Origin: Candidatus Bariatricus faecipullorum
GTDB taxonomy: Bacteria; Bacillota; Clostridia; Lachnospirales; Lachnospiraceae
Assembly (NCBI GenBank): GCA_019118525.1
Contig: DWYV01000015.1
Coordinates: 18,008 to 82,007, forward strand
DNA length: 64,000 nt
Direction: 5' to 3'
Shown here: positions 1 to 64,000 of the stretch, one piece after another
Position numbering within the stretch: the stretch's first letter is position 1
Layout of the letters: each line of letters begins with the position of its first letter
Translations under genes and position numbers: made by a program
Notes under the pieces: generated by a model
Databases searched by the model: none
The model's input: the letters and a program-made list of their open reading frames with translations, nothing else
What the model was told of the DNA's origin: nothing

Positions 1-375
1 CTCATGGATGGAGCCGTAAAGCATCATCCTGCTCTCAATGGTATAATTGCCGGACAGCAGCTGGTTCAGTCCTTCCTCCACATGGTGCACCTCCACCTCG
101 GTCAGATATCCCAGGGTTCCCATGTTGATGCCAAGGAGCGGAATCTCCGTCCCGAACAGCTTCCGGGCGGCCTGCAGGAAGGTGCCGTCCCCTCCGATAA
201 CCAGGGCGCAGTCCGTGTCCGCCGGGACTTCCGGGACCGCCTCCCGGCCCAGGACGCCGGGCATGGAACTGGCCCAGGTCCGTCCCTTGTTCTCCAGGAA
301 CCGGGCCACCTGCTCCGTAATTTTGTGATTTTCGTCTTTTCCTTCGTTTGTAATAATATAAAAGTGTTCCATCAT
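1..375 (-). CDS. nadK: NAD kinase, N-terminal part (cut by window edge)
   Basis: Phosphorylates NAD to NADP in the cytosol. Only the first 125 residues are in the window; the frame is open to position 1. The diagnostic GGDGT motif is at residues 61-65 and the conserved GINMGTLGYL stretch at 82-91, both typical of the NadK/PpnK family. Translation starts at one of two adjacent ATG codons (375 or 372). It follows tlyA by 8 bases, the common clostridial order tlyA-nadK, so it is probably the distal part of the asp23-nusB-xse-ispA-dxs operon. Nothing can be said about the C-terminal half. Confidence 0.93.
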   Translation of the reverse strand, partial: MMEHFYIITNEGKDENHKITEQVARFLENKGRTWASSMPGVLGREAVPEVPADTDCALVIGGDGTFLQAARKLFGTEIPLLGINMGTLGYLTEVEVHHVEEGLNQLLSGNYTIESRMMLYGSIHE

Positions 376-383
376 ACGCAGTC

Positions 384-1199
384 TTATTCTTTCTTTGCCA
401 GTGTGTCAAATGCCGCGTCCGCCACGGCTCTGAGATTGATAGTTTCCGCCAGATATTCCGAACCCGCAGGACATTTTTTCAGATGCATCAGATACTCGAT
501 GTTTCCTTCCGGTCCTTTTATGGGAGAAAAATCCAGCGCCTTTATCTGAAATCCAAGGGAAAGGGCTGTTCCGGTGATATGTTCCAGCACTTCCAGATGG
601 GTGCTTTTTTCCCGTACCACTCCCTTTTTCCCTACCTTTTCCCTGCCGGCCTCGAACTGAGGCTTTACCAGGGCGACGATTTCTCCTTCCTCTGTCAGAT
701 ACGCCCGCACGGCAGGCAGGACTTTGTCCAGGGAAATAAACGATACGTCGATAGAGGAAAAATCAATGGGTTCTCCCAGGTCTTCCGGCGTCACATAGCG
801 GATGTTGGTTTTTTCCATACAGACCACCCGCTCATCCTGGCGGAGTTTCCAGTCCAGCTGTCCTCTGCCCACGTCAATGGCGAAGACCTTTCTGGCGCCG
901 TTCTGTAACATACAGTCGGTAAATCCTCCGGTGGAAGCGCCCACGTCGGTGCAGACTTTCCCTTCCACCGACAGGTCAAAATTTCTCATGGCTTTTTCCA
1001 GTTTCAGTCCGCCCCGGCTCACATAGGGAAGGGCGTGTCCCCGCACCTCGATAACGGCGTCTTCCGGGAAGGTGCTTCCCGCCTTGTCCTCTTTCTGGCC
1101 GTCCACATATACATTTCCTGCCATAATCACCGCCTTCGCCTTTTCCCGGGAAGGCGCCAGATTCCGTTTTACAAGCAGAATATCCAGCCGTTCTTTCAT
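384..1199 (-). CDS. tlyA: TlyA-family rRNA 2'-O-methyltransferase
   Basis: 271 residues, normal for TlyA/YqxC. An S4 RNA-binding domain occupies about residues 1-65, followed by an FtsJ-like Rossmann methyltransferase: SAM motif DVGASTGGFTDC at 85-96, DVSFISL at 151-157 and LVKPQFEAG at 177-185. Family members methylate ribose on rRNA using SAM; the name hemolysin A is historical. The start ATG at 1199 overlaps the dxs stop (ATGA), pointing to translational coupling. Position between dxs and nadK is conserved in Firmicutes. The target nucleotides in this organism cannot be told from sequence. Confidence 0.92.
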   Translation of the reverse strand: MKERLDILLVKRNLAPSREKAKAVIMAGNVYVDGQKEDKAGSTFPEDAVIEVRGHALPYVSRGGLKLEKAMRNFDLSVEGKVCTDVGASTGGFTDCMLQNGARKVFAIDVGRGQLDWKLRQDERVVCMEKTNIRYVTPEDLGEPIDFSSIDVSFISLDKVLPAVRAYLTEEGEIVALVKPQFEAGREKVGKKGVVREKSTHLEVLEHITGTALSLGFQIKALDFSPIKGPEGNIEYLMHLKKCPAGSEYLAETINLRAVADAAFDTLAKKE

Positions 1200-3091
1200 T
1201 CCTTCTGTCCTTTCTTCGTATCTGCGTTTATCATCAGCCAGGCCGTCACGGTCCGGGCCGTAATGGAAGGCGCATCCAGAAGGACTTCCTCCCGGAGAAT
1301 ATCCACACTTCCGTGCTCGATGTAATCGTCCGGCAGCGCCGCCGTCAGCACATGGACCGGCAGGTTCTGGTCTTCCACAAATGCCTCCACCTGTTCCCCG
1401 TATCCCCCGGTCTTTACATTTTCCTCCACAGTGAGAATCAGCTGATGGTCTTTCGCCAGCTCCCGGAGCATACCGCCGTCCAGCGGTTTTACAAACCGGG
1501 CGTTTACCAGCGAACAGTTGTAGCCGGTGTTCTTCAGAAGCCGTCTGACTTCTGCCGCCGTATCCATCATATGTCCCACGCCGATAACGGCGATGTCTTC
1601 TTCTTCATAAATCCACTCACTTTTCCCGTACTCCACAGGGCTGCGGAATTCCCGGAAATTCTCACTGGCCTCGCCCCTCGGATACCGCAGGGCGGCCGGA
1701 GATTCCATACGCACGGCAAACCGCAGCATGTCCGCCAGCTCCCATTTGTTCTTGGGGGCCATTACCGTCATGTTGGGAATGGCAGAGAGATAGGACAAGT
1801 CGAAGATTCCCTGATGGGTCTCTCCGTCGCTTCCCACAAGCCCTGCCCGGTCGATGGCAAAGGTAACCGGCAGATTCTGCAGACAGACGTCGTGAATTAT
1901 CTGGTCATATCCCCGCTGAAGAAAGGAGGAATAAACGGCAAATACCGGGTGCAGTCCGGCCGCCGCCAGTCCCGCGGAAAACGTCACCGCATGTCCCTCC
2001 GCAATGCCCACGTCAAAAAAGCGGTCCGGAAAATGCCGGTGAAACGCCGCCAGTCCGGTTCCGTCCTCCATGGCCGCGGTAATGGCGGTCAGACGCTTAT
2101 CCTTCTTTCCCATATCCAGCATGACCTTGGAAAACACGTCGGTATAGCTGTCCTTCGTTTTCTTTTTCAGGGGTTCCCCGGTGGCAATGTCAAAAGGTGC
2201 CGTTCCATGGAACCTGGCCGGATTCTCTTCTGCCGGCCAGTAGCCTTTTCCCTTCCGGGTCAGGACATGAAGCAGTACCGGCCCACGGACCCGCTTTGCC
2301 TCCTGAAAGGCCCGCTCCAGAGCCCGGATGTCATGGCCGTTTACCGGTCCCAGATATTTGATTCCCATATCCTCAAAAAACATTCCCGGCACAAAAAGCT
2401 GCTTAATGCTGTTTTTCGTCCGCCGCAGGTGCCGCACGATTTTATCCCCGCCTACCGGAAAACTTCCGATGGCGTTTTCCACGGCGCTCTTAAAGTCCGT
2501 GTAGGCCTCCGTGGTGCGGACGTCGTCCAGATACCGGGACATCCCGCCCACATTCTGGGATATGGACATGTTGTTGTCATTCAGAACGATAATAAAATTT
2601 GTTTTCAGGGTGGCCGCGTTGTTCAGCGCCTCATAGGCCATTCCCCCGGTCAGGGACCCGTCCCCGATGACAGAGACAACGGAATACTCCTCCCCCCGGA
2701 TGTCCCGGCCCCGGACATATCCAAGTCCTGCCGATACGGAGGTGGAACTGTGCCCCGTGTCAAAGGCGTCACAGTCGCTTTCCTTCCGTTTGGGGAATCC
2801 GCTCATGCCTCCATATTTCCGGAGGCCGTCAAACCCCTCCCGTCTTCCCGTCAGCAGCTTGTGCGTGTAGGACTGGTGTCCTACATCCCAGATAATCTTA
2901 TCTTCCGGCAGATGGAAGATCCGGTGCATGGCAATGGTCAGCTCCACCACTCCCAGGTTGGACGCCAGATGCCCCCCGGACCTGCTGATTTTCTCGATGA
3001 GAAAATCCCTGATTTCCTCCGCCAGAACGGGAAGCTCCTCCTCTTCCAGCAGCTGGATATCGTTCGCCTTCTGGATTTTTTCCAGATACAT
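1196..3091 (-). CDS. dxs: 1-deoxy-D-xylulose-5-phosphate synthase
   Basis: 631 residues, full length. First step of the MEP isoprenoid pathway: pyruvate plus glyceraldehyde 3-phosphate to DXP, thiamine diphosphate dependent. The ThDP signature GDGSLTGG is at residues 143-150 with NDNNMSIS at 171-178, and the transketolase-type pyrimidine and C-terminal domains follow. The start at 3091 has a GAGAGGTGAG ribosome binding site. It follows ispA by 14 bases, so the first pathway step and the prenyl synthase are made together. The end overlaps the tlyA start. Confidence 0.97.
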   Translation of the reverse strand: MYLEKIQKANDIQLLEEEELPVLAEEIRDFLIEKISRSGGHLASNLGVVELTIAMHRIFHLPEDKIIWDVGHQSYTHKLLTGRREGFDGLRKYGGMSGFPKRKESDCDAFDTGHSSTSVSAGLGYVRGRDIRGEEYSVVSVIGDGSLTGGMAYEALNNAATLKTNFIIVLNDNNMSISQNVGGMSRYLDDVRTTEAYTDFKSAVENAIGSFPVGGDKIVRHLRRTKNSIKQLFVPGMFFEDMGIKYLGPVNGHDIRALERAFQEAKRVRGPVLLHVLTRKGKGYWPAEENPARFHGTAPFDIATGEPLKKKTKDSYTDVFSKVMLDMGKKDKRLTAITAAMEDGTGLAAFHRHFPDRFFDVGIAEGHAVTFSAGLAAAGLHPVFAVYSSFLQRGYDQIIHDVCLQNLPVTFAIDRAGLVGSDGETHQGIFDLSYLSAIPNMTVMAPKNKWELADMLRFAVRMESPAALRYPRGEASENFREFRSPVEYGKSEWIYEEEDIAVIGVGHMMDTAAEVRRLLKNTGYNCSLVNARFVKPLDGGMLRELAKDHQLILTVEENVKTGGYGEQVEAFVEDQNLPVHVLTAALPDDYIEHGSVDILREEVLLDAPSITARTVTAWLMINADTKKGQKE

Positions 3092-3105
3092 GGCCTCTCA
3101 CCTCT

Positions 3106-3996
3106 CTATTTTTTCCTGTGTACCAGTTCGCCCACCAGCCAGACCAGGAAGGGATTCTCATATCCCAGTCCTTCCAGGAGTTCCACTGCCTCCCTGGAAA
3201 CGGCCGCCGCGTCTTCCCGGGCCCCCGCAAGGCCCCGTATGGTCACATAGGTTGTCTTCTCGTTTTTTTCATCGCTGTGAACCGGTTTTCCCAGTTCCTC
3301 CGTGGTGCTGGTCACATCCAGAATATCGTCTTCTATCTGGAAGGCCAGACCGATGTCTCCGGCGATTTTCTCCACCGTCTTTACCTGCTCTTCGGAAGCG
3401 CCTGCCAGCACGGCTCCCACCATCATGGCCGCTTCAATCAGGGCGCCTGTCTTCAGTGCATAGATAAAATCCAGCATATCCCGGTCCAGGCTTTTTCCGC
3501 TCTGGGCCACATCCACGGTCTGTCCGCCTATCATGCCGTAAATCCCCGCCTTCCGGGCCAGAATCTGCAGGGCCTTCCCTGCTTCCGGCATTTTCTCCGG
3601 GGCTGTGTCAAAAGCCTTCAGGGCCGTCTCAAAAGCATAGTTTAAAAGGGCGTCCCCCGCCAGAATGCCCATGGCCTCTCCATAGACCACATGGGTGGTT
3701 TTTCTCCCCCTGCGGTACTCATCGTTGTCCATGGCAGGCAAATCATCGTGGACCAGGGAATAGGTGTGTATCATTTCCAGGGCTGCCATAAAGGGTTCAA
3801 TGATCTTTCCTGTTCCCCCGAACATCAGAAAGGTTTCCCGCATCAGCAGGGGGCGCAGCCGCTTCCCGCCTGCCAGGAGGCTGTATTCCATGGCCTCCAT
3901 AATTTCCTTCTGGTATCCTTCCGGTCTGGGAAGATACGCTTTCAGAACCGCTTCCACTTCCCGGGTCTTCTGTTCCTGCAACGCTTTAAAATTCAT
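3106..3996 (-). CDS. ispA: Short-chain polyprenyl (farnesyl/geranyl) diphosphate synthase
   Basis: Trans-prenyltransferase condensing IPP with allylic diphosphates. The first aspartate-rich motif DDLPAMD is at residues 84-90 and the second, FQIEDDILD, lies further on. Five residues before the first Asp motif are small or polar rather than a clear chain-length block, so farnesyl versus geranyl product is not settled by eye. The start is taken at ATG 3996 because GGAGAGACAC precedes it; an in-frame ATG at 4008 would lengthen it by four residues. It overlaps the xseB end by 11 bases. Gene order xseA-xseB-ispA-dxs is standard in Firmicutes. Confidence 0.93.
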   Translation of the reverse strand: MNFKALQEQKTREVEAVLKAYLPRPEGYQKEIMEAMEYSLLAGGKRLRPLLMRETFLMFGGTGKIIEPFMAALEMIHTYSLVHDDLPAMDNDEYRRGRKTTHVVYGEAMGILAGDALLNYAFETALKAFDTAPEKMPEAGKALQILARKAGIYGMIGGQTVDVAQSGKSLDRDMLDFIYALKTGALIEAAMMVGAVLAGASEEQVKTVEKIAGDIGLAFQIEDDILDVTSTTEELGKPVHSDEKNEKTTYVTIRGLAGAREDAAAVSREAVELLEGLGYENPFLVWLVGELVHRKK

Positions 3997-4225
3997 GTGT
4001 CTCTCCATTCTCTTCCAGAATCAGTACCTGCTTCTCCACCTGGTCAATCTTCTCGCTGCACTGCCGGAGCATGTCCATTCCCTGCTTATAAAGCCGGAAG
4101 GATTCCTCCAGGGACAGGTCCCCTTTCTCCAGGTTCTCCGCCACAGTGTCCAGCTTCTCAAAAAGGCTGTCCAGGGTTTCTTCTTTCCCTTCGCCTGTCT
4201 CCTCTTTTCTGATTTCCTCAGACAT
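3986..4225 (-). CDS. xseB: Exodeoxyribonuclease VII small subunit
   Basis: 79 residues, a mostly helical protein with the family pattern LDTVAENLEKGDLSLEESF in its first half. It forms the multi-copy small subunit around XseA in exonuclease VII, which degrades single-stranded DNA. Its start overlaps the xseA stop by 8 bases and its end overlaps ispA, so the three genes are tightly coupled. The N-terminal 15 residues are acidic and variable, as usual. Confidence 0.93.
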   Translation of the reverse strand: MSEEIRKEETGEGKEETLDSLFEKLDTVAENLEKGDLSLEESFRLYKQGMDMLRQCSEKIDQVEKQVLILEENGETHEF

Positions 4226-5495
4226 GGTATTCCTCCTTTTCCGCCTCTTCGGCCAGGGCCCGGATGCGTCCGTCCCTTACATGAATCAGGAGCCGGTCGC
4301 CCGGCTTTACATCTGCCGTCTGCCGTATGGCATGTCCCTTCTCATCCGCCACCCAGGCATAGCCCTGATTCAGCTTCTCCAGGGGGGACAGTCCCTTCAG
4401 GCGCTGAATGCAGACTTCCAGTCTGTGCCGGCCGGCATTTAACCGGTCTCTCATCAGACGGGGCAGTTTTTCTCCCAGCGCGTCTCTCCTTCTGGCTGCT
4501 TCCTCCAGCTTCCGGTTCATCTCCCCGGGAAGTTTTTCTTCCAGGGAAGCCAGTCTCTGCCGGTAATCCAGCACCCGGGTTCGGGGGCTCTGCCGGGAAA
4601 TGCGCATTTTTTTCTGCGCCAGAAGCAGCTTTTGCTCCTTCAGTTTTCCGGACATGGCCCGGGAAAGCGCGGCCTTTCCTTCCAGCAGTTTCCCCTGAAA
4701 CTCTGCCAGGGAAAAGACCGCCAGCTCTGCTGCCGCCGAGGGGGTGGGCGCGCGTAAATCCGCCACATAATCAATAATCGTGGTGTCTGTCTCATGGCCC
4801 ACAGCCGAAATCACCGGAGTCCTGCAGTCAAACACCGCACGGGCTACTTTTTCCTCATTGAAAGCCCACAAGTCCTCCATGGAGCCGCCGCCTCTTCCTA
4901 CTATCATTACATCCACGCCTGCCGCATCCACGGTCCGGATGGCTTTTACAATGCTGTCCGCAGCACCCTCTCCCTGCACCTGGGCCGGGCAGAGCAGAAG
5001 CTGGACATAGGGATTGCGCCTGTGGGATATCTGGATAATATCCCGCACCGCCGCACCGGTGGAAGCGGTCACCACGCCCACCCGGAAGGCATACCGGGGA
5101 ATGGGCTTTTTGTATTCCGGGGCAAACATCCCCATCTCTTCCAGTTCCTTTTTGAGAGCCTGAAATTTCTCATAAAGCAGGCCGGCACCGTCCAGTACGA
5201 TTTCCCGGGCGTAGAGCTGATACTTTCCGTCCCGCTCATAGACGCGGATACTTCCCAGTACAATGACCTGCTGCCCTTCGCTCATGCGAAAAGAAAGCCC
5301 GCTCCGCTGCCCGGCAAACATAACGCAGGCAATCGTTCCGGACTCATCTTTCAGCGAAAAATAAATATGACCGGAAGTGTGGTATTTGACATTGGACACT
5401 TCCCCTTTTACATAAATCCGATTCAGCATGAAGTCCTGCGCAAACATATTCTTGATGTAAGCGTTGACTTCCCTGACTGTATATACGTTCTTCAT
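4218..5495 (-). CDS. xseA: Exodeoxyribonuclease VII large subunit
   Basis: About 425 residues. An N-terminal OB-fold (about 1-100) begins with KNVYTVREVN, followed by the catalytic domain with the family segments VGVVTASTGAAVRDI and VGRGGGSMEDLWAFNEE, and a coiled C-terminal part. Cleaves single-stranded DNA processively from both ends with XseB. The start is placed at ATG 5495 because homologues begin MKNVYTV; a TTG three codons earlier (5504) is possible. The ribosome binding site is weak, suggesting coupling to nusB, which ends 10 bases upstream. Confidence 0.95.
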   Translation of the reverse strand: MKNVYTVREVNAYIKNMFAQDFMLNRIYVKGEVSNVKYHTSGHIYFSLKDESGTIACVMFAGQRSGLSFRMSEGQQVIVLGSIRVYERDGKYQLYAREIVLDGAGLLYEKFQALKKELEEMGMFAPEYKKPIPRYAFRVGVVTASTGAAVRDIIQISHRRNPYVQLLLCPAQVQGEGAADSIVKAIRTVDAAGVDVMIVGRGGGSMEDLWAFNEEKVARAVFDCRTPVISAVGHETDTTIIDYVADLRAPTPSAAAELAVFSLAEFQGKLLEGKAALSRAMSGKLKEQKLLLAQKKMRISRQSPRTRVLDYRQRLASLEEKLPGEMNRKLEEAARRRDALGEKLPRLMRDRLNAGRHRLEVCIQRLKGLSPLEKLNQGYAWVADEKGHAIRQTADVKPGDRLLIHVRDGRIRALAEEAEKEEYHV

Positions 5496-5505
5496 CTGTG
5501 CCAAA

Positions 5506-5901
5506 TCACATCATCTTTCCCAGGATACCGTTGACAAAGGCCGGTCCCTCATCACCGGAAAACCGCTTTGCAAGCTCCACAGCCTCATTGACGGCCACTT
5601 TTTCCGGAATATCCTCATCCCATTTCATCTCATAGACGGCCAGTCTTAAAATCGTCAGGTCCACCTTGTTCATCCGGCTGGTCTTCCATCCGCTGGAATG
5701 GGTGTTAATCAGGCTGTCAATCTCCTCCAGGTGCTCCAGCACGGCCCGGGCCTTCTGCAGCATATAGGCGTAGTCCTTCTCCGACACCTGCTCCAGCTGG
5801 TTCAGATACAGTTCAAACTGCTCTGCAGCCGGAGTGTCCCCGGAAAACTCCACACCAAATATCATCTTGAATATATGCTCTCTGAGCTCGCTTCTTCCCA
5901 T
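5506..5901 (-). CDS. nusB: Transcription antitermination factor NusB
   Basis: 131 residues, all-helical NusB fold: RSELREHIFKMIFG at the N-terminus and the C-terminal pattern VAVNEAVELAKRFSGDEGP typical of the family. NusB with NusE (S10) binds boxA RNA and supports processive rRNA transcription. AGGAG precedes the ATG at 5901. It lies between asp23 and xseA, the usual clostridial arrangement. Confidence 0.95.
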   Translation of the reverse strand: MGRSELREHIFKMIFGVEFSGDTPAAEQFELYLNQLEQVSEKDYAYMLQKARAVLEHLEEIDSLINTHSSGWKTSRMNKVDLTILRLAVYEMKWDEDIPEKVAVNEAVELAKRFSGDEGPAFVNGILGKMM

Positions 5902-5942
5902 GTCTTTCTCCTAAAATCCTGCTGTATTTTTTCCGGCAGAGC

Positions 5943-6326
5943 CTAATTCTCTTCCGGCATGTCCACGCCGGCAACCCGGACGTTAACGTCGGCCACGGTC
6001 AGGCCTGTCATATTTTCAATGGCCGCTTTGACCTTCTCCTGCACTTTCGCGGTGGTCTCCATGATGTTCTCTCCGTATTTCAGATTCAGTGCCAGGGATA
6101 CGGTTACGATGCCTTCCAGCACGTCTACCCTGACCCCTTTGGAGAGACTTTTCATGCCAAGCTTAGCAATCAGTTCTCTCGTGGCATTTCCCGCCATGGA
6201 GGATACGCCTTCCACTTCCATGGCCGCAAGGCCTGCGATAATCGCCACCACTTCGTCCGCAATCTGCACTTCGCCGAGGCTTTCCTCAGCTGCCATGGTG
6301 TAGCTGTTCTTTTCTTCTCTGCTCAT
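5943..6326 (-). CDS. Asp23/Gls24 family envelope stress protein
   Basis: 127 residues with the Asp23 fold signature: GEVQIADEVVAIIAGLAAMEVEGV near residues 15-40, RELIAKLG, then VRVDVLEGIVTVSLALNLKYG and the terminal VNVRVAGVDMP. No membrane segment, so it is cytoplasmic and probably associates with the membrane through a partner, as described for staphylococcal Asp23-AmaP. It has a strong AAGGAGG site and is the first gene of the asp23-nusB-xseA-xseB-ispA-dxs-tlyA-nadK operon, with a promoter just upstream. Its exact role in Clostridia is unknown. Confidence 0.9.
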   Translation of the reverse strand: MSREEKNSYTMAAEESLGEVQIADEVVAIIAGLAAMEVEGVSSMAGNATRELIAKLGMKSLSKGVRVDVLEGIVTVSLALNLKYGENIMETTAKVQEKVKAAIENMTGLTVADVNVRVAGVDMPEEN

Positions 6327-6377
6327 TAAAAAACCTCCTTTTAAGGTATTTTTCCCATCACTTAAACATCTGTCCGT

Positions 6378-6386
6378 ATTATACCA
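6378..6386 (-). promoter_or_regulatory. Extended -10 promoter of the asp23-nadK operon
   Basis: On the minus strand TGG-TATAAT, an extended -10, lies about 50 bases before the asp23 start codon. The hexamer 17 bases further upstream (TTTCCC) is a poor -35, so recognition probably depends on the TG extension. Inferred from sequence only. Confidence 0.6.
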
Positions 6387-6428
6387 TAATTTCCAAAATG
6401 GGGAAACCCCCCGGGTAAAGGGATTTTT

Positions 6429-8021
6429 CTAGGAGCGGCCGAATTCAGACAGTATAAGTCCCGGGTTTCTCTCCTGCACCAGACGGATGCTCCAGTCGTT
6501 GACAAACAGAAGGAGGGGCCGGTCTTTCAGGTCCTTGATTTTTTTCATGTCGGAGGTGCCGGTCAGCCTGTCCATGTCGATGTCCTCGTTTTCTATCCAG
6601 CGGATATGCTCATAGGGCAGGGTGTCCATCCGGATGTCTACCCGGTACTCATTTTCCAGCCGGTATTTCAGCACGTCAAACTGAAGGACGCCTACTACAC
6701 CCACGATGATCTCTTCCATACCGGTATTGAATTCCTGGAAAATCTGAATGGCTCCTTCCTGGGCAATCTGGCTGATTCCCTTGATAAACTGCTTCCGTTT
6801 CATGGTATCCACCTGACGCACCCGGGCGAAATGTTCCGGCGCAAAGGTGGGAATCCCTTCATAGGCAAATTTTTCCGGGGAGGTGGTCAGGGTGTCCCCG
6901 ATGGAGAAAATTCCCGGGTCAAAGACACCGATGATGTCCCCGCCGTACGCCGTCTCCACCATCTTTCTCTCACTGGCCATCAGCTGCTGCGGCTGGGAAA
7001 GACGCACCTTTTTTCCGCCCTGGACATGAAACACGTCCATACCCGCCTGAAATTCACCGGAACAGATTCGCATAAACGCAATTCTGTCCCGGTGCGCCTT
7101 ATTCATGTTTGCCTGGATTTTAAACACAAAGGCAGAGAAGTCCGTCTCCTTCATGGGGTCAATCTCTCCTTTGTCCGACATTCTGGGCAGAGGCGGCGTG
7201 GTCATTTTCAGGAAATGTTCCAGAAAGGTCTCCACACCGAAGTTGGTCAGCGCCGAGCCAAAGAACACCGGGGAGAGTTTTCCCTGACTCACCAGTTCCT
7301 GGTCGAATTCCGCGCTGGCTCCGTCCAGAAGTTCAATCTCCTCTTCCAGCTTTTCATACTGCTCCGAAGTGACAGACTGTGTCGCCTCCTCACTGCGGAT
7401 GGGAACTTTTTTCACTTCCCCCATAACGGTTCCTTTCCGCGTGTCATAGAAAAGCTCCAGTTCTTTTGTATTCCGGTCATACACGCCCCGGAACTCCTTT
7501 CCGGAGCCGATAGGCCAGTTGATGGGGCAGGTGGCGATGCCCAGCTCTTTTTCAATGTCATCCAGAAGGTCAAAGGTATCCATGGCCTCCCGGTCCATTT
7601 TGTTGATAAAGGTAAAAATCGGAATGTGGCGCATCACACAGACCTTGAAAAGTTTTCTGGTCTGGGCCTCCACGCCTTTGGACCCGTCAATTACCATAAC
7701 GGCGGAATCCGCCGCCATCAGGGTCCGGTAAGTATCCTCGGAAAAGTCCTGGTGGCCCGGCGTATCCAGGATATTAATGCAGTAGCCGCCGTACTGAAAC
7801 TGCAGCACGGAAGAAGTAACCGAAATACCTCTTTCCTTTTCTATCTCCATCCAGTCCGAAACGGCGTGCCTTGCTGTTGCCTTTCCTTTTACGGAACCGG
7901 CCTGGGCAATGGCGCCCCCGTACAGCAGAAACTTCTCCGTCAGGGTTGTTTTTCCCGCATCCGGGTGGGAAATAATCGCAAAGGTTCTTCTCTTTTTTAT
8001 TTCACTGATAAAATCTTCCAT
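6429..8021 (-). CDS. prfC: Peptide chain release factor 3
   Basis: 530 residues, the standard RF3 length (about 529). GTPase motifs: SHPDAGKTTLTEK (G1) near residue 18, DTPGHQDF (G3) and NKMDRE (G4); the C-terminal part matches the RF3-specific domain rather than EF-G. RF3 recycles RF1 and RF2 from the ribosome after termination. The frame is open for another 71 codons upstream, but GAGGAG sits 8 bases before ATG 8021, family homology begins there, and a promoter lies between it and spoIIIAH, so the longer start is rejected. It appears to be transcribed alone. Confidence 0.96.
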   Translation of the reverse strand: MEDFISEIKKRRTFAIISHPDAGKTTLTEKFLLYGGAIAQAGSVKGKATARHAVSDWMEIEKERGISVTSSVLQFQYGGYCINILDTPGHQDFSEDTYRTLMAADSAVMVIDGSKGVEAQTRKLFKVCVMRHIPIFTFINKMDREAMDTFDLLDDIEKELGIATCPINWPIGSGKEFRGVYDRNTKELELFYDTRKGTVMGEVKKVPIRSEEATQSVTSEQYEKLEEEIELLDGASAEFDQELVSQGKLSPVFFGSALTNFGVETFLEHFLKMTTPPLPRMSDKGEIDPMKETDFSAFVFKIQANMNKAHRDRIAFMRICSGEFQAGMDVFHVQGGKKVRLSQPQQLMASERKMVETAYGGDIIGVFDPGIFSIGDTLTTSPEKFAYEGIPTFAPEHFARVRQVDTMKRKQFIKGISQIAQEGAIQIFQEFNTGMEEIIVGVVGVLQFDVLKYRLENEYRVDIRMDTLPYEHIRWIENEDIDMDRLTGTSDMKKIKDLKDRPLLLFVNDWSIRLVQERNPGLILSEFGRS

Positions 8022-8076
8022 CTCAGACTCCTCATTTACGTTCCTTTTTTCTCCGGCATGGCCGGCATTCTTTCCT

Positions 8077-8105
8077 AGTGTAACACAGACCGCACCTTCG
8101 TGCAA
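8077..8105 (-). promoter_or_regulatory. Sigma-A-type promoter of prfC
   Basis: Minus strand TTGCAC, 17-base spacer, TACACT, about 55 bases before the prfC start. It sits in the 112-base gap after spoIIIAH, so prfC can be expressed in vegetative cells independently of the sporulation operon. Confidence 0.65.
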
Positions 8106-8133
8106 ATCATTTCCCTGGTTCCCGGCGGTTTCT

Positions 8134-8769
8134 CTATTCTTCCGCTGCTTCCTCCCCGCTGTGAATGGAAGTAATGACGATGCTGGCCGGCGCGATATTC
8201 GTCTTTCTGGTGACAATGTCTTCAATCTGGGCAAGCTGGGCGTCGCTTAAGCTGCTCTGATTTACCACCACGTCGGCGGAGTCTGCCGTCAGGCTTACCA
8301 CGGACTCCGTAAATCCCTTGGAGGCCAGAAGCGTCTCCACAGCCACTTCCTGCTCGGCCAGTTCAGTAATCTCTACCATCTGGGCCACTGCGTCTGACTT
8401 CTGCTCATCTGTCAGGGAATCATCGTCAATAATGGCCTGAAGCGTTTCCTTGTTCTTTGCCCGGACCTGTTCCCTGCTCACCTTGGCCTCTGCAACCACA
8501 CTGCCGGCCTCGGAGCTGGTCAGGACGGCCTCGCCCGGTGTTCCTTCCACTTCCGCGTCCGCCACTTCTCCTTCCGCCTCCCCGTCCGTCAGGGCGGCGT
8601 CCTCCTCGGAGATATCCAGAAGCTCCTGGTTCGCCAGGTCACTTCCCGTCTCTTCACTGGTACCGGCGTCCCCAAAGAGACGGCCGGAATAATTCAGGTA
8701 GCCTGCCACGGCAATCATTACGGCCAGGGCAGCAATGATAATCTGGTTTCTTTTTACTAATCGTTTCAA
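8134..8769 (-). CDS. spoIIIAH: Stage III sporulation protein AH
   Basis: 211 residues. One membrane segment at about residues 9-27 follows a basic N-terminus; an acidic linker (40-85, rich in Glu, Asp, Ala) leads to a YscJ/FliF-like ring-building domain (about 90-205). SpoIIIAH sits in the mother-cell engulfing membrane and pairs with forespore SpoIIQ to form the channel between the two cells. Last gene of the eight-gene spoIIIA operon, 14 bases after spoIIIAG. No spoIIQ is in the window; clostridia may use a different partner. Confidence 0.95.
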   Translation of the reverse strand: MKRLVKRNQIIIAALAVMIAVAGYLNYSGRLFGDAGTSEETGSDLANQELLDISEEDAALTDGEAEGEVADAEVEGTPGEAVLTSSEAGSVVAEAKVSREQVRAKNKETLQAIIDDDSLTDEQKSDAVAQMVEITELAEQEVAVETLLASKGFTESVVSLTADSADVVVNQSSLSDAQLAQIEDIVTRKTNIAPASIVITSIHSGEEAAEE

Positions 8770-8783
8770 CGTCCTTCCTCCCG

Positions 8784-9362
8784 TTATTTCGTTTCACTGC
8801 TCTTCATCACTTTAATCTTATGCGGCTCTACGCCGAATAATGCTTCCACCGCCTCCGTAATGGCTTCCACGGTCACCGGGTCGTCCCCGCCCTGGGCGAT
8901 AACGGCCACTCCTTCAATCCGGGGCACCAGCTCCCGGCTGACATAGGGCGTCTGAGAATCCCCCGTATAAACCGTGGTCTCGGAACTGCTGCTTCTGGTA
9001 CTGCTCTGGCTGTCCCCGTCCCCGGACTGTTCCGAGGAGGTTTCCCGGTCTTTTTCCACCACCTTTTCCCCGGTGGAGGAAAGGGTTATCATCACGGAGA
9101 CTTCCCCCACTCCCTGAACTTTGGAAAGGGTTTCGGAAAGCCGCTCCTCCAGGTTCCGGGTATAAGCTTCCAGGGAGTCCGCGTCTGCCGCTGTCCGGGC
9201 CGTGTCTTCCGTCTGGGCTTCTTCCGTTCCCCCGGTACTGCCACCTCCCGTGGGAAGAGCGATAACCAGAAGCAGAAGCCCTGCCAGCAGCACAATGAGC
9301 CACTGCTCCTTTTTTCCTTTGCCTGGTTTTATGAGCTGCTTCCAGCTCCATTTTCTGTCCAG
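8784..9362 (-). CDS. spoIIIAG: Stage III sporulation protein AG, probable CTG start
   Basis: Membrane protein forming the large ring of the SpoIIIA-SpoIIQ channel: a single membrane segment, a low-complexity linker rich in Ser, Glu and Asp, and a C-terminal ring-building domain ending near SSETK. Starting at the first usual codon (GTG 9293) would remove the basic stretch before the membrane segment. The frame stays open to a TGA at 9369-9371 and codes for a basic, Trp-rich N-terminus as in homologues; the only NTG codon there is CTG at 9360-9362, preceded by AGGAAGGAAG. With that start it overlaps spoIIIAF by 34 bases. Confidence 0.85.
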   Translation of the reverse strand: MDRKWSWKQLIKPGKGKKEQWLIVLLAGLLLLVIALPTGGGSTGGTEEAQTEDTARTAADADSLEAYTRNLEERLSETLSKVQGVGEVSVMITLSSTGEKVVEKDRETSSEQSGDGDSQSSTRSSSSETTVYTGDSQTPYVSRELVPRIEGVAVIAQGGDDPVTVEAITEAVEALFGVEPHKIKVMKSSETK

Positions 9363-9658
9363 ATATCCTCACTTCCTTCCTCCCAGAGGGGCTCCTCCAG
9401 ATTTTCCAGAAACCGGGACGCCTCCTCCATCTCCCGAAGCTGCTGTTCATAAACCGCGCTTTCATACAGCCCGGTGAAGGTGTCCGTCAGGTGCAAAAGC
9501 TCCAGCAGGGGCGACGCCAGCAGTACTGCCAGTACCAGACCGGCGAAAAAACGCAGGTATTTCTGGCAGGTTCCCTCCGGCGCCACATGGGACACCACCG
9601 TCACCAGAACCAGATAACTGGACAGGTTCCGCACCCATTCCAGCAGATAATCCATCAT
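9329..9658 (-). CDS. spoIIIAF: Stage III sporulation protein AF (short clostridial form)
   Basis: 109 residues with two N-terminal membrane segments (about 12-30 and 36-55) and a short acidic tail. Bacillus SpoIIIAF is about 200 residues; here the soluble C-terminal domain is much reduced, which is common in Clostridia. Identified by operon position between spoIIIAE and spoIIIAG and by the pattern YLRFFAGLVLAVLLASPLLEL. The role within the SpoIIIA complex is poorly known. Confidence 0.85.
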   Translation of the reverse strand: MMDYLLEWVRNLSSYLVLVTVVSHVAPEGTCQKYLRFFAGLVLAVLLASPLLELLHLTDTFTGLYESAVYEQQLREMEEASRFLENLEEPLWEEGSEDIWTENGAGSSS

Positions 9659-9673
9659 AACCGTCCCTCCCTG

Positions 9674-10933
9674 TCAGCCAGTAAACGCGGCGGACACCGC
9701 AATGGTAAGCAGAAACAGCACGCCGGTGGAAAGCACCAGCTTCAGCATCATCCTATAGGCCGACGCCACGCTCCCCAGGGCGTCCGTAATCCGTCTGTCC
9801 GACACCGGCTGCGCCAGAGCCGCCACACACTGATACCAGAGCGCCGGCACGGCCATGTTCACCACCGGCACCAGGCAGACTGCCACACAGCAGATAAGCC
9901 CCGCCACTCCGGTTCCGTTTTTGATAAGCACTGCCGTTCCCAGCACCACTTCGCCAATCCCTCCTGCCACATCTCCAATACCCGGAATCATCTCCAGTCC
10001 CCGGGTCAGGGCATTCTGCCGGACCGTATCCAGGGCCGGATTCAGAAGTCCCTGTACAATCCCCACCCCCGTCACCAGGGCCAGAAGCGTTTTCAGACTC
10101 CATCCCACCACGGTTTCCAGAAGTTCCGCGAAGCGGGAAATCCGGGATTCCAGAGTCAGGGAATTCATAAGCCGAATCAACAGGGCCACGTGAATCAGGG
10201 GAAGCAGCACCCGGATTATCACCGTTTCCACCAGACCGATAAGCAGGAGTACCACATTGTAAAAGGCGACTGCCGTCACGCTTCCGGTGGATACTGCCAT
10301 GCATAAGAAATATACCGGACCCAGTATCTGCATGAACGTCAGAAGCTGTTCCAGACTTTCCCCCACCGTCCCCGCCGCCAGCTGAAAGCTTTTCAGGCAG
10401 AGCGTAATCAGCAGAACATACATCATGTAAAAGGCGATATCCGCCGTCTGCCTGCTCTGAAACACCTGGGCGCAGTGCCCGAACAGGGCAGCGCCCATAA
10501 TGACGGCCAGCAGGTATCCCGCTGTGCTCTTCGTCTGTTTTACCGCATAGAAAAGGCTGTCTGAAAAAAAGCTTCCCAGAAGTTTTCCCGTCTCTTCCCC
10601 GTCGCCCCGAATCAGGGAAGAAAGCACCTGGGAAAAGGATACGCCGCTGTCCGGAAGCATCTCTTCCAGCGCCCGGTTCAGGTTCTGCAGTTCCCCTTCA
10701 TCCAGAACGGACTCCTCCATCCACGTCAGAATTTCCTCTTCCTGCTCCGGAGAAACCTCCTCTTCCGCCGCTTCCTCTTCTTCCGTCTCTTCCGCCGCCT
10801 GCACCCGGCTTAAGGCGGCAGTCTGCCGGAAAGGAGCACCTCCCCAGAGAACCACCAGAACAAGCATACATGCCCATAGGAGCTGCCACCGGTTTTCCCC
10901 GCAGCGTCTGCCCGTCTTCCTGTACTCTTTCAT
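9674..10933 (-). CDS. spoIIIAE: Stage III sporulation protein AE
   Basis: 419 residues. A signal peptide (about 1-47, with cleavage plausible at VQAAEE) is followed by a Glu-rich stretch and then a polytopic membrane domain with about seven segments ending at the C-terminus. SpoIIIAE is a multi-pass component of the SpoIIIA complex in the mother-cell membrane. It begins 9 bases after spoIIIAD ends. The acidic region around residues 45-75 contains two clusters of consecutive Glu. Confidence 0.95.
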   Translation of the reverse strand: MKEYRKTGRRCGENRWQLLWACMLVLVVLWGGAPFRQTAALSRVQAAEETEEEEAAEEEVSPEQEEEILTWMEESVLDEGELQNLNRALEEMLPDSGVSFSQVLSSLIRGDGEETGKLLGSFFSDSLFYAVKQTKSTAGYLLAVIMGAALFGHCAQVFQSRQTADIAFYMMYVLLITLCLKSFQLAAGTVGESLEQLLTFMQILGPVYFLCMAVSTGSVTAVAFYNVVLLLIGLVETVIIRVLLPLIHVALLIRLMNSLTLESRISRFAELLETVVGWSLKTLLALVTGVGIVQGLLNPALDTVRQNALTRGLEMIPGIGDVAGGIGEVVLGTAVLIKNGTGVAGLICCVAVCLVPVVNMAVPALWYQCVAALAQPVSDRRITDALGSVASAYRMMLKLVLSTGVLFLLTIAVSAAFTG

Positions 10934-10942
10934 ATGCCTCTC

Positions 10943-11329
10943 CTACCGCAAAAATTCCTGTATGGTCTGAAGCAGGGCCAAAAGCACCGGCATACTCAGT
11001 ACCAGAATGGTCAGTTTCGCAAAAATCTCTATCTGTCCGGCAATCGTCTGGTAGCCGGCGTCCTTACAGATTCCCGAGGCAAATTCCGCAAGATAGGTCA
11101 CCCCCAGCATCTTCAGCATGGTTTCCACGTAAACGCTGTCGATACTGATATAGGAACTGAGGGTCTCCACCGTGTCCACCAGCACCTCCAGACTGGAACC
11201 CATGAAGAAAAACAGCACCAGGCTTACACCCACGCTCAGGTAAATGCCATACTCTGATTTTCCGCTTTTAAACTGCAGTGCCAGAAGACAGCCCACCACC
11301 CCCAGCAGCGCTATCCGTACTATGGTCAT
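10943..11329 (-). CDS. spoIIIAD: Stage III sporulation protein AD
   Basis: 128 residues, four predicted membrane segments, full length for the family. Conserved central stretch VETLSSYISIDSVYVETMLK and AEFASGICKDAG. Small integral protein of the SpoIIIA complex; together with SpoIIIAC it resembles small export-apparatus proteins of secretion systems (established comparison, not tested here). Confidence 0.95.
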   Translation of the reverse strand: MTIVRIALLGVVGCLLALQFKSGKSEYGIYLSVGVSLVLFFFMGSSLEVLVDTVETLSSYISIDSVYVETMLKMLGVTYLAEFASGICKDAGYQTIAGQIEIFAKLTILVLSMPVLLALLQTIQEFLR

Positions 11330-11350
11330 CCGTTTGCCTCCTTTCTGCCT

Positions 11351-11545
11351 TTACAGAGAAAACAGCCGCCGGATATTGTCAAACAGCTCGTACACATAGG
11401 GAAGAATCCAGAACAGAACCAGAAGCAGGCCGGCAAAGCTGGTCAGAAAGGCCTGTTCCTCCCGGCCGCTGTGCCGGAGCACCTGGCTTAGTACCGAAAC
11501 CAGAATTCCTACCGCCGCAATTTTAAATATCAGGTTTACATCCAT
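11351..11545 (-). CDS. spoIIIAC: Stage III sporulation protein AC
   Basis: 64 residues with two membrane helices, beginning MDVNLIFKIAAVGILVSVL and ending with a basic tail. Normal family length (about 65). Part of the SpoIIIA membrane complex; lies 24 bases after spoIIIAB. Confidence 0.95.
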   Translation of the reverse strand: MDVNLIFKIAAVGILVSVLSQVLRHSGREEQAFLTSFAGLLLVLFWILPYVYELFDNIRRLFSL

Positions 11546-11569
11546 TCTTTTCTCCCCTTCTGCTTTCTT

Positions 11570-12091
11570 TTAGAAGAACAGCACGACCAGAAAAATGCCG
11601 CCCGCCACGCTCAGGCATCCCAGAATCCGCTGTTTCTCTTTGAGTCCCGCCAGCAGTTCCTGCCTTTCTCTGGCAAGTCTTCCGGCATACCAGGACAGTG
11701 TCTCTTCCTGCATCCGCACATCCAGATAGCCCATCTGGTGTCCCAGACCGGCCAGCTCGTCCCGGTCTTCCTTCTTTAAAAATGTTCCTTTCAGGTCCCT
11801 GCCGGTCCGTTTCTCCCAGAGGCTTCCAAAATCCAGGCCGGCCCTGCCTTCCATTTCCTTCCGGATTCCGGCAAGCCAGCTCCGGTAGGGCTCCCGGATT
11901 CGTTTTTCCACCCGCCGGAACACTTCCCCCAGAGGGGCTTTTGTGTAGGACATCTCCCCGTTTATCTGCCAGATAATGCGTTCCAGGTACTCCAGTTCTT
12001 CCAGGCGCTTCCGCAGTTCCCCGGACGCAGAAGCTCCCCAGGCCGCCGCTCCCAGTATCACCAGCAGACTTCCCAGTATTTTCAGATACAA
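11570..12091 (-). CDS. spoIIIAB: Stage III sporulation protein AB
   Basis: 173 residues with a membrane segment at each end (about 3-22 and 153-172) and a helical, charged middle, the family layout. The segment LEELEYLERIIWQINGEMSY (about 33-52) is characteristic. The first codons overlap the spoIIIAA stop by 10 bases, so translation is coupled. Confidence 0.93.
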   Translation of the reverse strand: MYLKILGSLLVILGAAAWGASASGELRKRLEELEYLERIIWQINGEMSYTKAPLGEVFRRVEKRIREPYRSWLAGIRKEMEGRAGLDFGSLWEKRTGRDLKGTFLKKEDRDELAGLGHQMGYLDVRMQEETLSWYAGRLARERQELLAGLKEKQRILGCLSVAGGIFLVVLFF

Positions 12092-12999
12092 ACCGGTTCC
12101 CCCTGACGGTCATAGATTCCTTCTATCTTCCCGGTGGCGCCCCGGGCGTCCAGGACGATATAGCGTCCGAACTCCTGCCCCTTTACCAGGGAAGAAAACA
12201 GCGGTTTTGCCCGGATTTCCTCCAGAGAGGTCCCGTGAACCGTGGCCAGCAGGGTGGCCCCGCAGTGCATGGCGTAGCCAAGGGCTTCCAGGTCCTGCTT
12301 CGTGCCGACCTCATCCACTGCTACCACCCGGGGTGCCATGGCCCGGATAAGCATCATCATCCCCTCCGCTTTGGGACAGTTATCCAGAATATCCGTACGG
12401 CTTCCCAGCCGGTTCTGGGGCACGCCCTGGAAGCAGCCCCCTATCTCGGAACGCTCATCCACCACTCCTACATTCTGTCCCTGCACCCACCGGTTCCCAT
12501 CGGAAATCTGCCGCACCATGTCCCGGAGCAGAGTCGTCTTCCCGCGGCCAGGAGGGGAAATAATCAGGGTATGGCAGAGTTTTCCTTCCTCCAGCACTGC
12601 CGGAAACAGCCGGTCGGCACAGCCTGGAATTTCATGGGAAATGCGGATGTTCACGGAAGATATGTACTGGAAATTCTTTACTGCCCCGTCCTGGGGAATG
12701 ATTTTCCCGGCGATTCCCACCCGGTGTCCTCCCTCCACGGTGAGAAAGCCCTGCCGCATCTCATTTTCGTAAGCATAGAGAGAATAGCCGGAGATGTATT
12801 CCAGGGTTTCCCGGAGCTCCGCTCCGGTAACCCGGTGTTCCAGAAGCCGCTCCCGGCCGCCCTGACGGATTCCCAGGGGCTGCTCTTCCCGAAGCCTTAT
12901 CTCTTCCAGCGTTTCCATATCCGGCGTTTCCCTTTCCAGAATGCCGCGCAGGTTCTCTGCCAGGATGGAGAGAATCTGCTCTTTTCGGTTTCTTTTCAT
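12082..12999 (-). CDS. spoIIIAA: Stage III sporulation protein AA (secretion-type ATPase)
   Basis: 305 residues. RecA-like ATPase related to type II/IV secretion ATPases: Walker A in SPPGRGKTTLLRDM, Walker B near VVAVDEVG, and a conserved GVVDERSEIGG stretch between. It is thought to power the SpoIIIA channel from the mother-cell cytoplasm. The frame is open 54 codons further upstream, but AGAGGTGG lies just before ATG 12999 and family homology starts there; the longer frame runs through the pnp terminator. First gene of the operon. Confidence 0.95.
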   Translation of the reverse strand: MKRNRKEQILSILAENLRGILERETPDMETLEEIRLREEQPLGIRQGGRERLLEHRVTGAELRETLEYISGYSLYAYENEMRQGFLTVEGGHRVGIAGKIIPQDGAVKNFQYISSVNIRISHEIPGCADRLFPAVLEEGKLCHTLIISPPGRGKTTLLRDMVRQISDGNRWVQGQNVGVVDERSEIGGCFQGVPQNRLGSRTDILDNCPKAEGMMMLIRAMAPRVVAVDEVGTKQDLEALGYAMHCGATLLATVHGTSLEEIRAKPLFSSLVKGQEFGRYIVLDARGATGKIEGIYDRQGEPVCI

Positions 13000-13018
13000 C
13001 TTGTCCACCTCTTTACAC

Positions 13019-13026
13019 AATATATG
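13019..13026 (-). promoter_or_regulatory. Possible sigma-E -10 of the spoIIIA operon
   Basis: CATATATT on the minus strand matches seven of eight positions of the sigma-E -10 consensus CATACANT. A -35 match at the expected distance is weak. The site lies between the pnp terminator and spoIIIAA, where a mother-cell promoter is expected. The implied leader is very short. Confidence 0.4.
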
Positions 13027-13046
13027 TGACCGGGCGGGAAATAGAA

Positions 13047-13078
13047 CAGGCAGGATGCACTTTCGTACATCCTGCCTG
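13047..13078 (-). terminator. Intrinsic terminator after pnp
   Basis: An 11-bp perfect stem (CAGGCAGGATG with its complement) and a 10-base loop, 20 bases after the pnp stop. The following run on the minus strand, TTCTATTT, is only moderately T-rich. It separates pnp from the sporulation operon. Confidence 0.75.
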
Positions 13079-13097
13079 AATCGGCTGTTATGCAGTT

Positions 13098-15188
13098 CTA
13101 GTCTTCTACAACATCCTTGATGCTGAAGCTTAATCTTCCCATCTTGTCCTTTCCAAGGCATACCACCTTTACGTGGTCGCCGATAGAAAGTACGTCCTCT
13201 ACCTTGTTGATTCTCTTCTTGGCAATCTTGGAAATGTGTACCATTCCTTCTTTGCCCGGTGCAAATTCGATGAAAGCGCCGAACTCCTTGATGCTTACCA
13301 CATCGCCTTCCAGTACCATGCCGGCCTCGAAGTCGGTTACAATGGTAGCCACCATCTGTCTGGCCTTCTCCATGTTCTCTGCGTCGGTTCCGCAGATGGA
13401 TACGCTGCCGTCGTCGGTGATGTCAATCTTCACACCGGTTCTCTCAATAATGGTATTGATGGTCTTTCCTCTCTGACCAACCACTTCTCCAATCTTCTGG
13501 GGGTCGATGGTCATCTGGATAATCTTCGGTGCGTATTTTCCTACTTCCGGTCTGGGCTCTGCGATAGCCTTGCTCATTACTTCATCCAGAATGTACAGTC
13601 TTGCCTTTCTGGTGCGGGCAATCGCTTCCTCGATAATCGGTCTGGTCAGACCGTGAATCTTAATATCCATCTGAATGGCGGTAATTCCCTTATGGGTTCC
13701 TGCCACCTTGAAGTCCATGTCGCCAAAGAAGTCTTCCAGTCCCTGGATGTCGGTCAGTACGATGTAGTCGTCATCGGTATCTCCAGTCACCAGACCGCAG
13801 GAAATTCCTGCCACGGCAGTCTTAATGGGCACGCCGGCAGCCATCAGGGACATGGAGGATGCACACACGCTGGCCTGGGACGTGGAACCGTTGGACTCAA
13901 ACGTCTCGGATACCGTCCGGATAGCGTAGGGGAATTCTTCCTCAGAAGGAAGCACCGGAACCAGGGCCCGTTCTGCCAGGGCTCCGTGTCCGATTTCCCG
14001 CCGTCCCGGTCCTCTGGAAGGTCTGGTCTCGCCTACAGAGTAGGACGGGAAGTTATAGTGGTGCATATATCTCTTGGAGGTCTGGGTCTCGTCCAGACCG
14101 TCCAGTCTCTGGGCCTCGGAAAGGGGCGCCAGGGTGGTTACGGTACAAATCTGGGTCTGTCCTCTGGTAAACATGGCAGAACCGTGTACTCTCGGAAGCA
14201 GGTCCACTTCTGCGGCCAGAGGGCGAATCTCCTCGATATCCCTGCCGTCGGGACGTTTGTGGTCTTTCAGAATCATCTTCCGCACGGTCTTTTTCTGATA
14301 CTGGTACACTGCGTCCGGCAGTTTCTCCAGCCATTCTTCGTTGCCGGCGAACGCTTCTTCCAGTCTCTCGGTAATGACACGGATATTTTCTTCTCTGGTC
14401 TGCTTGTCATCCGTGAAAACGGCCTCTTCCATTTCCTGGGGAGGAACGATTTCCTGGATGGCGGCAAAAAGCTCTTCCGGCACAGAGAAATGAATGTACT
14501 CATGTTTCGGTTTTCCGCACTCTGCCACAATCTCATCGATAAAGGCAATAATCTTCTGGTTCACCTCATGGGCCGCAAAGATTGCCTCCAGCATCTTATC
14601 TTCCGGCACCTCGTTGGCTCCGGCTTCAATCATGATAACTTTTTCTCTTGTGGATGCCACGGTAAGCTGTAAGTCGGAAACCTCTTTCTGGGCCTCGGTG
14701 GGGTTAAATACCAGTTCCCCGTCTACCAGACCTACCTGAGTGGATGCGGTCGGGCCGTCAAAGGGAATATCAGAAATAGCCACGGCAATGGCAGAACCCA
14801 GCATGGCGGTCAGTTCCGGTGAGCAGTCCTGGTCCACGGACAGCACCAGGTTCTCCAGGGTTACGTCATTTCTGTAATCCTTGGGGAACAGCGGACGCAT
14901 GGGCCGGTCGATGACACGGTCGGTCAGGATTGCATTTTCGGATGCTTTTCCCTCTCTTTTATTAAAGCCGCCCGGAATCTTTCCGACCGCGTACATTTTT
15001 TCATTGTATTCCACGCTCAGCGGGAAGAAATCCACGCCTTCCCTTGGCTTTTCTGAAGCGGTTGCGGTGGAAAGTACAACCGTATCGCCATAGTGCATCA
15101 GTGCGGCGCCGTTTGCCTGCTTCGCCACACGGTCAACATCTACCCGGAGGGTTCTGCCTGCCAGCTCCATCTCGAATTTTTTGTACAT
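13098..15188 (-). CDS. pnp: Polynucleotide phosphorylase
   Basis: 696 residues, full length. Two RNase PH domains with a helical linker, then a KH domain (KIGEVVGQRGKTINTIIERT region, about 560-620) and an S1 domain ending at the C-terminus. Phosphorolytic 3-prime to 5-prime exoribonuclease of mRNA decay. AGGAAG precedes ATG 15188. It lies downstream of rpsO, the near-universal order, but has its own promoter and is separated from rpsO by a strong terminator and a 145-base repeat. Confidence 0.98.
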   Translation of the reverse strand: MYKKFEMELAGRTLRVDVDRVAKQANGAALMHYGDTVVLSTATASEKPREGVDFFPLSVEYNEKMYAVGKIPGGFNKREGKASENAILTDRVIDRPMRPLFPKDYRNDVTLENLVLSVDQDCSPELTAMLGSAIAVAISDIPFDGPTASTQVGLVDGELVFNPTEAQKEVSDLQLTVASTREKVIMIEAGANEVPEDKMLEAIFAAHEVNQKIIAFIDEIVAECGKPKHEYIHFSVPEELFAAIQEIVPPQEMEEAVFTDDKQTREENIRVITERLEEAFAGNEEWLEKLPDAVYQYQKKTVRKMILKDHKRPDGRDIEEIRPLAAEVDLLPRVHGSAMFTRGQTQICTVTTLAPLSEAQRLDGLDETQTSKRYMHHYNFPSYSVGETRPSRGPGRREIGHGALAERALVPVLPSEEEFPYAIRTVSETFESNGSTSQASVCASSMSLMAAGVPIKTAVAGISCGLVTGDTDDDYIVLTDIQGLEDFFGDMDFKVAGTHKGITAIQMDIKIHGLTRPIIEEAIARTRKARLYILDEVMSKAIAEPRPEVGKYAPKIIQMTIDPQKIGEVVGQRGKTINTIIERTGVKIDITDDGSVSICGTDAENMEKARQMVATIVTDFEAGMVLEGDVVSIKEFGAFIEFAPGKEGMVHISKIAKKRINKVEDVLSIGDHVKVVCLGKDKMGRLSFSIKDVVED

Positions 15189-15305
15189 AGTGTTCTTCCT
15201 TTCTTATTTATCAGACAGAAAATCTCCGAAACTACTGAAAAAACGGTTTCCCCGGAACCCGGCTTTTCAGTGGTCTCGGCCCATAATCTGCCCGTAATCT
15301 GAATT

Positions 15306-15334
15306 ATTATACCATAACCGGAAAAGTGTTGCAA
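15306..15334 (-). promoter_or_regulatory. Sigma-A promoter of pnp
   Basis: Minus strand TTGCAA, 17-base spacer, TATAAT. The -35 directly abuts the inner hairpin of the repeat at 15335. Expected transcripts have a leader of about 110 bases before the pnp start codon. Confidence 0.75.
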
Positions 15335-15473
15335 GAGCGGATAGGGGAAGATTCCTTCCCCTACCCGCTCACCGCGATACCTCGCTCATCTCGCGGCATT
15401 GCCGCTCGATGACCGTTGCCCGTCGGATGCCCGCTCGTGCCAGGCACGGCGGTCGCCCTCCGGGCGTATCGCG
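15335..15473. repeat. Terminator-associated intergenic repeat, long copy
   Basis: Gene-free stretch between rpsO and pnp. It holds a near-perfect hairpin of 16-bp arms (15335-15370, arms GAGCGG..AAG and CTTCC..CGCTC) and an outer inverted repeat CGCGATAC (15373-15380) / GTATCGCG (15466-15473). Read on the minus strand directly after the rpsO terminator T-run, it shares about 60 bases with the stretch after the GGGtGRT-gene terminator at 62821-62886: both contain GCGAT near the start, TGCCTG, GAGCGG and CATCCG[AG]CGGGCA in that order. This indicates a dispersed repeat family. Confidence 0.7.
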
Positions 15474-15506
15474 CAAAAAGGAGAGAAAGCGTTACGCTTT
15501 CTCTCC
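15474..15506 (-). terminator. Intrinsic terminator after rpsO
   Basis: Perfect 12-bp stem GGAGAGAAAGCG with a 3-base loop (15480-15506), followed on the minus strand by TTTTTG. It lies 16 bases after the rpsO stop and ends most rpsO transcripts before pnp. Confidence 0.9.
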
Positions 15507-15522
15507 CGATTTTTCCACTGGA

Positions 15523-15789
15523 TTACTTTCTCAGTCCCAGACGTTCAATCAGAGAACGGTATCTTTCAATATCAATCTTTCTCAGGTATGCAAGAAGTCC
15601 TCTTCTCTGTCCAACCATCTTCAGAAGACCTCTTCTGGAGTGATGGTCCTTCGGATTGTTCTTGAAGTGCTCGGTCAGGTCGTTGATTCTGGCTGTCAGA
15701 AGTGCTACCTGAACTTCCGGTGAACCGGTGTCGCCTTCGCTTCTTCCATACTCTGCGATAATCTGTGCTTTCATTTCCTTTGTAATCAT
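15523..15789 (-). CDS. rpsO: 30S ribosomal protein S15
   Basis: 88 residues, exact family length. Contains [20 protein letters not shown] and the C-terminal [21 protein letters not shown] block that binds the 16S rRNA three-way junction. Strong AGGAGGTAG site before ATG 15789. Transcribed from its own promoter with a structured leader. Confidence 0.99.
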
Positions 15790-15824
15790 GTTTTTCTACC
15801 TCCTGCTATCTCTTAAAATCCCCT

Positions 15825-15864
15825 GGTATTAAGCAGCGGTGGAGTCTTCCGTCTGCCGAATACC
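15825..15864 (-). promoter_or_regulatory. Structured rpsO leader, candidate S15 autoregulatory element
   Basis: In the transcript between the promoter and the start codon, GGTATT pairs with AATACC and GCAG with CTGC across a 2 x 2 internal loop, enclosing a 16-base loop. Leaders of rpsO in several bacteria bind S15 to repress translation. The fold is seen; the function is inferred. Confidence 0.45.
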
Positions 15865-15879
15865 GGTTACAACCAGATA

Positions 15880-15908
15880 AATATACCATGGGGAAAATCC
15901 CGTGTCAA
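15880..15908 (-). promoter_or_regulatory. Sigma-A promoter of rpsO
   Basis: Minus strand TTGACA, 17-base spacer, TATATT. The -35 overlaps the last codon of ribF. A near-consensus promoter, as expected for a ribosomal protein gene. Confidence 0.85.
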
Positions 15909-16831
15909 GTACGGTACTGAAAATATTTTTCTCCCCAGGCGATGTCGGAATCAATCTGTGCCTTCCACTCGTCCATGGAAGCGAATTTCATCTCCGGTCT
16001 GCGGAATTCATAGAGCTGAATCTGCACGTCTTTTCCGTAAGCATTCCCCTGATAATCCAGCAGATGGCACTCGATAAGCATCCGGTGCTCGCTGCTGACC
16101 GTCGGTTTGTATCCGATGTTTCCGATGCCGTTATACCAGATTCCATCCAGTTTCACGCCGGCCATGTACACGCCGTTTGGCGGAAGCAGTTTTTCCGGCG
16201 CCGGATGGATGTTCACCGTAGGAAACCCGTATTTTCTCCCCAGCTGCGCCCCGTGTTCCACCGTGCCTTCCACCGTGTAGGGATAGCCCAGCATGGCGCT
16301 GACTTTTTTCATGTTCCCTTTCCGGAGTTCTTCCCGGATGTAGGAGCTGCTGATTTCCCGGTCCCCGTACACTTCCTTCGGCACGACCAGAAGTTCATAG
16401 TCCAGTTTTTCAGCCCAGTCCCTGAGCATCTGCACGTCGCCTCTTTTTCCGTGTCCGAAATGGAAATCCGGGCCGACTACAACGCAGGCCGCATGAAGCA
16501 GGTCATGGAGTACGTTCTGCAGAAAATCCTCTGCCTCCATGGAAAGAATGTCATCCGAAAAGGGGCACTCCAGCAGGAAATCCACTTTGCCGTCCAGTCT
16601 GCTCCGTCTCTCTTCATTGGTCATGATTCCGGCTCCCGTCTTCCCGGTTTTTTCAAAAAAGGGCTGCATGTCAAACGCAAACACCACGGAAGCGGTGTGT
16701 CTTTCTTTCTTCATCCTGCATATCTGCCAAATCAGTTTCTGATGTCCTCTGTGAAGTCCATCGAATTTTCCCAGCGTCACCGCGGTTCTGCCTGGAAAAG
16801 AGAAGGACTCCAGTCCTCTGATATACTCCAT
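15905..16831 (-). CDS. ribF: Bifunctional riboflavin kinase / FAD synthetase
   Basis: 308 residues. N-terminal FMN adenylyltransferase domain with TLGKFDGLHRGHQKLI (HxGH-like nucleotidyltransferase motif, about 17-32) and C-terminal riboflavin kinase domain with LGRKYGFPTVNIHP. Converts riboflavin to FMN and FAD. The start is ATG 16831, preceded by GAGGAGAC; a longer frame to 16870 would run into truB. Follows truB by 13 bases, a common pairing. Confidence 0.95.
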   Translation of the reverse strand: MEYIRGLESFSFPGRTAVTLGKFDGLHRGHQKLIWQICRMKKERHTASVVFAFDMQPFFEKTGKTGAGIMTNEERRSRLDGKVDFLLECPFSDDILSMEAEDFLQNVLHDLLHAACVVVGPDFHFGHGKRGDVQMLRDWAEKLDYELLVVPKEVYGDREISSSYIREELRKGNMKKVSAMLGYPYTVEGTVEHGAQLGRKYGFPTVNIHPAPEKLLPPNGVYMAGVKLDGIWYNGIGNIGYKPTVSSEHRMLIECHLLDYQGNAYGKDVQIQLYEFRRPEMKFASMDEWKAQIDSDIAWGEKYFQYRT

Positions 16832-16844
16832 TTTGTCTCCTCTT

Positions 16845-17777
16845 TCAGTTATCTGATTCTGGTCTGTCAAAAAACATTTTTACGATTTTAAAATACTGTT
16901 CCGCTTCCTGCCAGGCGTAAACGGCGATGAAATTCCGGTTTTCATCGTACACTCTGGCCTCTTCTTTATCCTGCCAGTCCTGGAAATGATTCTCCCCCTG
17001 CCAGAGAATGTCCCCCGGCCAGAAAGGATTTCCATTACGGACAGCCTTTGCCGCTGCCGGTTTCAGATAAACCCGGGTTCTGCCGTCCAGCATCCGGTCC
17101 ACGGGAACCAGCCGTGCGGCCAGCGTCCCCGCCTCCATCTCTTCCCCGGCCCGGGCAAGAGTCAGTCCTTCTTCCCGGGTAAACCGTTCCACCCGGGTGC
17201 GCACCAGGCTTTCCATGCACCCGCCGCAGCCCAGTTTCTCGCCGATATCCTGGCAGAGGGTGCGGATATAAGTGCCTTTGGAGCAGGTGACTTCCATCCG
17301 TACCCGGGGCAGGGACACATCCAGAATCCGAATCTGATGAATCCGGACCTTCCGGGGCTTCCGCTCTACTTCTTTTCCGTCCCGGGCCAGCTCATAGAGC
17401 TTTTTCCCGTTTATTTTCAGTGCGGAGTACATGGGCGGTATCTGCTCATATTCTCCCTGGAAAGAAAGGACCTCAGCCTTTACCTGGTCCTCTGTCAGAA
17501 AAGAGGTATCCTTCTGCGTCAGTATCTTTCCAGTGCAGTCCTGGGTGTCGGTCGCCTGCCCAAGCAGGAGCACGGTCTCATAGGTCTTGTCCTTATCCGT
17601 CAGCATGTCGCAGAGACGGGTTGCCTTTCCCAGACAGACGGGCAGCACCCCCTCCGCTTCCGGATCCAGGGTGCCGGTATGTCCAATCTTTTTCTGCCCG
17701 GTTATCCGTCTCAGCTTCGCCACCACGTCGTGGGAGGTGAAGCCTTTCTCTTTATAAATGTTTAAAACTCCGTGCAT
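16845..17777 (-). CDS. truB: tRNA pseudouridine(55) synthase
   Basis: 310 residues. Catalytic motif HTGTLDPEAEGVLPV with the essential Asp at about residue 39, KATRL nearby, KGTYIRTL in the middle and a C-terminal PUA-like part. Makes pseudouridine 55 in the tRNA T-loop. Two adjacent ATG codons (17780, 17777) follow AGAGGA; the second is chosen because homologues begin with one Met before the G-[VIL]-L-N motif and it overlaps the nrnA TGA. Confidence 0.95.
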   Translation of the reverse strand: MHGVLNIYKEKGFTSHDVVAKLRRITGQKKIGHTGTLDPEAEGVLPVCLGKATRLCDMLTDKDKTYETVLLLGQATDTQDCTGKILTQKDTSFLTEDQVKAEVLSFQGEYEQIPPMYSALKINGKKLYELARDGKEVERKPRKVRIHQIRILDVSLPRVRMEVTCSKGTYIRTLCQDIGEKLGCGGCMESLVRTRVERFTREEGLTLARAGEEMEAGTLAARLVPVDRMLDGRTRVYLKPAAAKAVRNGNPFWPGDILWQGENHFQDWQDKEEARVYDENRNFIAVYAWQEAEQYFKIVKMFFDRPESDN

Positions 17778-18745
17778 CATTCCTCTTCTTCTCCCGGGCA
17801 AAGCTGTTTCTCAATCTCCCGGGAGAGATTGTTGATGACATCGTAAACCGTCCCTTTCATACTATAGCCTGCGGCACGTACATGACCGCCGCCTCCGAAA
17901 TACTGGGCGATGCGGCTGACGTCCACAGCGTCTGAGGAACGGAGACTGACTTTATAGACGCCGTTTTCCACTTCATACATGAAAATGGCCACGTCCACTC
18001 CTTTTGTCAGCTTGAGCTGGCTGACAATTCCATCCAGGTGTTTGGGCTGTACCCCATAGAATTTCATAACCTTCTTACTGATGGAAGATACAATACAGTG
18101 GCCATCCATGAAGAGAAAACTCTCCAGCAGAGAACGTCCCAGGACCTGATTCTGGGCATAGGTCTTCTCGTCAAACGTCTCGGTAATAATCCGGGAACAG
18201 TCAATTCCTTTCTCCATCAGGAACGCCGCCATCCGCATGGTTTCCGGGGAAGTGCAGGTATACCGGAACACTCCCGTGTCGTGGACGATTCCTGTATAGA
18301 GACACTCCGCAGTCTCCCGGGAAATCTTTTCTCCGGGAAGCAGCTGGCAAATCAGTTCGCAGGTGGAACTGGCGTCTCCGTGAATATAGTTTTCCGTTGC
18401 AAAAGACTGATTGCTGATATGATGGTCAATGCAGAGAGTCCGCTCTGCCCGCTTAAAGAGAGACGCGGAAAATCCCAGTCTTTCCATGTCGCCGCAGTCC
18501 AGCGCAATAAAGAGCTGGCAGTCCTTTCCTTCCGGCACTTCATGAAGAATGGTTTCGGTTCCCTGCATAAACTTCAGAGTATTGGGAATGTCTTCCAGGT
18601 ACACGCTGATTTCTTTCCCCGGATACTGTTCCCGGATATAGTTGTACACGCCCATGCAGGCGCCCACACAGTCTCCGTCGGGGCGCACATGACCGCCAAT
18701 GGCAATCCTGTCTGCTCTTTCCACTGCCTGGATTAACATACTCAT
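17777..18745 (-). CDS. nrnA: DHH-family oligoribonuclease / pAp phosphatase NrnA
   Basis: 322 residues. DHH phosphoesterase motifs: GHVRPDGDCVG near residue 18-28, ALDCGDMERLG, CIDHHISNQ, and the DHHA1 motif GGGGHVRAAGYSM near the C-terminus. Degrades short oligoribonucleotides and dephosphorylates pAp. It lies between rbfA and truB, the usual Firmicute location. Whether it also acts on pGpG from cyclic di-GMP turnover is plausible, since an EAL protein is encoded in the window, but unproven. Confidence 0.92.
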   Translation of the reverse strand: MSMLIQAVERADRIAIGGHVRPDGDCVGACMGVYNYIREQYPGKEISVYLEDIPNTLKFMQGTETILHEVPEGKDCQLFIALDCGDMERLGFSASLFKRAERTLCIDHHISNQSFATENYIHGDASSTCELICQLLPGEKISRETAECLYTGIVHDTGVFRYTCTSPETMRMAAFLMEKGIDCSRIITETFDEKTYAQNQVLGRSLLESFLFMDGHCIVSSISKKVMKFYGVQPKHLDGIVSQLKLTKGVDVAIFMYEVENGVYKVSLRSSDAVDVSRIAQYFGGGGHVRAAGYSMKGTVYDVINNLSREIEKQLCPGEEEE

Positions 18746-18747
18746 GG

Positions 18748-19119
18748 CTATTCCTCCTCTTCCCGGAGTCCTCTGGTCACATCTTCAATTTTTTTCGACA
18801 TCCGGACTCCGTATTCAATAGACTGGTCCAGCACAAAACGGATTTCCGGTGTGTTGCGCATGTTCAGTCTGTGAGCCAGCTCCCGGCGGATATATCCTTC
18901 CGCGCTCTGCAGTCCCCGGATAGTATCGGACTGGGCCTTTTCATCTCCCAGCACACTGATATAAGCCTTGCAGGTCTTCAAATCCGGAGCCACTTCTACC
19001 GTCACCACGGAAGTCATCGGGGCAATGCGGGGGTCTTTCACCCCGCCCCGGATGATGCCGGACAGCTCCCGCTGTACCTCTGTATTTACTCTTGTATTCT
19101 TAATACTGTTCTTTCTCAT
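18748..19119 (-). CDS. rbfA: Ribosome-binding factor A
   Basis: 123 residues, KH-like fold: RVNTEVQRELSGIIRGGVKDPRI at the N-terminus and LRRELAHRLNMRNTPEIRFVLD-type C-terminal block (here GYIRRELAHRLNMR and PEIRFVLD). Matures the 30S subunit. Follows infB by 21 bases. Confidence 0.96.
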   Translation of the reverse strand: MRKNSIKNTRVNTEVQRELSGIIRGGVKDPRIAPMTSVVTVEVAPDLKTCKAYISVLGDEKAQSDTIRGLQSAEGYIRRELAHRLNMRNTPEIRFVLDQSIEYGVRMSKKIEDVTRGLREEEE

Positions 19120-19140
19120 AATTCCAACTGCCTTTCCGGC

Positions 19141-21870
19141 CTAGCGCGGAATCTCCACCATCTTGAAGGCCTCCACGCTGTCGCCTTCCTTCACGTCGTT
19201 GAACCGCTCAAATACAAAACCACATTCATAGCCGGCACGGACTTCCTTTACGTCGTCCTTGAATCTTCTCAGGGAAGCCAGTTTTCCATCGTAGATAACG
19301 ATGCCGTCCCGGACAATCCGGGTCTGGCAGTCCCGCTCAAAGATACCGTCGGTCACGTAGGCGCCCGCAATGGTTCCCACGCCGGAAGCCTTAAAGGTCT
19401 GCCGTACTTCTGCATGACCCAGTACTTTTTCTTCGTATACCGGCTCCAGCATACCCTTCATGGCAGCTTCCACATCCTCGATGGCATTGTAGATAACCCG
19501 GTAAAGCCGCATATCCACGCCTTCTCTTTCCGCCGTCTCCTTGGCAGCCGCGTCAGGCCGCACATTGAAGCCGATGATAATGGCGTTGGAAGCGGAGGCC
19601 AGGGTTACGTCGGATTCGTTGATGGCTCCTACACCGCCGTGGATAATCTTGATAACCACTTCGTCGTTGGAAAGCTTCAGAAGGCTCTGCTTCAGTGCTT
19701 CCACGGAACCCTGTACGTCCGCTTTTACCACGATGCCCAGTTCCTTTAAGTTTCCTTCCTGAATCTGGTTGAACAGGTCATCCAGGGACATTCTCTGTCT
19801 GGTGTCATCCAGCAGTTTTTCCCTGCCCTGGGAGATAAAGGTTTCGGCAAAGTTACGGGCCTCTTTTTCATTTCCGCAGCCTACCAGTACTTCTCCTGCA
19901 TTGGGCACGTCGTTCAGTCCCAGAATTTCCACCGGCATGGACGGTCCGGCTTCTTTTACCCGCCGTCCTTTGTCGTCCATCATGGCACGGACTTTTCCGT
20001 GAGCGGAGCCTGCTGCTACCGGGTCGCCAATCCGCAGGGTTCCTTTCTGTACCAGCACCGTGGCCACGGGACCTTTTCCTTTATCCAGCTCTGCCTCGAT
20101 GACCAGTCCTCTTGCCCGGCGGTTGGGATTGGCTTTCAGTTCCATTACCTCTGCCGTCAGAAGAATCATCTCCAGCAGTTCGTCAATGCCGTCCCCGGTC
20201 TTGGCGGATACGGGAACAAAAATGGTGCTTCCGCCCCAGTCCTCGGGAATCAGTTCGTATTCGGTCAGTTCTTGTTTTACACGCTCAATATTCGCGCTTG
20301 GTTTGTCAATTTTGTTGACAGCCACGATAATCTCAATGCCGGCTGCCTTGGCATGGTTGATAGCCTCTACTGTCTGGGGCATTACGCCGTCGTCCGCGGC
20401 AACTACCAGAATGGCAATATCCGTGGAGTTGGCTCCCCGCATACGCATGGCGGTGAACGCCTCATGTCCCGGAGTATCCAGGAACGTAATCTTCTCTCCG
20501 TTGATGGTTACCACGGAAGCACCGATGTGCTGGGTAATGCCGCCGGCTTCTCCCTCGATAACATGTGTATGACGGATAGCGTCCAGCAGGGAAGTCTTTC
20601 CATGGTCAACATGACCCATGACACAGACAACCGGAGGACGTTTCTTCATTTTCTTTTCGTCCTCTTCTTCCTCCTTCAGCAGCTCCTCGATAACATCCAC
20701 GGTTTCTTCCTTCTCGCAGAGGATATCGTAATCCAGCGCGATTTCTTCCGCTGTATCGTAATCCACTTCCTGGTTCACCGTCACTACTTTTCCCTGAAGG
20801 AACAGCTTCTTGATAATTGCGGAAGCCTGCACCTTCATTTTGTCTGCCAGTTCCTGGATGGTCAGTTTCTCCGGAATCGTAATCTGCTTAATCTGCTCTT
20901 CCTTCGGTTCCTTCTTCGGCTGAGGTCTGGACGGCATCTTCGCCTGAGGCGTATTTCTGCCCTTCTTGCCCTTTGGCATTCTGTCTTCGTTTTCCTCATT
21001 CCGGTAATCTTTTTTCTTATATGCGTCCTTGGGTTTGGAACGGCTGGGTTTCTGCTCGGAAATTGCCGGAGCCGGAATCGCCGGTCCGGACTTTCTGCGG
21101 TCATCCCTTCTGTCCCGTCTCTGCCCGTCTCTTTGTCCATCTCTTTGTCCGTCTCTCTGGCCGTCCCTTCTGGAATCGCCCTGACGGAAACCGCCTCTTC
21201 TGTCCTCGCCGGAGCGGCCGGAACCTCTTCTGTCGGAATCCTGGCGGAAGCCTCCTCTTCTGTCGCCGTCCTGCCGGTTTCCGCCCTGACGTCTCTCGCC
21301 TTCCGGACGTGTTCCCTGACGGCGTTCTCCTTCCTGCCGTCTTCCTTCTTCCGGACGGCCTCCCTGACGTCTGTCGGAATCCGGACGGGAACCTCCCTGG
21401 CGTCTTTCACCTTCCTGCCGGAAGCCGGAGGCTCTTCTCTCGTTTTCCGGACGGGCCAGGCGGTCCCGGGAGCCTTCTCCCTGACGGCGTTCTCCTTCCG
21501 GACGTGCCCCCTGACGGCGTTCTCCTTCCGGACGTGCCCCCTGACGGCGCTCGCCCTCCGGGCGGGAACCTCCCTGACGTCTGTCTCCTTCCGGACGGGA
21601 GCCTTTTCCGCCTGGACGGCGTCCGCCGCCCTGGGTATTCTGGGGCCGGAAAACCCGGACCACATTTTTCTTCTTCGGCGCCTCTGTTTTCTCCTCTGCC
21701 GTCTCCGGCTTTCTCGGAGCCGCAAACTTTCTCATGGATTCAATCTGCTCCTCAGAAAGAGTGCTCATATGGCTTGCCGCATCTATCCCCTGCTCTCTCA
21801 GCATGGCGAGCATTTCCTTGTTGGTCTTGTTCAGTTCTTTTGCCAGCTCATATACTCTCAGTTTTGACAT
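19141..21870 (-). CDS. infB: Translation initiation factor IF-2
   Basis: 909 residues, long for IF-2. An N-terminal IF2N subdomain (about 1-50) is followed by a 200-residue Arg/Gly/Glu-rich repeat region (75-250), a second IF2N-like domain (about 335-390), the GTPase domain ([21 protein letters not shown]) and domains II-IV. Delivers fMet-tRNA to the 30S subunit. The extra length lies in the repeat region. The operon order nusA-ylxR-ylxQ-infB-rbfA is the classic one. Confidence 0.98.
21121..21648. repeat. Tandem coding repeats in the infB N-terminal region
   Basis: Degenerate 30-base tandem units encode about ten-residue repeats of the type [10 protein letters not shown], drifting to [10 protein letters not shown] and then to QRDGQRDG. 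Two neighbouring 30-base units at 21480-21545 are almost identical. Such a tract is prone to length variation by slippage. Confidence 0.85.
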
Positions 21871-21883
21871 TCAACTACCTCCT

Positions 21884-22207
21884 TTATGCAACCGTATCTT
21901 CTGTTTGATTCAAACGTTTCCGGATTTCTTTTGCAAATCCGTCGTCCGTCACCGCAAGCGACGCACGGAATTCTCTGCCTATTGCATGACCCAGAGTATC
22001 TTTATCTCCGTAAATACAGAAAGGTACCTGATAAAACTCACACATATTCCGGAATTTCTTCTTTGTGGCCTCCGAAGCATCCCCTGCCAGTACAACCAGG
22101 CAGGCGCCACCGCTTTTTACTTCTGTCTCCGTCAGAAATTCACCGCTTTTTACTTTGCCCGCCTTCATGGCCAGGCCAATCATCTGCAATACTCTATCTC
22201 TGTTCAA
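21884..22207 (-). CDS. L7Ae/L30e-family RNA-binding protein YlxQ
   Basis: 107 residues with the L7Ae-like pattern: IGLAMKAGKVKSGEF, GGACLVVLAGDASEATKKK, then YGDKDTLGHAIGRE. Homologue of Bacillus YlxQ, a likely K-turn or ribosomal RNA binder of unknown precise role. Start overlaps the end of ylxR by 14 bases and infB follows 13 bases later. Confidence 0.9.
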   Translation of the reverse strand: MNRDRVLQMIGLAMKAGKVKSGEFLTETEVKSGGACLVVLAGDASEATKKKFRNMCEFYQVPFCIYGDKDTLGHAIGREFRASLAVTDDGFAKEIRKRLNQTEDTVA

Positions 22208-22472
22208 GCTCTGTCAGCTCCTTCTGTAAGTTCTGGTATACTTCCTCGGGAATCGCCTGCTTAAAAGAACGCTCCAGTCCTCTGCTTTTCACCGCTTTTT
22301 CCAGGCATTCCCCATTGCGGCACAGATAGGCGCCCCGGCCGTTTTTTCTTCCGGTTTCATCCAGGCAGAACTCGCCTTCCGGAGTCCGTATCACACGGAG
22401 CAGCTCTTTTTTTGGTTTCATTTCCTGACAGCCCACGCATCTGCGCATGGGAATCTTTCTGGCTGTACCCAC
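22194..22472 (-). CDS. rnpM: YlxR family protein (RnpM, RNase P modulator)
   Basis: 92 residues, DUF448. N-terminal PMRRCVGCQEMKPKKELLRV and GRGAYLCRNGECLEKA carry the conserved cysteines and basic surface. YlxR has been reported to bind and modulate RNase P and to act in gene regulation in Firmicutes. Lies between nusA and ylxQ as usual. Confidence 0.92.
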   Translation of the reverse strand: MGTARKIPMRRCVGCQEMKPKKELLRVIRTPEGEFCLDETGRKNGRGAYLCRNGECLEKAVKSRGLERSFKQAIPEEVYQNLQKELTELEQR

Positions 22473-22490
22473 ACGAATCCCTCCTGTCGT

Positions 22491-23687
22491 TTATTCTTCG
22501 TATAAATCCAGGTCCGGTTCTGCGTCATCTGCGCCGTCTTCTTCCCAGCCGGCGCCTTCCTGATAATCCTCTCCGGAATAGTCCTCCTCCGGATAACCGT
22601 CCTCTTCGTATTCCTCTGCCATATCCATGTAGTTGGCCGGAAGTTCTCCGGACTCGATGGCCTGAGTCTCGCTCTTGATGTCAATCTTGTATCCGGTCAG
22701 ACGGGCCGCCAGACGGGCATTCTGTCCTTCTTTTCCGATTGCCAGGGAAAGCTGATAATCCGGTACGATTACGCTGGCCGTCTTTTCATCCGGGTCTGCC
22801 GCCACGGAGATAACTTTGGCCGGACTCAGCGCGTTTTCAATGAGAAGAGCCGGATTGTCGCTCCAGTTGATAATGTCAATCTTTTCTCCCCTCAGTTCAT
22901 TTACCACAGCGTTTACACGGGCGCCGTTCATACCTACACAGGCTCCAACCGGGTCTACGTCCGGGTCATTGGACCATACTGCGATTTTTGTACGGGAACC
23001 TGCCTCCCGCGCGATGCTTTTTATCTCTACGATGCCGTCCCTCACTTCCGTCACTTCCGACTCGAAAAGCCGTTTTACCAGTTCCGGATGGGTACGGGAC
23101 ACCAGAATCTTCGGTCCTTTTGTCGTGTCTTTTACTTCCACCACATACAGTTTTATCCGTTCCGTAGGCTGGAAGACTTCGCCTTTTACCTGCTCGTTCT
23201 CTGTCAGCATGGCGTCTGCCTTGCCCAGATTGATGCTGATGTTCTTTCCTACATAGCGCTGAACGATTCCGGTAACGATATCTTTTTCTTTTTCAAAATA
23301 CTGGTCGTAAATAACCTTTCTCTCTTCTTCCCGGATTTTCTGGAGAATCAGGTTCTTGGCATTCTGAGTGGCAATCCGGCCAAAGGATTTGGACTCCACC
23401 GGAATCTGGACAATGTCGCCCAGCTCATATTTGGAGTCAATCTCTTTTGCCTTCTCCAGGCTGATTTCCTCCACATCGTCCTCCACCTGCTCTACTACGG
23501 TTTTTTCCTGAATCAGGGAGTAATCGCAGGTCTCTCTGTCCATGATTACCCTGATGTTGTCTGCCTTTCCAAAATGATTCTTGCAGGCGTTAATCAGCGA
23601 GTTTTCGATGGCGTCAATCAGTTTTTCCCTGCTGATATCCTTTTCCTGCTCCAGAATAGTAAGTGCCTCCATTAATTCTGTATTCAT
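22491..23687 (-). CDS. nusA: Transcription termination/antitermination factor NusA
   Basis: 398 residues: N-terminal RNA polymerase-binding domain (about 1-135), S1 (about 136-200), and two KH domains (about 205-345) with the NSIVGACVG-type motif seen as DPVGACVGMNGARVNAVV and the second as AIGKEGQNARLAARLTG. The tail after about 350 is strongly acidic with many Glu, Asp and Tyr and lacks the C-terminal helical repeats of proteobacterial NusA, as in other Firmicutes. AGGAGG precedes ATG 23687. Confidence 0.97.
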   Translation of the reverse strand: MNTELMEALTILEQEKDISREKLIDAIENSLINACKNHFGKADNIRVIMDRETCDYSLIQEKTVVEQVEDDVEEISLEKAKEIDSKYELGDIVQIPVESKSFGRIATQNAKNLILQKIREEERKVIYDQYFEKEKDIVTGIVQRYVGKNISINLGKADAMLTENEQVKGEVFQPTERIKLYVVEVKDTTKGPKILVSRTHPELVKRLFESEVTEVRDGIVEIKSIAREAGSRTKIAVWSNDPDVDPVGACVGMNGARVNAVVNELRGEKIDIINWSDNPALLIENALSPAKVISVAADPDEKTASVIVPDYQLSLAIGKEGQNARLAARLTGYKIDIKSETQAIESGELPANYMDMAEEYEEDGYPEEDYSGEDYQEGAGWEEDGADDAEPDLDLYEE

Positions 23688-23705
23688 TTTTTCTTTCCTC
23701 CTGTT

Positions 23706-24173
23706 TTAAAAATCAAACGCAAGACGAACCAGGGCGACATCGCTCCGGGAAAACTGTCCCTCGGTTCCGTCCTCATATTCTATGGTAATGGTATCTTTGT
23801 CATACGCTTTCAGAATCCCCGTGAATTCTTTCTGTCTGTCGATGGCCCGGTAGGTCCGGATTTCCACCTCTTCACCGATACTCCTCTCAAAATCCCGTTC
23901 TTTTTTCAGCGGCCTTCCCAGTCCCGGTGAACTGACTTCCAGGATATAGGCGCCTTCCACGAAATCTTTCTCATCCAGAAGGTCGGAAAGCTCCCGGCTG
24001 ACCACCTCGCAGTCATCTACCATGATTCCCCCCGGCTTATCGATGTAAGCCCGCAAATACCAGTTGCTTCCTTCCTTTACATATTCCACATCCCAAAGCT
24101 CAAAGCCGTACTTTTCCAGGATGGGCAGAAGCAGCTCTTCTGTTTTCTGTTCATACTCTTCTCTTCTTGACAA
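23706..24173 (-). CDS. rimP: Ribosome maturation factor RimP, TTG start
   Basis: 155 residues. The N-terminal domain holds YGFELWDVEYVKEGSNWYL and DCEVVSRELSDLLDE; the SH3-like C-terminal domain begins with a VSSPGLGRPL motif. Helps assemble the 30S subunit. The reading frame continues upstream to 24257, but that part lies in an inverted-repeat element; TTG at 24173 has AGAAAGGAAG in front and gives the family length. First gene of the rimP-nusA-infB cluster. Confidence 0.92.
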   Translation of the reverse strand: MSRREEYEQKTEELLLPILEKYGFELWDVEYVKEGSNWYLRAYIDKPGGIMVDDCEVVSRELSDLLDEKDFVEGAYILEVSSPGLGRPLKKERDFERSIGEEVEIRTYRAIDRQKEFTGILKAYDKDTITIEYEDGTEGQFSRSDVALVRLAFDF

Positions 24174-24222
24174 TCTGAACTTCCTTTCTGCTTTACACTT
24201 TGCACTGTCACTTGTACTGTCG

Positions 24223-24269
24223 CGATTCACAGCTGCTCTGCCCGCCATGCGCGGCATGGCTGTGAATCG
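24223..24269. repeat. Inverted repeat in the rimP leader
   Basis: 11-bp perfect arms CGATTCACAGC (24223-24233) and GCTGTGAATCG (24259-24269) enclose a smaller palindrome-like stretch CATGCGCGGCATG. Its design, short perfect terminal arms around inner dyads, resembles the larger element at 34189-34357, though the sequences differ. Confidence 0.6.
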
Positions 24270-24284
24270 TTACGTCTTTTATCC

Positions 24285-24317
24285 CAAAAAGAAGAGTGAA
24301 CTTTCGTCCACTCTTCT
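24285..24317 (-). terminator. Intrinsic terminator in the rimP leader
   Basis: A 9-bp perfect stem AGAAGAGTG with a 10-base loop (24290-24317) followed on the minus strand by TTTTT. It lies downstream of the promoter at 24344 and upstream of rimP, so it acts inside the leader as well as ending transcripts from the 24390 gene. Confidence 0.8.
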
Positions 24318-24343
24318 GCCGGGTTTCTTATGTAACTTTAATT

Positions 24344-24372
24344 AGCATAGCACTTCCTGCCGGAAAAATCAA
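24344..24372 (-). promoter_or_regulatory. Promoter of the rimP-nusA-infB cluster
   Basis: Minus strand TTGATT, 17-base spacer, TATGCT, about 170 bases before the rimP start. The terminator and the inverted repeat both lie in the transcribed leader. Confidence 0.6.
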
Positions 24373-24389
24373 GTACTATCTTACTTTTC

Positions 24390-24932
24390 TTACTCAGTTT
24401 CTCCCGCAAGTCTCTGGTTTTCTTCATACACATCCTGCCAGGTTCCTTCCATGGCTTCCCGGTGGTTGGCCGCTTTCAAATCCTGCACCCAGTCCTCCAT
24501 CCATATCTGCGCATCCTCGTCTCCGCTGGTATACTGCTCCAGAAAGCGTTCCGGATGCCGCACCAGGTCTTTCATGGCACGAAAAGCGTCTTCGTTTCTC
24601 TGTTTCAGGGATGCTCCGCTCTGCGGGGAATTCGGCACGCCTCCTGCAGATTTCTGCAGTTCCTCCCGGCAGTCCTCCAGCTCTCTGGCACAGTCGTCAA
24701 AAGCAGCCAGGTAAGCGTTTAAAGCCTCCGTCTCTTTCTGGCCCGTCGTACTCTTCGCCGTCAGAGGCAGCCGGTAACCGGTATCCCCCTGACTGGCCTC
24801 CAGCGCTCTCCGGATGCGGGAACTGTCGTTCATAATCCGCCCGGAATCAAACCCCAGCAGAAACCCTGCCAGCCAGACCAGAATCAGTCCCAGCGCTGCA
24901 AAAATCCGTCCGGTTCGACCTTTCTTTTTCAC
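24390..24932 (-). CDS. Unknown membrane-anchored helical protein
   Basis: 180 residues, not recognised. A basic N-terminus and one membrane helix (about 10-29) are followed by a helical, charged soluble part with residues 75-105 predicted coil-rich (LNAYLAAFDDCARELEDCREEL) and Trp-rich stretches near 145-170. The layout suggests an anchor with the soluble part outside the cell, but this is inference. It follows the J-like protein gene by 18 bases and ends the parE-parC-hscC-J operon, so it may work with the Hsp70/J pair. Confidence 0.75.
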   Translation of the reverse strand: MKKKGRTGRIFAALGLILVWLAGFLLGFDSGRIMNDSSRIRRALEASQGDTGYRLPLTAKSTTGQKETEALNAYLAAFDDCARELEDCREELQKSAGGVPNSPQSGASLKQRNEDAFRAMKDLVRHPERFLEQYTSGDEDAQIWMEDWVQDLKAANHREAMEGTWQDVYEENQRLAGETE

Positions 24933-24950
24933 CGGTTTTCCCTCCTCTTC

Positions 24951-25925
24951 CTAGAAAATCAGTCCGGCCGCCAGACCGGTAACAGTTCCCAGAATGGCAC
25001 ATCCTGCCACAAGCAGTACGTACAGCAGGATTCTCAGCCACAGGGGACTGCGCTTTTTTTCTGCTTCCGCAGGCGGTTTGGGTTTTCCCTGTCCCGGCCG
25101 GCCTTCCTGCCAGGTGCCGTACCCGCCGCTTCGGCTTCCATATTCCGGTTCCGGAGATTTTTCCTGCTTTTCGGGCGTCCCCTGCTTCTCAGGCGCCCCG
25201 GTTCCGGGCTGTTCCTTTTCCGGCATCCCGGTCTGAGGCGGTTTCTTTTCCGGCGCCGTCTCTTCCTCCCGGGTGAGCGCTTCCATATACTCCCCATAGG
25301 GAAACCGGCCCAGTCCGGCCGCTTCTCCGGAAAACCGGAGTCCGTCCAGGGAGGCAAAATACTGCCATACCCGAAGCGGAAAGGTGTGGTGGCTCTGTAG
25401 GAACGTATACCAGGCCTCCACAAACTCCCGGGTAGAAAGCACCTGGAAGTACCCCCGCACCTCAAAGATATCCCTCCACCGGTAGAGCTTTCCTCTCTCC
25501 TGCTCCTGACTGTAAAGTGCCCGGCAGTGCCCCATGATTCTGCGGACTGCCTGCGCCAGGCCGGCATTGTCCATGGAAGCTCCCGCTATCCGGCTGAAGG
25601 ACTCCTGCCAGTCTTCCGGCAAAGGCGGTTCCTCTTCCCGGTCTTCTTCCTCTGTAGCTACCAGCTCTTCCTCTGTCCCGGATTCCGCAGGACCGCCTTC
25701 CGCCTGCACGAGCTCCTCGGCCATGGGGGATTCCAGCGCGAATTCTCCCTGACCGCTTTCGGGATTTCTGGCCCAGGCCAGCGCCATCTGGTAGGCGTCG
25801 TGAAGCCGCTTAAACTCTTCCGGCTGTTCCTCCGGATGGAACTGACGGCTTTTTGCCGCATAGGCTTTCCGGATGGCCCGGATTTCCGTTGTGGGGTCGA
25901 TGCCAAGAATTTCGAAACAGTTCAT
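24951..25925 (-). CDS. Membrane-anchored J-like domain protein (HPE instead of HPD)
   Basis: 324 residues. Residues 1-55 read as a J domain: CFEILGIDPTTEIRAIRKAY, then FHPEEQPEEFKRLHDAYQMAL. The invariant HPD is HPE at 30-32. A Glu-rich linker, a helical middle domain with several Trp (about 110-220), a Pro/Glu/Lys-rich linker and one C-terminal membrane helix (about 294-323) follow, so it is probably tail-anchored with the J-like domain in the cytosol. ATG 25925 overlaps the Hsp70 stop (TAATG) with GGAGGAG upstream. The likely partner is the adjacent Hsp70. Confidence 0.82.
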   Translation of the reverse strand: MNCFEILGIDPTTEIRAIRKAYAAKSRQFHPEEQPEEFKRLHDAYQMALAWARNPESGQGEFALESPMAEELVQAEGGPAESGTEEELVATEEEDREEEPPLPEDWQESFSRIAGASMDNAGLAQAVRRIMGHCRALYSQEQERGKLYRWRDIFEVRGYFQVLSTREFVEAWYTFLQSHHTFPLRVWQYFASLDGLRFSGEAAGLGRFPYGEYMEALTREEETAPEKKPPQTGMPEKEQPGTGAPEKQGTPEKQEKSPEPEYGSRSGGYGTWQEGRPGQGKPKPPAEAEKKRSPLWLRILLYVLLVAGCAILGTVTGLAAGLIF

Positions 25926-27715
25926 TACTGGTTTCTCCTCCACTCATCGTACAAATATTTATCCAGACGAAGCTTCACCGATTTTTTCGGCGAATTTTCA
26001 ATAATATCAAACAGTTCTGTAGTCCGCTCCCTGGCTTCCTGAATCGTACGCCCGTTCTGGGTTCCAAGGGCCGTGGTAAATTCTTCCATAAAACGGCTTA
26101 CATACTGCCGGACTTCTCCGGTGTTCTCTTCGAAAAGCCGGTCGCCCCGGGCCAGCACTACCCGGTTTATCTCCTGGTCCCTGGGGGATATCTTTAGTTT
26201 CTGCAGGGCTTCCCTGCGAAGCCGGAGTTCCTCTTCTGCCATCTTGATATTTTTATTGATAATCACACGGCTGGTCGTTTTTCCTGTACTTGCAACCGTA
26301 ACATCGATTTCCAGAATTCCGTTAATATCATAAGTATATCTTACGTCAATGGCCTCCCTGTGTCCGGGGTCCTGTCCCACGGGCACTTCTACGTCCAGCT
26401 CGCCCAGGCAGAGATTCTGCTCTGCCAGCCTGTGCTCGCCCTGAAGCACCCGGACCGTACAGTGGCTCTGGAAAGGATTGGCCGTGGTATACCGGGCCAT
26501 ACGGCTTACCGGCAGTGTAGAATTGCGCTCAATGACCGGAGCCATGACGGAAGGCGCGCTTCTGTCCTCCTGGGTCACTTCCGTTCCCAGGGTAAACGGG
26601 CAGATATCTGTAAGCAGCATGTCTCTCAGCTCTCCGGCCCGTTCTTTCATCCCGGCATAAATACCTGCTCCTGCCGCCACGGCCACATCCGGGTCAATCC
26701 GGCACACCGGCTTCTTTCCACTCAGAAAATGCAGGTAATTCTGCACTACCGGCATCTTCCCGCTGCCGCCCACCATAATAATTCCGTCAATGTCTCCCCA
26801 GCCGTAGCCGCTGTCGGTCATGGCGCGGGACAAGGGAAGCCCGATACTTTCCAGCACCGGGGCAGCTACTTCCAGAAGTCCTTTCTGGTCCAGCTCCATC
26901 TGCCGGATTTCCCCGCCAATCACCACTTCCATGTTTCCCTTCTCTTCACTGGAAAGCAGACGTTTTAACCGCTCGCTCTCACGCAGGAGGCTGGCCCGCT
27001 CTTCTTTTGTCAGATTTCCCTCATCCAGATGCTTTTCCGCCAGAAACCGCTCCGCCAGGGCCTGGTTGATGTCATCCCCGCCCAGATGGTTATCGCCGGC
27101 CACCGCCACAATCTCAATCACATTGTCAAAGGCGTCCACAATAGAAATATCCAGAGTTCCTCCCCCAAAGTCGAAAACCAGGAAGGTCTGGTCCTCTTCC
27201 GGAAGCAGTTCCTCTGTTTTCAGGGTTTCCCCCGGGCCGGGCAGATTCATCCGGTAAGCCAGGGCCGCCGCCGAAGGCTCGTTCACCAGGCGCTCCACCT
27301 TCAGGCCGGCAAGCCGCCCTGCCATCCGGGTGGCCTGGCGCTGCATGTCGTTAAAATAAGCCGGCACGCTGATAACGGCCTCCTCTACCGGTTCTCCCAG
27401 GTACCGGGAGGCGTCCTCCCGTATCTGGGTCAGCACCAGGGCCGACAGTTCCTGCGGCGAAAAATTCTTTTCTCCCAGCCGCCAGGTTTTCTCCGTGCCC
27501 ATGTAGCGTTTAAAGCTGGATACGGTCTGCTCCGGCCGGAAACCGAGCTGTTCCTTTGCCGTCTGCCCTGTCAGAATCTCTCCTTTGTCGTTCACCCCGA
27601 CCACGGAAGGAGTCAGATAAGAGCCCAGACTGTTGGGAATCAGCTCATATGTTCCGTTCTTCCACACGCTGGCAAGGGTATTGGTTGTCCCTAAATCAAT
27701 TCCTATGATTGCCAT
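25925..27715 (-). CDS. hscC: HscC-like Hsp70 family chaperone
   Basis: 596 residues, slightly shorter than DnaK. ATPase domain signatures: IGIDLGTTNT (4-13), FDFGGGTLDISIVD and a VGGSGKMPVVQ phosphate-2-type motif; the substrate-binding beta domain follows with NPFQSHCTVRVLQGE, and the lid is short. More like HscC than the main DnaK, since no grpE or dnaJ is adjacent. Instead it is followed by a J-like membrane protein and preceded by parC, an arrangement that suggests a dedicated chaperone pair. Substrates are unknown. Confidence 0.88.
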   Translation of the reverse strand: MAIIGIDLGTTNTLASVWKNGTYELIPNSLGSYLTPSVVGVNDKGEILTGQTAKEQLGFRPEQTVSSFKRYMGTEKTWRLGEKNFSPQELSALVLTQIREDASRYLGEPVEEAVISVPAYFNDMQRQATRMAGRLAGLKVERLVNEPSAAALAYRMNLPGPGETLKTEELLPEEDQTFLVFDFGGGTLDISIVDAFDNVIEIVAVAGDNHLGGDDINQALAERFLAEKHLDEGNLTKEERASLLRESERLKRLLSSEEKGNMEVVIGGEIRQMELDQKGLLEVAAPVLESIGLPLSRAMTDSGYGWGDIDGIIMVGGSGKMPVVQNYLHFLSGKKPVCRIDPDVAVAAGAGIYAGMKERAGELRDMLLTDICPFTLGTEVTQEDRSAPSVMAPVIERNSTLPVSRMARYTTANPFQSHCTVRVLQGEHRLAEQNLCLGELDVEVPVGQDPGHREAIDVRYTYDINGILEIDVTVASTGKTTSRVIINKNIKMAEEELRLRREALQKLKISPRDQEINRVVLARGDRLFEENTGEVRQYVSRFMEEFTTALGTQNGRTIQEARERTTELFDIIENSPKKSVKLRLDKYLYDEWRRNQ

Positions 27716-27725
27716 ATGCCGTCAT

Positions 27726-29966
27726 CTACTTTCTCATTTTTGTTCCGGTTCCATCCCGTTTCGCCTGCTTCAGGCGGTTCAGTGTTACTTCTTTTTCATG
27801 GAAGGTCACTTTGCATTCGGTTCCTTCCTCAAACACAAAGGCTGTCTCCACGGCGTCCTTTTTCTGAAGACGGATGCCCCGCACGCCGAGCGCCCCTTTT
27901 TTCTTTTCCGACACCTCGGATGCCGGGAACCGGAGACAGTATCCCAGTTCCGTCATCAGAACTACATCCTGGTTTTCATTGAGAATGGAAATGGTCACTA
28001 CTTCGTCTTCCGGCTGAAGTTTTGTGGCGGCAATGGTCCGCCGGCTCACCTGGAATTCGCTTCCGTCCACTTTTTTCACCATTCCCTGTTTCGTAACAAA
28101 GAGGAATTTTGTATAGAAGAGCTGCCGGTCCTCGCACAGATACACAATCTCTTCCGCAGCGCTGTCAAAATTGCTGACATTGTCCACGGGCTGTCCCTTG
28201 TCCCGGAATTTTCCATGGGGCAGATCCAGCACTTTGAGCTGGTGCATTTTGCCGTCTTTTGTAAAAAGACAGATATTTCCGGTATTCATGCAGGGCAGCA
28301 CGAACCGGTTTTCCTTGTCCGCCGCCTCTTTGTTTCTCTCGTAGACAGACACGTCCACGGTTTTGGCATAGCCGAAGCGGTCCATCAGGAAGATTACTTC
28401 CTGTTCTTCTATTTTCTTTTCCTCGAATACGGCTTCCTCTGCGTTTTCTATCCGGGTCCGCCGTTTTCGTCCGTATTCTTTTTTCAGATGGTCCAGATCT
28501 TCCATAATCACGGAAGCCATGGAATCGTAATTGTTCAGAATATCTTCATACCGGGCAATTTTTGCCACAGTTTCCTCATGCTCCTTCTGCAGCGCCTCAA
28601 TCTCCAGTCCAATCAGCCGGTAGAGACGCATCTCCAGAATAGCCGTGGCCTGTTTTTCCGTAAAACGGAGCATTTTTGCCATCTTTTCGGATATCCGGGA
28701 TTTGAAGGTAATGGGTTCGGTGTTTCCGTTTACCAGACAGTCCTTCGCGTCCTTCACGGATTTACTGCCCCGGAGAATTTCAATAATCAGGTCGATTACA
28801 TCGCAGGCTTTGATAAGTCCTTCCTGAATCTCTTTTTTCTCCTGCTCCTTTGCCAGCAGAGTCTGGTACTTCCGGGTGGCAAGCTCGAACTGGAAGTCCA
28901 CATGGTACTCGATAATCTTTTTCAGTCCCAGGGTCTCCGGCCTGCCGTCCGCCACTGCCAGCATATTCACCCCGAAAGTATCCTCCAGCCGGGTCTTTTT
29001 GTAAAGCATGTTAATGAGGTTGTCCACATCCGTGTCCCGCTTTACTTCTATTACAATCCGGATGCCCTCTTTGGAGGACTGGTTGGAGATGTCTGTGATG
29101 TCGCTGGTTTTCTTAGTCTCTACGAGCTGGTACACGTCGTTTAAAAATTTCCCGATTCCGGCGCCTATCATGGTGTAGGGAATCTCAGAAATGACAATCC
29201 GTTTTTTTCCGCCTTTCAGCTCTTCGGTCTCTACTTTTCCCCGGATTTTAATCTTGCCGGTTCCGGTCTCATAGATGGAAAGCAGGTCGTCTTTGTTGAC
29301 TACAATGCCTCCCGTGGGGAAATCCGGTCCTTTCAAGTATTTCATCAGCTGCCGGGTGGTGATACTGCTGTCCTTCATGTAGGCCTTGACCGCATCTGCC
29401 ACTTCCCCCAGATTGTGGGTGGGAATGCTGGTAGCCATACCTACGGCGATTCCCTCCGCCCCATTGACCAGAAGGTTCGGAATCCGCACGGGAAGTACAG
29501 ACGGCTCCTTCTCGGTCTCGTCAAAATTAGGCACAAAGTCCACGATGTTTTTATCCAGGTCCGCCAGAAACGCTTCCTGGGTCACTTTCTCCAGCCTTGC
29601 CTCTGTATAACGCATGGCCGCGGCCCCGTCCCCTTCAATGGAACCGAAATTGCCGTGGCCGTCTACCAGTACCATGCCTTTCTTAAAATCCTGGGCCATG
29701 ACGACCAGGGCCTCGTAAATGGAACTGTCTCCGTGGGGATGGTATTTACCCATGGTATCCCCTACGATTCTGGCACATTTCCGGTAGGGCCGGTCATAGC
29801 GGATGCCCAGTTCGTACATGTCGTAAAGGGTCCGTCTCTGCACCGGCTTCAGCCCGTCCCGGACGTCGGGAAGGGCCCGGGAAACGATAACGCTCATGGC
29901 GTAGTCGATGTATGATTTTTTCATCAGATCCGAATATTCTGTCCGGATTACCTGTGTATCTTCCAT
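27726..29966 (-). CDS. parC: DNA topoisomerase IV subunit A
   Basis: 746 residues. Winged-helix/tower domain begins with IDYAMSVIVSRALPDVRDGL; catalytic Tyr120 lies in AAAMRYTEARL. At the quinolone-determining positions it has Ser81 and Glu85, the usual sensitive-type residues. The C-terminal beta-pinwheel is short and lacks an obvious GyrA box (QRRGGKG), fitting ParC rather than GyrA. Starts 15 bases after parE ends. A separate gyrase is expected elsewhere. Confidence 0.92.
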   Translation of the reverse strand: MEDTQVIRTEYSDLMKKSYIDYAMSVIVSRALPDVRDGLKPVQRRTLYDMYELGIRYDRPYRKCARIVGDTMGKYHPHGDSSIYEALVVMAQDFKKGMVLVDGHGNFGSIEGDGAAAMRYTEARLEKVTQEAFLADLDKNIVDFVPNFDETEKEPSVLPVRIPNLLVNGAEGIAVGMATSIPTHNLGEVADAVKAYMKDSSITTRQLMKYLKGPDFPTGGIVVNKDDLLSIYETGTGKIKIRGKVETEELKGGKKRIVISEIPYTMIGAGIGKFLNDVYQLVETKKTSDITDISNQSSKEGIRIVIEVKRDTDVDNLINMLYKKTRLEDTFGVNMLAVADGRPETLGLKKIIEYHVDFQFELATRKYQTLLAKEQEKKEIQEGLIKACDVIDLIIEILRGSKSVKDAKDCLVNGNTEPITFKSRISEKMAKMLRFTEKQATAILEMRLYRLIGLEIEALQKEHEETVAKIARYEDILNNYDSMASVIMEDLDHLKKEYGRKRRTRIENAEEAVFEEKKIEEQEVIFLMDRFGYAKTVDVSVYERNKEAADKENRFVLPCMNTGNICLFTKDGKMHQLKVLDLPHGKFRDKGQPVDNVSNFDSAAEEIVYLCEDRQLFYTKFLFVTKQGMVKKVDGSEFQVSRRTIAATKLQPEDEVVTISILNENQDVVLMTELGYCLRFPASEVSEKKKGALGVRGIRLQKKDAVETAFVFEEGTECKVTFHEKEVTLNRLKQAKRDGTGTKMRK

Positions 29967-29981
29967 AAATTTCCTCCTGCT

Positions 29982-31904
29982 CTATATATCCAGCTCCGCT
30001 TCCCTGGCATTTTCGTAGATGAATGCCCGGCGGGGCGGCACGTCTGTCCCCATCAGCATTTCTGTTACGCTGGAAGCCATTCTGGCGTCTTCTATCTCGA
30101 TTCGCTTCAGCCTCCTGGTCTTCGGGTCCAGGGTGGTCTCCCAGAGCTGCTGGGCGTCCATTTCGCCCAGTCCTTTGTAGCGCTGTAACGTAAAGGGACC
30201 GGTATGGGTTTTCCGGTATTTTTCCAGCGCCTTGTCGTCATAGAGATATTCTTCCTCCCCGTTTTTGGGCATGGCCTTATAAAGGGGCGGCATGGCCACA
30301 TATACATGCCCCTCGTAAATCAGCTCCGGCATGAACCGGTAAAACAGGGTCAGGAGCAGGGTGGAAATATGCGCGCCGTCCACATCCGCATCGGCCATAA
30401 TGATAATCTTGTCATATCGAAGCTTCCCAATATCAAAATCATTTCCATATCCTTCGGAGAAACCGCACCCAAAGGCGTTAATCATGGTTTTAATCTCTGC
30501 ATTGGCCAGGATTTTGTCGATGCTGGCCTTCTCCACGTTCAGAATTTTTCCCCGGATGGGCAGAATGGCCTGATACATCCGGTCCCGGGCTGTCTTGGCG
30601 GAACCGCCGGCTGAATCACCCTCCACGATGAAAATCTCGCATTTGGAGGCGTCCCGGCTCTCGCAGTTTGCCAGTTTCCCGTTGCTGTCAAAGGAATATT
30701 TCTGCTTTGTCAGCAGGTTGGTTTTTGCCTTCTCTTCGGACTTCCGGATTTTCGCCGCTTTTTCCGCGCAGGAGAGCACCTTCTTTAGCGTCTCCAGGTT
30801 CCGGTCAAAATAGCGCACCACTTCCTCTCCGGTTACCTTTCCGGTAGCCTTGGATGCGTCCTGGTTGTCCAGTTTTGTTTTGGTCTGTCCCTCAAACCGG
30901 GGATCCGGATGTTTGATGGATACGATGGCGGTCATTCCGTTTCGCACGTCCGCTCCGGTAAAGTTGTTGTCTTTTTCCTTCAGAATGCCAAGTTCCCTGG
31001 CATACTGGTTCATCACCGTAGTAAAGGTGGTCTTAAACCCGGTCAGATGGGTTCCCCCTTCTGCATTGTAGATATTGTTGCAGAAACCAAGCACATTTTC
31101 GTGGAATTCATTGACATACTGAAAGGCCACTTCCACTTCAATTCCCTCAGCCTCTCCTTTAAAATATACCGGCTCATGAATCACTTCTTTTTTGGCGTTC
31201 AGCTCCCGGATAAAGCCCAGAATGCCGTCCGGCTCGTGGTAGGTAATCTTCTCCTCCGGGTCTTTCCGTCTGTCCGTAAACACGATGGTCAGCTGCGGGT
31301 TCAGGTAAGCGGTCTCATGGAGACGGCTTTTGATTTCCTCCTCCCGGAAGCGGGTCTTCTCAAAAATCTCGCTGTCCGGCAGAAAGTTTACGCAGGCTCC
31401 TGTCTTTTTTGTCTTTCCGATAACCGGCAGCAGGCCGTCCTCCAGTTCCACCACCGGTTTCCCTCTTTCGTACCGGTCATGGTGAATGAAACCGCCCTGG
31501 CTGATTTTTACATCCATATATTCGGAAAGGGCATTGACAACCGTGGCGCCTACACCGTGAAGTCCGCCGCTGGTCTTGTAAGCCGTATCGTCAAACTTTC
31601 CTCCTGCATGGAGGGTGGTATATACCAGTCTGGCCGCCGACATTCCTTTCTCATGCATCTCCACCGGGACACCCCGCCCATTGTCGGACACTGTGGCAGA
31701 GCCGTCCTTTTCCAGTGTCACTTCTATTAAATCACAGAATCCGGCCAGGTGCTCGTCCACCGCGTTATCCATTATTTCGTAAACCAGATGATTCAGTCCT
31801 TTGGTGGATACGCTTCCGATATACATGCCCGGCCGTTTTCTGACGGCTTCCAGTCCCTCCAGGACGGAGATACTGGAAGCGTCGTATGTAGTTTTCTTTG
31901 CCAT
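29982..31904 (-). CDS. parE: DNA topoisomerase IV subunit B
   Basis: 640 residues. GHKL ATPase with EIMDNAVDEHLAG and DNGRGVPVEMHEKG, a transducer domain, and the TOPRIM domain with EGDSAGGSAK and ADADVDGAHI. Partner of ParC for decatenation. It starts the operon parE-parC-hscC-J-like-unknown; a promoter overlaps the 3-prime end of spoIIP. Confidence 0.92.
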   Translation of the reverse strand: MAKKTTYDASSISVLEGLEAVRKRPGMYIGSVSTKGLNHLVYEIMDNAVDEHLAGFCDLIEVTLEKDGSATVSDNGRGVPVEMHEKGMSAARLVYTTLHAGGKFDDTAYKTSGGLHGVGATVVNALSEYMDVKISQGGFIHHDRYERGKPVVELEDGLLPVIGKTKKTGACVNFLPDSEIFEKTRFREEEIKSRLHETAYLNPQLTIVFTDRRKDPEEKITYHEPDGILGFIRELNAKKEVIHEPVYFKGEAEGIEVEVAFQYVNEFHENVLGFCNNIYNAEGGTHLTGFKTTFTTVMNQYARELGILKEKDNNFTGADVRNGMTAIVSIKHPDPRFEGQTKTKLDNQDASKATGKVTGEEVVRYFDRNLETLKKVLSCAEKAAKIRKSEEKAKTNLLTKQKYSFDSNGKLANCESRDASKCEIFIVEGDSAGGSAKTARDRMYQAILPIRGKILNVEKASIDKILANAEIKTMINAFGCGFSEGYGNDFDIGKLRYDKIIIMADADVDGAHISTLLLTLFYRFMPELIYEGHVYVAMPPLYKAMPKNGEEEYLYDDKALEKYRKTHTGPFTLQRYKGLGEMDAQQLWETTLDPKTRRLKRIEIEDARMASSVTEMLMGTDVPPRRAFIYENAREAELDI

Positions 31905-31942
31905 ACTCTTTGTACCCTTTCTATTTTTCCGCTCAGATACTC

Positions 31943-33112
31943 CTATTCTAACACCTGACTTAAAATTTCCGCAAGCGGTTCCATGGCATTTTTCATTTCC
32001 TCTACAGTATTTGTCTGTGCTCCCGCCTCAACCAGCAGCATTTTGGGCATCAGATTCATGTTGTAGCGGTAGCCTTTCAGATAAATCCGGCGGGTAAATC
32101 CGGGATACAGTTCCTCAGCTTTCAGCTTCATCTGCAGGGAAAAGGCCAGGTTATCCTGAATATAGGGGTTTGGCATGCCGCTCAGATCCCCGTTTGCCCG
32201 GGTCCGGCTCATCCCGTTGAAAAACATAATCTGGGCCGTCTGTTTCCCATTTATCTCTGTCACCAGGTGAGTCGTGTCCGCCACGCCGTCCCGGTGCAGG
32301 TCAATCACCACTTCAATGGAGGGATTCTCTTCCAGAATCCGGGCGATGTCCGGCGCCGCAAGCTCATAAGCCTCACTGCGGTCCAGTTTCCCGTCAATCA
32401 GGTCGTAAACACCTTCATGGTGCAGGGTGGGAATTCCGTATGTATCGTTCAGAAGCTCTGTAAGATATCTGCCAATGCCCACAATACTGGTGGACACATC
32501 CCCGTTGGAGTCTGCAAATGTCTCCTGGGAATGGGTATGGTAGATAAGAATCTTTGGGTCCTCTCCGGCCTTTGTTATCGTCATATCCTTTGCCAGCAGG
32601 GTATCCACGTTTAAATCCTCGGGATTTACATAGGTCACGCTGTCCACGGTATAGAAGTTTCCCACCAGATAATCAAAATCCCGGAGCCGTTCCGGGGAAA
32701 GGTCGAGGGTGGAGGCGGCCTGCTGTGTCCGGGCGCTTTCGTCCGTCCCTACAAGCTGCCCGTTTTCATCCACGGAATTTTCATCCTCTGCCTGCATCTT
32801 TGCCAGCATTTCCAGGGTGTCCTCGTCCTCTGCCGCAAGGTCCTCCCTGGCATGTTCCACCACGTAGGTGCCCAGGGGCATGCTGTGGGAAGCCAGGGAG
32901 ACTACCCATTCCTTCAGCGATGTGTTTTTCTCTGTTTCGCCGCCATAGGCAATGCCCGGCAGCCAGGATTTTTCCGCGGTTTCCTGAATGCTCTGAAACA
33001 GCGCCGCCTTCCAGGCTCCCGGGGTCCGGGCCTCTTCCTGAAAAAAGAGGGCCCCGCCAAGCAGGCTGACGCCTGCACCCAGAAGAACGCCCCACTGCTT
33101 CCAACGTGCCAT
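31943..33112 (-). CDS. spoIIP: Stage II sporulation protein P
   Basis: 389 residues. An N-terminal membrane anchor (about 8-26), a variable Glu/Asp-rich spacer and the C-terminal amidase/endopeptidase domain with IYHTHSQETF (conserved His) and VVIDLHRDGV. SpoIIP cleaves septal peptidoglycan during engulfment together with SpoIID and SpoIIM. It follows gpr by 62 bases, as in Bacillus, so the two are probably co-expressed. Confidence 0.95.
   Translation of the reverse strand: MARWKQWGVLLGAGVSLLGGALFFQEEARTPGAWKAALFQSIQETAEKSWLPGIAYGGETEKNTSLKEWVVSLASHSMPLGTYVVEHAREDLAAEDEDTLEMLAKMQAEDENSVDENGQLVGTDESARTQQAASTLDLSPERLRDFDYLVGNFYTVDSVTYVNPEDLNVDTLLAKDMTITKAGEDPKILIYHTHSQETFADSNGDVSTSIVGIGRYLTELLNDTYGIPTLHHEGVYDLIDGKLDRSEAYELAAPDIARILEENPSIEVVIDLHRDGVADTTHLVTEINGKQTAQIMFFNGMSRTRANGDLSGMPNPYIQDNLAFSLQMKLKAEELYPGFTRRIYLKGYRYNMNLMPKMLLVEAGAQTNTVEEMKNAMEPLAEILSQVLE
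31945..31974 (-). promoter_or_regulatory. Promoter upstream of parE
   Basis: Minus strand TTGCGG, 18-base spacer, TAGAAT with an extended TG one base upstream. It lies inside the last codons of spoIIP, about 40 bases before the parE start. Confidence 0.5.
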
Positions 33113-33174
33113 GTCCGTCTCCCCTTTTCATTTCTCCCACATTCTATGCGGATTCGGTCAGGGGTATGCGTGCA

Positions 33175-34149
33175 TTACCCCTGTCCTTCTTCCTCTTCCC
33201 GTTCAAACAGAATATTCAGGCCTTCTGACAAAGTAAAGCTCATCCGTTTCATAGTTTCATCGATGTCTTTTGGCGTAACGTACATACCGTTGAGATGCGG
33301 AGCTATCAGCTCTTTAACCAGTTCGTATTTTTCGGCGGCGCTGTAACCCTGCAGTACGACTCCGACTCCTTTCAGTGTTTCCGAAGTCTCCATGGCAGCC
33401 AGCAGATTTTCCATCGTATCGCTGACAATCGTGGCCGCGTCCACCACCGTGGGCACGCCGATAGCCACCACAGGGATTCCTATGGTCTCCCGGGTAATGC
33501 CGTTTCTGTGATTTCCCACACCGGAGCCGGGGCGGATACCGGTGTCCGCAATCTGGACGGTGCGGTTGAGCCGTCTGGAATTGCGGGCCGCCAGTGCGTC
33601 CACGGCAATCAGGACATCTGGTTTTGTCTCTTTTACAATTCCCCGGATTATCTCTACCGTCTCCATTCCGGTCTGGGCCATGACGCCCGGGGCAATGGCG
33701 CTGACGCTGCATACGTTTTCTTTCGCCATGGCATATTTTCCATATTCTTTTATGATATGCCGGGTCACATTCAGGTTGTCGGCCACCCAGGGGCCCAGGG
33801 CGTCCGGGGTGACCTCCCGGTTTCCAAGTCCCGCCACCAGAATCTGGCAGTCCTCCTTCCTGGGCAGCATGGTCCGGATAAAGCGGGCCAGGGTGACCGA
33901 GACTTCCCGGTGATATCCTTCATCCGGCACCGCCAGATTCGGCGCTTCCAGAGTCACATAAGTACCCACTGGTTTCCCCATGGTTTTCGCCCCGTTCTCT
34001 GTCAGAATCCGGACCGTAGTAATCCGGATTTCCCGCTCCTCGTCCCACTCTTCTTCCACGGTGACCCCGGAAACTTCAATATTATCCTCCTCGAAACGCT
34101 CGGTGTCCTCCAGTGCCAGGTCTGTGCGGATACTGTATTTCTCAACCAT
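33175..34149 (-). CDS. gpr: Germination (spore) protease GPR
   Basis: 324 residues. Begins VEKYSIRTDLALED, the conserved propeptide start; TDLALE is close to the site at which the zymogen processes itself in Bacillus. The core has ILVAGLGNREVTPDALGP and the DALAARN motif. Degrades small acid-soluble spore proteins during germination, which implies that SASP genes exist elsewhere. Start taken at ATG 34149 with GGGGAGG nine bases upstream, rather than ten codons earlier. Divergent from rpsT. Confidence 0.96.
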   Translation of the reverse strand: MVEKYSIRTDLALEDTERFEEDNIEVSGVTVEEEWDEEREIRITTVRILTENGAKTMGKPVGTYVTLEAPNLAVPDEGYHREVSVTLARFIRTMLPRKEDCQILVAGLGNREVTPDALGPWVADNLNVTRHIIKEYGKYAMAKENVCSVSAIAPGVMAQTGMETVEIIRGIVKETKPDVLIAVDALAARNSRRLNRTVQIADTGIRPGSGVGNHRNGITRETIGIPVVAIGVPTVVDAATIVSDTMENLLAAMETSETLKGVGVVLQGYSAAEKYELVKELIAPHLNGMYVTPKDIDETMKRMSFTLSEGLNILFEREEEEGQG

Positions 34150-34188
34150 CCTTGTCTGCCTCCCCTTTCCTTCTTCCACAGTCTGCTT

Positions 34189-34357
34189 CTTTTACAGTTC
34201 AGCGCGCCATTCGCAAAGTCGCACTGACGTGCTTACTGGCGGCTTACGCCGCCTTCTTTGCTCATAAACAGGCGCTCACTCCGTCTGACAAAAGCCGTCA
34301 CGGCCTTTATGCAAGCATAGGCCGTTTCCGCTTTTGCATACGGCTGAACTGTAAAAG
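34189..34357. repeat. 169-bp intergenic element with 15-bp terminal inverted repeats
   Basis: Fills most of the 345-base gap between gpr and rpsT. Ends are a perfect 15-bp inverted repeat: CTTTTACAGTTCAGC (34189-34203) and GCTGAACTGTAAAAG (34343-34357). Inside are smaller dyads such as GGCGGC-TTA-CGCCGCC (around 34239-34253) and AAGCCGTCACGGCTT-like bases at 34292-34306. No open frame of note. It has the layout of a small non-autonomous mobile or REP-like element; only one copy is in the window. Confidence 0.7.
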
Positions 34358-34387
34358 TATTTTTTCACAAAAATGAGGAATTATGTA

Positions 34388-34416
34388 TTGACAATGATAA
34401 TTTCTTCGCATAGAAT
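34388..34416 (+). promoter_or_regulatory. Sigma-A promoter of rpsT
   Basis: TTGACA, 17-base spacer, TAGAAT, about 80 bases before the start codon; near consensus, starting 31 bases after the 169-bp element ends. Confidence 0.85.
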
Positions 34417-34494
34417 AAATAAGTGTGTTCGTCAGATATTCCGTGTCTCTTTCTGACGGATGAGAAAAATCAATCAGATATGGAGGTGTCGGAA

Positions 34495-34758
34495 TTGGCT
34501 AACATTAAATCTGCAAAGAAGAGAATTAAAGTAACTGCTACAAAGACAGCCAGAAATAAAGCAATCAAATCCAAAGTCAGAACTTATGTAAGAAAAGTGG
34601 AAGAAGCTGTAGCAAAGAAAGATGCTGAAGCTGCCAAGACTGCTTTAAGAGAAGCTGTTTCTGTTATCAGCAAAGCGGGAAGCAAGGGCGTTTACCATAA
34701 AAACACCTGCGCCAGAAAAATCTCCCGTTTATCCAAAGCTGTAAACGAGATTGCTTAA
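34495..34758 (+). CDS. rpsT: 30S ribosomal protein S20, TTG start
   Basis: 87 residues, Lys/Ala-rich helical bundle: ANIKSAKKRIKVTATKTARN at the start and GVYHKNTCARKISRLSKAVN at the end. The TTG at 34495 is preceded by GGAGGTG with 6-base spacing and matches the family start; a longer open frame to 34423 has no homology. A TTG start is a known way to limit S20 synthesis in some bacteria. Sits next to gpr as in many Firmicutes. Confidence 0.97.
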   Translation: MANIKSAKKRIKVTATKTARNKAIKSKVRTYVRKVEEAVAKKDAEAAKTALREAVSVISKAGSKGVYHKNTCARKISRLSKAVNEIA

Positions 34759-34786
34759 GCTGGATTTTGAAAATAAATAAATGATA

Positions 34787-34820
34787 AAAGGGCAGCCATA
34801 CCGTCATGTGGCTGCCCTTT
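34787..34820. terminator. Bidirectional terminator between rpsT and the 34842 gene
   Basis: Perfect 12-bp stem AAAGGGCAGCCA/TGGCTGCCCTTT with a 10-base loop. T-rich on the minus side (TTTTATCATTT) and a shorter run on the plus side. It lies between two convergent genes. Confidence 0.85.
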
Positions 34821-34841
34821 CTACGTTCCAGGTATGCGCGT

Positions 34842-35483
34842 TTACAGCTTTGAGTAGCCGTAACTGTTCACAATGGCCTCCAGTCTCTGGCCTGCCCTGC
34901 ACATCGGACAGTCTCCCGGCGTATAGAACCGGTAATCCGGCAAATCTGCGCTGGTAAAAATCGTTTTCACTTCCATGCCGGCAATTTTATTCACAGAACT
35001 GAAAATGGAACAGATACCGCACACTCTTCCCCCATAATAAAGAATGGAATCAATGGCCTGACTGACCGTCTTCCCCGTGGTGATGGATGCCGCCAGGATA
35101 AGTACCTGCTGATTCTCAATCATACGCACCTTGTTGTCCCGGAAAAGAATGATGCCTTCCTGATTAAATTCCGGTGTCACAATAGAAATATTGTTTCCCT
35201 TGCTCAGGGAATACTGATTCACGTCTGCCAGCTGTTCCGCCATAAACGTGGCCACCGTCTCCGTTTCTTCCAGACACACTATCGTGTTCACAAAAGTATT
35301 GTCCACGTATTCCGCGGCCAGCACCTTCGCCGTTTCTCTGCCGTTATTATGCCGTACCTTTACCGTAGACATATCAATGTACGTGTTGATGTGGGAATGA
35401 CTCGTCGCAAAATGCCCCTTCAGAATTTTTATCCTTGCTTTTGGATTCTTTTTCGAACGCAGGTTTTCCATTCTCTCATCCAT
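34842..35483 (-). CDS. Phosphoribosyltransferase-like protein with altered PRPP loop
   Basis: 213 residues, resembling orotate phosphoribosyltransferase-like proteins of Lachnospiraceae. The PRPP-binding region reads VLILAASITTGKT at 127-139: the TTGKT end is kept but the two acidic residues that normally precede it are replaced by Ala-Ala. A CPMC pair at 192-195 could bind metal. It has its own promoter. It may still bind nucleotides as a regulator or a specialised enzyme; the substrate is unknown. Confidence 0.7.
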   Translation of the reverse strand: MDERMENLRSKKNPKARIKILKGHFATSHSHINTYIDMSTVKVRHNNGRETAKVLAAEYVDNTFVNTIVCLEETETVATFMAEQLADVNQYSLSKGNNISIVTPEFNQEGIILFRDNKVRMIENQQVLILAASITTGKTVSQAIDSILYYGGRVCGICSIFSSVNKIAGMEVKTIFTSADLPDYRFYTPGDCPMCRAGQRLEAIVNSYGYSKL

Positions 35484-35570
35484 AACCCGTCCTCCTTTCT
35501 TTTTTCCTGGTAAAGGCTCCCAGTCCCGGAAAATTCTTCCGCCAGGTTTTTTTCAGACTTTTCTGAAATC

Positions 35571-35599
35571 AGTATAACATTCCTCAGAAAAGAATGCAA
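35571..35599 (-). promoter_or_regulatory. Promoter of the phosphoribosyltransferase-like gene
   Basis: Minus strand TTGCAT, 17-base spacer, TATACT with extended TG. The -35 touches repeat copy A at 35600. Just downstream is the dyad TTTCAGA-N4-TCTGAAA (35551-35568), a possible operator or hairpin. Confidence 0.7.
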
Positions 35600-36706
<1,107 letters not shown>

Positions 36707-36775
36707 CTATTAGAGTTAAAGGTAAAAACCTCTAGCTTCCCGCATTTTCCGGGCCCTCTGCGGACAAAAGACCCT

Positions 36776-37276
36776 CTAGTCGATGTAGGTGACGTCCTTG
36801 ATTCCACGGCGCAGCCCGGTAAGGCCGGTTCTGGCAAGCTCCAGAATCTCATAGCCGTCCAGAAGCTCCAGAAAGGCTTCCAGCTTGGACTGGGTACCGG
36901 TAAGTTCCACCATCAGACATTCTTTCTCCACGTCAACGACTTTGGCGCGGAAAATATCCGCCACAGAGATAATCTCTGCCCTCTGGGATGCATTTGCCTT
37001 AATCTTCACCATAATCAGCTCCCGGCAGACCGAATCCTCTGGTCTGAGCAGCTTAATCTCAATCACATCTTCCAGCTTCCGGACCTGCTTCTCTATCTGG
37101 GAGAGAATCAGCTCGTCCCCGCTAGCCACAATGGTAATTCTTGTAAAACGGGGATCCGCGGTGGTTCCGGCCGTAATACTTTCAATATTATATCCCCGGC
37201 GGCTGAAAAGACCGGACAGTCTGCTCAGAAGGCCGGGATTGTTGTAAACCAGTAAGGAATACGTCTGTTTCCTCAT
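36776..37276 (-). CDS. ilvN: Acetolactate synthase small (regulatory) subunit
   Basis: 166 residues. N-terminal ACT domain (YSLLVYNNPGLLSRLSGLFS, GYNIESITAG) and the C-terminal ACT-like domain. Confers branched-chain amino-acid feedback on acetolactate synthase. Short leader after a strong promoter, with no room for a T-box or a leader peptide, so control of this unit must be at the promoter or elsewhere. Confidence 0.95.
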   Translation of the reverse strand: MRKQTYSLLVYNNPGLLSRLSGLFSRRGYNIESITAGTTADPRFTRITIVASGDELILSQIEKQVRKLEDVIEIKLLRPEDSVCRELIMVKIKANASQRAEIISVADIFRAKVVDVEKECLMVELTGTQSKLEAFLELLDGYEILELARTGLTGLRRGIKDVTYID

Positions 37277-37321
37277 ATTTCATCTTCTCCTTTTTTAAAA
37301 ACAGAGTGCGTTCTGTTTTTA

Positions 37322-37350
37322 ATTCTATCAAGCCCCCTCTCCTTTGTCAA
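37322..37350 (-). promoter_or_regulatory. Sigma-A promoter of ilvN-ilvC
   Basis: Minus strand TTGACA, 17-base spacer, TAGAAT, giving a leader of about 38 bases. Close to consensus. Confidence 0.8.
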
Positions 37351-37491
37351 GAGCTTTCCACGTTTTTTATGGAAAAGGGAAATTATATATACTTTTTCTT
37401 TAAATTGTGTTAAAATAATAACAATTCGGGCCGGAGGATATTCTCCGGCTGTCACAAACTTCAGATTTGACAGAAAGGAAGGTTCGGTAAA

Positions 37492-38670
37492 ATGGGAAGA
37501 AAAGTTGTACTGGCCGGCGGCTGCAGAACCGCCATCGGAACTATGGGAGGCGCGCTGAGCACGGTACCCGCAAGTGAACTGGGCACAGTTGTTATCCGGG
37601 AGGCCCTGAAACGGGCAGGCGTGGCGCCGGATATGGTGGATGAAGTGTACATGGGATGCGTACTCCAGGCCGGTCAGGGACAGAATGTGGCACGGCAGGC
37701 AGCAGTAAACGCCGGGATTCCGGTAGAAGTGCCGGCCACCACGGTAAACGTGCTCTGCGGCTCCGGTCTGCACTGCGTCAATCTGGCAGCCAAACTGATT
37801 GCCGCCGGCGAGGCAGACATCATCGTGGCCGGGGGAACCGAAAACATGTCCAAAGCCCCCTACCTGGTTCAGCAGGGCCGCTACGGCTACCGGATGGGTA
37901 ATGCCGTTATGGAGGATGCGCTTTTAAAAGACGCCCTTACCGATGCGTTTGAAGGATATCACATGGGAATTACCGCGGAAAACATCTGCGAAGACTGGGG
38001 ACTGACCAGGGAACAGCTGGATGAATTCGCCGCAAACAGCCAGCAGAAATGCGAGAAGGCCCAGGCCGAGGGACGTTTCAAAGACGAAATCGTTCCGGTA
38101 GAAGTAAAGACAAGGAAAGGCTCTGTCATCGTGGACACCGACGAAGGTCCCAGAAAAGGCGTGACGGTGGAAAGTATCTCCCGTCTTCGTCCCGCTTTCA
38201 AAAAAGACGGTATGGTAACGGCCGGAAATGCTTCCGGTATCAATGACGGCGCCGCGGCCATCGTCGTGATGAGCGAGGAAAAAGCGAAAGAACTGGGCGT
38301 AACCCCCATGGCAGAGTGGATTGCCGGAGAACTGGCAGGCGTAGAGCCACGCATTATGGGTATCGGTCCGGTGGCAGCCACAAGAAAAGTCATGGCAAAA
38401 ACCGGCATGACCATCGATGATTTTGATTTAATCGAGGCAAACGAGGCATTTGCCGCCCAGTCTGTTGCAGTGGGACATGATTTGGGATTTGACCCGGCAA
38501 AACTGAACGTAAACGGCGGCGCCATCGCCCTGGGACATCCGGTCGGATGCTCCGGCTGCCGGATTCTCGTCACCCTGCTCTATGAAATGCAGAAACGGGA
38601 CGCCAAAACCGGTCTTGCCACCCTCTGCGTAGGCGGCGGCATGGGCTGTGCAGCTGTAGTAAAACGCTAA
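37492..38670 (+). CDS. thl: Acetyl-CoA acetyltransferase (thiolase)
   Basis: 392 residues, homotetrameric biosynthetic thiolase family. Active-site Cys89 in [12 protein letters not shown], the GHP motif as [10 protein letters not shown] and the second Cys in CVGGGMGCA. Joins two acetyl-CoA to acetoacetyl-CoA, the first step toward butyryl-CoA in butyrate producers. Cysteines replace the usual Ala in the GASGAR motif and Thr after GGGMG. AAGGAAGG precedes the start. The other butyrate genes are not adjacent. The leader has a TG-extended TAAAAT at 37408-37416 and a short hairpin at 37430-37448. Confidence 0.96.
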
Positions 38671-38711
38671 CCGTCATGGAAGTCCACGGACGGACTTATC
38701 ATACACAGTTT

Positions 38712-38750
38712 CAGCCGGACCCGGAATATTCCGGACGTCCGGCTGATTTT
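38712..38750 (+). terminator. Intrinsic terminator after the thiolase gene
   Basis: Outer 9-bp stem CAGCCGGAC/GTCCGGCTG, inner perfect palindrome CCGGAATATTCCGG (38721-38734), then ATTTTCTTT. Lies 41 bases after the stop and 31 bases before the convergent gene. Confidence 0.8.
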
Positions 38751-38781
38751 CTTTGAACAGTAAGTTCTGTCTGATTCTTTT

Positions 38782-39936
38782 TTACAGCATCTCGATAAAC
38801 GCGGCAATCCGGGTCTCAATCTGCCCGCTGTCCGCTGTGGAATAGTCTGTCTCCAGCTTCATGTATGGCACGCCCAGCTCCTCTGTCATGGCCGCCATCT
38901 TCGCCGCCTCCACGTTAAAGGTGTGGCAGGCCTGCAGCACCATCTCAATGACACCATCCACTTTGTATTTTTCAATCATTTCCTTTGTATTTTCCATTCT
39001 TCCGTCGTTGCTGGTCATTACGGAACAGTGGATGGAAAGGTACCGGTCAGAGATGGCCCGCAGGATATCCTCCGCGTTTTCATCCACCATCAGCCGGTTG
39101 GTACGTTCCCCGCTGCAGTCATCCAGACAGACAATGACGCCGCCGTTATTTTCAATTACCATTCCCACCTTCTGGATAACACCGGCGGAAGGACATCCGG
39201 TCAGGAGAATCCGTTTCGCTTTCGTGCTGACCGGACGCTCTCCTTCCTCGTATTTTCTCTTCGCCTCTGCCACCAGGTTTTCAATATTTGCAATCTGCCG
39301 GTTCACATCGAAGGTGAAGGTTCCCTGCTGAAGGGCCAGCATCATTTCTGTTCCCTTCATGGCCGGCGGAAATTTCTCCTGAAGCTGATACATGTCGCAG
39401 AGGGCCTGGCGGAGACGGTTCCTTGTCTTTGCAGCCTCCCGCAGCTTTTCTTCGGTAATTTTCACATCAAATTTTTCTTCCAGCTTTTTCACCAGAAGCT
39501 TCACTTCCTCGTACCAGATATCGCCTGCATAATCTCTCTCCTGGCTCTGGGGAAGATGCATCACATAGGTTTCCTTCAGCTCATTGAGCAGTTCGTACAT
39601 CTTTTTCTTTCCATCGCAGGTGGTTTCTCCGATGATAATATCTGAAAAATAGGTATAGGGACATTTTTCCGTATATGCAAAACCGTAGGTGCCTTTAATC
39701 AGCGGGCACAGATTCTTGGGAAGCACTTTCTCCGCATCCGGAATGGTTTCATTGCTTGTCCCGCACAGTCCGATGGCAGACACTCCCGCCGCGTCCAGAA
39801 GCTCCTGGGGTGTGTAGGAACAGAGGCATCCTGCCAGCTTTCCGCCTTTCTCTTTAAATTCTTTTGCCGCCAGAAATCCTTTCTTTCTGGCATCCACAAA
39901 TTCATCAAATGATTTGGGTAATGTTGTTTCCATCAT
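38782..39936 (-). CDS. 2-hydroxyacyl-CoA dehydratase-type reductase, probable double-cubane protein
   Basis: 384 residues, HgdB/BcrB-like fold. Conserved cysteines at 37, 39, 58, 77, 92 and 107 (including [18 protein letters not shown] and GETTCDGKK) and a later TGCPSAG. Related enzymes need two such subunits to form a dehydratase; here there is one, followed directly by the ATPase activator. That layout fits the double-cubane-cluster reductase family, which uses ATP to drive low-potential reductions. The physiological substrate is unknown. A strictly anaerobic enzyme. Confidence 0.82.
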
Positions 39937-39963
39937 CGTATCTCTCCTTTTTCTCTGCGTGGT

Positions 39964-40719
39964 TTACTGCTCTTCTTCTGCCAGGATGGCTGCGCCTACC
40001 GCCCCGGCATACCGGGCCATGGGCATGGTCTTTACCGGCGCGCCAAGCGCCAGCTCCAGCCGCTCCCGGATATAGGCGTCCTCGCACAGACCTCCTGTCA
40101 GAAAATACTGGCTGGCCGGAACCTGGGCAATCAGCTGCACCACTTTGGTAATCACGGATTCCGTCACTCCGTAGGCGATATCTTCCCGGGGCGTTCCTTT
40201 TCCAATCAGGCTGATAACCTCGGACTCCGCAAATACCGTGCACATGGAACTGATGGTTACCGGATTTCCCTGCCGCGCCAGCGCGGAAAGCTCGTCCTGG
40301 GTCACGCCCAGACGGCTCGTCATCACCTCCAGGAACTTTCCCGTTCCCGCAGAGCACTTGTCATTCATCATGAACTTCATGACCCGTCCCCGTTTCAGCT
40401 GGATTCCCTTGGTATCCTGGCCCCCGATATCGATGACCGTCCCGTCTTCCCGGAACAGCCACCAGGCGCCTTTTCCATGGCAGGTAATCTCTGTCACCGT
40501 ATCGTCCGCATAAGGTACGGATACCCTTCCGTATCCGGTCGCCACATATCTGGCGTTCTCCCGGCTGATTCCTTCCCCCTCAAGCTGCCGGTATATCTCT
40601 TCCGCAGTCTGAATACTGCTGAATCCGGTGGGCCGAAAAAGTGTTTTAACAATCTCGCCCTCCTTCATCACTGCTGCCTTTGCGGCGCTGGAACCAATAT
40701 CTATTCCTACCTGGTACAT
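39964..40719 (-). CDS. Acyl-CoA dehydratase activase-type ATPase (HgdC family)
   Basis: 251 residues, ASKHA ATPase of the BadF/BadG/HgdC family: GIDIGSSAAKAAVM (5-18), DIGGQDTKGI (97-106). Cys122 (NDKCSAGTGKFLE) and Cys160 (SSMCTVFAE) are the two ligands by which the homodimer holds one 4Fe-4S cluster. Hydrolyses ATP to push an electron into the partner reductase encoded 27 bases downstream. Its own promoter lies upstream. Confidence 0.93.
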   Translation of the reverse strand: MYQVGIDIGSSAAKAAVMKEGEIVKTLFRPTGFSSIQTAEEIYRQLEGEGISRENARYVATGYGRVSVPYADDTVTEITCHGKGAWWLFREDGTVIDIGGQDTKGIQLKRGRVMKFMMNDKCSAGTGKFLEVMTSRLGVTQDELSALARQGNPVTISSMCTVFAESEVISLIGKGTPREDIAYGVTESVITKVVQLIAQVPASQYFLTGGLCEDAYIRERLELALGAPVKTMPMARYAGAVGAAILAEEEQ

Positions 40720-40767
40720 CTGCTTTCTTTTCCTTTCCCCGTTTCCGGTATTTCCTCGTCACTATTC

Positions 40768-40796
40768 AGTGTAGGCCTTTGCCGGGACCCCGTCAA
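40768..40796 (-). promoter_or_regulatory. Promoter of the activase/reductase pair
   Basis: Minus strand TTGACG, 17-base spacer, TACACT, about 50 bases before the activase start. Confidence 0.7.
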
Positions 40797-40853
40797 ATAG
40801 ATAAGAATGATGAAAACGCGTATTTATTTTTATTTTCTATAAAACAACTAAAT

Positions 40854-40911
40854 GGGGACGGGTACAGACCAGCCTGTACCCGTCCCCGACTACAATTTTA
40901 AAACAATTCAG
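40854..40911 (+). repeat. 58-bp palindromic repeat, copy B
   Basis: Palindrome 40854-40887 (arms GGGGACGGGTACAG and CTGTACCCGTCCCC) and 24-base tail 40888-40911 (GACTACAATT, five bases, ACAATTCAG). Lies 7 bases after the stop of the minus-strand epimerase gene, in the same orientation as copy A. Confidence 0.9.
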
Positions 40912-40918
40912 TCAGCGG

Positions 40919-41797
40919 TTATGCCACCGTAATCCGGTATGACTTCCGCTCACTGCCGCCCGGCTCCAGCTTCTGGATTCCGTATTTTTCCGGAAGCTCC
41001 CCGGCAAACCCCACGTTGTCCGTGCGGCCTGCCCAGGGCTCCAGGCAGATATAAGGTCCTTCCGGTTTAGACCAGATACCGAAGGAAGGAAAACCCTCCG
41101 CCTCCATGGACACCTGGGGCGTCCCGTCAGAGCGCAGGATTTCCACCTTCTGAATCTGATTGCCGTCAAAAATCAGCGCATCCCTGTCAAACATGTCCTC
41201 CGGCACCGGACAGCATCCGTTCTCCAGTTCCAGAGTATATTTCCGGTCCGGTTTTGCGCAGCCGCTTTCCGGGTCAATGAGAATATAACTGAGACGTTCC
41301 TTTCCGGGAAAACGCAGCCGGTATTCGGACCGTTTTGTCCCTTCCGCCACGGCAAAACCGGGGTGTCCGCCCACCGAATAATAAAGCAGGTCCTCTCCCG
41401 GATTTTCCACACGGTATTCCACGGTCAGGGTCCTTCCCTCAAGCCGGTGAATCACTTCCAGCCGGAAGGCAAAGGGATAAACGGCTCTGGTTTCCTCCGT
41501 GTCACAGAGACGGTGAATGACGCAGTCCTTTTCTTCCTTCACGCAGTCGAACCTGCTGTCCCTGGCAAAACCGTGCTGGCTTCTCAGCTCATATTCTTTT
41601 CCCTGATGGCGGTATACGCCCCTGTACACCTTTCCTACAAACGGAAACAGTACCGGCGCATGGCGGTTCCACACGTCGGGGCTGGCGTCCCAGATATATT
41701 CCTGTCCGGAAGTCCGGTCCTGAAGACTCACCAGTTCCGCCCCCTGGTCTCTAATCACCGCTTTCAGCAGCCCGTTTTCCAGAACTCTCTCTGCCAT
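40919..41797 (-). CDS. Aldose 1-epimerase family (LacX-like) protein
   Basis: 292 residues. Galactose-mutarotase fold: ENGLLKAVIRDQGAELVSLQ at the start, NRHAPVLFPFVG, VGGHPGFAV and CLEPWAG near the end. Closest in pattern to the LacX-type aldose epimerase group. Probably acts on a free or phosphorylated sugar; the substrate is unclear. ATG 41797 follows AAGAGGAAAG; the upstream continuation runs into glyA. Follows glyA by 25 bases. Confidence 0.88.
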   Translation of the reverse strand: MAERVLENGLLKAVIRDQGAELVSLQDRTSGQEYIWDASPDVWNRHAPVLFPFVGKVYRGVYRHQGKEYELRSQHGFARDSRFDCVKEEKDCVIHRLCDTEETRAVYPFAFRLEVIHRLEGRTLTVEYRVENPGEDLLYYSVGGHPGFAVAEGTKRSEYRLRFPGKERLSYILIDPESGCAKPDRKYTLELENGCCPVPEDMFDRDALIFDGNQIQKVEILRSDGTPQVSMEAEGFPSFGIWSKPEGPYICLEPWAGRTDNVGFAGELPEKYGIQKLEPGGSERKSYRITVA

Positions 41798-41822
41798 CGC
41801 TCTTTCCTCTTCTTTCCTTCCA

Positions 41823-43058
41823 CTATACAAGCGGATATTTTTCCGTAATCTCTGCCACCATGCCTCTGGCTTTTTCCACGTTCTCCTCGCTTGCGATAAC
41901 CATGGCAATGATTTCCGCCAGACAGTCCATCTCTTCTTCCTTCAGGCCCCGGCTGGTAACTGCCGGTGTGCCCAGGCGGACACCGCTGGTCACAAAGGGT
42001 GACCGGGGATCGTTGGGAATCGTATTTTTATTGCAGGTAACATGTGCGTCGTCCAGTCTCTTTTCCAGTTCTTTTCCGCTGATTCCCGCCTCTCTTAAGT
42101 CTACCAGCATGAGATGGTTGTCCGTACCGCCGGATACAATCTTCACGCCCCGCTTCTGCAGTCCTTCGCACAAAGCCTTCGCGTTTTTCAGAATCTGCTC
42201 CTGATAGGTCTTAAATTCGGGCTGGAGAGCCTCCTTGAAGCAGACCGCCTTGGCCGCGATAACGTGCATCAGGGGACCTCCCTGGGTTCCCGGGAACACG
42301 GCTTTGTTAAAGTTAAACTTCTTATTGTTCTCCTCGCTGGAGAGAATCATGCCGCCTCTGGGGCCGCGGAGCGTTTTGTGAGTGGTCGTGGTTGTCACAT
42401 GCGCGTAGGGAATGGGACTTGGATGCAGTCCTGCCGCCACCAGGCCCGCAATGTGGGCCATGTCTACCATCAGGTACGCGCCCACCTCGTCGGCAATCTC
42501 CCGGAAGCGCCGGAAATCAATCGTTCTGGCATAGGCGCTGGCGCCTGCGATAATCAGCTTCGGACGGTGTTCCTTCGCCACTTCCAGCACTTTGTCGTAA
42601 TCGATAAATCCGTCTTCATTCACGCCGTAAGCTGCAAAATTAAAATATTTTCCGGAAATGTTGACCGGAGAGCCGTGGGTCAGGTGTCCGCCATGGTCCA
42701 GGTTCATGCCAAGCACTTTGTCTCCGGGTTCCAGCATGGCAAACATAACTGCCATATTGGCCTGGGCACCGGAATGGGGCTGTACATTGGCATATTCACA
42801 GCCGAACAGTTCTTTTGCCCGGTCTCTGGCCAGGTTCTCTGCCACGTCCACAACCTGGCATCCGCCATAGTAGCGTTTTCCCGGATACCCTTCGGCATAT
42901 TTGTTGGTCAAAGGACTTCCCATGGCCGCCATCACGGCTTTGCTTACCCAGTTTTCCGAGGCAATCAGCTCAATGTGGGAATTCTGCCTGTCCATCTCCT
43001 GACGGATTACGTCTGCTATCTCCGGATCTTCTCTCAGGATTTCTTCGAAATCATACAT
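41823..43058 (-). CDS. glyA: Serine hydroxymethyltransferase
   Basis: 411 residues, exact family length. PLP motif [14 protein letters not shown] with the Schiff-base Lys at about residue 226; SGAQANMAV and ENWVS(K) present. Converts serine and tetrahydrofolate to glycine and methylene-THF. An in-frame extension reaches 43130, but GGAGGAAGAGGAA directly precedes ATG 43058, homologues begin at FEEI, and the upstream residues are Glu-rich and non-conserved. Confidence 0.96.
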
Positions 43059-43162
43059 TTCCTCTTCCTCCATTTCGTAAGATGATGTTGCCTTTTCTGC
43101 CATTGTAGCATATTCGGCTCCTCTCTCCAAGCCCCTTCCGGACAGACTTCCATTGATTTCTT

Positions 43163-44284
43163 TTATACCTCAATCAGCTCATATTCCTGGGTTCCCAGTC
43201 CGATTTTCTCCGCATGGTCCAGGCAGGATTTCCACTCGCTCTCCGGCGTGGTATTTTCAAAATGGTCATGGTGGTCGCAGAATCCTTCCTCGTGCATCCG
43301 CTCGTCCAGCAGACTTCCCGGAACCGGCCGTCTCGCATTGCAGGCATCGGCGCAGGCTCTGTCCAGCGCCACCGGGTCGAAGCTGGCAAACATGCCTACA
43401 TCCGGAAGAATCGGCAGGTCGTTCTCCCCGTGGCAGTCACAGTAGGGCGACACATCAATAACCAGGCTGATGTGAAAATGCGGTCTTCCATCCAGCACTG
43501 CCTTGGCATACTCCGCCATCTTCCTGTTCAGGTCCTTTACCGCAGAGCTGTTCTCATTATAAATCGCGTCAAAATTGCAGGCTCCCAGACAGCGTCCGCA
43601 CCCCACGCATTTTTCGTGGCCAATGGACGCTTTCTTATCGGGGAATGAAATCGCGCCGTGAGCACAGTTCTTTGAACAGACACGGCATCCCACACACTTT
43701 TCCCGGTCCACCGCCGGTTTCCCGCTGTTATGCTGTTCCATTTTTCCGGCACGGCTGCCGCAGCCCATGCCGATGTTTTTCAGGGCGCCGCCAAATCCGG
43801 TAGCCTCATGCCCCTTGAAATGATTCAGGCTGATGAAGACGTCCGCATCCATCACCGCCCGGCCAATCTTCGCCTCTTTTACAAATTCTCCGCCTTTCAC
43901 CGGAACAGCCACATCGTCGGTACCCTTCAGCCCGTCCGCAATCAGGATGTGGCAGCCCGTGGACAGCATGTTAAACCCGTTTTCATAAGCAGCACTCAAA
44001 TGTTCCAGGGCGTCTTTTCTCCGTCCCACATACAGGGTATTGCAGTCCGTCAGGAAAGGGCGGCCGCCCAGTTCCTTTATCACGTCCGCCACGGCTTTTG
44101 CGTAATTCGGGCGCAGGAAAGAAAGATTTCCCGGCTCACCGAAATGAATCTTAATGGCCGTCATCTTCTTTTCAAAATCAATCTCGCCGATTCCGGCTTT
44201 CCGTATCAGTTTCTGAAGCTTTTCCGGACGGCTGGTTCCCGGCCGTACACGAAGGTCTGTAAAATATACTTTTGCTTTTTCCAC
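43163..44284 (-). CDS. DUF362 protein with two 4Fe-4S motifs
   Basis: 373 residues, GTG start at 44284 with GAGAGGAG upstream. N-terminal DUF362 domain ([34 protein letters not shown]) and a dicluster ferredoxin part, [16 protein letters not shown] and [16 protein letters not shown]. The last third ([28 protein letters not shown]) completes the fold. Function unknown; likely an electron-transfer or maturation role. It is downstream of the MFS gene by 32 bases. Commonly annotated only as a 4Fe-4S protein. Confidence 0.88.
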
Positions 44285-44316
44285 TGTTTTCTCCTCTCTT
44301 TTCTTTTTCTTTCTTT

Positions 44317-45549
44317 TTATTCTGTCCGCTCGGTTTTCAGGAAGAACAGAAATCCGAGCAGAAACATCACGGCCAGGGAGCCTACGCCCAGGTTGGTGTT
44401 TCCGGTTACCTGGCTGATAAAAGACACCAGAATGGTTCCCAGAAAAGCGGCTCCCTTTCCGCAGATATCGTAGATTCCAAAATATTCCCCGGAGCGTTCT
44501 GCCGGAATTATCCGGGCAAAGTAGGACCGGGACATGGACTGAATCGCGCCCTGGAACAGTCCCACGCAGACAGCCAGCACCCAGAACTGCCACTGCGTCC
44601 GCAGGAAAATCGCGTACACTGCAATCAGAAAATAGGCGCCGATACAGATACGAATCAGCATGGAATTCTTATAGCGGGCGCTGAGTTTTCCAAATATCAG
44701 GGCGGCCGGAAACGCTACAATCTGGGTCAAAAGAAGCGCCAGCAGAAGACCGGTGGTATCCAGCCCCAGGGCGGTTCCGTAAGCCGTGGCCATATCGATA
44801 ATCGTATAGACTCCGTCAATATAGAAGAAAAAGGCCAGCAGGAAGAACAGAACCTTTTTCTGCTCTTTCAGTTCGCCGAACACATGCGCCAGCCGCCGGA
44901 AGCCTTCGCTCGCATAATGGCTCTTCTTTTCCACATAGGCTTTCTGGCGGTAACTGCGGACCAGCGGAAGGGAGAATCCCACCCACCAGAGCGCCGTCAG
45001 CAGGAATGCCCCGGCCATGGCCTGGGACATGGTAAGCCCGATGGAATCGTAAAACAGCACCAGCAGAAGGCAGAGCACAAACGGAATACAGCTTCCGATG
45101 TAGCCCCAGCCATAACCCCGGGCCGACACCTCATCCATTCTGTCCGGTTCCGTCACATCCACCAGCATAGAGTCATAAAACACCAGGCTCAGGGAATAGG
45201 CCGCCTTGGCCACGACAAAAATACCCAGGAACCATATCCAGGAACTGGTTAAGCCCAGGAACACGCAGCCCAGTGCTCCAGGGAAAAGGGAGCCCAGAAA
45301 CAGCTTTTTCTTCCAGCCCTGAAAATCCGAAGCGGTTCCCAGGGTGGGCCCCAGAACTGCCGTGATAATGGTGGCCGCCGAGGTGGCATATCCCCAGAAA
45401 GCCAGGTAGTCCACCTCGGAAATCCCCGCCTCTCCGGCCAGGTAGTTGAAGTAAATCGGCATGATGGTAGACACCAGCAGGGTGAAAGCGGAATTTCCCA
45501 CGTCATACCATATCCATTTTTTCTCCAGTGACGTTGTCTTAAATTTCAT
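44317..45549 (-). CDS. MFS transporter, UMF1/Atg22-like
   Basis: 410 residues, 12 predicted membrane segments. Starts KKWIWYDVGNSAFTLLVST, the characteristic UMF1-family opening, with QSMSRSYFARIIPAERSGEYFG in the second half. Substrate unknown; the yeast relative Atg22 exports amino acids from the vacuole. Overlaps the end of the phospholipase-like gene by 11 bases. Confidence 0.9.
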   Translation of the reverse strand: MKFKTTSLEKKWIWYDVGNSAFTLLVSTIMPIYFNYLAGEAGISEVDYLAFWGYATSAATIITAVLGPTLGTASDFQGWKKKLFLGSLFPGALGCVFLGLTSSWIWFLGIFVVAKAAYSLSLVFYDSMLVDVTEPDRMDEVSARGYGWGYIGSCIPFVLCLLLVLFYDSIGLTMSQAMAGAFLLTALWWVGFSLPLVRSYRQKAYVEKKSHYASEGFRRLAHVFGELKEQKKVLFFLLAFFFYIDGVYTIIDMATAYGTALGLDTTGLLLALLLTQIVAFPAALIFGKLSARYKNSMLIRICIGAYFLIAVYAIFLRTQWQFWVLAVCVGLFQGAIQSMSRSYFARIIPAERSGEYFGIYDICGKGAAFLGTILVSFISQVTGNTNLGVGSLAVMFLLGFLFFLKTERTE

Positions 45550-46399
45550 AGCAAAGTTCCTCCTCCAGACTCAGAACCGGAATCTGCTCCCAGTTTTCTC
45601 CCGGGCCGAAAGTGTCTTCAAACTCTTCCGCCAGCCCGTTCTTTCCTTCCAGATAACCCAGATAATTTTCCGTGAGCAGGACACCGGTCTTTACGGCCCG
45701 GTTCATCAGCTTCTCCAGCCGTGCGCAGCTGTCCCGGCAGGCAGGGTCCTCCTCCCGGTCCATCAGAAGCCCCCGCAGGCTCCGGTAGCTTCCGGACAGC
45801 CGCATTCCTCCCTGTATCAGGGCACGAAGCCAGGGATTCGGAGTCGTCAGAAGGTCGTTATACCGCACCATGGACTCCAGCGCCTTCTCTACTTCCTCCG
45901 TGGTAATCCCGTCGAAAAATTTCCGGATAACCGCCGAATTTCCCCGGGAAGGATGAAGATGTCCGGTCGTCTTTCTTTTCAGGGGTGTCCGTCCCTCTTC
46001 CACCAGCAGATACCGGTCAAAATCCGTCTCTATCCGGTTGTGGGTAACCCCGTCCACCTTAATCTTGTTCTCAATATAGGGATGACAGCTTCTGTCCAGC
46101 GTAAAATGACAGAGAAAACCCAGAAGATAGGAAAGGGCGTCCCCCTGCTCGTCCCCGGGCAGACTTTTCAGCTTTTCGGCAGCGCTCCGGAAAAACTCTC
46201 CCCCCGGCTGCTCATGCATTCTGTACCCCGTCTGATTCACCCGGTTTTTCCCAAGGGGATGGTAGTAAAACAGAATGTCCGGACCATGGAGTCCGATTTC
46301 AAAGAGCTCCGGACTGTGCAGGGCCTTTTCCTTCAGCTGTGGACTGTATACCTTTTTCATTTTTTCTCCAAACACAAAATGTGCGTAAATTGCCGGCAT
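45539..46399 (-). CDS. Zinc-dependent phospholipase C-like protein
   Basis: 286 residues, PF00882-like. Begins PAIYAHFVFGEKM; later HGPDILFYYHPLG, LGFLCHFTLDRSCHPYIE and TDFDRYLL supply the His and Asp expected for a zinc site. No signal peptide, unlike secreted clostridial PLCs, so it is probably cytoplasmic and may act on other phosphoesters. ATG 46399 with AAGAGGTTG; upstream 8 codons of open frame are ignored. First gene of the PLC-MFS-DUF362 unit. Confidence 0.82.
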   Translation of the reverse strand: MPAIYAHFVFGEKMKKVYSPQLKEKALHSPELFEIGLHGPDILFYYHPLGKNRVNQTGYRMHEQPGGEFFRSAAEKLKSLPGDEQGDALSYLLGFLCHFTLDRSCHPYIENKIKVDGVTHNRIETDFDRYLLVEEGRTPLKRKTTGHLHPSRGNSAVIRKFFDGITTEEVEKALESMVRYNDLLTTPNPWLRALIQGGMRLSGSYRSLRGLLMDREEDPACRDSCARLEKLMNRAVKTGVLLTENYLGYLEGKNGLAEEFEDTFGPGENWEQIPVLSLEEELCYEI

Positions 46400-46595
46400 A
46401 GTCTCAACCTCTTTTCTTTCCAATTTTCTTATCCGCTCCTTATTTTATCATGTTTTATTTCAGGAAACATCAAATAAATGAAAGATTTCTGTAAATCTCG
46501 CTTTTTATGAAAATTCATATTTTCTATTTTCTCTCTCCTTCTTTTCGCATTTTATGATAAAATAAAGACAGTACAAGATTTGTGAGGTAGCGATA

Positions 46596-48872
46596 ATGAA
46601 CGAGCGCGCGATGCAGCGGCAGTTAAAACGCATGACTGCGGCAGTGATAATAACCGGTTTTCTTATTCTGGCAGGAGGCGGAATATTTTCAGCCTCTCTG
46701 GGGAATGTGCTGTCCAGTACTCTCCGCTCCCAGATGGAATCTGAAACCGAGGAATACCGCATCAGTATCAGCCGGCAGACAGAAGCGGATTTTCAGACTC
46801 TTCACACGCTGTCCAGTTTTCTGGAATTCAGCAATACCATGGACACGGAATCATTTGCCCGGGGGCTTTATGAATCCAATAATCACAATCGTTTTATCCG
46901 GATGGGTTACTTCCCTCTGGAAGGAGACGGAATCCGGGTTGTGCTGAACGGCTCCATTGAAACCGGTGTGTCCCCGGATTCCCTGCCTGACACCTTTCAG
47001 GAAACAGTCGCCAAAGCCTGGAACGGAGAAAGCGCCGTATCGGATTTTTATTACGATGAACTTCTGGAGGACACTATCATTGCCTATGCAGTTCCCGTCT
47101 ATCAGAACGGCAAACTGACTGGTGCCCTTGCCGCCAGCGACAGTATTTCTACCCTGGCTTCCATTCTGGATGATACCACCGTTTTGAACAGCCAGGGTTA
47201 TATTCACATGCTGGACGGGGATGGCCGTTTTCTTATCCGCTCCGAAAATATGGTTATCCGGAAGGAACTGGACTCCATTTTTGACAGCTCCTATATTGAG
47301 GAGGAGGAAAAAACGCGGATTCGCAGTGCCATGGGAAAAGGTCAGAACTGCTTCTCCCGTTTTCATTATGACGGTCAGGACTATCAGATTTATCTGGCGT
47401 CTCTTGGCATCCATGACTGGTACCTGCTCTGTGTCGAGACAGCTCAGCTTGCCAGCACACCGGTATACTCCCTGGTGACAGCCACCCGGATTACCTTTAT
47501 CGGTCTTCTGGCGCTGATGGTATTTCTTACCTTCTACGGCTACCGCCTTCTGCGGAAAAACAACCGCCAGCTTATCTCTCTGGCCTATTATGACACGCTC
47601 ACCGGCGCTTATAACTACAGCAGGTTTTCCCAGGAAATTGAGCCGGTTATCGGAAAGACGACCCGGTACAGTATCGTGGCGTTAAATATACGAAATTTTA
47701 AATTTATCAATGAAATCTTTGGCAGAAACCGGGCAGACCGTCTGCTCTGTCATATTTCCGAAGTGCTGGAAGACAGCCTGAGCGGAGAGGAAGCCTTCTG
47801 CCGGGACAGTTCTGATTTGTTTTTCCTGTTTCTTCTGGGAACCGACCGGAATGTTATCCGCCGCCGGCTTCAGCAAATTCAGGCCAGAGTGGCTCATATG
47901 ACCCTGTCCAGCCAGCGCAACAACTATCCCGCCCTGCTCTACTGCGGCGTGGCTGTCTGCATGGACACAGAGGAGCACCGGGATACAGTTTCCGAGATGG
48001 TTACCCATTCCCTCTTTGCTCTCCGCACGGCAAAGGATACTCCGGGAAACATCTGGTTCTACGACCAGGAACTTCACAAAACCGAAGAAATTGAAAACTA
48101 TGTGGAAAGCCATATGCAGCAGGCTCTGGACGACGGAGAGTTCTGCCTTTATCTTCAGCCTAAAATTCTTCTTCAGAACGGAAAACTGGGTGGGGCGGAG
48201 GCGCTGGTCCGCTGGATTCCTTCCGGACATTCCATGATTTATCCGGACCAGTTTATTCCTCTGTTTGAGCAGAACGGGTTCTGTGCCCGCCTGGATATGT
48301 ATATGATGGAGCAGGTGTGTATCCATCTGAGGAAATGGCACGACAGCGGCCTTCCCTTCCTTCCGGTTTCCGTCAATCAGTCCCGCCTTCTTTTCTTTGA
48401 GACCGGGTATGTAGAGTCACTCTGCGGGCTCGTAGAAAAATACCGGATTCCTCCGGAGATGATTACCCTGGAAATTATTGAAGGCCTTTCCATGGAAGAC
48501 CTGGACGCTCTGAACGAGCGAATCGGTGCGCTGCACGAAAAAGGCTTCCGAATCTCCATGGATGATTTCGGAAGCGGCTACTCTTCTTTGAACACACTGG
48601 GGAGTCTGGATATTGATGAACTGAAACTGGACCGCGGATTCCTGATGGAGATAACCAGCAACCGGCACCCCAATCAGAAAATTATTATGGAAGAAATCGT
48701 TTCCCTGAGCCGGAAGCTTCGTATTTCCACTGTAGTAGAAGGCGTGGAAACAGAGGAAAACGAAGCTTTTATCCGGTCCCTGGGCTGCGACTATGGGCAG
48801 GGCTATTATTACAGCCGGCCCGTCAGTGCGGAAGAGTTTCTTCAGACCTGGCTGAAAGGGAGGGAAGACTAA
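46596..48872 (+). CDS. Membrane dCache sensor with degenerate GGDEF and intact EAL domain
   Basis: 758 residues. Membrane helix 14-32, extracellular double-Cache sensor 45-290, helix 296-318, GGDEF-fold 328-490, EAL domain 500-755. The GGDEF signature is replaced by SSDLF at 405-409, so diguanylate cyclase activity is unlikely. EAL residues are present: E535-A-L, N594, E626, D656-D657, K677 and E715. Predicted to be a cyclic di-GMP phosphodiesterase controlled by an extracellular ligand. GTGAGGT precedes ATG 46596. Its stop overlaps the convergent nth gene by 4 bases. Confidence 0.93.
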   Translation: MNERAMQRQLKRMTAAVIITGFLILAGGGIFSASLGNVLSSTLRSQMESETEEYRISISRQTEADFQTLHTLSSFLEFSNTMDTESFARGLYESNNHNRFIRMGYFPLEGDGIRVVLNGSIETGVSPDSLPDTFQETVAKAWNGESAVSDFYYDELLEDTIIAYAVPVYQNGKLTGALAASDSISTLASILDDTTVLNSQGYIHMLDGDGRFLIRSENMVIRKELDSIFDSSYIEEEEKTRIRSAMGKGQNCFSRFHYDGQDYQIYLASLGIHDWYLLCVETAQLASTPVYSLVTATRITFIGLLALMVFLTFYGYRLLRKNNRQLISLAYYDTLTGAYNYSRFSQEIEPVIGKTTRYSIVALNIRNFKFINEIFGRNRADRLLCHISEVLEDSLSGEEAFCRDSSDLFFLFLLGTDRNVIRRRLQQIQARVAHMTLSSQRNNYPALLYCGVAVCMDTEEHRDTVSEMVTHSLFALRTAKDTPGNIWFYDQELHKTEEIENYVESHMQQALDDGEFCLYLQPKILLQNGKLGGAEALVRWIPSGHSMIYPDQFIPLFEQNGFCARLDMYMMEQVCIHLRKWHDSGLPFLPVSVNQSRLLFFETGYVESLCGLVEKYRIPPEMITLEIIEGLSMEDLDALNERIGALHEKGFRISMDDFGSGYSSLNTLGSLDIDELKLDRGFLMEITSNRHPNQKIIMEEIVSLSRKLRISTVVEGVETEENEAFIRSLGCDYGQGYYYSRPVSAEEFLQTWLKGRED

Positions 48873-49510
48873 TCTTCCACTCCCTTTTTCGGGCAGATAT
48901 CTTCCAGACAGCATCTGTCACAGTGAGGTTTCGTCCTTGCCGTGCAGATGTCCCGGCCGTGATATACCAGCCGGTGGCAGAAATCACTGCCCTCCTCCGG
49001 GGGAACCAGTTTCCACAGTGCCATCTCCACCTTCTTCGGTTCTTTTATGCTGTCCACCAGACCAATCCTGTTCACCAGGCGAATACAGTGTGTGTCTGTC
49101 ACAATCGCCGGTTTCCCAAAGACGTCCCCCATAATCAGGTTGGCGCTTTTTCGTCCTACACCAGGCAGCTTCAGCAGGGCATTAAAATCCTCCGGCACCT
49201 TTCCGTCGTATTTTTCTTTCAGTATTTTCATGCAGGCACTGATATCCCGGGCCTTGCTTTTTCCCAGGCCACAGGGACGCACGATTTCTTCAATGTCCGC
49301 CACATCTGCTTCTGCCAGGGCATTCACGTCCGGATATTTTTCATAGAGCTTTTCCACCACTACATTGACTCTGGCGTCCGTACACTGAGCTGCCAGGCGG
49401 ACGCTGACAAGCAGTTTCCAGGCCTGGTCATAGTCCAGTGTGCAGCCCGCGTCGGGATATTCCTTTTTCAGTCTTTCAATTACCTCTTTTGTACGCTGTT
49501 TTTTTGTCAT
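48869..49510 (-). CDS. nth: Endonuclease III
   Basis: 213 residues. Helix-hairpin-helix LPGVGRKSANLI with catalytic Lys, catalytic Asp in VTDTHCIRLVNRIGL, and four C-terminal cysteines for a 4Fe-4S cluster. The spacing is C-X7-C-X2-C-X5-C, one residue longer in the first interval than the usual X6. Removes oxidised pyrimidines. Start at ATG 49510 with AGGAAGAGAG; seven further upstream codons are open. Confidence 0.95.
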   Translation of the reverse strand: MTKKQRTKEVIERLKKEYPDAGCTLDYDQAWKLLVSVRLAAQCTDARVNVVVEKLYEKYPDVNALAEADVADIEEIVRPCGLGKSKARDISACMKILKEKYDGKVPEDFNALLKLPGVGRKSANLIMGDVFGKPAIVTDTHCIRLVNRIGLVDSIKEPKKVEMALWKLVPPEEGSDFCHRLVYHGRDICTARTKPHCDRCCLEDICPKKGVED

Positions 49511-49540
49511 TTCTCTCTTCCTGTCCGGCACAGTCCGACA

Positions 49541-50374
49541 TTATTTTTCTTTTCTCATACTGCTTACGATTCCGGTTACCAGTTTTTCAAAGGAATCCTT
49601 TACCTTGTCTGCCGTTTCCTGAACTTCCTCGTGACTCAGCGGCTGATTCTGGATACCGGCGGCCATGTTGGTAATGCAGGAGATTCCGCACACCCGCATT
49701 CCCATGTGTCTTGCGGCGATTGCCTCGCACACTGTGCTCATACCGGCCGCGTCTGCTCCGAGCGTCCGCATCATCCGGATTTCTGCCGGCGTCTCATAGG
49801 CCGGTCCCGGGCACTGGATGTAAACGCCCTCCCGCAGGGAAATGTCCAGCTCCCGGGCCTGATTTCTGGCCAGCTCGCAAAGCTTTGTATCATAGACATG
49901 ACTCATATCCGGGAAACGTACGCCCAGCTCATCCAGGTTGGGTCCGCGCAGGGGACTCGGCACGGCTGTGGAGATATGGTCCGTAATCAGCATCAAATCT
50001 CCCGGCTGGAAATCCAGACAGATTCCCCCAGCTGCGTTGGTAAGAAGCAGATCCTTTGCTCCCAGCAGTCCCATTACCCGTATGGGAAGCACGACTTCCT
50101 GCATTTCGTATCCCTCGTAATAATGAACCCTGCCTTTCATCAGCACTACCGGCACCTGGTTCACGTAGCCAAACAGGAACCGTCCGTCATGTCCTTCCAC
50201 TGTAGATACCGGGAACCCGTCCAGTTCACTGTAGGGTACCTCGCATACAGTGTCCATGTTACGGGCATATTCCCCCAGGCCGGAACCGAGCACCACTGCC
50301 ACTTCCGGCTGAAAATCCGTTCTCTCCCGAATCTGCTCCACACAGTGCTTTAGTCTGTCACTCATTCTGTCCAT
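49541..50374 (-). CDS. punA: Purine-nucleoside phosphorylase (PNP type I)
   Basis: 277 residues, trimeric PNP family: VLGSGLG near residue 28, MKGRVHYYEGY with phosphate-binding His and Tyr, TNAAGGI, GPAYETPAEIRM and GMSTVCEAI. Phosphorolysis of inosine and guanosine in purine salvage. Several ATGs follow AGGAGG; 50374 gives a 9-base spacing. The open frame runs further upstream to 50479 into the neighbouring gene. Follows the FMN reductase gene by 34 bases. Confidence 0.94.
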   Translation of the reverse strand: MDRMSDRLKHCVEQIRERTDFQPEVAVVLGSGLGEYARNMDTVCEVPYSELDGFPVSTVEGHDGRFLFGYVNQVPVVLMKGRVHYYEGYEMQEVVLPIRVMGLLGAKDLLLTNAAGGICLDFQPGDLMLITDHISTAVPSPLRGPNLDELGVRFPDMSHVYDTKLCELARNQARELDISLREGVYIQCPGPAYETPAEIRMMRTLGADAAGMSTVCEAIAARHMGMRVCGISCITNMAAGIQNQPLSHEEVQETADKVKDSFEKLVTGIVSSMRKEK

Positions 50375-50408
50375 ATGCTCCATCCTCCTTGTTCTCTGCT
50401 GTTTTCGC

Positions 50409-51026
50409 CTAGCGTATAAAATTCGTATGCTGTGCCGGTTCTTTTTCCGGCAGGCCGTAGGTCTCTTTTCCCAGTGCAATGCTCTTCATAAGGAAGCTCA
50501 TGTTCCGGGCCAGGGTCCGCATGGTCTGCAGGCCCTCTGAATCCTGAGCAGCCTCCCCCGGTTCCCGGCCATGGATACTGTTCCAGTACTGGCTGGAGGC
50601 CACGGGCATGCCACAGATAGTGAAATACTTGTTCAGCTCGTCAAACGTGGCAGAAAGGCCGCCTCTTCTGGCCGCCACCACGGATGCACCCACCTTCATG
50701 GTCTTGTCAAACCGTGTGCTGTAAAACAGCCGGTCCAGAAAGGCAATCAGGGTCGCGTTGGCGGAAGCATAATAGACGGGACTTGCCACTACCAGGCCGT
50801 CGCATGCTTCAAATTTCGGCGCCACTTCATTTACCATATCCTGGAAGACACACTTTCCTTTTTCAAAGCAGGAATGACAGGCAATACAGCCCCGGATATC
50901 CTGGTTTCCCACCTGGACTATCTCAGACTCAATGCCCTCCTTTTCGAAAACCTGCTCCATCTCATGAAGGGCAGTCCAGGTATTCCCCTTTGCATGAGGG
51001 CTTCCGTTAATCATCAGCACTTTCAT
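50409..51026 (-). CDS. Flavodoxin-like NAD(P)H-dependent FMN reductase
   Basis: 205 residues, flavodoxin fold with MINGSPHAKGNTWTAL for FMN phosphate binding and VVASPVYYASANATLIAFLD. Two close Cys motifs, GCIACHSCFEKGKC (about 48-61), are typical of the iron-sulfur-flavoprotein-like and IscR-neighbour oxidoreductases and might be redox active. Follows the flavin reductase gene by 23 bases; both may serve in redox stress. Confidence 0.88.
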   Translation of the reverse strand: MKVLMINGSPHAKGNTWTALHEMEQVFEKEGIESEIVQVGNQDIRGCIACHSCFEKGKCVFQDMVNEVAPKFEACDGLVVASPVYYASANATLIAFLDRLFYSTRFDKTMKVGASVVAARRGGLSATFDELNKYFTICGMPVASSQYWNSIHGREPGEAAQDSEGLQTMRTLARNMSFLMKSIALGKETYGLPEKEPAQHTNFIR

Positions 51027-51049
51027 ACCTTACTTACACTCCTTTTTGT

Positions 51050-51610
51050 TTATTTCAGTTTCATACCGTCCTGGAAGGCATTTCCCACCTTTTCTCCCAG
51101 AACCAGATAATCATTATTTACCGGGTCAAAGGTAATGGGGCGCAGTTTTGCGGGAGAGATTTTCCCACTCTCATCCAGCACGCTTTCCTCTGCGCATACA
51201 TTGACGATTTTCCCGACCATGCGGCAGCTTTCCTCATCATAGCTTACCAGTTCACATTCCAGGGCCATGGGGAACTCGTCAATCAGCGGCGCGTCCACAA
51301 AGCTGCTCTTTGTCGTGTGAAGGCCGGCCTTCTCCAGCTTGTCCGTCACATCATTTCCGGAAACCACTCCCAGGTAATCCGCCTCCGTCACATGGGCCGC
51401 GTCCGCCATACTTACGGTAAATGCTTTTCTCTCCAGGATATTTTTTGTAGTCTTGTGTCCGGCGCTTAAGCACATGGAAATCTGGTCGGACTCTGAGATT
51501 CCTCCCCAGGCCGCATTCATGGCGTCCGGATTTCCTTCTTTATCATATGTAGCAATAATCAGCACCGGCTGCGGGTACATATACGGCTTTGCTCCAAAAT
51601 TCTTTCTCAT
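51050..51610 (-). CDS. Flavin reductase family protein (FMN-binding split barrel)
   Basis: 186 residues. Begins with PQPVLIIATYDKEGNPDAMN and AAWGGISESDQISMCLS; the pattern of a flavoredoxin/flavin-reductase domain with bound FMN. Substrate unknown. First gene of a possible operon with the FMN reductase and punA. A palindrome overlapping its promoter lies upstream. Confidence 0.88.
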   Translation of the reverse strand: MRKNFGAKPYMYPQPVLIIATYDKEGNPDAMNAAWGGISESDQISMCLSAGHKTTKNILERKAFTVSMADAAHVTEADYLGVVSGNDVTDKLEKAGLHTTKSSFVDAPLIDEFPMALECELVSYDEESCRMVGKIVNVCAEESVLDESGKISPAKLRPITFDPVNNDYLVLGEKVGNAFQDGMKLK

Positions 51611-51648
51611 GTAAAATTCCTCCTGTCTGTGAAAAGATTTCTCTCTAT

Positions 51649-51679
51649 ATTATATTGACCGGCAGTGGCTGCCGGTCAA
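51649..51679 (-). promoter_or_regulatory. Promoter/operator with an 11-bp palindrome
   Basis: TTGACCGGCAG and CTGCCGGTCAA (51655-51679) form a perfect 11-bp dyad about a TGG centre. On the minus strand its first hexamer TTGACC could serve as a -35 with TATAAT at 51649-51654 after a 19-base spacer, so the dyad fills the spacer of the flavin-reductase promoter. It could alternatively be the terminator of the pot operon, though the trailing sequence TATAATATAG is poor for that. Confidence 0.5.
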
Positions 51680-51719
51680 TAGATAAAATCTAAAAACTTT
51701 ATTAAATCTTTCCGCCTCA

Positions 51720-53615
51720 TCAGTTGGCATTGCTGGCCGCAATTTTTACCCGGCTCCACAAATCGCTGATAATCTGCTTGGTTGTGGCGTTATAGACAAA
51801 GACCTCGTCGTTTTCGTTATCGGTCCGGGGGATATAGGCATTGATGCCTTCATAGTCTCCGCCCTCGCCGGAAAGCACGTCCATAACCTCCTGGTTTGCA
51901 GAGGTATACCCTACATAGCTGGAGTTGTCATAGGCCCCGTCGTAGTCACTGGCGAAGTTGATAAAGGCATGGGCCAGTTCCGGATTCTCCGCATTTTTCG
52001 GAATCACCATGGCGTCGGACCACAGGTTCGTGCCGGTCTCCGGCATGTAGTAACCCATGTCCTCATTCTCGGCCATTACGTACGTGGCGTCGCCAGAATA
52101 AATCAGTCCCAGCGCTTTTCTTCCCTGGGCCATGTTGTCGATAATCTCATCCGTTACGATTTCCGTGTCCATGGTTTCCACACACTGCACCAGCCACTGA
52201 TAGGCCTCCTGCAGTTCTCCCTCGTCCTCGGTGTTCATGGAATACCCGAGCGCTTTCAGGGCCATCATGAAGGAATCCCTCTCGGAGTCATATAGGTAGA
52301 CGTCCCCTTTGTATTTTTCATCCAGGAAGATATTGTAGCCTTCCCGCTCCAGGTCCTCAATGTCCACCTTGGTTTTGTCGTATACAATTCCCACGGTTCC
52401 CCAGAAATAAGGTACGGAGTAATCATTATTCGGGTCATAAGGCAGACCTTTTACCGCATCTGACAGCTTGTCCATGCAGTCCAGTTTCGACTTGTCCAGT
52501 TTCTGAAGCAGATCCTCCTCAATCAGACGCTGTATCATGTAGTCGCTGGGCACCAGAAGATCGTAGGACTCCCCGTTTGCCACCTTGATGTACATCTGCT
52601 CGTTGGAGTCGAAGTTTTCCATCACGACCGTGGCCCCGGTTTCCTCCTCGAAATCTCCGATGATATTTTCGCCGGTATATTCTCCCCAGTTATAAATATG
52701 CAGAGTCTGGCCTTCGTATGGACGGTCGCCTCCTCCTGCGCCCCGCAGGTTCAGGGAAATTACCAGCACCACCACAGCCATGCAGACCGTCACGACCGGC
52801 ACCAGTCCGCGCCGTTTGCCAATCGTTTCCTTTGTTCCCCTCTTTGCCGTAATCAGGGGAACCACGTTAATCAGTACCAGAATGATGGTAATAATCACTA
52901 CCACCAGGGTGGAAACCGCATTGATACTGGGGTTCACCCTCTTGCTCATGGTGTAGACCACAATACTTAAGTTCTTCACACCCCGTCCGGTGACAAAGTA
53001 GGAAATAATAAAATCATCCACGGACATGGTAAAGGCAATCAGGGCTCCGGATACGATTCCCGGCGTAATCTGGGGCACGATAACCTTCGTCAGCGCCCGC
53101 CAGGGCGTCGCTCCCAGGTCCATGGCCGCATCCGCCAGATTGGGATCCAGGGACCGGATTTTCGGCATAACCGAGAGAATGACATAGGGGATACAGAATG
53201 CAATATGCGCCAGCAGCATGGTCATGTATCCCTTCTCCACCCGGAAGGTGATAAACAGCAGCATCAGTCCGATGGCCGTTACAATCTCCGGGTTCATCAT
53301 GGGCAGGTTGTTGACCTGTTCCATAATATTCCGGATGATTTTTCTGGATTTGCTCAGTCCGATGGCCGTAATCGTACCCACTACCGTGGATACAAAGGTG
53401 GCAAGTACCGCCACACTGAACGTCGTATAAAGCGCTTCCATCATATCGCCGGATTCCATCATGTGCTGATACCAGCGCAGGGAAAACCCGGTAAAGCTGG
53501 TCAGGGATTTCCCTTCATTAAAGGAAAATACCACCATGTACACAATCGGCAGGTAGAAAAAGGCGATGGCCAGAATCATCAGAAGCTTTCCAAAAGGACG
53601 TTTCTTTTCTCTCAT
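51720..53615 (-). CDS. potC-potD: Polyamine ABC transporter PotC-PotD fusion
   Basis: 631 residues. Residues 1-258 are a PotC permease with six membrane helices and the EAA loop DLGATPWRALTKVIVPQITPGI (167-188). A basic cytosolic link and a seventh helix (271-290) put residues from about 300 outside, where a PotD-type binding protein follows (LHIYNWGEYTGENI, VPSDYMIQRLI, YFWGTVGIVYDKTKV, IPKNAENPELAHAFINF). The binding protein is thus tethered through the permease. ATG 53615 overlaps the potB stop (ATGA). The longer open frame upstream lies inside potB. Confidence 0.94.
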   Translation of the reverse strand: MREKKRPFGKLLMILAIAFFYLPIVYMVVFSFNEGKSLTSFTGFSLRWYQHMMESGDMMEALYTTFSVAVLATFVSTVVGTITAIGLSKSRKIIRNIMEQVNNLPMMNPEIVTAIGLMLLFITFRVEKGYMTMLLAHIAFCIPYVILSVMPKIRSLDPNLADAAMDLGATPWRALTKVIVPQITPGIVSGALIAFTMSVDDFIISYFVTGRGVKNLSIVVYTMSKRVNPSINAVSTLVVVIITIILVLINVVPLITAKRGTKETIGKRRGLVPVVTVCMAVVVLVISLNLRGAGGGDRPYEGQTLHIYNWGEYTGENIIGDFEEETGATVVMENFDSNEQMYIKVANGESYDLLVPSDYMIQRLIEEDLLQKLDKSKLDCMDKLSDAVKGLPYDPNNDYSVPYFWGTVGIVYDKTKVDIEDLEREGYNIFLDEKYKGDVYLYDSERDSFMMALKALGYSMNTEDEGELQEAYQWLVQCVETMDTEIVTDEIIDNMAQGRKALGLIYSGDATYVMAENEDMGYYMPETGTNLWSDAMVIPKNAENPELAHAFINFASDYDGAYDNSSYVGYTSANQEVMDVLSGEGGDYEGINAYIPRTDNENDEVFVYNATTKQIISDLWSRVKIAASNAN

Positions 53616-54454
53616 TCCTCTGCCCCCTTTCCTCCCTGGTTGTGAATCTCGATTTTGCGCACGGCCATCATCAGCAGCATCATAATGACTGCCATAATCA
53701 TGGAAATGGCGCTTCCGAAGTTCCACTCACCTACGGTAATAAACTGATTTTCAATCATATTTCCAATCAGGAAATACTGTCCGCCTCCCAGCAGCTTGGG
53801 TATGAAAAAGGAGCTTACTGCCGGCAGGAACACCAGGGTAATGCCGTTGATGACTCCCGGAAGGGAGAGCGGCAGGGTTACCCTGCGAAACGTCTGAACC
53901 GGGGACGCGCCCAGGTCCGCACTGGCCTCCAGAAGGGAATGATCCATCTTGCTTAAAGACGTCTGAATCTGGAGAATCATAAACGGCAGGAAATTATATA
54001 CCATGCCGAGAAGTACTGAGCCTTCTGTGTAAAGAAGTTCCACATCTCCCAGTCCAATCAGGCCAAGCAGCCGCTGAATGATGCCGCCCTCGCTCAGAAG
54101 GCCAATCCAGGCGTACGTACGCACCAGCATGTTTATCCACATGGGCAGGGTGACGCACAGAATCAGAATATTCTGTACCTTCTCCCGGCTCCGGGCGATG
54201 TAATACGCAATCGGATAGCCGAGAAGCAGGCAGATAATGGTTGTCTTTACTGCAATTACAAGGGAACGCCACAGGATTAACAGAAAATCCGGGTCGGTGA
54301 AAAAGGTAATGTAGTGTTCCAGTGTAAAGGAAAAGGGAATGATGCTGTTCCCCTGCTCCATAAAGGAATAGAGGGCAATCAGTCCCATGGGCAGCACCAG
54401 CATCAGTACGGCCCAGATGATATAAGGGATTGCCAGCTGGGAAAACCGTTTCAT
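53612..54454 (-). CDS. potB: Polyamine ABC transporter permease PotB
   Basis: 280 residues, six membrane helices, EAA loop DLGASPVQTFRRVTLPLSLPGV. Pairs with the PotC half of the downstream fusion to form the membrane channel. Its ATG directly follows the potA stop (TAAATG). Confidence 0.94.
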   Translation of the reverse strand: MKRFSQLAIPYIIWAVLMLVLPMGLIALYSFMEQGNSIIPFSFTLEHYITFFTDPDFLLILWRSLVIAVKTTIICLLLGYPIAYYIARSREKVQNILILCVTLPMWINMLVRTYAWIGLLSEGGIIQRLLGLIGLGDVELLYTEGSVLLGMVYNFLPFMILQIQTSLSKMDHSLLEASADLGASPVQTFRRVTLPLSLPGVINGITLVFLPAVSSFFIPKLLGGGQYFLIGNMIENQFITVGEWNFGSAISMIMAVIMMLLMMAVRKIEIHNQGGKGAEE

Positions 54455-56032
54455 TTAGTATACCCCCCTGGACATGACATGGATGTCTTCCGGGAAAAAC
54501 GTCAGACCGACCTCCTGACCTTCTTCCGTGTAATCCGTCGTATGAATCTTGAATTCCCGTCCGGTTGTGGAGAAGGTAATCGGATACACGCCTTCCTTTA
54601 TGTCCGCCGGGTCAAAATCATAATCCACGCTGATGTCCACGCTCTCATTTTCATCGCTTAACTTCCATCCCTGGGCTCCTGCCCATGTCTTCAAATCCGT
54701 ATCCAGCGCCTGGGACTCGGTAATCTCATCCACAGACTTCATAAAATTAAAGGCCATAACTGCTTCGTTGGCTTTTTCGTTCTTTACAAAGGGCTGGTCC
54801 ACCACATAGATGGTCCGCTCGATGCTGGTTCCGTTTGAAGTGGAGAATACCACCGGATACTGGCCTTCTTCTTTGGAAAGATCATATTCTACCTTTGCGA
54901 TGGAGATAAATTCGTCGCTTTCCGGATCCCAGGCCTGGGCATTGGAAAGCGCGATGATTTCTTTATCGTCCAGGCTCTCCACGTCATCGATATCCACATA
55001 GATATTTCCCGCGCTGATTTTTTCCTTTCCGTCCCCGCTGGTCACATCCTGCTCCTTGCCCACCCGCATATTCACAGTTACGCTGGTTCCGGGCACGGTC
55101 TCCACCATAATCTCATAGTGCACGCCTTTAAACAGAACGCTGAGCACCTCTCCGGTGAGCTTTCCGTTCTTTACGTCCACAATGTCAATATCCTCGGGAC
55201 GGATAACCACGTCCACCGGCTCGTTTTCCCGGAAACCGAAATCCACGCAGTCAAAGGTCAGGTCGTCAAAACGGACCTTGTAATCTTCCAGCATGACCCC
55301 GGGAATAATGTTGCTCTCTCCGATAAAGTTGGCCACAAACCGGCTGGCAGGTTCGTTGTAGATGTCTTCCGGAGTCCCCACCTGGAGGATTTCTCCGTTG
55401 TTCATAACTACAATCTTGTCGGACATGGTCAGAGCCTCCTCCTGGTCATGAGTGACAAAGATAAAGGTAATTCCGACCTCCTGCTGAATCCGCTTCAGCT
55501 CATACTGCATCTCCTTGCGCAGCTTCAGATCCAGGGCCGCCAGAGGTTCATCCAGCAGCAGCACCTTCGGCTCGTTTACCAGAGCCCGGGCAATGGCCAC
55601 CCGCTGCTGCTGACCGCCGGACAGCAGGGTGGTATTTTTATCCTCATATCCTTCCAGCCCGATGAGCTTCAGCATCTTCATGACCTTCTGGTCGATGACG
55701 TCCTTGCTCATCTTTTTAATTTTCAGGCCGAAAGCAATATTTTCATAAACACTCAGGTGAGGAAACAGGGCATACTTCTGAAATACCGTATTCAGTTCCC
55801 GCTCATAAGGCGGCTTTTTACTGATTTCCTCTCCGTCAAAAATCACTTTCCCCTCATCCGCATCCAGAAATCCTCCCAGAATTCTGAGCAGGGTAGTCTT
55901 TCCGCACCCGCTGGGTCCCAGCAGAGTTACAAACTCGTTCTCATAGATGTCCAGATTGATGCCTTTCAGCACAATCTGTCCGTCAAAGTTCTTTACGATG
56001 TCCCGGAACTCTATCAGCTTCTTCTCTTCCAT
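54455..56032 (-). CDS. potA: Polyamine ABC transporter ATPase PotA with a two-repeat Ig-like insertion in the TOBE domain
   Basis: 525 residues; PotA is normally about 350-370. Residues 1-240 are a normal ATPase: Walker [10 protein letters not shown] (39-47), signature LSGGQQQR (137-144), Walker B VLLLDEP (157-163), H-loop His195. TOBE strands begin at about 244-310 ([21 protein letters not shown]) and resume at 494-520 ([23 protein letters not shown]). Between them, about 311-493 hold two similar units ending in [19 protein letters not shown] and [15 protein letters not shown], with shared AQAW/AQGW motifs, as in bacterial Ig-like surface domains. The insert is cytosolic by topology. AAGGAGAG precedes the ATG. 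Confidence 0.93.
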
Positions 56033-56046
56033 CGTTACTCTCCTTC

Positions 56047-56580
56047 CTAAAACATGGGCGGCGTGGTAATCCAGAGAATTCTGGCGTCACTGCTGCCATG
56101 ATTATACAGATAATGGCTCTTTGAGCCATCCAGGTAAAAGGTTTCCCGTGTCCGTACTTTGTATTTTTTACTTCCCTGTACGATGGTCACGTTCCCCTTT
56201 AGTACGTAGCCAAACTCCTGCCCCTGAAAGGCCTGCAGGACATGGCTCTTCCTGTGCGGATGCAGCGTCAGAATAATGGGTTCCATCTGGTTCTTCTGTG
56301 CGTTGGGAACAATCCATTCTATCTGGTAGTCCTCCTGTTCATCCACAAAAAAATCCTGAGTCTGAAAAACAATCTGCTTCTCCTCTTCCTCCCGGAAAAA
56401 CTCGGACAGACTGCTTCCCAGTGCTTCCAGAATATCTTCCAGCGTGGCAATGCTGGGAGTGGTCAGATTTCTCTCCACCTGGGACAGAAATCCTTTGGTA
56501 AGCTCGCTCCGGGATGCCAGGTCCCCAAGCGTCAGGTCATTCTGCAGACGAAGCTCCTTGAGCTTCCTGCCGATATCCAC
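56047..56580 (-). CDS. XRE-cupin transcriptional regulator of the pot operon
   Basis: 177 residues. Helix-turn-helix at 5-60 ([28 protein letters not shown]) and a cupin domain 105-175 ([42 protein letters not shown]). Similar to PuuR-type regulators that sense polyamines or related small ligands. It is the first gene of the operon, 14 bases before potA, so it likely regulates its own promoter; the TTTAACGAAAAGTATAGT stretch in its leader is a candidate operator. Confidence 0.9.
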
Positions 56581-56651
56581 TTCCCCACCTCCTCTTTCCG
56601 CGTCTGTTTTCTAATACTATACTTTTCGTTAAAAATTACAGAACAAATCCT

Positions 56652-56679
56652 ATTATACACAGGCCCGTCAGGATTGCAA
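56652..56679 (-). promoter_or_regulatory. Promoter of the pot operon
   Basis: Minus strand TTGCAA, 16-base spacer, TATAAT; about 70 bases before the regulator start. Back to back with the plus-strand promoter at 56713. Confidence 0.65.
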
Positions 56680-56712
56680 CCTGTTTTTGTTCTTTTTCGA
56701 AAGATTTTACAC

Positions 56713-56741
56713 TGGGCAGATGTTCCCCGGCGTGTTATAAT
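56713..56741 (+). promoter_or_regulatory. Promoter of the KaiC-like/PPDK-N gene
   Basis: TGGGCA, 17-base spacer, TATAAT with extended TGT. About 80 bases before the start codon. Confidence 0.65.
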
Positions 56742-56761
56742 GGAAAAAAACCGGAAACAGT

Positions 56762-56804
56762 GGCAAGGAAGCTGCAAAAAAACGCGCAGTTTCTTTGCCT
56801 TTTT
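56762..56804 (+). terminator. Leader terminator (possible attenuator)
   Basis: 14-bp stem GGCAAGGAAGCTGC / GCAGTTTCTTTGCC with two G-U pairs, 10-base loop and TTTTT, placed between the promoter and the ribosome binding site. Any full-length message must pass it. Confidence 0.75.
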
Positions 56805-56823
56805 CATTACTGGAGGAATTATC

Positions 56824-59391
56824 ATGGGAGCATTTGACAGAATTGAAAGTGGTCTGCCGGGCATGGACCGGATTCTGGACTCCATTCGCATGGGGGACAA
56901 TGTGGTCTGGAGCGTGTCCAGTCTGGAAGACTTCTGCTACTTTGCCCGCCCTTTTGCAGACCAGGCCATTCGGGACGGACGGAACGTCATCTATATGCGG
57001 TTCGCAAACCACGACCCGATTCTGACGCCCCGGGAAGGACTGAAAATCTGTGAATTCGACCCGGACAAAGGATTCGAGGCTTTTACCGTGGACATTTACA
57101 GCCGGATTCTCCAGGAGGGAAGAGACGCCTTCTATGTATTTGACAGTCTGTCCTTTCTGCAGTCCGTCTGGTATACGGACCTGATGATGGGAAATTTTTT
57201 CCAGGTCACCTGCCCCTGCCTCTTCCGGCTGGACACAGTCGCTTACTTCCCCCTTATCCGGGGCCGGCATTCCTACGACACCATCGCCCGGATACGGGAC
57301 ACCACTCAGCTTCTGCTGGACGTCTACAGCGGCGTCGGACAGATGTATCTCCACCCCCTGAAAGTGTGGAGCCGGTATTCTTCCCGCATGTTCATGCCCC
57401 ACGGCTGTACGCTTCCAGACGGAGAGTTTCATCCCGTCACGGACGGGGTAGCCTTAAGCAGATACTACCAGCTTCTGGAAGAGGAGGAAAACAGCCGGCA
57501 GGACCAGAACTACGACAGCTACGACCGGTTTCTCTCCCAGGCGCGCATGGACTACCAGCACGGCTCTTTCCGGCCGGAAACAGAACAGCAGATTCTGGAA
57601 AGCACCATGACCCGGGACCCCAGAATGCAGGAAATGCTGAAGAAATATTTTTCGCCGGAAGACTATTTTAAAATCCGCAAGCGGATGATAGGAAGCGGCT
57701 CCATCGGCGGCAAGGCCTGCGGGATGCTGCTGGCCCGGAAGATTGTCCACACTTCCATTCCGGAATACCGGCTGTACCATGAGCCCCACGACTCCTACTA
57801 CATCGGCTCCGACGTATTCTACACGTATATCGTGACGAATCACTGCTGGGAACTGCGGATTGCCCAGCGGACCGAAGAGGGCTATTTCTCCCGTGCAGAG
57901 GCGCTGAAAAAGGCGCTTCTTTCCGGAGAATTCCCTGCCAATATCCGGGAGCAGTTCCGCTCGCTTCTGGAGTATTACGGCCAGAGTCCGGTTATCGTCC
58001 GTTCCTCCAGCTTTCTGGAGGACGGCTTCGGAAATGCCTTTGCCGGAAAATACGAATCCGTCTTCTGCGTAAATCAGGGTTCCCCGGAAGAACGGCTTGC
58101 GGCTTTTGAAGACGCCGTGCGTACCGTCTATGCCAGCACGATGGACGTTTCCGCCCTGGAATACCGGAAACTGCAGGGCCTGGAACACCACGACGAGCAG
58201 ATGGCCGTGCTGGTCCAGCGGGTCTCCGGTTCCTACCACGGAAGCCTCTTCTTTCCCTCCGCCGCAGGGGTGGGCTACAGCCGCAGTTTTTACCGGCTGA
58301 GCAGGGATATGAATCCTTCCGCCGGACTCCTGCGGATTGTGACCGGCCTTGGCACCCGGGCCGTGGACCGTACCGAAAACGACTATCCCCGCCTGGTAAA
58401 TCTGGACCGCCCGGCAGTTTCCCTCTATGGGGACTGCGCTTCCCGGCACCGGTTTTCCCAGCGGAACATGGACGTGCTGGACACCAGTCAGAACCGGCTT
58501 GTGACGGTTTCCGTGGACCGTCTGCCGGACCAGCTTCCGCTGTGGTTTAAAAAAGCAGTTATGGAGCGGGACTATGAGGCAGAGGACGCCCTGAAGCGGC
58601 GGGGAAAATGGCGGCAGGTCTGGTTTGTCACCTGCCAGAAGCTTCTGGAAAACCGAACCTTTACCGGGTTTATGCAGAAAACCCTGCAGACACTGGAGGC
58701 CGCTTACAAAAATCCGGTGGATATCGAGTATACCATCAACCTGGACGAGGACGGCAACTTTGTCATGAATCTGGTGCAGTGCCGTCCCCTGACCGCCGGA
58801 AAAGAGGGAACCCGTGTCCGGATTCCCTCCCTGACCACAGGGCAGACGTTTTTCCATCTGCAGGATTCCTCCATGGGCGGCTCTGCCAGGCTTCCCATTA
58901 CCGCCGTGGTCCGGGTGGACCCGGTGGCCTATTACAACTGTCCCTACAGCCTGAAGCCGGAGGCGGCCCAGGCTATCAGGCGGGTGAACCGGTATTATAA
59001 AGGGAAACATGGCAGCCTGCTCCTTCTGGTTCCCGGCAGAATCGGCACCTCCTCCCCGGAGCTTGGGGTTCCGGTAAGCTTTGCCGACATCTCCGGTTTC
59101 CGCGGTATCTGTGAGGTATCTGACAGCCGGGCCGGATATGTCCCGGAACTGAGCTACGGCAGTCACATGTTCCAGGACCTGGTGGAGGCGGATATCTTCT
59201 ACTGCGCCATCTGGAACGACCGGCGGATCCTGCTTTACCAGGAGCGTCTTCTGGAAAAACTGCCCAATCTCTTTCCGGACATCTGTCCGGATATGGAGGA
59301 GATGTTCCCCCTGTTCCAGGTGTGCGAAACCCCCGGACTTTTCTACTGGAACGACGCCCTGTCCGGGGAGACCCTCTGCGGATTCCTATAG
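56824..59391 (+). CDS. KaiC-like / PEP-pyruvate-binding (PPDK-N) domain protein
   Basis: 855 residues. Residues 1-~230 look like a KaiC/RecA fold (FDRIESGLPGMDRILDSIR; Walker B-like FYVFDSLS at 103-110) but the Walker A loop is lost (VVWSVSSLEDF). From about 285 it is a PPDK/PEP-synthase ATP-grasp domain: SGSIGGKACGMLLA (291-304), SPVIVRSSSFLEDGFGN and a terminal LVQCRPL motif. No phosphohistidine or PEP domain follows. May phosphorylate or bind a partner; function unknown. GGAGGAATT precedes ATG 56824; the frame is open far upstream but without homology. Confidence 0.85.
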   Translation: MGAFDRIESGLPGMDRILDSIRMGDNVVWSVSSLEDFCYFARPFADQAIRDGRNVIYMRFANHDPILTPREGLKICEFDPDKGFEAFTVDIYSRILQEGRDAFYVFDSLSFLQSVWYTDLMMGNFFQVTCPCLFRLDTVAYFPLIRGRHSYDTIARIRDTTQLLLDVYSGVGQMYLHPLKVWSRYSSRMFMPHGCTLPDGEFHPVTDGVALSRYYQLLEEEENSRQDQNYDSYDRFLSQARMDYQHGSFRPETEQQILESTMTRDPRMQEMLKKYFSPEDYFKIRKRMIGSGSIGGKACGMLLARKIVHTSIPEYRLYHEPHDSYYIGSDVFYTYIVTNHCWELRIAQRTEEGYFSRAEALKKALLSGEFPANIREQFRSLLEYYGQSPVIVRSSSFLEDGFGNAFAGKYESVFCVNQGSPEERLAAFEDAVRTVYASTMDVSALEYRKLQGLEHHDEQMAVLVQRVSGSYHGSLFFPSAAGVGYSRSFYRLSRDMNPSAGLLRIVTGLGTRAVDRTENDYPRLVNLDRPAVSLYGDCASRHRFSQRNMDVLDTSQNRLVTVSVDRLPDQLPLWFKKAVMERDYEAEDALKRRGKWRQVWFVTCQKLLENRTFTGFMQKTLQTLEAAYKNPVDIEYTINLDEDGNFVMNLVQCRPLTAGKEGTRVRIPSLTTGQTFFHLQDSSMGGSARLPITAVVRVDPVAYYNCPYSLKPEAAQAIRRVNRYYKGKHGSLLLLVPGRIGTSSPELGVPVSFADISGFRGICEVSDSRAGYVPELSYGSHMFQDLVEADIFYCAIWNDRRILLYQERLLEKLPNLFPDICPDMEEMFPLFQVCETPGLFYWNDALSGETLCGFL

Positions 59392-59413
59392 GAAGAGGCT
59401 GCGGGAATGTCCG

Positions 59414-59442
59414 TACCCTTTTTGCCGGACCAGCATATGATA
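59414..59442 (+). promoter_or_regulatory. Sigma-K-like promoter of the vWA gene
   Basis: CATATGATA at 59434-59442 matches the sigma-K -10 consensus CATAnnnTA exactly; TACC at 59414-59417, 16 bases upstream, matches mACm except its first base. This places the gene in the late mother-cell regulon by inference. Confidence 0.5.
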
Positions 59443-59493
59443 TAGAGAGAAGAGGCATCTTCTTTCTATCAATCAAATATGGAGGAAAACACC

Positions 59494-60858
59494 ATGGGTA
59501 TTACAAATTCTAATAAACAGACCGACGCACACCAGATAGGCTGTGACGGCACTCTGAAAGTAACCCTTGCGCTTTCCGCTGCTCCTGATATTGTGTCCAA
59601 TCCCACAGACATCGTTCTGGTCCTGGACCGTTCCGGCAGCATGGCGGGCAGCCCCCTGGCGAACATGAAAGCCGGAGCAAATACGTTTATTGATATTATT
59701 GACGAGGCCACGGACAGTTCCCGGGACGGCGTCATCGGCTCCGGAAGCCGGATTGGCATTGTCAGTTTTTCCAGCGCCGCTACTGCTGACACTCAGCTGA
59801 TTACTTCCGTGGCAGACCTGAAAACAGCCGTGGATACGCTGACCGCAGGCGGTTCCACCAACCATGCAGACGCATTCACCGAAGCTGTGGGACTTTTCGA
59901 TTCCATGTCTTCAAACACAAAAGTCATCGTCATGTTCACAGACGGCCAAACCACTTCCGGCTCCCCGCCTGCCCCGGTAGCGGCTGCTGCAAGGGCGGCG
60001 GGCATCATCATCTACTGTATCGGACTTATCGGGGCCGACGGTATAGATGTCAGCGTCCTGAACGACTGGGCGACAGACCCTGATGCTTCCCACGTGGCAG
60101 TCACCCCGGACGACTCAGATCTGGAAGATCTGTTTGCGGATCTGGCTGCCAACATCTCGAAACCGGGAGCAACCGGTATTGTCATAAACGAAGTAATCAG
60201 TCCGGATTTTGCCATTATGAGCATTATCCCGCCCACGAAGGGAACTGCCATGGCTGTAAACACCACTGCTCTGGAATGGAAGATACCGGAACTGGGCGTC
60301 TCCGGGAACGAGGGCGCCACGCTGGAGTTTTATATCCGGCATATTTCCCAGAGTTCTGGAACCAAACAGGTCAACCAGTCCATCCACTATTCCGACATGG
60401 AAGGGAACCTGGTCACCTTCCCCGACCCGTCCGTCAAGGTCGACTGCGGCATTATTATCACGCCGGAGCCCTGCCCGGAGCCCTTTGACTTTACTGTGGA
60501 CGGCTGCGATGATTTTGTGACCGTAAACCTGGGAGACACGTATCTGGAATCCACCGGACGCATTGTCGAACTGAGTCTGACGCTGAAAGACGTCTGCCCC
60601 GGCAGGCGGACCGCACTGGCCGTCATTCTCTCGGAAGCGGACTGTAACGGCAGTGAACATCCCCGCGGGCTGAAGACCGTTACCATCCCGGCACACGGCT
60701 ATCCCTCCTGCCGCGATGTCCTTGTAAAATGTATCCGTTTCGTCCTCCCGGACGACCTCAGTGTGTCCTGCAGCCAGGGCGGCGGCATGTGCGGCACACG
60801 GAATCTGAAGGCACGGGTTATCGCTCATACGATAGACACCTGCCACAAATGCTGTTAG
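59494..60858 (+). CDS. vWA-domain protein with cysteine-rich C-terminus
   Basis: 454 residues, no signal peptide or membrane helix. A von Willebrand A domain spans about 38-220 with a complete MIDAS: DRSGS 45-49, Thr122 in GGSTNHADA, Asp150 in FTDGQ. A beta-rich middle domain (about 225-330) and a last 125-residue part with about a dozen cysteines ending CHKCC follow. The ATG at 59494 has GGAGGAAAAC in front. With the sigma-K-like promoter, a role in the spore coat or exosporium is plausible, not shown. Confidence 0.88.
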   Translation: MGITNSNKQTDAHQIGCDGTLKVTLALSAAPDIVSNPTDIVLVLDRSGSMAGSPLANMKAGANTFIDIIDEATDSSRDGVIGSGSRIGIVSFSSAATADTQLITSVADLKTAVDTLTAGGSTNHADAFTEAVGLFDSMSSNTKVIVMFTDGQTTSGSPPAPVAAAARAAGIIIYCIGLIGADGIDVSVLNDWATDPDASHVAVTPDDSDLEDLFADLAANISKPGATGIVINEVISPDFAIMSIIPPTKGTAMAVNTTALEWKIPELGVSGNEGATLEFYIRHISQSSGTKQVNQSIHYSDMEGNLVTFPDPSVKVDCGIIITPEPCPEPFDFTVDGCDDFVTVNLGDTYLESTGRIVELSLTLKDVCPGRRTALAVILSEADCNGSEHPRGLKTVTIPAHGYPSCRDVLVKCIRFVLPDDLSVSCSQGGGMCGTRNLKARVIAHTIDTCHKCC

Positions 60859-60867
60859 GCGTTAGTC

Positions 60868-60925
60868 GGGGACGGGTACGGGCCGGCCCGTACCCGTCCC
60901 TGACTATAATTCCCGAACAATTCAG
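60868..60925 (+). repeat. 58-bp palindromic repeat, copy C
   Basis: Palindrome 60868-60901 (arms GGGGACGGGTACGGG and CCCGTACCCGTCCCT) and tail 60902-60925 (GACTATAATT, five bases, ACAATTCAG). Here the dyad extends outward: TAGTC on the left matches GACTA on the right. It follows the vWA stop by 9 bases. Confidence 0.9.
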
Positions 60926-60936
60926 ACAAAAACATA

Positions 60937-60966
60937 CCCGCCTCTCCTTCACCAGGGAGAGGCGGG
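60937..60966. terminator. Bidirectional terminator between vWA and marR
   Basis: 11-bp stem CCCGCCTCTCC / GGAGAGGCGGG, 8-base loop. On the minus strand TATGTTTTTGTC follows; on the plus strand TTCGTCTTTCTC. Serves the convergent vWA and marR genes. Confidence 0.8.
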
Positions 60967-60985
60967 TTCGTCTTTCTCTATTCCA

Positions 60986-61459
60986 TTATGAGGGCTCCCA
61001 CTGCATGGACAGTTCTGTCCAGATTTCCATAAACTCAAACGCTTTCTCGATTTCTTCCGGCTCAAAATACTTTTCCACCATTTTCAGAAAAGCGACATAG
61101 TTTCGGGAATCGTATTCCCGATGGGCTCTGTCCAGTTCCGCCCCTTTTTCCGTTACATACAGACAGACCGTCTTTTTGTTGTCCGGCGGATTCTTCCGTT
61201 CAACCATCCCTTTTTCTTCCAGCTTCCGGATAATCTGTGATACCGCCCCTTTTGTGCGGTTCCATGCCAGTGCCACATCAGTTACCGAAATGCCTGGATT
61301 CTCCGCAATCCAGCTTAGAATATGTACCTCGACTGTATGCATCTTCTCTCCGGTTCCATAGTCCTTTGCCGCCGTAATCGTATTCAGCGCATTCAGCCTC
61401 TCAATAATCGTCGACATCTCGTAAGGGGTGTATTTCAGATATATTTCTTCCTTCCCCAC
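60986..61459 (-). CDS. MarR family transcriptional regulator, GTG start
   Basis: 157 residues. Winged helix-turn-helix: HTVEVHILSWIAENPGISVTD, LAWNRTKGAVSQIIRKLEEKG and the wing NPPDNKKTVCLYVTEKG. The start is GTG 61459, 8 bases after GGAGG. It is the second gene of the malY-marR unit, and a MarR-type dyad lies in the promoter region of that unit, so it probably represses its own operon. Ligand unknown. Confidence 0.9.
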   Translation of the reverse strand: MGKEEIYLKYTPYEMSTIIERLNALNTITAAKDYGTGEKMHTVEVHILSWIAENPGISVTDVALAWNRTKGAVSQIIRKLEEKGMVERKNPPDNKKTVCLYVTEKGAELDRAHREYDSRNYVAFLKMVEKYFEPEEIEKAFEFMEIWTELSMQWEPS

Positions 61460-61510
61460 AATAAACGCCTCCACTTTTAATAATCTCCGACCGGCAGTCT
61501 CCATTCACAG

Positions 61511-62719
61511 TTACCGGAACACATACTTATTCAGACGGTCAAACGCCTCTTTTACTCTCTCCAGGGGGAGCGCCAGGTTCATACGGACTGAATACGGGCC
61601 GTGGAACATTCTGCCGTCCTGCCAGGCCACGCCCACATCCCATCCGGCCTTTTCCAGCTCGTCGATGGTTTTACCATGGGTTTTGCACCACTTCTCACAG
61701 TCCACAAAAAGCATGTAGGTTCCCTGGGGTCTGCTGACCTCCACACCTTCAAAGTGCTCTTTGATATAGGTACAGGCATAATCCACGTTCTGGCTGATGA
61801 CACTGCAGAGTTCATCCACCCATTCATGACCTTCCGGCTTATAGGCGCCTGTCAGGGCATGCATGGACATCACATTCATACTGTTATAATGCGATTTTCC
61901 GCCTTTTGCCACAATCCGGTCCCGCAGACAGGAATTATAAATAATGTGATAACTGCCTACCAGCCCTGCCAGGTTAAAGGTCTTGCTAGGGGCATAAAAT
62001 GCCGCCGTCCGATTCCGGGCGTCTTCACTGACAGACTGGGTCGGAATGTGCTGGTGTCCGTCCAGGATAATGTCGGACCAGATTTCATCGGAGATAACCA
62101 CGCAGTCATTTGCCCGGTACACCTCCATGGCCTTTTCAATCTCCCATCTTTCCCATACTCTTCCGCAGGGATTGTGCGGGCTGCAGAAAATGGCCACATG
62201 GATTTTCTGTTCTTTCAACTTCCGGTCCATGTCCTCAAAGTCCATACGCCAGACGCCGTTCTCATCCTTTTTCAGGGGACTGTGAACAATCTTAAAGCCG
62301 CCATTTTCCAGTGAATTGGTGAATCCAATGTAGGTAGGGCTGTGCAGCAGCACGCCGTCCCCTGGAGCTGCAAAGGATGTCACAGCTGACATCACGCCAC
62401 CCAGGACTCCATTCTCATATCCGATATGTTCCGGCTTCAGTCCTGTTACCCCGTTTCTCTTTTCCTGCCACTGGATAATGGACTGGAAATACTCCTCTGT
62501 CGGATTAAAATATCCGAACAACGGATGGCCGGCACGTTTTATCATCTCTTCCGCAACGGTAGGAACCGTAGGAAAATTCATGTCCGCTACCCACATGGGA
62601 ATCGCGTCAAACCCCTCTTTCGGAGCGTCCGGGGCAAATCCCGGCGTTCTTCCAATTCCGTCCACGGCTATAGCATCCTTGCCATGCCGGTCTACAATGG
62701 ATGTAAAATCATATTTCAT
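61511..62719 (-). CDS. malY: MalY/PatB family C-S lyase or aminotransferase
   Basis: 402 residues, fold-type I PLP enzyme. The Schiff-base Lys lies in FYAPSKTFNLAGLVGSY; SPHNPCGRVW and VVISDEIWSDII are the PLP-binding strands. Family members cleave cystathionine or cysteine conjugates (MalY/PatB), giving homocysteine or thiols plus pyruvate and ammonia. ATG 62719 with GAGGAG upstream; the open frame extends to 62782 over the operator. Co-transcribed with marR. Confidence 0.92.
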   Translation of the reverse strand: MKYDFTSIVDRHGKDAIAVDGIGRTPGFAPDAPKEGFDAIPMWVADMNFPTVPTVAEEMIKRAGHPLFGYFNPTEEYFQSIIQWQEKRNGVTGLKPEHIGYENGVLGGVMSAVTSFAAPGDGVLLHSPTYIGFTNSLENGGFKIVHSPLKKDENGVWRMDFEDMDRKLKEQKIHVAIFCSPHNPCGRVWERWEIEKAMEVYRANDCVVISDEIWSDIILDGHQHIPTQSVSEDARNRTAAFYAPSKTFNLAGLVGSYHIIYNSCLRDRIVAKGGKSHYNSMNVMSMHALTGAYKPEGHEWVDELCSVISQNVDYACTYIKEHFEGVEVSRPQGTYMLFVDCEKWCKTHGKTIDELEKAGWDVGVAWQDGRMFHGPYSVRMNLALPLERVKEAFDRLNKYVFR

Positions 62720-62741
62720 TTTCTTTCTTCTCCTCACATTA

Positions 62742-62759
62742 TTTTGTATAGGAACTAAA
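62742..62759 (-). promoter_or_regulatory. MarR-type operator
   Basis: TTTAGT-N6-ACAAAA on the minus strand, an imperfect inverted repeat of the MarR form TTxGT-N6-ACxAA. It lies just downstream of the -10 at about the transcription start, where binding would block initiation. Confidence 0.6.
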
Positions 62760-62767
62760 CCAATTTC

Positions 62768-62796
62768 AGCATAACACCCCAAAATACGTTTTTCAA
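62768..62796 (-). promoter_or_regulatory. Promoter of malY-marR
   Basis: Minus strand TTGAAA, 17-base spacer, TATGCT. About 45 bases before the malY start with the operator between. Confidence 0.7.
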
Positions 62797-62820
62797 GTGT
62801 TTTTCCAAAAAAGGCCTTTT

Positions 62821-62886
62821 ACGCATTACACCTGCCCGCCGGATGCCGCTCCTGCAGGCACAGCATCCGTCCCCGGTGCATCGCAC
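62821..62886. repeat. Terminator-associated intergenic repeat, short copy
   Basis: Directly downstream (minus strand) of the GGGtGRT-gene terminator. Contains, in the same order as the copy at 15376-15473, GCGATGC, TGCCTG, GAGCGG and CATCCGGCGGGCA. It lacks the large hairpin of the long copy and ends in the malY promoter region. Confidence 0.65.
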
Positions 62887-62918
62887 AAAAACCGCACCGG
62901 CCATCCGGCCAGTGCGGT
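62887..62918 (-). terminator. Intrinsic terminator after the GGGtGRT gene
   Basis: 12-bp stem ACCGCACTGGCC / GGCCGGTGCGGT with one G-T pair and a 4-base loop, then TTTTTG on the minus strand. It lies 55 bases after the stop. Confidence 0.85.
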
Positions 62919-62973
62919 CTGCATAATCATTATCAGGTTTTGCGGGAAGTCTCTTCCCGAAACTGCCTTCAGC

Positions 62974-63984
62974 CTAGAACTTGCCGGCTTTTGCAGCTTC
63001 CTCGATGGAAACAGCTACTGCAACTGTCATACCTACCATCGGGTTGTTTCCTGCGCCGATAAGACCCATCATCTCTACGTGAGCCGGTACGGAGGAGGAA
63101 CCTGCAAACTGAGCGTCAGAATGCATACGTCCCAGCGTATCGGTCATACCATAGGAAGCCGGTCCTGCCGCCATGTTATCCGGGTGAAGGGTACGGCCTG
63201 TACCACCGCCGGAAGCAACAGAGAAGTATTTCTTTCCTGCTTCTACACATTCTTTCTTATAGGTACCTGCAACCGGATGCTGGAAACGGGTCGGGTTTGT
63301 AGAATTACCGGTAATGGAAACATCTACGCCCTCTTTCCACATGATAGCAACACCTTCACGAACATCGTTTGCTCCGTAGCAGTTTACTTTGGAACGAAGC
63401 CCGTCAGAGTATGCGGTACGGGATACTTCTTTCAGTTCTCCGGTATAGTAGTCATATTCTGTCTGTACATATGTAAATCCGTTGATTCTGGAAATAATCT
63501 TTGCAGCGTCTTTTCCAAGACCGTTCAGGATAACACGAAGAGGTTTCTTACGAACTTTGTTTGCCTTCTCCGCAATACCGATAGCGCCTTCCGCAGCTGC
63601 GAAGGATTCGTGTCCTGCCAGGAAGCAGAAGCAGTCTGTGCTTTCTTCCAGAAGCATCTTTCCAAGGTTACCATGTCCAAGACCTACTTTACGCTGGTCA
63701 GCTACGGAACCCGGAATGCAGAAAGCCTGAAGGCCTTCGCCGATTGCTGCTGCTGCGTCTGCCGCATTTTTACAGCCTTTCTTGATTGCGATTGCTGCGC
63801 CGGTGATGTATGCCCAGCATGCATTTTCAAAACAGATAGGCTGGATTCCCTTAATCTGGTTGTATACATCCAGTCCGGCATCTTTTGTAATCTTCTCTGC
63901 TTCTTCCAGGGAAGCGATACCATAGCTGTTTAAAACTTCATTGATTTTATCAATTCTTCTTTCATATGATTCAAATAAAGCCAT
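62974..63984 (-). CDS. GGGtGRT protein
   Basis: 336 residues, full length, beginning 16 bases from the window edge with AGGAGG before ATG 63984. The name-giving motif GGGTGRT lies near residue 262, with LHPDNMAAGPASYGMTDTLG after it. GLGHGNLGKMLLEESTDCFCFLAGHESFAAAEG in the first half holds two close cysteines. A conserved family of anaerobic Clostridia with unknown function, often found with iron-sulfur or NifU-like neighbours; what lies upstream is outside the window. Highly codon-biased sequence suggests strong expression. Confidence 0.9.
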   Translation of the reverse strand: MALFESYERRIDKINEVLNSYGIASLEEAEKITKDAGLDVYNQIKGIQPICFENACWAYITGAAIAIKKGCKNAADAAAAIGEGLQAFCIPGSVADQRKVGLGHGNLGKMLLEESTDCFCFLAGHESFAAAEGAIGIAEKANKVRKKPLRVILNGLGKDAAKIISRINGFTYVQTEYDYYTGELKEVSRTAYSDGLRSKVNCYGANDVREGVAIMWKEGVDVSITGNSTNPTRFQHPVAGTYKKECVEAGKKYFSVASGGGTGRTLHPDNMAAGPASYGMTDTLGRMHSDAQFAGSSSVPAHVEMMGLIGAGNNPMVGMTVAVAVSIEEAAKAGKF

Positions 63985-64000
63985 TTATATATCCTCCTGA

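Follow-up and report, generated by a model that had tools for sequence, protein, structure and literature searches.

The PotA protein encoded in the window (the whole stretch of 64,000 nucleotides that was analysed) is almost certainly a MalK-type importer ATPase in which two predicted Ig-like units, arranged in tandem, interrupt the C-terminal TOBE/regulatory domain. The ABC_tran and TOBE_2 domains expected of such an ATPase are complete once the part following the insert is added by alignment and model. Table 1 gives the features of the locus.

PotA and the interruption of its TOBE domain

PotA is encoded by a single open frame of 525 aa. It scores 560.2 bits against NF043075 (cut-off 550) and 371.7 against TIGR01187 (cut-off 355.6), and its score of 410.7 against NF006987, the E. 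coli-type equivalog (PRK09452 PotA), lies below the cut-off of 482; two of the curated sequence models for PotA thus recognize it and NF006987 misses it. On this basis, it is predicted to be the ATPase of a polyamine importer, with spermidine/putrescine as the substrate named by the family annotation. PotA of the E. coli PotABCD system (8y5f, 8zx1) shares the nucleotide-binding domain (NBD), the regulatory domain, and the spermidine/putrescine family models, but lacks the insert. The ATPase motifs are intact in the translated NBD, which has [22 protein letters not shown] as well as the H-loop histidine. The operon with PotB, PotC, and PotD is present: a PF00528 permease lies 3' of PotA, followed by a fusion of PF00528 and PF13416, which measures 631 aa when counted from the ATG at 53615. 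Elsewhere in the window, positions 59479-60858 hold a 459-aa frame with an acidic stretch of net charge -23 over 178 residues; it includes a VLDRSGSMAG stretch that, by eye, resembles a von Willebrand A-type domain.

Table 1. Features of the PotA locus, with positions in the window and residues of PotA.
Feature	PotA residues	Position	Strand	Basis
PotA, ABC ATPase of predicted spermidine/putrescine importer, 525 aa including insert		54458..56032 plus stop	minus	NF043075, TIGR01187, PF00005, PF08402
Nucleotide-binding domain	1-240	55313..56032	minus	PF00005 at residues 22-165, profile 1-137/137
TOBE, first part	275-312	55097..55210	minus	PF08402 match starts at 275; boundary by alignment
Insert, replacing two-residue turn of insert-free PotAs	313-490	54563..55096	minus	Alignment with insert-free relatives; model
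Predicted Ig-like unit 1	334-411	54800..55033	minus
Predicted Ig-like unit 2	422-499	54536..54769	minus	hhalign homology to unit 1; model secondary structure
TOBE, second part	491-521	54470..54562	minus	Aligns with end of insert-free PotAs; VIA alignment to 8y5f_A reaches residue 522
PotB-type permease, directly downstream of PotA		53612..54454	minus	PF00528
PotC-PotD fusion (permease and substrate-binding protein)		51720..53615	minus	PF00528 and PF13416 on one frame
HTH-cupin regulator, directly upstream of PotA		56047..56580	minus	PF01381 and PF07883

Several lines of evidence locate the interruption. PF08402 (TOBE_2) matches PotA residues 275-329 above its cut-off, over profile positions 1-57 of 76 only, and in two sister PotAs lacking the insert, the C-terminal parts are matched over 1-76 of 76. 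In the alignment, insert-bearing and insert-free proteins match as far as 'HYExxVET' and resume their match at the strand 'REFKIHTTD'; two residues separate 'VET' from 'RxYxIHTTD' in the sister clade, against about 178 in the window PotA. The initial annotation had described a TOBE domain interrupted at residues 311-493 of a continuous frame with intact ATPase motifs. This description stands, with boundaries at residues 313-490 (54563-55096), within a few residues of those proposed. The AlphaFold2 model of the full chain (78 sequences, mean pLDDT 85.1, pTM 0.64) aligns with E. coli PotA 8y5f_A over 343/360 residues (2.2 A, 44% identity, model range 4-522) and with Thermus FbpC 9j4r_B over 338/340 residues (2.1 A). 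With both alignments running from residue 1-4 to 522, the predicted structure is that of an ordinary PotA core closing around the insert.

Predicted fold of the insert and exported-looking kin

The presence of two similar tandem units, also proposed at the outset, was confirmed with unit profiles cut from 78 aligned PotAs: residues 333-413 and 418-500 match each other with an hhalign probability of 97.8 (E 9.2e-13, 68 columns), and comparisons with the TOBE stretch and with an NBD stretch gave 0.35 and 0.36, respectively. Because the probability for unit 1 against the TOBE stretch is only 0.35%, the insert is ruled out as an ordinary extra TOBE domain. In the models, both units repeat the same order of secondary structure (strand, two short helices, strands, final hairpin), and the model of residues 305-499 (pLDDT 88.7, pTM 0.69) adopts an Ig-like beta-sandwich fold. 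The final strand of unit 2 (about 491-499) seems to double as the returning TOBE strand, judging from the alignment and the insert model.

No Ig family appeared in a Pfam scan of the insert at E up to 1, the sole entry being a chance match to TcpQ (E 0.078); a scan of NCBIfam gave no match, nor did PDB sequences at E up to 1. Foldseek run on the insert without a second aligner returned one match at E under 0.001, and TM-scores were low. The insert shares 12-24% identity (three rows) with the Ig-like domain of Internalin K (4l3a), the INT domains of Clostridium perfringens ZmpB (7jrm, 7jrl), and a Big_3 domain (2kpn). These domains belong to surface or secreted proteins, whereas the insert lies within a cytosolic ATPase.

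Relatives of the units outside PotA were sought with a single-unit model, which matched 10 of the 150 family genomes at E up to 0.01. In eight of the 10, the PotA frame holds two matches. Genome G020 has five, in a 2841-aa frame (L014), and G077 has one, in a 237-aa frame (L163/L196; 8.2e-12). The part of the G020 protein that was examined contains PF16403 surface Ig-like domains (1.3e-29), with which at least five insert-related units alternate, outside the PF16403 stretches; the protein's C-terminus is a YPKTG tail resembling a sorting signal (Gram_pos_anchor E 0.029, below its cut-off). The G077 protein has no Pfam match of note; read by eye, its start is signal-peptide-like and a hydrophobic segment lies near its end. 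Both non-PotA relatives found therefore look exported. No export signal was seen in the chain of the window PotA.

The predicted model and these exported-looking kin uphold the initial assignment of the units to the Ig-like fold of bacterial surface proteins. The same annotation considered such a fold odd on a cytosolic ATPase, and for this there is a precedent: in an excerpt of PMC6286764, Wzt, the ABC ATPase of O-antigen export, also carries an Ig-like beta-sandwich. The Wzt domain differs from the insert in that it belongs to an exporter, is single, is appended at the C-terminus, and binds glycan. Wzt-C (2r5o) is absent among the 50 structure-search matches listed for the insert, which excludes nothing. 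Ig-like domains on ABC ATPases are thus already known (Wzt, same excerpt), as are regulatory add-ons to importer ATPases. For an Ig-like insert in PotA, or for a tandem Ig-like pair inside the TOBE domain of a polyamine importer, no earlier report was found in the open-access literature searched, subscription papers being outside its scope.

Distribution, origin, and constraint

The genome samples were drawn evenly from each taxon and are not complete. In the family sample, a PotA-like protein turned up in 103/150 genomes when the NBD part was searched (E up to 1e-115): eight carry the insert, one is cut by a contig end before the insert position (G022), 10 are long frames (463-523 aa) with a different enlargement, and 84 are frames of 332-434 aa, which were taken as insert-free and 29 of which were read. 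A search with the insert sequence matched 9/150 genomes, eight in PotA (own genome included) and one in the G020 protein. Across the order, the insert model was matched over its whole or nearly whole length, both units included, in 52/246 genomes, from the own family and from two others (f3 and f4). The class sample yielded 3/391 genomes with the insert (own, one f3, one f4), and the phylum sample, searched with the single-unit model, 3/348 (own, G1000, and G1077). The latter two belong to other classes of the phylum and have both units in a PotA frame of 525 or 529 aa (L217, L218). The best 80 of 509 confirmed loci in a scan of named genomes are mostly from Lachnospiraceae, e.g. Mediterraneibacter, Claveliimonas, and Faecalicatena. 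In a protein database, the insert region had 2415 matches at E up to 0.001, of which the best 120 were listed; the protein searches as a whole cover the best 120 of 2415, 2051, and 2738 matches, with PotA identity checked for part of them only.

In a tree of 73 PotAs built from the first 300 residues, which leaves the insert out, 34/34 insert-bearers fall on one side of a branch (support 100/96) and adjoin a group of 10 insert-free PotAs (99/99). When the presence of the insert is mapped on this tree, a single change suffices and none of the sampled rows shows a loss, which fits a single gain of the insert among the PotA relatives sampled. The PotAs of G1000 and G1077 fall among the f3 rows, which makes horizontal transfer likely.

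Mean pairwise identity among 88 PotAs is 0.92 in the NBD, 0.86 and 0.84 in the regulatory parts before and after the insert, and 0.76 in the insert. As estimated from six disjoint close pairs (out of 67 genes), dN/dS is 0.025 in the insert, 0.027 in the rest of the regulatory domain, and 0.013 in the NBD. On these sequence estimates, the insert is under strong purifying selection, equal to that on the rest of the regulatory domain, which argues that the insert is not passive baggage. Positions with one residue in at least 95% of 34 rows number 26 in unit 2 and 17 in unit 1; the invariant positions of the insert mostly resemble fold-core residues (W, Y, F, G, A), and no clear ligand pocket was identified, which counts against polyamine as a signal.

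The second way in which PotA has been enlarged is found in ten family proteins (L135-L144; genomes G131, G075, G129, G092, G061, G009, G034, G052, G081, and G116), which form a clade of their own (100/100) and carry a C-terminal extension of 96-139 residues without Ig units. In L135, the one scanned, TOBE_2 is matched twice. The extensions are acidic in 10/10 cases (net charge -10 to -22), so that both kinds of PotA have in common an enlarged acidic regulatory domain; in this clade, the addition is a second TOBE stretch at the C-terminus. PotC and PotD are on separate frames at 9/10 of these loci, the tenth being without a call. Since a long PotA arises in two ways, length alone is no marker of the Ig-like insert.

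Possible roles of the insert

The insert is tentatively read here as a regulatory arm, acidic and cytosolic, by which the ATPase would be held back, with polyamine as the signal. This reading is favoured because the insert is acidic and sits on the regulatory domain, where the ATPases of other importers carry feedback or partner sites. The net charge of the insert averages -19.9 (range -15 to -28) and is negative in 33/33 insert-bearing PotAs, the count leaving out L152 at a contig end; in the window PotA it is -23 (residues 313-490). The rest of the regulatory domain has a charge of -10.3 in insert-bearers, and in 29 PotAs without the insert the entire regulatory domain has one of -8.0; the insert thus shifts the charge of the domain from about -10 to about -30. 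According to PMC11414716, ATP binding turns the regulation domain of E. coli PotA by about 15 degrees and the ATPase activity of PotABC falls with spermidine; the authors suggest that a strongly negative PotA surface binds spermidine and locks the transporter, adding that further investigation is needed. An excerpt of PMC10710835 describes MetNI and ModBC as trans-inhibited via the C-terminal domains of their ATPases, and MalK as inhibited by EIIA-Glc. Substrate feedback likewise comes from the C2 domain of MetN and the regulatory domain of ModC, both at the C-terminus of importer ATPases (same excerpt), but they have other folds and are appended, whereas the insert lies inside a TOBE turn.

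If the insert is such an arm, it would sit on the part of PotA that rotates during the ATP cycle, the same part where feedback or partner-binding sites are located in other importers. A polycation or partner bound to the arm would then limit this rotation, and high internal polyamines might restrain the ATPase through it. The separate, also acidic enlargement of the regulatory domain in the L135-L144 clade counts for a regulatory reading. Against polyamine as the signal, acidity is common in the window, where a net charge of -20 or lower is reached by 5.9% of all 178-residue stretches and PotA ranks only fourth among 54 crudely called genes by its most acidic stretch of this length. Insert-free PotAs, the majority in the sampled family (about 84/103), also manage without the insert; the role of polyamines in E. 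coli itself needs more work according to the authors (PMC11414716); and the additional conservation of unit 2 (26 positions versus 17) suits docking at least as well. A fuller scenario, in which a cytosolic importer ATPase acquired a tandem Ig-like module of surface type on one occasion and accommodated it in a TOBE turn, where it became a polyamine-sensing brake that spread through Lachnospirales and reached two or more families beyond its class, is speculative and, taken as a whole, rather unlikely.

Ig-like domains are common binding modules, and it is possible, if somewhat doubtful, that the pair instead docks a cytosolic protein, such as a regulator, a polyamine-metabolism enzyme, or a second transporter. 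This reading ranks closely behind that of a polyamine-responsive arm. It would account for a stretch of unit 2 (L443, T445, D446, K448, T449, W450, and A451) that is conserved at 95% or more in 34 rows, is partly polar, and is kept beyond the apparent needs of the fold, and it has a precedent in EIIA-Glc on MalK (PMC10710835, excerpt). However, no neighbour gene specific to insert-bearing loci was found in a comparison confined to the HTH-cupin gene. This gene lies upstream of PotA at 36/80 named insert loci (best 80 of 509) and 6/18 f3/f4 insert loci, and also at 2/4 sister and 4/5 other insert-free loci. It is absent despite visible room at 42/80 named, 2/18 f3/f4, 1/5 other insert-free, and 2/10 TOBE-extension loci, the rest being at locus ends.

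A ligand-free mechanical brace, between two PotA subunits or between the regulatory domain and the NBD, is quite improbable. According to an excerpt of PMC2896483, the ATPase dimers of MalK and FbpC have the TOBE-type regulatory domain at their base, which places the insert suitably, and both units are always present in the insert-model matches of the order (52/52). Yet their relative placement is unsure (pTM 0.64 for the full chain, 0.69 for the insert), and their strong negative charge would make two like arms repel each other.

A coupling of the ATPase to the PotC-PotD fusion through the insert, as first suggested, is very unlikely. The two traits do occur together locally, in the window and at 74/80 named insert loci (best 80 of 509; the other six lie at contig ends), but the association breaks down as a general rule: among f3/f4 insert loci, 16/18 of those resolved have separate PotC and PotD and 2/18 are fused (a 19th is without a call), and 4/9 insert-free loci are fused. 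The traits are therefore separable both ways. Moreover, by the established topology, the fused PotD lies outside the membrane and the ATPase inside. Finally, a broken gene, a frameshift, or an assembly artefact is practically excluded by the 52/52 order-sample rows without internal stop, by the 80 named loci (best 80 of 509 confirmed) at which one match spans residues 1, 4, or 6 to 521-525, and by the dN/dS of 0.025.

For anaerobic gut-type Firmicutes, PotABCD is usually named as the route of polyamine uptake from homology alone. In a large clade of PotA proteins, the regulatory domain has been rebuilt with two predicted Ig-like domains, which escape the models of both Pfam and NCBIfam. Thanks to the clean insertion point and the insert-free sisters, natural PotAs with and without the insert can be compared directly. 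If the insert does regulate the ATPase, it would represent a new kind of feedback arm for ABC importers and would indicate how repeat modules from outside the cell can be put to new use in the cytosol.
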